Source of the DNA: a virus
DNA: 27,471 bases
IMG/VR virus record: IMGVR_UViG_3300025771_000147
Location: 1 to 27,471 of that record
Direction: 5' to 3' (one strand)
Shown here: one piece after another, positions 1-27,471 of the stretch
Position numbering within the stretch: position 1 is the first letter of the stretch
How the letters are laid out: each line of letters opens with the position of its first letter
The notes under the pieces: generated by a model
What the model was told of the DNA's origin: nothing
Seen by the model: the letters and a program-made list of their open reading frames with translations, nothing else
Databases searched by the model: none
Program-made: the position numbers and the translations under genes

Positions 1-1
1 C

Positions 2-2095
2 AATAGTGTCGCCAGCGGTCCAACCGCTTCCCGCAAAAGAGTTTGTTAAACTTAATGTAACACCATTAGTTTGGTCACTGTTGGCAATGTCCAACGTACC
101 ATTGATTGCGCTCGTCCCAATGCCCAAACTCTCAGCACTCGCATCCCAGAAGAACTTTGCCGTGGTGCCTGTGTCCTCGTAGAAGCTGATGTCGCCGCCA
201 TCTGAAGCCTGCAAAACTTTTGCATTATCAGCATAGACGACAAAGTCAGCGCTTTCATACCCAACAAAGCCTGTGGTTGTTTCAGTGTTCTTAAAGTTTA
301 TGTAACCAAAAGTGCTGTCTGACCTATTTAAAGTGGTAACAATAGAAGAACCAGACTTGTCCACAGTCAGCCCATCGCTGGTCAAAGTACCCGTGATGTT
401 TAGATCGCCTGTAATCTGGCCCGTTGTACCGTCTGAATATATCTGCAAATCAGACCCAGCGCCGAAGATGGCTTTGTCGTTGTCGCCGAAGGATACATCG
501 CCAGTAAACGCACCACCTGTTGCCGTGACAGTGCCATTTACATCTAGCTTAGTAGATGGGCTTATAGTTCCAATGCCAACATTATCAGTTGAGTCAATCC
601 AAAAAGGGTTTTGACCTGTTGCTTGGTGGTAAATACGGAAACTTGTTGAGAAAACACCAACATCCCAATTGTGATTTCCAGCAGTTAGAGATTCTAATCT
701 TAATTTAGCAGCAGAACCTCTAATTGCTACTTGAGTGTCGCCTACAACACTTGTACCAATGCCAATCTTATTGTTACCAATAAAAGTTGAATTGATTGTA
801 GTTCCAGCGTTTGTGGTTAACTCATTAATTGTATCAATATTTAAGGTGCCACCAATTTTTGCTGCACCACTAATGTTTACTTCTGTGCTGGCATTAATAT
901 CAACAGTGGGCGCAGTGATCTCAACTTCAGTGTCAGCATCAATATCTAACTGCCCATCAGCAGATGAATTAATTTTCAATGCTGTATCTCTAAATTGTAG
1001 CTCATCCGTTGTAGTCATTTGGATGTTTGCGCCACTTGTGGTGTTGCCGTTACCTAGAATTTCAGTGAGTGTGTCAGCTGTAGCAACCTGAGCATCTACA
1101 TATGCTTTCACAGACTGCTGTGTAGGCACCAGCGTGGCGCTATCAGATGCCATATTATCTTCATCAACAAACGCTGTAACCGTGATCGTGCCATCTGACA
1201 AACCGCCAAACGTAATGTCACCAGTAGCAGTTAAGTTTCTAAAGCTAGATATGTCCTTATTAACATCAACGACAACTGCTTTGCTTGCCGCAACTGTCCC
1301 AGCAGTAACGCTGTCAATCGCTTCTAAGTCGTTTTCGTTAATATCAGCAGATCCAATAACAAAGCTGCCAGCCGTTACAGAACTTGATGTTGTTATACTG
1401 CCGCCAAACGTAACATCGCCAGGAGGGTTTGTAATATCAATTATTTTTTCATACTTATCGCTGTTCGTATTTGTCGTAAGTGGCAAAGAACCCGATGATG
1501 TATGAGCAGAAGTAACAATAAATACATTGTTTGTTGTTGTATCTTTTACCAGATCACGTTCAACATACGCAGTTGATGCTGCCCAATCGCCTTTAAACGT
1601 GCCTAGCTCTTGCGTAACAGACAAGTCGCCTGAGCTATCAAACGAGAATACTTTGTTCGCGCGATCAGCCGCAGAGATTGTAAACTCTGATCCTGTTAGC
1701 GTGTTTGTACGAGATGCCTTGATTGCACGACCAAGCTCTTCTTCATGCTGCTGAACCATAAACGTCAGCTTGTCCAAGCTTTCTTCTAGCGATTGCGCTG
1801 GGAATGGATCGTTAGGAACAAGGTCAAGCCCTTGCGTCAAGTCTTGCTCACGCAAGATAACAACAGTTTCTGTGGCACTCGGCGCTGTAACAAACACCAC
1901 ATTGCCGCCGCCAACATCGCCTACACCTGTAACAGTGTAGTGTGTAGTAATTGTCTGCACGGTTTCTGTGCCAGTGCTTGATCGAAGGATGACCGTCAAG
2001 TCACCTTGGTCAAACACTTTGAACGTATATGCAAAAGTTGTCAGCGTGCCGTTGCCGCTGTAGCTAACTCTGTTTGTGCTGCTTGATACTGTCAT
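2..2095 (-). CDS. Tail fibre protein, T7 gp17-like N-terminus (C-terminus outside window)
   Basis: This is an open frame of 698 codons from ATG at 2095 that runs off the left edge without a stop. Residues 1 to about 115 (roughly 2095-1751) match the T7 tail-fibre N-terminal domain. They carry NRVSYSGNGTLTTFAYTFKV near the start, an LREQDLTQ stretch and a final helix with DPFPAQSLEESLDKLTFMVQ, the part that anchors the fibre to the tail. The rest is a Ser/Thr/Gly/Asp-rich beta shaft with phrases common in environmental phage fibres, such as VGIGT, STKLDVNGTVT and DLQIYSDGT. The receptor-binding tip would be to the left of the window. The start overlaps the stop of the upstream 1089-aa gene by one base (TAATG), so it is the last visible gene of the virion operon. 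The family assignment is firm for the N-terminus; the host receptor cannot be read. Confidence 0.93.
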   Translation of the reverse strand, partial: MTVSSSTNRVSYSGNGTLTTFAYTFKVFDQGDLTVILRSSTGTETVQTITTHYTVTGVGDVGGGNVVFVTAPSATETVVILREQDLTQGLDLVPNDPFPAQSLEESLDKLTFMVQQHEEELGRAIKASRTNTLTGSEFTISAADRANKVFSFDSSGDLSVTQELGTFKGDWAASTAYVERDLVKDTTTNNVFIVTSAHTSSGSLPLTTNTNSDKYEKIIDITNPPGDVTFGGSITTSSSVTAGSFVIGSADINENDLEAIDSVTAGTVAASKAVVVDVNKDISSFRNLTATGDITFGGLSDGTITVTAFVDEDNMASDSATLVPTQQSVKAYVDAQVATADTLTEILGNGNTTSGANIQMTTTDELQFRDTALKINSSADGQLDIDADTEVEITAPTVDINASTEVNISGAAKIGGTLNIDTINELTTNAGTTINSTFIGNNKIGIGTSVVGDTQVAIRGSAAKLRLESLTAGNHNWDVGVFSTSFRIYHQATGQNPFWIDSTDNVGIGTISPSTKLDVNGTVTATGGAFTGDVSFGDNDKAIFGAGSDLQIYSDGTTGQITGDLNITGTLTSDGLTVDKSGSSIVTTLNRSDSTFGYINFKNTETTTGFVGYESADFVVYADNAKVLQASDGGDISFYEDTGTTAKFFWDASAESLGIGTSAINGTLDIANSDQTNGVTLSLTNSFAGSGWTAGDTI

Positions 2096-5000
2096 TATCT
2101 AAGACCTTTATCCTTGGCGCGTTTCATGTCGTAAAAGGCTTGCGCTAAATTAGCATATCTTGGCATTTCTAGTAAGACCTGAAATCCCGCTTCTAAATAT
2201 TGCCTATTCAAACTTTGCACCAATCCCTTTCTATCTAAGTCAGAGGCCCGGTCATACTGGCGGCCCAATGTATTGTTTGTTGTAGTAGTCATGGCTGTCA
2301 GTGCTTCGTTAAACGTCAGCTTGCCTAGTCTGCCTTGGCGAACAGTTACCTCATTCTTAGCAATATTTACCAAATCAGACTGCGCCCCAAACGCAAGCCT
2401 AACACCGCCCATGCTGGTAGGGTTGGTCAAAGGCCAACCGCCTGTCATAGATGCAAGGCGCATCAGCTCTGCTTGCGTGTCTGTGATTTCTTCACCCTCA
2501 CGAATACGCAATCCGCTTAGGTTGTTGAAGATTGCTAAGCCAGGGTTGCTTGCTAAGCTTACATCGTTTTCGCCAATCACATTGCCCATCGTATCATAGA
2601 CAGGAGCGTTGCGGTCATACTCATCTCTAAAGAAGCTGTCTTTAGATTGGTAGGCCAACATGGTAGACATTATTTTTGCAATAGAGTTGCCAAAATCATT
2701 TTTTGGCAAGCCAATCATACCATAGTCAGGCGTGCCGTCTGACTTAGCAAAAACAAATGTTCCGTCTTCATTTTTAGCAAGGATGTCCTGCTCAGTGTAA
2801 TATTCAACATCTGCTCTAGGACGCAACACTGTCGGATCTACAATGCGCCCGCCTGCACGCTGTAGTGAGCTAACCGGGCTTGGAATAGAAAGAGGCCCAA
2901 TTCCAATCGGCGTGGCTGCCTCTGAAGGACTGCGGAAGAACCGCATAGGATCATTGTACTCTAGTGCAAACACAACATCCGACAGTCCTTGCAGCATTGG
3001 CAGCTCTTTATAATAATCAATAACAGATCCAGCAGCTGCGGCTGCTAAATTGCCCCTTACCTCTGGATCTCTTGTCTTATGCATTCTCTGAACAGTGTCG
3101 GCAGTCAGAGCAATTATAGCTCCAACAGGTTCGTATCCTGCATAGCTCACATATTCTAGCGGGCCGTTTGGGCGACCATATACATCATACAACGGTTTGT
3201 CTTCTGGGAAGCCTTCGCCTTTAAATACAAAACTGTAAGGCTGCCAACCTGGCGGCAACGCATCACGCACCTTTGCATCGCTTGGCATGCCGCCTGTAAT
3301 GCTGCCTTGTGTTGCATAGTCCGCAACAACAGCCATAGTTGCCCCGCCGACTGCCAATCGACCTGTCGCCATCTGCTGAGCTTTAGCACCATTTTTGCCT
3401 GAAAGGTCAGCCCAGGTTTTAGGGCTAATGCCCATAAACTCCGCTGACCGTAAGAAAGAGTTTGTGGGCGCAGTGGCAAAAGGTAGTATCATGCGACCTA
3501 CTGGAATACCAGCCACATCAAAGCGCTGGGCCATACCTGTGAATTTGCCAAAATTTCCTAAATCGCTTTGCAGCGTATCTAACTTGGCTTTTGTATCTAA
3601 CTGCTCTGAAACAGACCGAGGATCTAGCAGGATCATGCCTGCTTCGTCTTCAGCTTCTGTTACTGTCTTGCCGTCACGCAGTGCTTTCTTATATGCAGAG
3701 TTTGCCTGCACATACAGCTCACCGCGCTGCGAGATTGTTTTGAAAAATTCATCAGTTGATAAAAGCAATCTAAACGGAATGCGCACGCGCTTGCCAAACT
3801 GCGAAATAGCCTGTGATGTCCAGCCGCTGCTTTCCCCAGCGATTGAGGAGTATTGTTCAACGTCTAGCTTGCTTGCCTCGGATGCAGGCAGCTCAGATCG
3901 CCAAGCAATAGATGCAGCTTTCATTGCATCCTTGTAGCTGTCCATCCAGCCTTTGAAGCGTATGGCGGCATCGTCCATGTACACTTGGTCATCTCTGATT
4001 GGCAGCTTTAACGCTGACCGACCCCCACGCACAGTGGCCCCATACATGCCTGCAATCATTTCTGCTGGCAGCTGATAGGCCATAAACGATGCAGTACCAA
4101 CAATGTTTTTTACTTGCGTAGCAGGGTTGCTAAGCAATCCAGCAAGATACGCTTCTGACACCATCTGCCGGGTCTTTGCTCTCCAACCGCCACGCGCAAA
4201 AGAGTTGATCCCACGCTGTCCGTTTTCGTTTTGCACGCGCAGTAAATTGTCTGCCATAGCGTCAACAACATCTGCACCGCCGCTTTCTTGCAGCAGTCTC
4301 TGCGCCTCACGCGCTTGCTCTACTGCGCTTAGCTCACCGCCTACTTTGATTTGGAACGATTGTAGCGTGCGGGCCGCTTCTGTCTGTGCGCCTTTAACTT
4401 GCAGCTGTATGCCTGCGTGGATCGCTAGCTGCCTACGGAAGGCAAGTCGATCAGCAGCATTAGCCGTGCCGCCTTTTATTTTGAGCGCTAGACTTGTAAG
4501 CTTCTCACCGCTGCGCACCAATAGCTCTCTGGCTGCCAACATTGTTTCTGCGTTTAAAGATCCATCGCCGATTTTACGCTTTAGCAGCCTGCGCGTTAAG
4601 CCAACCTCATCTGCAATAACTGTGGCAGCTTTATCTGCCGTAACATCGTTAGAGATATAACCGCGCGTAACTGCTGCCTGTTGGTCTTTGTAAACCTCTG
4701 CCAATGATGTGATCGTAGACTTCACATCGTCGGTTGTTTCCATGTAGTTAAAGTTAAAATCGCCGCCGTCTTCTAGTGATTTGATTTCACCGTCACGTAG
4801 CTTCATGCGGTCAATCATTGCGTTTGACAGCTTTTCGTCAGCAACGCCTGTTTCTGGCTTAAAGCCTCGCACTTCTGCCGACAATGCTGCGCGGGCTTGA
4901 TCTTTTACATCCTGCGCTAAAACAGCTGCATCGGCCTCTTGCGCTGCAAGCGCGGCCTCTGCGTCTTCAATTGTTTCAACTTGCTGATCTGCTTGGGCCT

Positions 5001-5364
5001 TAAAGCCACGGCGCTCAAACTCTGCCGCGCCCTCTGGAGATAGCACTTGCGGGGCTAAAATCTCTTGCGTTCTGCGCTCAGAGTATTCGCCCGGCGATGG
5101 CACAACAGGCATTTCCTGCGGTGTTGGCACACGCTGTGGCTGCGTTACTGTTTCTGGCGAAACGCCTGGCGGCAGGGCTGTGTCTGCATCAGCAGGGCTA
5201 ACTGGCCTCCGCGCTGGGCCAAGCCGATTTAACACGTTAAACAACCCTGCCAGCTGCACACCTTCCTGCTCTGGCCCTTTGGCAAACTCAGTAGGTGCGC
5301 CTGCTGCTGTAATGCGCTGCCGGGCTTCTTGGTCTTCTGCTAGCTGGGTTGGATCGATTGCCAT
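2095..5364 (-). CDS. Large internal virion / DNA-ejection protein (gp16 position), 1089 aa
   Basis: This is the largest protein in the window, directly upstream of the tail fibre, where T7 encodes gp16. The N-terminus is acidic and proline-rich (residues about 50-95). It is followed by Ala/Glu-rich helical sequence (about 100-390) and then a conserved-looking segment at 403-445 with YLAGLLSNPATQVKNIVG and a hydrophobic stretch (MAYQLPAEMIAGMYG). That LLSNPAT-type motif recurs in large phage ejection and polyvalent proteins. I see no lysozyme or transglycosylase catalytic motif, unlike T7 gp16. By position and size it is probably carried in the capsid and ejected with the DNA to form part of the trans-envelope channel; this is inference. 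Its ATG directly follows the upstream TAA, with no gap. Confidence 0.8.
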   Translation of the reverse strand: MAIDPTQLAEDQEARQRITAAGAPTEFAKGPEQEGVQLAGLFNVLNRLGPARRPVSPADADTALPPGVSPETVTQPQRVPTPQEMPVVPSPGEYSERRTQEILAPQVLSPEGAAEFERRGFKAQADQQVETIEDAEAALAAQEADAAVLAQDVKDQARAALSAEVRGFKPETGVADEKLSNAMIDRMKLRDGEIKSLEDGGDFNFNYMETTDDVKSTITSLAEVYKDQQAAVTRGYISNDVTADKAATVIADEVGLTRRLLKRKIGDGSLNAETMLAARELLVRSGEKLTSLALKIKGGTANAADRLAFRRQLAIHAGIQLQVKGAQTEAARTLQSFQIKVGGELSAVEQAREAQRLLQESGGADVVDAMADNLLRVQNENGQRGINSFARGGWRAKTRQMVSEAYLAGLLSNPATQVKNIVGTASFMAYQLPAEMIAGMYGATVRGGRSALKLPIRDDQVYMDDAAIRFKGWMDSYKDAMKAASIAWRSELPASEASKLDVEQYSSIAGESSGWTSQAISQFGKRVRIPFRLLLSTDEFFKTISQRGELYVQANSAYKKALRDGKTVTEAEDEAGMILLDPRSVSEQLDTKAKLDTLQSDLGNFGKFTGMAQRFDVAGIPVGRMILPFATAPTNSFLRSAEFMGISPKTWADLSGKNGAKAQQMATGRLAVGGATMAVVADYATQGSITGGMPSDAKVRDALPPGWQPYSFVFKGEGFPEDKPLYDVYGRPNGPLEYVSYAGYEPVGAIIALTADTVQRMHKTRDPEVRGNLAAAAAGSVIDYYKELPMLQGLSDVVFALEYNDPMRFFRSPSEAATPIGIGPLSIPSPVSSLQRAGGRIVDPTVLRPRADVEYYTEQDILAKNEDGTFVFAKSDGTPDYGMIGLPKNDFGNSIAKIMSTMLAYQSKDSFFRDEYDRNAPVYDTMGNVIGENDVSLASNPGLAIFNNLSGLRIREGEEITDTQAELMRLASMTGGWPLTNPTSMGGVRLAFGAQSDLVNIAKNEVTVRQGRLGKLTFNEALTAMTTTTNNTLGRQYDRASDLDRKGLVQSLNRQYLEAGFQVLLEMPRYANLAQAFYDMKRAKDKGLR

Positions 5365-6786
5365 TTACTCTTCCTCTGGGAAATAGCCAAATTCATTAAC
5401 GTCATTGCCATCCCAATAAATATCGCGCACTTTTACTGTTTCCTCAAGCACTTTGCCCGCCTCATCACCAGACCGACCATATCCGCTTGCTGCGTGCAAT
5501 TTAGCATATGTCGGGCTTAATGTCACAAAGTCGCCCGGATTTATTGTTGTTATTGCATCTTCATTAGGAACAGCTCGATATATTGTAACCTCTGCTTCAG
5601 GATTTCCTTTTACAGATGTAATAATTTCATAGCTTTCTTGATTGGCTAAACCGTACTCATCCCCTTCAAAGCTTGGCCCTCGAGCATATAGCCGCATACC
5701 TTGATTTGTGTAGAAGTCATCTGGGTATCCTGCCTGTTCGCCTGATATGTTTTTAGTCAAATCATCTAGCCGAATACCTTCGCCACCTTCTGGGCCTCTT
5801 GGCTGATGTTCCATGCGGTATGATGTATCTGGAGCTACAGGCGTTTCATTTGGGTCATAACCAAAACGATCAATGTTTGCCTGTCTGCGCAGCTCTGCTG
5901 CACGCCCAGCCGCAGCCAAACCGCGATCCACGATTGGCCCCACTGGGTTGCTAAACAGCGTTGTACCCTCTTGCGCAATGCGCTCTTCCGCGCTCTGCCC
6001 TAGATCCGCGATTGCCTGACGTATGGCTGGTATTTGAGCTTTGACGGCCTTAGCCCCTGCTTTGGTTAGCGGATATGCCTCAGCAGCTGACAAGGCCATA
6101 AACAGCATACCTGTGCCAATGCCAATCTTATCATCTGCCTGAATGCTGCGATTTAGCTGATCTCCAATCTCCTCAATGCCAAATGCTAACCCAACTGGCG
6201 TAAAGTCTATAATCCCAACGCCGCTGTCAAAGATGCCTGTCCCGCCGCTTGTGTCAACTTGACCCATAACAAGATCAGCAATTTGATTTGCTTGCTGCGC
6301 GGGGACACCAATTGCTGACAGTACATCTACTGTGCCTCTGTTCCAGTCGTCACGCATAAACATTCTTGACGGCGTAGCAATGGCAGCATCGCCGCCCTCA
6401 CGTAACATGCGCAGCTGCTCACCCTCACGCAGTGGCTCGGTACGTCCAGTCTTCTCTTGCTCAACAGGCATAACGCCAGCGGCTTCTACTTCTTGCGCAG
6501 TAAATCCTGCGGCCTCAAAATCAGCTACATCAAACGGCATGTCCATGCCTTGCAGTTCTCTTGAGTATTGGCGCACTTGATCTTCTCTTGAAATGTCTTC
6601 TTCGCCAATCTTTACATAACCGCCAGTTGACAAACTCGCCAGCACATCATTGCGGCGTGTTCTTGAGTTAAAGCTTAGCTTTTTATTTTTAAGCAACGAA
6701 ACAGGCGGTGGGTTTGATGCAATCAGCTCAGCCTCTGCATACTTGTCCATTTCTTCGTCTGTATCTATTTGAACAAGATCAGCCAT
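5365..6786 (-). CDS. Internal virion protein with C-terminal ADP-ribosyltransferase-like domain, 473 aa
   Basis: It lies between two large putative ejection proteins and overlaps the upstream gene by one base (TAATG), so it is probably a virion component. Residues 1 to about 300 are helical with an Ala-rich hydrophobic patch near 225-250. From about residue 310 the sequence changes character: RMEHQPRGPEGG, YPDDFYTNQGMRLYARG, then TIYRAVP (R404), GDFVTLSPTYAKLHA (TLS 422-424, H431) and WDGNDVNEFGY (E465). The order Arg, Ser/Thr-x-Ser, Glu is that of ADP-ribosyltransferase folds, and similar YRAVP/GDWVT/NEWGY domains occur in phage polyvalent proteins. The match to the fold is by motif only. 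If active, it would modify a host protein or nucleic acid early in infection. Whether it is catalytic and what its target is cannot be told. Confidence 0.75.
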   Translation of the reverse strand: MADLVQIDTDEEMDKYAEAELIASNPPPVSLLKNKKLSFNSRTRRNDVLASLSTGGYVKIGEEDISREDQVRQYSRELQGMDMPFDVADFEAAGFTAQEVEAAGVMPVEQEKTGRTEPLREGEQLRMLREGGDAAIATPSRMFMRDDWNRGTVDVLSAIGVPAQQANQIADLVMGQVDTSGGTGIFDSGVGIIDFTPVGLAFGIEEIGDQLNRSIQADDKIGIGTGMLFMALSAAEAYPLTKAGAKAVKAQIPAIRQAIADLGQSAEERIAQEGTTLFSNPVGPIVDRGLAAAGRAAELRRQANIDRFGYDPNETPVAPDTSYRMEHQPRGPEGGEGIRLDDLTKNISGEQAGYPDDFYTNQGMRLYARGPSFEGDEYGLANQESYEIITSVKGNPEAEVTIYRAVPNEDAITTINPGDFVTLSPTYAKLHAASGYGRSGDEAGKVLEETVKVRDIYWDGNDVNEFGYFPEEE

Positions 6787-8540
6787 TAGTACACAAATCC
6801 TTTGTCAAAAAACTCTCGTTTTAAGTTTCCTCTAATTCTTGCGTAATTAGCATTTTGAGCGTTTTGATCTGCAACATTTGTAAACCAATCCTGCAAATCT
6901 GCCAGTGGATCTTCATAGCTCAAATCCAATCCAACACCGCCGTATAGCGAATTGTATTGGTCAATTGTCCCTATGTAGTCAGAACGCATCATCTGCTCAA
7001 AGACTACGCTTTCTTCTTCAATTAGTTTGTTTGCCAGTTCAACTAATTGAGATTTTGTTAAAGGAACATCTGATGTTAAAACCGCTTCGTCTAGTCCAGA
7101 AACCACACTGTAGTACGCAGCTTTTGCGGCTTTGCCAAAATCTGGATCAAGAGCAGTTGTTTCATCATATTGGAATTTTGATTTAGCAAGACGCTTTACA
7201 GCTGCTAGAGTGTCGTTCTCTGTTGTATCTATTGAGTTCATAAAGAACTTAAAGTCTTCTCTCGTTAAATCGTATTTTGCGTAATTTACTTGATCAACAG
7301 TTAGCTCACCTTTTTGCTTATAAGCAAACAATTCGTTATAGACAGTTTGTCTTGTCTGAGACGCGTATGGAGCCATAGATGCATTCTCATTATCCAGCTT
7401 ATCAAACAAGCTTTCTGTTTCTGGTGTTAGCTCGTTGTACATTGTTAAGTATTGTCTTAACGCTAATCGAATAGATGCGCCTGATACGTTTTGCTCATCT
7501 ATCATTTCAATGGTTACGTCTTTTGCAATGCCTGGAACAAAATCTGTAAGCTCTTTAATGTCGTAAGTTTCAGTGCTTTCAAAGTAAGCATACCGATTTT
7601 TTACAGCTGTAATTTGTCTCTTAACAGCCTCTTCATTGCGCTTTTCAGCATCATCACGAAGCTTTGCGAATTTGTTTGCATCCGTTAGAGCGGATGAAAG
7701 AATATCAATCGCGTCATCGCGTGGAATATTTGACAGAGCAAATAAAACGTAATCACCGCCAGGAATTTCTGGCAGCATATCATCTGTAATCTCTGCGCCA
7801 GCTGCAATTAAATCTTGGATTTCCAACGCCTCTAGCAGATTTCCCGCAAACGACGGATCTGAGCCTACATATGCAGATGTAATGTTTTTGGCGATTTGCT
7901 TGCGCATTGCCAAGTTAACCTTGCTAACACCTTCTGCGTTGTATCTGCCTTTTGCCACGCCGCTATTTAAATCAGCCGAAATCCCCGCAATTGATAGCTG
8001 GTATTCTTTTATCATTGCTGCTGGATCACTTAATCCAACTTGCGAAAGCTTTTGCACAAGGCGCTCTTGGCGGCGGGCCATTGTTGCTTGATCCATCTTT
8101 TCAATGCGATCATCAATTTGACCTTTGAGCTGGAACCGAGCAGATAGCTCCATTTGGTTGAAGCGCTCTAAGAACTTACTGCGCGTAAATCTGTCACTGC
8201 CGATCTTATCAAGCACGCTGTCGCGTAGCTCACCTGTTTGCTGATCCCAAAGCTTATCACCACCGAAAACATTTGACGGCCTGCTTGTTTTGGACAGATC
8301 GTCAGCAGACATGCGAATGCCTTCTTCAGCTTCTAGCAAGCCTTGGCTAAGCAATAAGTCTTGCTCACTGTCGTAGCGCATCTTTGCATACTGCCCAACC
8401 TCACTAAGGGCCGTGCTAATGACCTTACCTTCCTGCTGAGCTTGCTGGATGAATGGCCTTGGATCTTTACGCGCAGTAATAGAACGGCCTGGGGTGGCTG
8501 TCGTTAATGATGCTTGCGCTCTGTAAACTGGTATTCTCAT
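6786..8540 (-). CDS. Putative internal virion / structural protein (gp15 position), 584 aa
   Basis: It is a mostly helical, charged protein with many predicted coiled-coil stretches and no recognisable enzyme motif. It starts MRIPVYRAQASLTTATPGRS, a short N-terminal arm seen in virion proteins of this kind. It follows the gp14-like gene by 15 bases and overlaps the next gene by one base (TAATG), so it sits where T7 encodes gp15. The likely role is a core or ejection protein in the capsid that helps build the DNA-translocation channel. This rests on gene order, size and helix content, not on a motif. The ribosome-binding site before the ATG is weak (GGGT). The region is slightly more A+T-rich than its neighbours. 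Confidence 0.65.
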   Translation of the reverse strand: MRIPVYRAQASLTTATPGRSITARKDPRPFIQQAQQEGKVISTALSEVGQYAKMRYDSEQDLLLSQGLLEAEEGIRMSADDLSKTSRPSNVFGGDKLWDQQTGELRDSVLDKIGSDRFTRSKFLERFNQMELSARFQLKGQIDDRIEKMDQATMARRQERLVQKLSQVGLSDPAAMIKEYQLSIAGISADLNSGVAKGRYNAEGVSKVNLAMRKQIAKNITSAYVGSDPSFAGNLLEALEIQDLIAAGAEITDDMLPEIPGGDYVLFALSNIPRDDAIDILSSALTDANKFAKLRDDAEKRNEEAVKRQITAVKNRYAYFESTETYDIKELTDFVPGIAKDVTIEMIDEQNVSGASIRLALRQYLTMYNELTPETESLFDKLDNENASMAPYASQTRQTVYNELFAYKQKGELTVDQVNYAKYDLTREDFKFFMNSIDTTENDTLAAVKRLAKSKFQYDETTALDPDFGKAAKAAYYSVVSGLDEAVLTSDVPLTKSQLVELANKLIEEESVVFEQMMRSDYIGTIDQYNSLYGGVGLDLSYEDPLADLQDWFTNVADQNAQNANYARIRGNLKREFFDKGFVY

Positions 8541-8555
8541 TGACCCAATCCGTTA

Positions 8556-9092
8556 CTATGCAATTCCAAACCCGCCTGTTTGGTAGCCTATTCGTGCCGC
8601 CTGGCCGATACCACTAATCAAGCTTGCTCTACCCTGCGCCCGCAACGCCCCAGCAGTCGCACCGCCTTCCATGCGTGTAAGCTGCGCAGTCAAGAACGCA
8701 TCTTGCTGCGCGTCTGCAATCTGCATGCGCGTGATGCTGTCGTTAAACCTATTAACTGCCATGTCATATTCAAACTCGCGTGCGTTCTGACGCAGCCTGC
8801 GCATTGGTGTACCTTGCGCAATGTCAAAACCAGAAAACGCATAGTTGGCGACAACTGCGCCCTGTTGCTCAGCAAACCTAAACCGATCTACTTTTGCCCT
8901 AAGTATAGCATTGGCATCCAGTATTTTTTCTTGACGCTGCAAAAGAATAACATCGCGCTCAATCAAGTCGGCGTTAAAGTTTGCCGCTTCTTGTGCTGCG
9001 GCAGCTGCCTTTTTACTTGCTTTCTTTTCTGAAACACCGCCAGCTATAGAAGATACCGCGCTTACTCCTGCAAGAACTCCTGTTACTCCCAT
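8556..9092 (-). CDS. Internal virion protein, T7 gp14-like, 178 aa
   Basis: The N-terminus is a small hydrophobic Gly/Ala/Ser/Val segment (MGVTGVLAGVSAVSSIAGGV), followed by a Lys/Ala-rich helix (SEKKASKKAAAAAQEAANFN) and then long amphipathic helix with regular Arg and Gln. The C-terminus is Gly-rich (GQAARIGYQTGGFGIA). This layout, at this place between the gp13-position gene and the larger core proteins, is typical of the gp14-type ejection protein that inserts in the outer membrane and opens the channel. The ATG overlaps the stop of the acetyltransferase gene by one base (TAATG). The assignment is by architecture and position; the sequence itself is not strongly diagnostic. Confidence 0.75.
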   Translation of the reverse strand: MGVTGVLAGVSAVSSIAGGVSEKKASKKAAAAAQEAANFNADLIERDVILLQRQEKILDANAILRAKVDRFRFAEQQGAVVANYAFSGFDIAQGTPMRRLRQNAREFEYDMAVNRFNDSITRMQIADAQQDAFLTAQLTRMEGGATAGALRAQGRASLISGIGQAARIGYQTGGFGIA

Positions 9093-9544
9093 TACACTAA
9101 CCTCTTAGAAAAAATGCTTTCTATATGAGAAAAACCTAAGCGCTCTAACAAAATATCAAAAGGTTTATGACGCTTAGAGTTTACAATCATAATTGTTGCA
9201 CCTTGATCTTTTATTTCTTTCTCTGCGTATTTAATCAAACGCCAAGCAGTAAAGCCTTTTCTATACTTGGGGTTGACGTAAATAATGTCATTATACGCAA
9301 AAATGTGATCTTTGTAATGCAAATGTGGGGTTGCTATTACAACAAAGTACCCAACAAGCCTGTCTTCATCTCTTGCCGTAAATATTTTTAGTATGCCAAG
9401 ATCTTCATATTTTTGGTATAGATCCCAATCTGGGTTGAAATCTATAATATCTTTATTTAACGCAATCTCTTCATAATGAGATAAAAGCAGTGGCAACGCC
9501 TCTGCTTTCACATCATTTAGAATTTCTTGAGCATACTTAATCAT
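9092..9544 (-). CDS. GNAT-family acetyltransferase-like protein, T7 gp13 position
   Basis: This 150-aa protein has a GNAT-type layout: a central strand pair around RLVGYFVVIA (62-71), then IIYVNPKYRKGFTAWRLIKY (87-106), which is the acetyl-CoA-binding motif A region, and a C-terminal LLERLGFSHIESIFSKRL (132-149), the usual final helix-strand. The motif A Gly pattern is reduced (RKGFTA rather than RxxGxG/A), so binding may be altered. It sits between tail tubular protein B and the gp14-like protein, exactly where T7 has gene 13, whose family I recall as related to the GNAT fold. It may therefore be a virion assembly factor rather than an enzyme. It overlaps the upstream gene by four bases (ATGA). 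Confidence 0.8.
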   Translation of the reverse strand: MIKYAQEILNDVKAEALPLLLSHYEEIALNKDIIDFNPDWDLYQKYEDLGILKIFTARDEDRLVGYFVVIATPHLHYKDHIFAYNDIIYVNPKYRKGFTAWRLIKYAEKEIKDQGATIMIVNSKRHKPFDILLERLGFSHIESIFSKRLV

Positions 9545-11805
9545 TTGTCAAACGTGTTGAGGCGAGGATAGATCGCCAAGATTGTCATAGGTAGTGGCTG
9601 TGTTTGCTGCGCATATATCTTTGCATCATCATCAAAACCACCGGGGAACTCGATTTCTTTGTCTCCTGTGAATAATGGCACAGCTTCGTCCATATTCATA
9701 GAGCTATCGCGGAAGAAGATACGGTCTACATTGCTTTCCTCAGTACCAACCTCAATACCAATTGTCTCATGCAAACGCAGAGTAACCGCGTGAATACGCT
9801 TGGGCTTACCTTGAGATGTACCATCTACAGACCCAGCCTCTAGGCGCAACGTCTGCATTTTGCTTATAAAGCCAAACCCAATCGCGCCAGATGTAATGTC
9901 AAAGTCAGTTGTAATCCCGCCGCTAGATACATCTTTGTCAGGGTGGGTAGCACCATTTGCCAAGATCGTAACCGTTTCGCCCTCTAAGTGCTGCAAACCT
10001 GATATAGCGCTTGTTGCGCTGCCAGAGTAAGAAAGCCCACTGTCAACAAAGAATGCGCCAGTGCTACCCTCACCAAAGTCAAATGTCTTTAAAACTTCAA
10101 CGTATCTTTTTGTGGTACTATTAATAGTACGCTTCACAATCATATAAAGCTCATCTTCACCGCTGTCTGTCGGCAAGCTGATAATACTTTCTACAACAGC
10201 CTGACCACTATCAAACGTGCCGCCAATGATATGCTTGTGCCAAGCAACAACGTCCTCTTCGCGGCGATAGGTAAGGCCCAGAAGTGTGCCATCGTTACGC
10301 AGCGCCCACACAATGCTCTCAGGCTCTTGCTGATACGCAAACTGTGTGATCGTACCCTCTGTTAGGTGTTCAGCCAGAATTGTAATATCTGGCGCAGCAT
10401 ATCCGCCAGTGTTGATCTCACCTTGGTACTGAAACTCTCTGACCTTACGTCCGCCACGCTGAATAAACAGCGTCAAGTCCGCTACCTGCACAGGCTCATC
10501 GTTTGTGCAGCCATAGTTAGAATACTTACGGATAACGGTAGTAGAAGGCGTTACGGGGCCGTTGTTGGTGGTTGACAGTACATACTCACCACCAGATGTC
10601 CCAACGATGAGAATACGCGTAGCAGATAGGTAACGAATAGCGTTTACCTTACTGGATGCAATCGTATAGATTAGCGCATCATCATCTGCCGCGCTGCCTA
10701 CACTGAAATTCTCATAATCAAAGTTTTTAGAGAACCAAAGAGATTGTGGATTGTTTGCTGTCGCGGCAAAGACCAAACGCTGCTCAAAGAAGGTAACGAC
10801 AGACGGATTATTGTCTGCGCCCCACAGTGCAGGCACGCTTGGCTGTATTTCTTTTGCCGTGCCGCCTGATGTGTAAGTCGTAAAGTTTGTTGTGTCGATG
10901 TAATTGTCATCAATGTCTTTGAGCGTAAACGTATTAGAAGTCACTCCCGCAACCTTGTAATACTTGTTGTTTAGCTCTGTCATTCCCCCAACATCTTCAA
11001 TCAGAACGATCTCATCATTAGACAATCCATGTGAGCTACTTGTGATAACTCCAGGGTTTGCCTTCGTAATCGCAGTGATGTTCTTAGCGGTTTGAGGTTC
11101 GCCAAGATAAATCGGCGTTAGCGCCCAAGCATTGTGATCTGTTCTGGCTAGTGTGCGCACCTGATAGCTTGGATGCACCAAGTACATAATATCCGCAGAT
11201 TGAGCAAAGCGGATGTCATCTAGGTTTGCAGTCGTATACGGCGTTGTAATCTCAAAAATTTTATCAACACTGATGTTTGCATCATACGCAGTAAAATCTG
11301 TCGTATCTATGTCATTGCCAAACAAATCTTGCAGCGTAAACGTATTCGTCGTTGCGTTTGCAATGATATAGTTTCGTGCTTTTAGCTCGGTCATTGCAGA
11401 GCTATCGTTATACAGATAAACCTCGTCACCATTGCTAAGACCGTGCGCATTGCTTGTCAAAACGCCTGGATCAGCAAGAGTAATCGCAGTGACAGTCTTT
11501 TCGTCATCTTCTAAAACTTGCAAGCCATTACGGAAAACGCGCATATACTGGTTGCCAAACTCTAGCGCATACGTGTCAGAAGTTTTAAACTCAAACGGAA
11601 TAAGTCTAGTTTTAGCAGAGCTGTCCTTCACCTCACCAAGATACTCTGTGCCCGGACGGCGCGTCACGCCGCCGTGTGGCTGCACAATCATGTTGGTTAG
11701 CTCAGATAGACCCTCACGATACTTTTCGATGCTCACGCGGCCTTCTAGGCGCGGAGAGATCTCACCAGCTGTGAAAGTGCTGAGTGCTGGAGCAGATCTA
11801 GCCAT
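9541..11805 (-). CDS. Tail tubular protein B / nozzle, T7 gp12-like, 754 aa
   Basis: The start is the classic nozzle N-terminus: ALSTFTAGEISPRLEGRVSI, then TNMIVQPHGGVTRRPGTEYL and LIPFEFKTSDTYALEFGNQY. This protein forms the distal tail tube through which DNA leaves and to which fibres attach. Two copies of a roughly 70-residue module (about 105-175 and 243-313) share the phrases PGVLTSNAHGLSNGDEV / PGVITSSSHGLSNDEIV and TNTFTLQD / SNTFTLKD. They resemble the small beta domain that databases call the E1 FCCH domain. The region after about residue 325 (LWGADNNPSVVTFFEQRLVF, LWFSKNFDYENF) is also typical of gp12-like proteins. The ATG follows the stop of tail tubular protein A with no gap. Confidence 0.95.
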   Translation of the reverse strand: MARSAPALSTFTAGEISPRLEGRVSIEKYREGLSELTNMIVQPHGGVTRRPGTEYLGEVKDSSAKTRLIPFEFKTSDTYALEFGNQYMRVFRNGLQVLEDDEKTVTAITLADPGVLTSNAHGLSNGDEVYLYNDSSAMTELKARNYIIANATTNTFTLQDLFGNDIDTTDFTAYDANISVDKIFEITTPYTTANLDDIRFAQSADIMYLVHPSYQVRTLARTDHNAWALTPIYLGEPQTAKNITAITKANPGVITSSSHGLSNDEIVLIEDVGGMTELNNKYYKVAGVTSNTFTLKDIDDNYIDTTNFTTYTSGGTAKEIQPSVPALWGADNNPSVVTFFEQRLVFAATANNPQSLWFSKNFDYENFSVGSAADDDALIYTIASSKVNAIRYLSATRILIVGTSGGEYVLSTTNNGPVTPSTTVIRKYSNYGCTNDEPVQVADLTLFIQRGGRKVREFQYQGEINTGGYAAPDITILAEHLTEGTITQFAYQQEPESIVWALRNDGTLLGLTYRREEDVVAWHKHIIGGTFDSGQAVVESIISLPTDSGEDELYMIVKRTINSTTKRYVEVLKTFDFGEGSTGAFFVDSGLSYSGSATSAISGLQHLEGETVTILANGATHPDKDVSSGGITTDFDITSGAIGFGFISKMQTLRLEAGSVDGTSQGKPKRIHAVTLRLHETIGIEVGTEESNVDRIFFRDSSMNMDEAVPLFTGDKEIEFPGGFDDDAKIYAQQTQPLPMTILAIYPRLNTFDK

Positions 11806-12411
11806 TTAGAACCTCGCTTCAATAAAGTCACTTGCTTCGAGCTTCTGGGGCGCACCCTCAGTGCCGTCAGTAAATCGCGCCTCTTTTATCTTGTCGTCAT
11901 ACATCGCAGCAGTGATCTGCACCATTGATGTAGATCCAGTGATGGCATAACAAATTTCCATTGCCAGCCGAGCAGACAACGCCTCAATCAACCCCACATC
12001 ATATTCTTGTGGGTCAGTGACCCGCGCTACATACTTAATCTTTGCCGTGCCTTCGTCAGTCAAAAGCTTTCGCCCCTCAATGACAAACACAGGGCCGCCA
12101 GTGTTGCTAAACATATTGTCTTGCGGATAAGACATAGATCCGTTGCTAAACTCTAAAACCCGCAGGCAATACGGATTAGTCGGCAACGCATATTGATAAA
12201 CATAACCAAACTCAGGCGTTTCTGTCTCTTGCGCAAGCTCAGCCCGGCGCAGCAAACAATTCCAAGGATGTGATCGGAAGACGTAATCACGAACAGCGCT
12301 GTATCTTTGGTTGATCAGCCTGGCTGGTTTACTGTTTTCGTCTAAAGAGACAATGTTTGTTGCGCCCAGTGTATTCAGTGCATAGTTCGCAATATCAACT
12401 TGTGATGTCAT
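11806..12411 (-). CDS. Tail tubular protein A / adaptor, T7 gp11-like, 201 aa
   Basis: The N-terminal signature is clear: VDIANYALNTLGATNIVSLD, then RLINQRYSAVRDYVFRSHPW, the helical adaptor that docks beneath the portal. A second conserved stretch near residues 60-80 (GYVYQYALPTNPYCLRVL) and a C-terminal helix (LSARLAMEICYAITGS) complete the family pattern. The protein joins the portal ring to the nozzle. The gene is preceded by GGAG eight bases before the ATG and by a strong hairpin (12435-12452) that separates it from the capsid-decoration gene. It is followed directly, with no gap, by tail tubular protein B, with which it works. Length is normal for the family. Confidence 0.95.
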   Translation of the reverse strand: MTSQVDIANYALNTLGATNIVSLDENSKPARLINQRYSAVRDYVFRSHPWNCLLRRAELAQETETPEFGYVYQYALPTNPYCLRVLEFSNGSMSYPQDNMFSNTGGPVFVIEGRKLLTDEGTAKIKYVARVTDPQEYDVGLIEALSARLAMEICYAITGSTSMVQITAAMYDDKIKEARFTDGTEGAPQKLEASDFIEARF

Positions 12412-12434
12412 AAACCTGTCTCCGTAAGTGGGAA

Positions 12435-12452
12435 GGGGCGGCGTACCGCCCC
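12435..12452 (-). promoter_or_regulatory. Hairpin between capsid-decoration and tail tubular A genes
   Basis: A perfect 7-bp G+C stem (GGGGCGG / CCGCCCC) with the loop TACG on the minus strand lies in the 48-base gap 12412-12459. The downstream bases on the minus strand are TTCCCACTT, so there is no proper U-tract. It could be a weak terminator or an RNA-processing or stability element that sets high capsid versus lower tail expression. The structure is seen directly; its role is inference. Confidence 0.55.
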
Positions 12453-12459
12453 AACTCGT

Positions 12460-12921
12460 TTAGTCTACCACATACATGATGGTCAGCTCAATGGTGCCAG
12501 TGCCAGCTGCACCGCCCATTGTTACTGTGATTGCCACGCCATCCTCGTTTGTGTCTGTCTCTGTGCCTGAGCCTAGAGCTAGAGTAGCAAGAATGTCGTT
12601 CTTTGCCGCTGATGTTGACGCAGCTGCCGCTTTGTAAGCCGCCGCAGACGCAGACACAGCTGTACCAGCCGCGTTTGTGTGTGCTGCATAACCTACAGAC
12701 AATGTTGTTGATGCACCTAGCGCGTCATGCGCAAGAGTACCTGTCAACAAACGAGCGCCATCAGGCAAGACAAACATCTCAATAACGTCACCAGACGCTA
12801 GTGCAGATGCCTCGTATGTGCCATGAGCTACGCGGATACGTCCACTAAGCTCATTTGCTTTATTCATCACGGCTGGTGTAGCGCGTGAGTTTGTACGTTG
12901 TGCTGAATATACAGTAGCCAT
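12460..12921 (-). CDS. Putative capsid decoration / small virion protein, 153 aa
   Basis: It is an Ala/Thr/Gly-rich, beta-strand-like protein directly after the major capsid gene (15-base gap) with its own strong site (AGGAG nine bases before ATG). The body is GRIRVAHGTYEASALASGDV, then EMFVLPDGARLLTGTL, an Ala-rich helix (about 85-105) and C-terminal beta strands ending IELTIMYVVD. No signal peptide or enzymatic motif is visible. Small beta proteins encoded next to the capsid gene are often head decoration or head-fibre proteins, and that is the best guess. The sequence alone does not prove it. It could instead be a capsid-stabilising or assembly factor. Confidence 0.6.
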   Translation of the reverse strand: MATVYSAQRTNSRATPAVMNKANELSGRIRVAHGTYEASALASGDVIEMFVLPDGARLLTGTLAHDALGASTTLSVGYAAHTNAAGTAVSASAAAYKAAAASTSAAKNDILATLALGSGTETDTNEDGVAITVTMGGAAGTGTIELTIMYVVD

Positions 12922-12936
12922 TTTCTAGTCTCCTTC

Positions 12937-13797
12937 TTATTCGCTACACGCGATTTCGACGACTTTGGCCTCTTCCATACGTGTCGCACCTACTGATTGA
13001 CAGTAGTAAACTTGCGTTGCGTATGATTTGTCTGCACGTTCATCAATGCGTGCCGCAGGCTCTTTGCCGATTGCACACTTGATACCGTCTCCAGCAAACG
13101 CGATAACCTGGCGGTCACCTGATCCGTCTGTTGTTAGACGGTTGCTTACGTGGAACTGGAAGCCAACGAATGTATTGATTTCACCCATCGCCAACGCTTT
13201 TACAGTGTTGTAGTCGCTAGATGTTACAGTCGTGTTGTTCAACAAGTCAGAGATTTGCTTTGGCGCACAAACGATGTGACGAGCGATTGACGGATCAACG
13301 TTGCCCTCGTCCAAGATTTGCTTTGCCTCAACCAACTTCGCAATTGTCAAACCAGATGATGCAACTGCAATTTTCTGACCTGATGGAAGTGTTGTTGATG
13401 TTGAGCCATCTTTACCTGTGTACGCTGTACCTAGAGCAGCAGCAATGATGACATCATCCATTGCGCGACCCATAGCAGCAGCAGCAGCACGGCTGTATGT
13501 TGATGTCGGATCTGCAAGCAAACGCACTTTATCTTGATCGTCAATCAAGTCTGCGTACTCGTAATCAGACATAGTAACCATGCGGCGTGAATGTGGTGTA
13601 TCCACAATCGGTGTGTCCGCGTGGCGTGATGTGCGTAGGACAGCAGCCGCTGAACCCACTTGGTCAAAGAAAGCTTTCTCGCCATTCACGCTTTCCACAT
13701 CAACTGCGTTACGCAGCAACGACCCCATTTGTTGCGACAGCAACTGGACGTTTGCGGAAAACTGATTGACAAAAGCTGTAGTAATTTGAGTAGACAT
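12937..13797 (-). CDS. Major capsid protein, 286 aa
   Basis: It lies directly after the scaffold gene and reads as a phage shell protein: MSTQITTAFVNQFSANVQLL at the N-terminus, FFDQVGSAAAVLRTSRHADT, then RRMVTMSDYEYADLIDDQDK, and a long helix with TYSRAAAAAMGRAMDDVIIA. The C-terminal half has GEINTFVGFQFHVSNRL and ends in strands with ATRMEEAKVVEIAC. This is the pattern of HK97-fold capsid proteins of T7-like marine phages. Length is on the short side for the group but complete. AGGAG stands eight bases before the ATG. A 128-base leader with several small hairpins precedes it, which may tune its high expression. Confidence is high from sequence and context together. Confidence 0.92.
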   Translation of the reverse strand: MSTQITTAFVNQFSANVQLLSQQMGSLLRNAVDVESVNGEKAFFDQVGSAAAVLRTSRHADTPIVDTPHSRRMVTMSDYEYADLIDDQDKVRLLADPTSTYSRAAAAAMGRAMDDVIIAAALGTAYTGKDGSTSTTLPSGQKIAVASSGLTIAKLVEAKQILDEGNVDPSIARHIVCAPKQISDLLNNTTVTSSDYNTVKALAMGEINTFVGFQFHVSNRLTTDGSGDRQVIAFAGDGIKCAIGKEPAARIDERADKSYATQVYYCQSVGATRMEEAKVVEIACSE

Positions 13798-13925
13798 TCC
13801 GTCATCTCCTACTTTTGTTCAGTTTTAAGGTTACTGCGCTTGGTTGTCCCTTGCGGGGCCGTGCTACTGCTTAGGGCAGCTACTCCGCTTGTGTACAAGC
13901 TTAACGCGGGCCTTGTGGTTATCCG
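13798..13925 (-). promoter_or_regulatory. Structured leader of the major capsid gene
   Basis: These 128 bases between scaffold and capsid are the longest gap inside the virion block. On the minus strand they contain three small stem-loops: GCTTGT/ACAAGC around 13886-13905, CTGC/GCAG just after it (about 13866-13882), and CCCC-GCAA-GGG (about 13848-13858), which has a GNRA-type loop. No terminator U-tract and no convincing sigma-70 promoter are seen. It may be a stabilising or translation-boosting 5' leader, or a promoter for a phage polymerase not in the window. The hairpins are read directly; their function is inference. Confidence 0.45.
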
Positions 13926-14726
13926 CTACAAGTATTCTCGAAGTCGCAAAACCTCTTCGACAATTCTATCCTTGTTAGGATGAGTTTTATCCCAATATGG
14001 GCTATTTGGCAATGTTAATTCATCAATCTGCCTCTGAGCCTCTTGAGGTGTCATGATCATTTCAGTCGGCTCACCCACCAATTTGTCCTCGCCAATCTGC
14101 TCTCCAAGAGTAGCAAACATGCGCACAACATCAGGATGATCGCCAAGCAAACGCCCATCAGCCAGCTCAATTTCGTCAAACAGTTCAGTGCCGCCCAAAA
14201 ACGTCCGAGCTGCACTTTGCGCCAACTGTAGCTTCTGCTCAAACGCACGCCCAAACTCTTGCTGCAACTCAGCAATGCTTTGCTCTTGTGCGCCCTGTAT
14301 TTTGCTTTCTTCTGCCGCTCTAGCCGCCGCAGTCTGATCGCCGTAGTATTCCATGATAGCGTTTGCCTGCTGATTTGTTAAGCCAGCCTCATAGGCACGC
14401 TGTTTAAACCCGATGATTACTTCGTCACCAACGCCATCAATACCTTGCAACTCATAAGCGCCAGCCTCAGTCGGTGCGCCTAATCTTGTATACACTTCGC
14501 GCCACTCATCAGGCGTTGCGTGCTTCCCAGGTATCGCAACCTTGTCTGCGCCAATCATACGCTGCGCATGCACATAACTCTTTGCCAGTGACCCTGGGTC
14601 AGTAAAGTTGCGCAAGCTCGGCTCATTGCGCAAATCGTCTGGTAAACTTTCTAAAAAGCTGGCTGGAGCCGCCTCTGCTGCCACAGCTTCTTGAGATCCT
14701 GTATCTTGGATTGCCTCGTCGCTCAT
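13926..14726 (-). CDS. Capsid scaffolding protein, 266 aa
   Basis: It is an acidic, helical protein between the Bbp19-like gene and the capsid gene, as T7 gp9 is. Near the N-terminus it carries ESLPDDLRNEPSLRNFTDPG and SLAKSYVHAQRMIGADKVAI, a phrase typical of phage scaffold proteins, followed by TPDEWREVYTRLGAPTEAGA. The middle (about 125-180) is Ala/Gln/Glu-rich coiled coil, and the C-terminus is basic and helical (DKTHPNKDRIVEEVLRLREY), fitting a capsid-binding tail. It guides procapsid assembly and is then expelled. The start overlaps the upstream stop by four bases (ATGA), with GGA-rich sequence ahead of it. Confidence 0.92.
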   Translation of the reverse strand: MSDEAIQDTGSQEAVAAEAAPASFLESLPDDLRNEPSLRNFTDPGSLAKSYVHAQRMIGADKVAIPGKHATPDEWREVYTRLGAPTEAGAYELQGIDGVGDEVIIGFKQRAYEAGLTNQQANAIMEYYGDQTAAARAAEESKIQGAQEQSIAELQQEFGRAFEQKLQLAQSAARTFLGGTELFDEIELADGRLLGDHPDVVRMFATLGEQIGEDKLVGEPTEMIMTPQEAQRQIDELTLPNSPYWDKTHPNKDRIVEEVLRLREYL

Positions 14727-14932
14727 CGTTTTTCCTTCTCTTCGGACAACATCCTGACGATCAGCAGCACAGCTGCGCGTTGCCCTTCATTAAATGCAGT
14801 TTCATAAGGATCGCCAGAAAATGTGGTTGCCTCAAAACCAAATCTAGTCTTGAGATCACTAAGCACCTTACCGCCGTCTTCCGTATTAAACGTGCGGCGG
14901 TAGGCTAACTTTAGCTCTTCTATCTGCTTCAT
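14723..14932 (-). CDS. Bbp19-like small phage protein, 69 aa
   Basis: This short protein reads AYRRTFNTEDGGKVLSDLKT then GDPYETAFNEGQRAAVLLIV. That is the conserved pattern of the Bbp19-like family, named from a Bordetella phage protein: an aromatic-Arg start, a DGxxVLxDL helix, and a PxxTxFNEGxR motif with a following helix. The family sits between the portal and scaffold genes in many podoviruses and has no settled function; it may help head assembly. Here it overlaps both neighbours by four bases (ATGA at each end), so it is translationally coupled to the portal and scaffold. Recognition is by sequence pattern and by place. Confidence 0.88.
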   Translation of the reverse strand: MKQIEELKLAYRRTFNTEDGGKVLSDLKTRFGFEATTFSGDPYETAFNEGQRAAVLLIVRMLSEEKEKR

Positions 14933-16533
14933 ATCAGACCAGCCTCGCTGGCTGCCTCAATAACAGGAACAGCCTCACTCGCCGTCTGCACCAGCTGCTG
15001 CTGCTCAGCCTGCTGCTGCGCCTGAGCTTGCTGCTCGGCCTGCTGACGGCGCATGCGGTTCACTTCGTCTTGGCTCTTAATCACACGCGCAGGCATACCA
15101 GTTACCTCAACGAGATACTGCACAAGCTTATCGTCATCCAAGTAATCCATGACAGGCGCAACCTGACTAACTTGCAGCATGATCTCAAAACCACGCAGCA
15201 TAGACTGCAAGTCAGTTAGCTTCTGCGCCTTGGCAAGAGGCGAAACATACTCTATGTCAATGTCCTGACCTTGAAGCTCCTCGGGCGGTGCTGGGAGAAG
15301 GCCCGCCCGAAGGAGCAATGCAAAGGAACGAGAAATAAGCGGTTGGAGCAGTTCTGCTTGAAGACGACCAAGGACAGGCCCAAGCAGTCGCATTTTCTCT
15401 TCATTCCTCTGCAATACTTCTGTTGCTGTCATTGTTTGGCTTTGCCCCAACAACAGCTGATCAACATAAAACGCCTGACGGATCGCATTACGGCGCTGCT
15501 CTTCCATATTCAGCCCTAATGGATTGTTTGCGCCAATGTTTAACGGCTCCAAACGATCACGCGTCCCAGAACGATAAAAGTTTAACGACCCCGGCGTTGT
15601 TCTAATCGGCAAAACAAATCCATCGTCTGGTGCCATCAAAGGCGGGTCAATCTGCTTCTGCGCAGCCTTGATTGTCGTCTCCGACATTTTGTTAAGCATC
15701 TTAACATCAGGCAGGGCAGTCATGGCAGGCGCACGCCCATAATTGCTTACGCTATCCTTGACAAAGCGCGGCACCATAAAGGGAAACTCATCAAAGCCAC
15801 CCTCTGAGAGCAACGCTAAGCCGTCTGCAAGGTAGTAAACGGATGCGACAGGCTTGTCCTTAGCCAGTGGCCCTCTCGCCTCTCCACGCGGGAATACAGC
15901 GTGTATGACCTCATGTTCTTTGTAAGGATCGTTTTTAACGTCCTTCTCAACAACAGCAGGCATCTTATCTTCGCCGAACTGCATCGCAATCGCACGCGCA
16001 GACAGCTTAAACTTACGATACACTGTATCAACACGACCGTTTGGGTCTTCGCTAATGCAAATCTCTGCAATGTGACGAGACGCAAACCGCAGCCCATCGC
16101 CTTCGCTGTCTACATAAAACGCAGCTGTGCCAAATACCACCAAGTCATAATACAGCTCATGAATCTCTTGCTGGAAGTTTGAGCGATTAAAATGCTGATA
16201 CATTTGATCCATGCACAGCTCTAACCACTCATTCGCAGCATCATCACGCTGCAAGCCAGGATCACGATACCGCATCGAAAACCAAGGCGTGCTTGGCGAT
16301 GTCAACATGCCATGCAGTGACGATGCCAACAACTCTACCGCATGAATAGCAGTCCCATCATAAATAAGCTCTGTGCGCTTGTCACCCTGAGTACGCTTCT
16401 TAACAATATCTGCCTTACGTGGCAGCATGTAATCCGCAAGCTCTTGCCAATGCTTTTCCCAGTTAGAACGCTGAGATTGTAAAGTGCGATAACGACGATC
16501 TAGCTGCGAAACTATTGGACTAACTTGTGCCAT
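14929..16533 (-). CDS. Portal (head-tail connector) protein, T7 gp8-like, 534 aa
   Basis: The protein shows the gp8-type connector pattern: RRYRTLQSQRSNWEKHWQEL, ADYMLPRK, TELIYDGTAIHAVELLASSL followed by HGMLTSPSTPWFSM in the first 90 residues. It then has YDLVVFGTAAFYVDSEGDGL (about 126-145) and a later MTATEVLQRNEEKMRLLGPV (about 361-380), the helix that lines the channel. The C-terminus is Gln-rich (about 493-520). Twelve copies form the ring through which DNA is packaged and ejected. The ATG overlaps the upstream stop by one base (TAATG). Length fits the family (about 530 aa). Confidence 0.96.
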   Translation of the reverse strand: MAQVSPIVSQLDRRYRTLQSQRSNWEKHWQELADYMLPRKADIVKKRTQGDKRTELIYDGTAIHAVELLASSLHGMLTSPSTPWFSMRYRDPGLQRDDAANEWLELCMDQMYQHFNRSNFQQEIHELYYDLVVFGTAAFYVDSEGDGLRFASRHIAEICISEDPNGRVDTVYRKFKLSARAIAMQFGEDKMPAVVEKDVKNDPYKEHEVIHAVFPRGEARGPLAKDKPVASVYYLADGLALLSEGGFDEFPFMVPRFVKDSVSNYGRAPAMTALPDVKMLNKMSETTIKAAQKQIDPPLMAPDDGFVLPIRTTPGSLNFYRSGTRDRLEPLNIGANNPLGLNMEEQRRNAIRQAFYVDQLLLGQSQTMTATEVLQRNEEKMRLLGPVLGRLQAELLQPLISRSFALLLRAGLLPAPPEELQGQDIDIEYVSPLAKAQKLTDLQSMLRGFEIMLQVSQVAPVMDYLDDDKLVQYLVEVTGMPARVIKSQDEVNRMRRQQAEQQAQAQQQAEQQQLVQTASEAVPVIEAASEAGLI

Positions 16534-16733
16534 TACTTTTTCCCATATCCACTCATTATACTCGGCTTGCGTAGCTTCAAGCCCTCCATCGAACCGCCCA
16601 TCGTGCGGCCCGCCATTCTCTGGCTCAACCGCTCTATTGGATCAACCGTAGCAACGCCTGTCATCTGAGCAGGCTGTGACGCATCGCGCCCCATAATCCC
16701 AGATATATTAGACGGTTTCTTTTTAATCAGCAT
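16533..16733 (-). CDS. Small unknown protein upstream of portal, 66 aa
   Basis: It is a basic, Met/Gly/Lys-rich peptide (NISGIMGRDASQPAQMTGVA, then ERLSQRMAGRTMGGSM and KPSIMSGYGKK) with no domain that I recognise. It lies between the Pro/Glu-repeat gene (3-base gap) and the portal, overlapping the portal start by one base. The repeated short phrase I(M)xG and the basic tail suggest a flexible virion or assembly peptide. Its place between terminase and portal fits a head-assembly role, but nothing in the sequence proves this. The tight packing and good coupling make it very likely a real gene. Confidence 0.65.
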   Translation of the reverse strand: MLIKKKPSNISGIMGRDASQPAQMTGVATVDPIERLSQRMAGRTMGGSMEGLKLRKPSIMSGYGKK

Positions 16734-16736
16734 AGC

Positions 16737-17759
<1,023 letters not shown>

Positions 17760-17760
17760 A

Positions 17761-18219
17761 CTAGCTCTCCAAACGATAATTTGCACCCACCATACTATAT
17801 TTGCGCTTTTTCATCAAACTATCAAATGCAGCAGGGTTTATATCAGTGCTATAGCCTATCCTAATTTCCGATGCGCCCCTTTGTTTTGCCCAATGCTCAA
17901 AGCAATCTAAAAGACGCAATCCAATCCGTGTTCCTCTTTTTTCACGGACAACAAACCACGCAATGTCATTTGCAACAAGTTCTTCGCTAAAGTAATACTC
18001 TGAAATGTATCCAGCATACAATCCTAAAGGCCTACCATTATCAACAGCAATAAACACAACTTTATTTTCATCGTTTAAATACATCCCAAATGTATCAAGC
18101 AACTTATCTTTGCTAAATTTTAATTTTGAATACGAGCTTTCTTGATGCATCAATAACCCAAGCTGATGCACTAACCCAAAATCTCCCGAACCAGCTTGCC
18201 AATATTCAACCATCTTCAC
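17761..18219 (-). CDS. GNAT-family N-acetyltransferase, 152 aa
   Basis: The protein has the full GNAT layout: strand pair VVFIAVDNGRPLGLYAGYIS (54-73), then IAWFVVREKRGTRIGLRLLD (86-105), containing motif A as R95-G-T-R-I-G100 for the acetyl-CoA pyrophosphate, an EHWAKQRGASEIRIGYS segment and a C-terminal MKKRKYSMVGANYRL strand. Unlike the other GNAT in the window, its motif A is well kept, so it may be active. Its substrate is unknown. It sits between the large terminase (four-base overlap, ATGA) and the repeat-rich protein, a place where many marine podoviruses carry such a gene. It could modify a virion protein or a host target. Confidence 0.88.
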   Translation of the reverse strand: MKMVEYWQAGSGDFGLVHQLGLLMHQESSYSKLKFSKDKLLDTFGMYLNDENKVVFIAVDNGRPLGLYAGYISEYYFSEELVANDIAWFVVREKRGTRIGLRLLDCFEHWAKQRGASEIRIGYSTDINPAAFDSLMKKRKYSMVGANYRLES

Positions 18220-19493
18220 GCCGCAAATGGATCATAATTATTTTCCGCAAAGCGCTGAGGAGCCGACATCCGACCCCCATCTTCTCTCAACCCCACAGCA
18301 AAATACCGAAACGCATCAGCAGCGTGGCTACTCCAATCATGTACAGGATTTGCACGAAAATTTCTAGTCTTATCATTATACGCCCTATGATACTGCCGCA
18401 AACACTCCAACAACTGCTTGCACTTCTCACGGTCAAACCACAACCTCGGGATCAACATCTGAGCAGCATGTATCCCATCCTCCAAAGGCAACTTAGGCAC
18501 AACTCGAAAATTTAACCCCAAATCCCAAGCCGTCTCCCGCCTAGACTTTCCAGACCCTAACTCCCGAACCTCAATGTCATGCGGAGCATTGTGCGTGCCA
18601 TACAAATAACCACGCTCATTCAAAATCTGACAGTAATGCGGCAAACCCTGATTTCTATTCTCATAATAATCTATCACATGAACAGCACGACCAACAGTCT
18701 GCGTGAATAGTATACTTGTGCTATCTCCAACTCCGAGATCCCACCACGTATCTACCTTAACACCAGGATTATAAGGCACCTTGCTAATCTGACCAGCCTC
18801 GGCAATCTTCTCTAAATCAGCACCATAAATCGCACCCGGAACATTCGCATTCCAACTACACTCAAATTCCTGCATGTACTGATCGTGCGTCATCATCTGA
18901 CGCGCAGCAGCCAATTCCTCTTCATCCAGCAAGCCTGTCTCACTCGCCTTGTACACAGCCGCCAGCCAATCATCGCTGCCAGTCGCCTGCTCATAATAAT
19001 CATAAAACGCATTATGCCCCTTGGGAGTGCCGACGAATATGCAGAACCCCTTGCGATCCGACAACGCTGGCCTCAATACCTCAGGAAACACATTCTCAGG
19101 CATGTCAGCAACCTCGTCCATCACGCAGCCATCAAGATAAATACCGCGCAGGCTGTCAGGGTTTTCAGCGCCAAGCAGCGAGATCCTCGCACCTGTCGGC
19201 AAGTCACACCGCAATTCAGTCTCGTGAAACTTCACATTCGGTATGCCACCCGCAAAATGTTTTATATAATCCCAAGCTACGTTCTTCGCCTGACGATAGG
19301 TGGGTGCCATATAGGCATACCGGGGGTTCGACTTTCCAGAAAGCAACGCATGACGCAAGATATGATTAATAGCCCAGACCGTTTTGCCAAATCGACGATG
19401 GCAAACAACAACGCCCCAGCGCTTCTCCTGCATCTCATTATGCAAAGACATCTGCAACGGCCTTGGCTCATACGGTATCTCAATATGCGTCAA
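18216..19493 (-). CDS. terL: Terminase large subunit, 425 aa
   Basis: This is the packaging motor ATPase and nuclease. The ATPase half shows Walker A as CHRRFGKT (31-38), the APTYRQAKN motif (63-71), NPDSLRG (111-117), Walker B CVMDEVAD (123-130, with D126 and E127) and the coupling motif GTPKG (155-159). The nuclease half has WDLGVGDST (251-259, D252), VIDYYE (D275), APHDIEVREL (303-312) and the terminal HAADAFRYFA (390-399, D393). The start is TTG at 19493, overlapping the previous stop as TTGA. It is supported by a strong AGGAGGTG a few bases upstream, and no in-frame ATG occurs before residue 15. It works with the portal and the small terminase. Confidence 0.97.
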   Translation of the reverse strand: MTHIEIPYEPRPLQMSLHNEMQEKRWGVVVCHRRFGKTVWAINHILRHALLSGKSNPRYAYMAPTYRQAKNVAWDYIKHFAGGIPNVKFHETELRCDLPTGARISLLGAENPDSLRGIYLDGCVMDEVADMPENVFPEVLRPALSDRKGFCIFVGTPKGHNAFYDYYEQATGSDDWLAAVYKASETGLLDEEELAAARQMMTHDQYMQEFECSWNANVPGAIYGADLEKIAEAGQISKVPYNPGVKVDTWWDLGVGDSTSILFTQTVGRAVHVIDYYENRNQGLPHYCQILNERGYLYGTHNAPHDIEVRELGSGKSRRETAWDLGLNFRVVPKLPLEDGIHAAQMLIPRLWFDREKCKQLLECLRQYHRAYNDKTRNFRANPVHDWSSHAADAFRYFAVGLREDGGRMSAPQRFAENNYDPFAA

Positions 19494-19684
19494 TGCTCCA
19501 CCACCTCCTCCTGATCTTCATATATCAGTATGCCGTGCTTCTCCAGAATAGCCTCATAAACATCAATAAGCAACACTGCGCATTCTAGCTGCTTTGAAAC
19601 CGAGGAAGATATGAGGATGCCATCTCGTAAGGCGCTTAGGTGGTTCAGCAGTGCAAGCTGATCGGTTGTTAGGCTGTCAGACAA
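19490..19684 (-). CDS. Small unknown protein upstream of large terminase, about 64 aa
   Basis: The likely start is TTG at 19684, because GGAG stands eight bases ahead. The first ATG in frame (19771) lacks a site and would add a 29-residue Pro/Thr-rich tail read from C-rich DNA. The protein (MSDSLTTDQLALLNHLSALR, then SKQLECAVLLIDVYEAILEK) is helical and acidic with no motif that I recognise. It is coupled to the large terminase by a TTGA overlap. Its position suggests a packaging accessory protein, but this is inference. It is a normal-looking short helical gene; only the exact N-terminus is unsure. Confidence 0.65.
   Translation of the reverse strand: MSDSLTTDQLALLNHLSALRDGILISSSVSKQLECAVLLIDVYEAILEKHGILIYEDQEEVVEH
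19502..19509 (-). promoter_or_regulatory. Strong ribosome-binding site that supports the TTG start of terL
   Basis: AGGAGGTG on the minus strand lies eight bases before the TTG at 19493, inside the end of the upstream gene. It decides for the TTG start over the internal ATGs further downstream. Confidence 0.7.
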
Positions 19685-20000
19685 AACGTCTACTCCAGTC
19701 GGGTGATATACGTGTATACAACGGGCGGGCGTTTTGGCGGGGGTGGGGGTGCTGGGTTGCGCAAAATGCATGGCTTATCGGCAGTCGTATAACAGCTATT
19801 ATGTTAAAACTTTTGTAAGCCCTTGTTATTGCTAAAGAAAATATCAAACCGAGCCATGCATTAAATGCAAACCACAAGATGTAGTGGTTGCCACCCCGCC
19901 GAAGCTGCCTGACCCGCCCCGATGTCGAGGCATCCCGACCGCCTACCTCACGCGCGTAGCTGTCAACGTCAGGATGTGTGATATACACATGATTTAGCAT
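19677..20000 (-). CDS. Doubtful small membrane protein between TerS and the small pre-terL gene, 107 aa
   Basis: An open frame starts with ATG overlapping the TerS stop (TGATG) and ends eight bases inside the next gene, so its spacing fits the operon. It has one hydrophobic segment (HYILWFAFNAWLGLIFSLAI, about residues 39-58) after a basic stretch. In T7 a lysis (spanin) gene lies between the two terminase genes, so a membrane protein here would make sense. However, the tail (QHPHPRQNARPLYTRI) and the GC-rich start look non-coding, the DNA is full of hairpins, and no coiled coil like that of Rz is seen. I give it one chance in three of being real. Confidence 0.3.
   Translation of the reverse strand: MLNHVYITHPDVDSYAREVGGRDASTSGRVRQLRRGGNHYILWFAFNAWLGLIFSLAITRAYKSFNIIAVIRLPISHAFCATQHPHPRQNARPLYTRISPDWSRRFV
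19685..19999. other. TerS-TerL gap with several inverted repeats and a G-run tract
   Basis: These 315 bases hold no secure gene. Seen directly: ATGTGT/ACACAT arms (19974-19990); a CCTCG/CGGGG-type stem (about 19923-19936); AACCAC/GTGGTT with an 8-base centre (about 19868-19887), which loosely resembles an NrdR box; TGCATT/AATGCA (about 19857-19870); TATAC/GTATA (about 19707-19718); and G-runs on the plus strand at 19723-19756 (GGG, GGG, GGGGG, GGGGG, GGG), a possible G-quadruplex. An A+T-rich part (about 19790-19850) has a CATAAT box that could be a -10 without a clear -35. It may hold the packaging site, a promoter for the late genes or a structured RNA. Confidence 0.5.
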
Positions 20001-20464
20001 CAATGCTTTGTCGCTTGTTCGCTGTCGTCTTGCTCGTCATCAGGTATTGCATTGACCGCAACATCACCGCCAGCCCAACTGATTGTAAACGTCTGAGCCT
20101 GTGGCTGATCCTCTTTCTTGTCACGAACACCCCAAGGCATGTTGCGTGCTAGCGTCCACTTCAAGCTGTCAATCTCAAGTCTACGCCGCTGCACTTCCGC
20201 ATTGGCTAGCCTGTTGTCCTCAAACTTCGGCAACGGATCTTGCGCCAACTTAATGATTTGGTCTGTGTGGTACTCACTCTGCATCACTCTGCCCCGACGA
20301 TATATCTCGTACAGTTCATCGTCACGCAGCACAGCTTGCATCACGCCTTGATACGTTGGCATGCTATCCGACTTGAGTATATCCTTGAGTGTTTCGCCTA
20401 CAGCCAGCCTGTCTGCAATCTTGTGCATCAGGTCTGCGTCAATCTTTACAGGTTTCTTTGCCAT
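20000..20464 (-). CDS. terS: Terminase small subunit, 154 aa
   Basis: The N-terminal part (KIDADLMHKIADRLAVGETL then PTYQGVMQAVLRDDELYEIY) is a helix-turn-helix typical of DNA-recognising small terminases. It is followed by the family phrase RRGRVMQSEYHTDQIIKLAQ and later NAEVQRRRLEIDSLKWTLAR, an oligomerisation helix seen in phage small terminases. The C-terminus is acidic and probably contacts the large subunit. It binds the packaging start site and recruits TerL. The ATG has GAGGT six to seven bases upstream. It is the first gene after the terminator at 20500-20526, so it may start a separate late transcript. The gap between it and terL is unusual (see 19685-19999). Confidence 0.9.
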   Translation of the reverse strand: MAKKPVKIDADLMHKIADRLAVGETLKDILKSDSMPTYQGVMQAVLRDDELYEIYRRGRVMQSEYHTDQIIKLAQDPLPKFEDNRLANAEVQRRRLEIDSLKWTLARNMPWGVRDKKEDQPQAQTFTISWAGGDVAVNAIPDDEQDDSEQATKH

Positions 20465-20499
20465 GTCTTACCTCAATTCTGCTAATAGGACTTTACCAC

Positions 20500-20526
20500 A
20501 AAAAAGGCCCAGCGCAATGCTGGGCC
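20500..20526 (-). terminator. Rho-independent terminator between replication and packaging blocks
   Basis: On the minus strand a perfect 8-bp stem (GGCCCAGC / GCTGGGCC, 20506-20526) with a 5-base loop is followed by six T. It lies after the unknown 188-aa gene and 36 bases before terS, separating early from late genes. The rest of the gap 20465-20594 shows no clear sigma-70 promoter for terS. Confidence 0.9.
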
Positions 20527-20594
20527 AGTTCAGTGAGGCAGATTGCGCAGAAGGAAATGGGTAAAGCTCTGCGCCATCAGGTGCCACCACGTTA

Positions 20595-21161
20595 TCACCA
20601 AGGTATCGGATCATCAAATGTTTTTCCCTTGATGTCGATCATTTCTGCTTCGGGGAATGATTGCTTGGCTGCCTTCTCTAGCTCACCCATCCAATGCTCC
20701 CGAAAGTATCTGTAAGCCAGCGCAACCTCACGCAGCGTCAACAGCTCCAACTCAGGCCGCTGCTTCTTTATCGTGCGCCACGATCTGCCGTCCTTCATAA
20801 CGCCGAACAGCTTGCCATCTATCTCAACCTCCCACACATCCGTAGAGGCTCTCTGTGCGCCTATACGTTCTGCCTCAGCATCCATCGCTTGCAGACCTCT
20901 GATCACAACCTCACAGCGTTTCCTGCATTCCTCTACATCGCCCGCCTCAACTGCCGCATTCATCTTGGCCACAGCACTCCCATACTTTTGCGACATCGAG
21001 ACACTGACCAATTCTGGCAGCACATCAATTCCCCACTTCTCGTCCATCTGGATTGCCAGCCTGTCAACTGGAGCCAGAGCATAGTCACACATGATTGCAT
21101 CTTTGGACTGACTGCCATGCAATATGCGATCCGACTTCTTTTGTCTTTTATTCTGTTTCAT
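20595..21161 (-). CDS. Unknown protein at end of replication block, 188 aa
   Basis: The ATG at 21161 is chosen because AGAGGTG lies just upstream. A longer reading from a GTG at 21218 would begin inside the CCACAC repeats. The N-terminus is strongly basic (MKQNKRQKKSDRILHGSQSK), which may bind nucleic acid. The middle has a helical segment with several Cys (GDVEECRKRCEVVIRGLQAM), and the C-terminal half reads WEVEIDGKLFGVMKDGRSWR, a compact alpha/beta segment ending FDDPIPW. I recognise no family. It is last before the terminator and first after the repeat array, so a role at the origin or in early-late control is possible. That is context only. Confidence 0.7.
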   Translation of the reverse strand: MKQNKRQKKSDRILHGSQSKDAIMCDYALAPVDRLAIQMDEKWGIDVLPELVSVSMSQKYGSAVAKMNAAVEAGDVEECRKRCEVVIRGLQAMDAEAERIGAQRASTDVWEVEIDGKLFGVMKDGRSWRTIKKQRPELELLTLREVALAYRYFREHWMGELEKAAKQSFPEAEMIDIKGKTFDDPIPW

Positions 21162-21187
21162 CTGCTTCACCTCTTTTCCTACCAAAT

Positions 21188-21354
21188 CTTCCACACCTTC
21201 CACACCTTGCCACCACACCCCACTTTACCCAAACCACCACCCCACCACACCTTGCATATGTATATGCAGGTGGTGTGGAAGGGTATTTCGTGGCTTTTCT
21301 TCCACACCTCCACACTTCATCCACACTTCGTAAAAACAAGGTGTGGAAGTGTGG
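21188..21354. repeat. Array of ten CCACAC / GTGTGG units, candidate replication origin
   Basis: Seven CCACAC units (starts 21191, 21200, 21213, 21245, 21302, 21310, 21321) and three in opposite orientation (21273, 21341, 21349) lie in 165 non-coding bases, often as CTTCCACACC. One copy reads TCATCCACA, one base from a DnaA box. A perfect GCATAT-GT-ATATGC palindrome (21254-21267) sits in the middle. The array lies between the PP-loop gene and the unknown 188-aa gene, next to the primase-helicase block. Iterated, oriented short units with a central A+T palindrome are typical of origins. Origin function is inference. Confidence 0.7.
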
Positions 21355-21367
21355 CTAGCAAGTTTTA

Positions 21368-22177
21368 TCATCCTGTACACTCCCCATCATCTGCCTGACA
21401 AAGGAATGCTTCGTCATCAAAAATCCAGTCGCCTTGGCGGCTGACAAAACTGCCGAGCTGTTGGTAGCTTCTCGTCTTATGAAAGGTTCCATTCGCCGCG
21501 GCTTCTTGGTCAGCCCACCATTGCATTCTGTCTGGCTGCTCACGCCACATGGCGGCTAGTGTTGCCTCTGACTTTAGAAAGCATCCATCACAGTTCCCGC
21601 CGCCTTTCATCACGCGCAGATCAAACTGCTGCGACTGCCAAAACTTGTTTACGTCCTGCACAGACACTTGCGCATCGTTCAGCGGAAACCAGTTTGTCCA
21701 CCGTTTGTCTTTTGACGGCCTCACTCTGTGTGCTTCGTCTGCTCGGATGCCGACTGTGTTCGTCCAGTGCTTCCAACCTTGGCTGACGAGGTAGCGTTTG
21801 ATTGTCAGCACTTTCATTTCTTGAGTGCAATATCTTTGCGCTTGATTTGGTAGATACTTTGACTTGGTTGCTATGACTTGCTCAAACGGCTCACCGTTTC
21901 TGGCTGCTGAGTTATGACTGACCACCTGAAACTTTGGCTTTGCCTTTATGTACTCCAACCAAGTGATCGGCACATTCCACCTGTCTGAGCATTCTTGCAC
22001 AAAGTCGAGCGTTTCAGGCATTTCCCTGCCAGTGTTTGCGAATGTGACCTTTGCGTTGTCTGGCAGACCGCCGTTTGCTTCTAGGATTTGGTGCAGCATG
22101 TAGCCGCTTGTTCTACCGCCTGAGAAGCTGATAAGTGTATTGCCTTCTGGCAGCTTGTAATGATTAGATTTCGTCAT
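21368..22177 (-). CDS. PAPS-reductase-like PP-loop ATPase, 269 aa
   Basis: The ATP pyrophosphatase loop is plain: ISFSGGRTSGYM (SGGRTSG at 19-25), then VTFANTGRE (44-52), RYCTQEMKV (115-123), GIRADEAHR (143-151) and a FPLND segment (164-168). This is the phosphoadenosine-phosphosulfate reductase fold, which makes adenylated intermediates in sulfur chemistry or nucleic-acid modification. Cysteines at 117, 196 and 199 (NCDGC), 260 and 267 could hold a metal or Fe-S centre, and the reductase-type C-terminal active site is not evident. Such genes are common in marine phages with unproven function. It overlaps the primase-helicase by 14 bases, so it belongs to the replication operon and may act in DNA or tRNA modification. 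Confidence 0.88.
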   Translation of the reverse strand: MTKSNHYKLPEGNTLISFSGGRTSGYMLHQILEANGGLPDNAKVTFANTGREMPETLDFVQECSDRWNVPITWLEYIKAKPKFQVVSHNSAARNGEPFEQVIATKSKYLPNQAQRYCTQEMKVLTIKRYLVSQGWKHWTNTVGIRADEAHRVRPSKDKRWTNWFPLNDAQVSVQDVNKFWQSQQFDLRVMKGGGNCDGCFLKSEATLAAMWREQPDRMQWWADQEAAANGTFHKTRSYQQLGSFVSRQGDWIFDDEAFLCQADDGECTG

Positions 22178-24332
22178 GGTTCACCCATTCACCGACGATC
22201 ACGCAAGGCGTGTCGCCACCTTTTCTCTTGTTCGGCAGCTTCACAACCTGAAGGCTGCCAGAGCTGATCCACTGCTTGATGATTGCCTTCGCCTTCGCCT
22301 TCTGGTTCGGCTTGCTCAGATCAAGGTCTAATTCCTCTGCGACAGCTTTCCCAACCCAGTTGTCTGCCTGCACATTGGCTCGGTATGCGTTGTCTGCTTC
22401 CTCTGCCTTACCGATTGTGCGCTGCACATTGTAGAGGTTCTTTGTTGTCACGCCGTCAAATAAGTCTGGCAGCTTAAACTCCGTGGCAACCCCGATATGC
22501 TCACCGTTGGCGATCTCCACTGACTGCATGCGCCTGTAGACTGCCTTGTCCGATGGCGGTGCTAGGTTTGCCTTGCCGTCGTCTACACGAAAGATGCCGA
22601 GTGCTTCGTGTTCGTCTACACCGAGCGCCATTGCGTCTTCTGGAGTTATTCTGTTGATGACCCTGGCTGCTCGGGCTGCTCCAATTAGGCTGCCAGCTCC
22701 GCGCACACTGTCAATCGTTGCATCATCACCGTTGCCTTTTCTGATGTGGTGTACGAGCTGGACTGAGCTGTTTGTGTCTCTTGCAAGCTTTCTGAGCATT
22801 GCCACGACTGCTTGGATGCTTCCATTGTTGTTTTCGTTGACAAGGTGTGCGCTGACGAACGGATCGAGGATGACTGCACCGATTTTGTTTTCTCTGACCT
22901 TACGAGTGATGTGCGCAAGCATGTTGTCGTTTGTAATCAGTCCGTCCCTGCCTTCTGCCGCCAGCGTGAGCTGCATGGTGTCCTCGCCATCCATAAACAG
23001 TCGGCCTTTGATGTCGTCTGGCGTTAGTCCATAATGCTGCATGGCTGCGATTGTGCGCATCTGCATTTCGCTGATTGGGTCTTCTAGGTTGATGATCCAG
23101 ACGTTTTCTTGCTGCTTGACTGCCGTGCCGAGGAGCGGCTTACCTGTCGCAATCGCTAGTGCTTCCACAATGATTGCACTTGTTTTACCTATGCCTCCTG
23201 CCGAGGCTGTCACACTGATGTACTTCTTGATGTAGTCGTAGCCGTAGACCCACTCCCTGCGGGGCAGCGTGAGCGCGTTGAACATATTGTAAGGCGTGGG
23301 CCATGATTGCATTGCACCTTCGTCATCTGCATTACTTATGGCTTGGTTCTGCTGCTCCATGCGCTCCTGAACTGGATCTGGCGGCGGTGTCCATCCTTTG
23401 TTTCTGGCACCGTCTATTGCCTTCTGCACTTCATTGCGTGTGTCGTCTACTGTGTAGCCTGCCAGGGTAAAGCTATCCGTTATGGCGTGGATCTCTTCGT
23501 CTGACAGCCCTTTGGTGACGTATGAGCCGACAAGGCGCACCATGTTTAGGTGCCAATCGTCCCCTGCTAGTACGTTCTGCACTGCCAGTTGCCGATCCAT
23601 TGCTTGCTGCCCGAGGTCTATGCTGATTGTGCTAGCTGCCTGTGCTTTTAGCTTTGGGAATGCTCTTGTCAGGCGTTCCATCGGCTGCGGATCACGATCC
23701 GTACTGAATTGCGTACGCATTGTAACCAGCTCTGGGACGTAGCCCTTGTCTTGTTTCTTTTTGTTGGGCCAAGAGACTGTGCCTGCCACGCGCATGATCC
23801 TGCTTGGATTGATGACTGCCGGGTCTGTCTGAAGGCTGGCGGCGATTGACTTCTGGACTTCGCGCCATGCGTCTAGGTTTTTTACTGGCTCTTCTAGCTG
23901 CCAGTATGCGTGGCCTCTTGCGAAGGGTGTTGTGCCTGTCTTTACTGACATTGTGAATTTCGGGCCAGCAAATGACATAATGTTTTCCATCGCGCCCTTT
24001 GTGTCTGCATCTGCGAAGCAGTAGAAGGCTGCCAGAATGTCTGTGTCCTTGGCGGCTTTGCCTGCCGGGATTGGCACGATTGGATCAATTGGATTGATGC
24101 ACATGTAGATGTTTGCCTTGGACTTATTCATGGCCTCGGCGTGTTCAACTGCTTCGTCTATTTGATCTAGCCTAAAACGTGATGCATTTGTTGATCCACT
24201 TGTTGAGATTGAACGTATCTCTAATAAAGGCTGCCCAACCTCATTCCAATTCTCTGTGATTTGTGATATGAACTGCTTAATGATGTCGGACTTGGGAGCC
24301 ATTTCCATTTTGTTTTCCATTTCCTGTTTCAT
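22164..24332 (-). CDS. Primase-helicase fusion (prim-pol-like plus RecA-type ATPase), 722 aa
   Basis: The ATG at 24332 is chosen for GGGAG seven to eight bases upstream. The frame stays open further up, but that reading overlaps the SSB gene. Residues about 60-210 look like an archaeal-eukaryotic-type primase: CFADADTKG (D108 and D110, the metal pair), HAYWQLEEP (H141) and DPAVINPSRIMRVAGTVSWP (170-189). The second half is a RepA-like hexameric helicase ATPase: Walker A ASAGGIGKTS (376-385), Walker B IGAVILDPF (D490), QLVHHIRKG (525-533) and SVRGAGSLIGAARAARVI (542-559). The C-terminus looks like a winged helix (about 655-722). It should open the origin, unwind DNA and lay primers. It follows a hairpin after the SSB gene. 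Confidence 0.88.
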   Translation of the reverse strand: MKQEMENKMEMAPKSDIIKQFISQITENWNEVGQPLLEIRSISTSGSTNASRFRLDQIDEAVEHAEAMNKSKANIYMCINPIDPIVPIPAGKAAKDTDILAAFYCFADADTKGAMENIMSFAGPKFTMSVKTGTTPFARGHAYWQLEEPVKNLDAWREVQKSIAASLQTDPAVINPSRIMRVAGTVSWPNKKKQDKGYVPELVTMRTQFSTDRDPQPMERLTRAFPKLKAQAASTISIDLGQQAMDRQLAVQNVLAGDDWHLNMVRLVGSYVTKGLSDEEIHAITDSFTLAGYTVDDTRNEVQKAIDGARNKGWTPPPDPVQERMEQQNQAISNADDEGAMQSWPTPYNMFNALTLPRREWVYGYDYIKKYISVTASAGGIGKTSAIIVEALAIATGKPLLGTAVKQQENVWIINLEDPISEMQMRTIAAMQHYGLTPDDIKGRLFMDGEDTMQLTLAAEGRDGLITNDNMLAHITRKVRENKIGAVILDPFVSAHLVNENNNGSIQAVVAMLRKLARDTNSSVQLVHHIRKGNGDDATIDSVRGAGSLIGAARAARVINRITPEDAMALGVDEHEALGIFRVDDGKANLAPPSDKAVYRRMQSVEIANGEHIGVATEFKLPDLFDGVTTKNLYNVQRTIGKAEEADNAYRANVQADNWVGKAVAEELDLDLSKPNQKAKAKAIIKQWISSGSLQVVKLPNKRKGGDTPCVIVGEWVNHDEI

Positions 24333-24353
24333 TTTTTTCTCCCTGTTGGACTT

Positions 24354-24384
24354 CCCCGGCGAATGAACCGCCGGGGATTTTTTC
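24354..24384 (+). terminator. Hairpin with T-tract on the plus strand, upstream of the primase-helicase
   Basis: A perfect 8-bp stem (CCCCGGCG 24354-24361, CGCCGGGG 24369-24376, 7-base loop) is followed by ATTTTTTC on the plus strand. All genes here run on the minus strand, so as a terminator it would stop antisense transcripts. In the minus transcript it is a hairpin without a U-tract, between the SSB stop and the primase-helicase ribosome-binding site. Confidence 0.75.
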
Positions 24385-24999
24385 TTAGAACTCCATGTCA
24401 TCATCTGCGGCTGCTGGTGCAGGCGCGGGAGCGGGAGTTGGCTCTGTGGCAATACCTGCCGCAGCGCCTTCCTTCAGGCAGTCGGGCTTGTCCACCCACT
24501 TGACGACTTCAAAGATCGGGTAGCATGTGGAGCCTTTTGTAAATTTAAGCTCCTTTGCTTCCTTCATTTTGATAAGCGGCATTTGACCTGCTGCTGGCTG
24601 CTCGGTCAGCATAGGTGCGAGGTCTGCCAGAGCTGACCACACGCCTGCGCCTGCTTGTTCCCACATGGCAACCTTACCGCCGCCTATGGCGCACTTGACT
24701 GAGAAGCCTTTCTTGTAGTCGTCGCCAGGTTTCTGCATCATCTGGTTGACGTTTGGGTTCCACTTCCATTCTGGAGCCACGCCTGCCATGCCTTCTGATC
24801 TTTGCCAGCCTGTCTTGAGGCTGTCGAGATCAATGACGAAACCTTTTGTTTGGGCTTCTTCGTACTCGCTCTTTGACGATCCTTCGCGCAAGAAGAATTG
24901 CTTTGCACGAACTGCTCCGTCCTGCGTGCCTCTTGCTGACCATCCGAGGAATACGTTGATGCCATCGCCGCCGTTGTTGCCTAAATCAATTTGAAACAT
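24385..24999 (-). CDS. Single-stranded DNA-binding protein (SSB-like), 204 aa
   Basis: The protein lacks a textbook bacterial SSB N-terminus but shows mixed beta sequence with many aromatics (NVFLGWSARGTQDGAVRAKQ, FVIDLDSLKTGWQRSEG, PEWKWNPNVNQ, VKCAIGGGKVAMWE), as expected of an OB-fold protein. It ends in a Pro/Ala linker and a short acidic tail DDDMEF, the hallmark of SSB tails that recruit partner proteins. It lies between the exonuclease and resolvase genes upstream and the primase-helicase downstream. AAGGA lies eight bases before the ATG. It should coat single strands during replication and recombination. The acidic tail and context are the main support; the OB fold itself would need a structure search. 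Confidence 0.8.
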   Translation of the reverse strand: MFQIDLGNNGGDGINVFLGWSARGTQDGAVRAKQFFLREGSSKSEYEEAQTKGFVIDLDSLKTGWQRSEGMAGVAPEWKWNPNVNQMMQKPGDDYKKGFSVKCAIGGGKVAMWEQAGAGVWSALADLAPMLTEQPAAGQMPLIKMKEAKELKFTKGSTCYPIFEVVKWVDKPDCLKEGAAAGIATEPTPAPAPAPAAADDDMEF

Positions 25000-25066
25000 T
25001 GTTGTGTCCTTTCACTTTGCTTCGTTGTTGACATTGTTGTGCTGCTTTAACCCGCGCAGCTTGGGA

Positions 25067-25411
25067 TCACTCAATTAAGTCGAAGTCTTCGTCATCATCA
25101 TCTTCATGCATCTCAAAGTTACTATCTAAGATCACATCATTGATTAACTTCTTCACTGGATACCAGCCTTCCTTTGCTGGGCCAGGCGTGTATTCGATGT
25201 GTGCTTTGAGTTTATGGGGCCAAAAGTTAATAACTGATTGACCAATCTTACACTGCACTTGCCAAGGCGCTTGTTCATAGTTTGGAAAATAAAAATTAAT
25301 GCCACGTTTTTCTTTAAACCATATGAACATGTCATTCATAAGGTAACAGGAAACCAAGTCATCTTGATCCATTTCCTTCCAAGTAATTGATGCCTTGTAG
25401 TTATATTCCAT
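25067..25411 (-). CDS. Unknown acidic-tailed protein in replication block, 114 aa
   Basis: The ATG at 25411 has GGGAGG six bases upstream and overlaps the exonuclease stop by 11 bases. A longer reading from 25477 lies inside the exonuclease gene and is not favoured. The protein is rich in aromatics (MEYNYKASITWKEMDQDDLV, MFIWFKEKRGINFYFPNYEQ, FWPHKLKAHIEYTPG) and ends in a strongly acidic run (EDDDDEDFDLIE). I recognise no family. Aromatic-rich body plus acidic tail next to the SSB gene suggests a nucleic-acid-linked partner, for instance a protein that competes for SSB-tail sites or mimics DNA charge. This is speculation. The strong site and coupling make it a real gene. Confidence 0.7.
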   Translation of the reverse strand: MEYNYKASITWKEMDQDDLVSCYLMNDMFIWFKEKRGINFYFPNYEQAPWQVQCKIGQSVINFWPHKLKAHIEYTPGPAKEGWYPVKKLINDVILDSNFEMHEDDDDEDFDLIE

Positions 25412-26150
25412 AAAGCTCCTCCCTAATTGCTTCTCCACCGTTCCAGTAGAATGAGTTGGGGTTGACCGGGATGACATCTCTGATGTCTGCCGCGCTGCCA
25501 GCCCGCAGAAACTTTTCCATGCGGCTGATCTGCTTCTTTGCTTTTGCGAGCAGCTCAGTCGGATCGCCGTCTTCTAGCATGTTTGTTTTCTTTGGCGTGA
25601 CGTATAGGAACTTGACGATCTGATTGCCTCTGGCCTTCTGATAGATCGCGCGTTGGAGCTGATGCTCTGCCGACATTGTGCTTGGCATACGGCCTGTTGT
25701 TTTGAGATCAACAACCAGACCATGCTCGGGAAACACCAAGTCAAGGTATCCAATGACAGGGATTTCGTAATCATCTGTCTTGGCTGTGATACTGATTTTC
25801 TGTTGACCCTCTTCTGGAAACTCTGGCTGCCCGAGATGCTCAAGCTCTCCGATTGCCAGCTCCATGCAGGGTTCAATCATGCTGCGCTCTTTGCTTGTCT
25901 TCTCATCGCCAATCGGAAAGAACTTATCAAACTTTTCTAGCGCCTGATCCAGTGCGCCTGCCTTGTGCAGCTTGCCTGTCAGCGCTGCCACAACTGCGTC
26001 CTCTGTGCAGATCCCACGCATTGCTGCGGCTGACATTGGCGTGCGCTTGCCGAACAGGTAGGAGGCAACCCAAACATCTGGCGCGTTTGTCCATAGGTTT
26101 ATGGATGAGGCAGACAGGTGCTTGATGTTGTGCTTTTCAAATCCGTTCAT
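25401..26150 (-). CDS. PD-(D/E)XK exonuclease (Cas4/RecB-like), 249 aa
   Basis: The nuclease core is clear: HLSASSINLWTNAPDVWVAS at the start (11-30), the RGICTEDAV helix (E50), GYLDLVF (D137), VVDLKTT (D148 and K150) and AEHQLQRAIYQKA with Q164 and Y170 downstream. That order, with a conserved Glu, Asp, D-x-K and QxxxY-type helix, marks the RecB/Cas4-like exonuclease group. I see no four-Cys iron-sulfur site, so it differs from true Cas4. It probably resects DNA for recombination-linked replication or degrades host DNA. Its start overlaps the resolvase stop by four bases (ATGA), and it is followed by the acidic protein and SSB, which fits an end-processing module. Confidence 0.9.
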   Translation of the reverse strand: MNGFEKHNIKHLSASSINLWTNAPDVWVASYLFGKRTPMSAAAMRGICTEDAVVAALTGKLHKAGALDQALEKFDKFFPIGDEKTSKERSMIEPCMELAIGELEHLGQPEFPEEGQQKISITAKTDDYEIPVIGYLDLVFPEHGLVVDLKTTGRMPSTMSAEHQLQRAIYQKARGNQIVKFLYVTPKKTNMLEDGDPTELLAKAKKQISRMEKFLRAGSAADIRDVIPVNPNSFYWNGGEAIREELYGI

Positions 26151-26614
26151 AGCGCAAGCTTTCCATACAGTGCAAGCAGCGCAGCTTCTGCGCGTCCATC
26201 GTCTTTGGCGCGGCTGAAGAGACTTGCCTGCTTAGGAAACCTCTGGCTTGCCAGACTGCGTGATACGCCCTTATCACGGCTCAAGCCCAAGAAGGACTTC
26301 CACTTAGCTGGCGTGACGAGGTGCATTGGCACTTGGTGCGATGCGATTGCCATCTGCGTTGCGCCGTATGATTGCCCGAAACGAAACATGCTTGACACGC
26401 CTTGCCCGCGCATGGCTGCCACTTGCTCGATGACGGCAATGTGCTGCTCATCGTCTTCGGGTTTTAAAATTTTGTGTAGCTCGTATAGGTTTAGTTCTGT
26501 TTTACCTTTTGCATTTTTGTACACTGGCATGTCGAACACTTGAATGTGATTTTCTTTAGGCCAGTAGAATGCAACAGCCCCGGTGAAGCCCGGATCTACC
26601 CCAATGTAAATCAT
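26147..26614 (-). CDS. RuvC-like Holliday-junction resolvase, 155 aa
   Basis: It has the RNase H fold signature of RuvC: IGVDPGFTGAVAF at residues 4-16 (D7), then AVIEQVAAMRGQGVSSMFRF at 60-79 (E63), the LVTPAKWKSFLGL segment (99-111) and AKDDGRAEAALLALYG at 136-151 (D138/D139 and E143), the acidic C-terminal pair. It should cut four-way junctions or branched DNA made during replication and before packaging. Length fits phage RuvC relatives. It overlaps the small upstream gene and the exonuclease downstream by four bases each, so all three are likely made together. Confidence 0.92.
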   Translation of the reverse strand: MIYIGVDPGFTGAVAFYWPKENHIQVFDMPVYKNAKGKTELNLYELHKILKPEDDEQHIAVIEQVAAMRGQGVSSMFRFGQSYGATQMAIASHQVPMHLVTPAKWKSFLGLSRDKGVSRSLASQRFPKQASLFSRAKDDGRAEAALLALYGKLAL

Positions 26615-26796
26615 GCTGCGTGCGCCTTTATGTAGATGCCGTTCGCTTTAAGATAAAAGGCCAACGCCTCTTCGGTTAGATCGCGCAATGACTGCGTGTT
26701 GTTTTGCATTTGGTTGCGCTGCTTTTGCAATGCCTTCATGGCCTCAGCCAGCTCGGGCTTTATGCGATGGTTCCACTGTGCTTTGTTCTCTTTCAT
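26611..26796 (-). CDS. Small ribbon-helix-helix-like protein, possible regulator, 61 aa
   Basis: This is the first gene of the minus-strand operon. The basic N-terminus (MKENKAQWNHRIKPELAEAM), a Gln/Asn linker, and the LRDLTEEALAFYLKANGIYI helix resemble the second half of small ribbon-helix-helix proteins such as Arc, in which a strand precedes LTEEALxxYL. The expected N-terminal strand is not clear, so the match is weak. As the product of the gene just after the four-operator region, it could repress its own promoter and the divergent one. That is inference. It overlaps the resolvase by four bases. Other readings (a small coiled-coil protein) are possible. Confidence 0.5.
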   Translation of the reverse strand: MKENKAQWNHRIKPELAEAMKALQKQRNQMQNNTQSLRDLTEEALAFYLKANGIYIKAHAA

Positions 26797-26826
26797 TTTA
26801 ACCCCAAGGTTGCTAGTATGTTTTAA

Positions 26827-26855
26827 GATATAATGCTAGCAACTTTTTATTGCAA
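26827..26855 (-). promoter_or_regulatory. Sigma-70-like promoter for the minus-strand replication operon
   Basis: TTGCAA (-35) and TATATC (-10), 17 bases apart on the minus strand, with the second palindrome next to the -10 and the first just downstream. Both boxes are partial matches. Confidence 0.5.
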
Positions 26856-26881
26856 TAGATAATTTTTTGCTAGCAGATGTA

Positions 26882-26910
26882 TTGACAATTTGCTAGCAAG
26901 TCCTTACATA
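26882..26910 (+). promoter_or_regulatory. Sigma-70-like promoter for the plus-strand genes
   Basis: TTGACA (perfect -35) and TACATA (weak -10), 17 bases apart, with the perfect TTGCTAGCAA palindrome in the spacer. Start would fall near 26917, about 23 bases before the ATG at 26940. Confidence 0.55.
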
Positions 26911-26939
26911 AGATTTGTAAAGCAAGAAAGGAAATGGAA

Positions 26940-27119
26940 ATGGAAACTTTTAAAGCATATGTCGCGGCGATCATTGCTACTATTGTTGCAGTCTTTGGCC
27001 CCTTCGTATTCACATTTGCAGTAGCATCGTTTGCTCCAATCTTGGGCGGCCCTGCATTGGTCATCGGCTTGGTTGCCATCCCAGCGTTGAGCTTCATGGC
27101 ATTAGATTGGACGGCGTAA
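26940..27119 (+). CDS. Small two-helix membrane protein, 59 aa
   Basis: It is the first plus-strand gene. The ATG at 26940 is preferred because AAGGA ends seven bases before it; the in-frame ATG at 26934 is only one base from that site. The protein is almost all hydrophobic: AYVAAIIATIVAVFGPFVFT then VASFAPILGG and ALVIGLVAIPALSFMALDW, giving two likely membrane helices with a Gly/Pro turn between. It has no signal-peptidase site. Small two-helix proteins like this can be holins, superinfection-exclusion proteins or early host-membrane modifiers. Its operator-controlled divergent promoter fits an early or lysogeny-like role more than a late holin, but this cannot be settled from the sequence. 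Confidence 0.7.
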   Translation: METFKAYVAAIIATIVAVFGPFVFTFAVASFAPILGGPALVIGLVAIPALSFMALDWTA

Positions 27120-27210
27120 TGTAACCCAGTAACCTAGTCGATTTTATCAAAGCGCTACACAACGTTGATGTTGTGTGGCGACCCGAAGCACCAGAAGAGG
27201 AACCACCGTT

Positions 27211-27426
27211 TTGAAAACAGCAGACGAATTGAAAAGAGACATCGCATCCGAGGAGCGGTTCATCACCAAGCAACGCGAGAAGATGGATCGCATGCGCAGC
27301 CTAGAAGTAGGCGTTAGATCAGGTGACATCAGCACTGATCTCGCAATGTTTCAAATATCAATCAACAACGCGGAAGCCCGCATATCAATAATGAAAAAAG
27401 AATTGGAGAACATGAAGCATGGTTAA
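27211..27426 (+). CDS. Small coiled-coil protein of unknown function, 71 aa
   Basis: The proposed start is TTG at 27211, nine bases after AAGAGGA and overlapping a stop codon in another frame (TTTTGA). An in-frame GTG at 27175 would add 12 residues (MATRSTRRGTTV) but has no clear site. The protein is charged and helical throughout (ADELKRDIASEERFITKQRE, DLAMFQISINNAEARISIMK), with a heptad-like pattern suggesting a coiled-coil dimer. I recognise no family. It is the second gene of the plus-strand unit and couples to a third gene starting at 27419. It may be a small regulator or an adaptor; this is open. Confidence 0.6.
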   Translation: MKTADELKRDIASEERFITKQREKMDRMRSLEVGVRSGDISTDLAMFQISINNAEARISIMKKELENMKHG

Positions 27427-27471
27427 TACAGTTAGTGTTGAACGGCGCAATAGCATTAACATGGATAACGT
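27419..27471 (+). CDS. Start of an unknown protein cut by the right window edge
   Basis: An ATG at 27419 overlaps the end of the coiled-coil gene (stop at 27424-27426) and stays open to the edge, reading MVNTVSVERRNSINMDNV. GGAG lies about ten bases upstream. The overlap style matches the rest of the genome. Only 17 codons are visible, so no function can be given. Confidence 0.45.
   Translation, partial: MVNTVSVERRNSINMDN

Follow-up and report, generated by a model that had tools for sequence, protein, structure and literature searches.

A conserved array of four palindromes at predicted divergent early promoters of an uncultured phage and its probable 61-aa repressor

The divergent region and its neighbours

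The window analysed here is the whole of a viral contig, 27,471 bases in length, whose leftward genes encode T7-like structural proteins, a terminase, a primase-helicase, a RuvC-like resolvase and other replication proteins. Its closest isolates are the HTVC010P-type pelagiphages (proposed Ubiqueviridae), judged by large terminase (58%) and portal (~61%); these isolates are described as depending on host RNA polymerase, with none of their own, and as possessing a hypervariable region (PMC10504331). A search for a T7-type RNA polymerase returned no match, but its control was equally silent, so that nothing follows from this result. Unlike these isolates, the window phage carries a gene for a 61-aa protein next to an array of palindromes (Table 1): no homologue of the protein was found among the isolates, isolated phages searched with the array DNA gave no credible match, and the single divergent gap inspected in HTVC010P contained no sites of the array type. 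The phages carrying the array are an uncultured family and apparently lytic. Elsewhere in the window, a 349-aa protein encoded between the portal and terminase genes (16737-17786, minus strand) contains long PEPEPE/APAPAP repeats and belongs to no family of known function.

Table 1. Features of the divergent region and its surroundings (window coordinates).
Feature	Position	Strand	Remarks
61-aa gene, proposed autorepressor (probable ribbon-helix-helix)	26611..26796	-	invariant QWNHRI strand segment; adjoins every four-site array
RuvC-like Holliday junction resolvase	26147..26614	-	phrog_1770; second gene of leftward operon
Intrinsic-terminator-like hairpin with T run	20506..20526	-	consensus match only; between leftward early genes and small terminase gene
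61-aa hydrophobic protein	26934..27119	+	first rightward gene; unrelated genes in the same slot elsewhere
Second rightward small gene	27175..27426	+	KTADELKRDIASEERF family; occupies first position in some relatives
Operator O1	26810..26819	.	TTGCTAGTAT, 2 mismatches; at ~+1 to +10 of predicted leftward transcript; kept in relatives
Operator O2	26833..26842	.	ATGCTAGCAA, 1 mismatch; within leftward promoter spacer; kept in relatives
Operator O3	26867..26876	.	TTGCTAGCAG, 1 mismatch; immediately upstream of rightward -35 box; kept in relatives
Operator O4	26890..26899	.	TTGCTAGCAA, 0 mismatches; within rightward promoter spacer
Leftward sigma-70-like promoter (predicted)	26827..26855	-	-35 TTGCAA (26855-26850), 17-bp spacer, -10 TATATC (26832-26827)
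Rightward sigma-70-like promoter (predicted)	26882..26910	+	-35 TTGACA (26882-26887), 17-bp spacer, -10 TACATA (26905-26910)

The original prediction had described four palindromes with 0 to 2 mismatches at steps of 23, 34 and 23 bp, one of them inside the spacer of each of two divergent promoter candidates. The four TTGCTAGCAA-type sites were found exactly at the positions reported, O2 occupying the leftward spacer and O4 the rightward one, and no other cluster of copies exists in the window; O1 is the most degenerate. Single copies with at most two mismatches are not enriched (16 found across the window versus 25 expected), and the unusual feature is the clustering rather than the copy number. 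When the window was dinucleotide-shuffled 500 times, four sites fell within 90 bp twice; when the gap alone was shuffled 20,000 times, four or more sites likewise arose twice. Since the motif was picked post hoc, its conservation in relatives constitutes the stronger evidence. A protein bound within a promoter spacer should block RNA polymerase, so that repression is the natural reading of this geometry; O3 might in addition have a role in activation, since its centre precedes the predicted rightward start by ~45 bp.

On the leftward side, the hairpin with its T run is proposed to be the end of the early operon which begins with the putative repressor gene, and its place ahead of the small terminase gene suggests that the late genes would need read-through or a promoter of their own. 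On the rightward side, the first gene falls into 21 unrelated small-protein families among 37 distinct proteins, all behind the same promoter and often preceded by a shared AAGAAAGGAAATGG leader; to judge from these sequences, the gene in this slot has been swapped many times. In longer relatives the rightward arm extends over ~2-3 kb of small genes before leftward genes are met. Comparison of ten slot proteins with Pfam gave no clear assignment and no named anti-defence match.

A further near copy of the palindrome at 21353-21362 had been pointed out at the edge of a CCACAC array. It is present, but a role as an additional operator was not retained: it is kept only in close relatives (L010, L217/L038) and is missing from the more diverged L085, L133 and L050, where the CCACAC block persists. 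The CCACAC/GTGTGG repeat array itself (21180-21360) lies between a PAPS-reductase-like gene and the next gene, is conserved in diverged relatives, and could be a replication origin or a regulatory block.

Conservation of the array and its variants

Relatives were fetched from viral contigs by means of the 61-aa protein, independently of the DNA motif, which yielded 59 loci. Four sites at steps of 23/33-34/23 bp were present in 51 of them, the distance between array and gene being almost the same throughout, while five others had four CTAG palindromes at steps of 22/34/13, 12/44/12 or 12/46/12 and the remaining three were fusion variants whose sole remaining site lies in the rightward promoter spacer. 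The steps thus shift from 23 to 12 or 13 bp and from 34 to 44-46 bp, and most of these changes amount to roughly one helical turn, which would fit a requirement for the sites to share one face of the DNA. In the reverse direction, all 37 four-site arrays recovered by a DNA pattern scan adjoin a 61-aa gene, and a scan for 12-bp pairs found 12/44-46/12 four-site arrays at gene-bearing loci only. A second array was sought in full-length relatives and none was found.

The operators have diverged less than their surroundings. Between the groups with 33-bp and 34-bp central steps, identity is 88.6% in the operators, 55.7% in the spacers and 37.8% in the right flank, and the CTAG core is invariant in 152/152 sites from 38 distinct arrays, a collection gathered in part by a scan that required the core TA in one site; the pattern scan required TGCTAG. 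As core bases were preset in these scans, the set of loci derived from the protein is the less biased one. The leftward hexamers conform to TTGNNN and TATNNN in all 38 distinct arrays, and the rightward -35 box begins with TTG in 33 of the 38. All the relatives are related metagenomic contigs of uncultured phages, some nearly identical, and the counts therefore overstate independence. Taken together, these comparisons indicate that the array is under selection. Relatives with the same genes retain both the palindromes and their spacing, the loss of which had been named beforehand as grounds for abandoning the prediction, and this conservation gives good support to a divergent promoter pair that has paired operator sites and is under repressor control.

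The fusion variants (L014, 4590-5180; L015; L194) encode a longer protein with the 61-aa-type domain at its C-terminus, preceded by a T5orf172-type (GIY-YIG-like) domain and by an N-terminal segment that matches a repressor family weakly and looks like a second repressor domain. Their gap contains a single CTAG site within the spacer of a rightward TTGACA-17-TAATGC promoter, degenerate in L194; O4 is retained even here, and the other sites are replaced by a new repeat, TGTGCAAGATGTGCAA, in two copies 55 bp apart. The new repeat accompanies the new N-terminal segment, i.e. sites and phage protein change together, and by its sequence the gap looks like a natural operator swap.

Pairs of TTGCTAGCAA were also encountered in other contigs (L108, L051, L021, L097, L072, L054), whose neighbouring genes are unrelated, and these were set aside. 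One of them, L108 (200-360), carries four TTGCTAGCA-type palindromes at steps of 44/23/44 bp directly upstream of a gene whose small product resembles an RHH antitoxin, possibly a convergent use of the motif.

The 61-aa protein

Alignment of 20 members of the family showed that K5, Q7-I12, E15, A17, M20, Q24, R38, T41-E43 and G53 are common to all. An AlphaFold model built from this alignment (mean pLDDT 76.6) predicts a coil at residues 1-13, corresponding to a flexible N-terminus, and helices at 14-30 and 37-51; the helical part of the ribbon-helix-helix (RHH) fold is present in it and the strand is absent, as may happen for a monomer. This model with two helices supersedes a first one, obtained from 15 sequences, in which residues 2-30 formed a single helix. 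Foldseek searches with the model gave no RHH protein and no PDB match. A single-sequence search of the PDB returned coiled-coil noise, and the matches of the family in bacterial genomes were fragments of an unrelated protein reading as glutamyl-tRNA reductase.

At the sequence level, no RHH family passed the cut-off against the 61-aa protein, the only match being PF12651 (E 0.21). Profile comparison with the Arc family (hhalign) was weak, with P of 0.012-0.025 and 9 of 300 column shuffles scoring as well; in this weak local match the QWNHR segment aligns on QFNLR of Arc with Q, N and R in register. The gene does lie beside palindromic operators in its own predicted promoter, as expected of an RHH repressor. 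Membership of the RHH superfamily is therefore only suggestive by sequence and predicted fold and, given the weak Arc-profile match, the strandless model and the silence of Foldseek, we refer to the protein as a probable RHH protein and not as a member.

Proposed early-gene repression: mechanism, alternatives and meaning

Our favoured reading, to which we give a probability of roughly 0.7, is that the 61-aa protein, probably in the form of an RHH dimer, recognises the palindromes and thereby represses the two early promoters, its own among them. According to this scheme, host RNA polymerase would fire both divergent promoters after infection, the leftward transcript providing the repressor together with replication and recombination genes and the rightward one delivering a burst of exchangeable small proteins for host takeover or counter-defence. 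The repressor would act as a small dimer whose QWNHRI strand enters the major groove of the TTGCTAGCAA site; as it accumulates, dimers on O2 and O4 inside the spacers would shut down both promoters, with help from O1, which covers the leftward start, and from O3, which directly precedes the rightward -35 box. Cooperative binding is plausible because the changes in step approximate one helical turn. However, small dimers on adjacent sites would be separated by a gap at a step of 23 bp. In addition, RelB is an RHH antitoxin whose dimers occupy palindromic half-sites of 12 bp on a single face of the DNA, and repression by it was not restored when half-sites were moved apart by one turn (PMC2812701); direct dimer-dimer cooperativity at 23 bp is therefore not assured.

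The palindromes might instead be read by another phage regulator, an HTH protein of the rightward arm repressing or activating both promoters, and several relatives do encode weakly HTH-like proteins there. These proteins vary under the same arrays, from 88 aa in G002 to 130-141 aa in G011 and G003 and to a 65-aa form devoid of the HTH part in G014, and the array's only constant neighbour is the 61-aa gene. That the right-hand proteins vary or are cut short where the array is kept points to the 61-aa protein, and an HTH regulator of this kind appears unlikely. The same association bears on a host transcription factor, which would couple early transcription of the phage to the state of its host. 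The promoters are sigma-70-like, no phage RNA polymerase gene is found among the annotated genes, and isolates of the HTVC010P type are described as dependent on the host enzyme (PMC10504331), all of which would suit such a factor. Yet in the loci examined the array never occurs without the adjoining phage gene, full-length relatives have no array elsewhere, and in the fusion variants the sites change along with the phage protein, which makes a host factor very unlikely.

The original prediction had likened the locus to a temperate-phage switch. Divergent promoters sharing repeated operators are indeed found in the immunity regions of temperate phages, and a true lysis/lysogeny switch could be at work if a gene for integration or plasmid maintenance had escaped recognition. 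In place of two antagonistic repressors, the locus has one constant leftward regulator, whose gene heads an operon of replication genes, and a first rightward gene that belongs to any one of the 21 families; a second repressor is not conserved there. Scanning bacterial genomes yielded the spurious reductase-like matches only and no prophage. Neither a tyrosine integrase (PF00589) nor a large serine recombinase (PF07508) was found in 12 records, which may be incomplete and several of which are ~34 kb long, so the analogy with a temperate switch is not supported; we regard lysogeny control as highly improbable, and autorepression of early genes fits better.

Autorepression of this type has relatives among known systems. 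As in the immI region of P22 (Arc, Mnt; RHH family), a small phage repressor would act at divergent promoters, and the annotated Arc operator overlaps both of them; on the other hand, P22 is a temperate phage in which the ant operon is under the control of Arc, and its two operators carry annotations as single sites of 21-23 bp, as opposed to the four 10-bp palindromes here. The profile similarity is also weak. The 12-bp palindrome step of relatives L192 and L195 recalls the RelB operator, but the window has 23-bp steps, half-sites set apart fail in RelB, and no toxin gene was recognised alongside. The constant, presumably repressed promoter ahead of exchangeable small genes also resembles, by analogy, anti-CRISPR and early anti-defence loci repressed by aca products (Aca2, Aca8), which bring together a set of variable small genes, a strong early promoter and an autorepressor that is likewise small (PMC11065993). 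For the last of these elements, the correspondence consists in the genetic association of the 61-aa gene with the array. In contrast to aca loci, the putative repressor gene is divergent from the variable genes instead of co-transcribed with them, the 61-aa protein is not a recognised Aca, and no known anti-defence protein was identified.

More tentatively, and at odds somewhat short of even, the conserved four-operator promoter may serve as a plug-in slot which imposes a fixed early burst followed by shut-off on small host-takeover or anti-defence genes exchanged within it, the repressor representing a new and highly diverged RHH subfamily that recognises palindromes one or two helical turns apart. 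The timing of transcription in HTVC010P-related phages is poorly known, and the array offers a concrete candidate for a regulator-operator pair. Should the rightward slot prove to serve anti-defence or takeover, the operator would provide a search key for new proteins among viruses related to a very abundant type, and the array could act as bait for new counter-defence proteins from uncultured phages.
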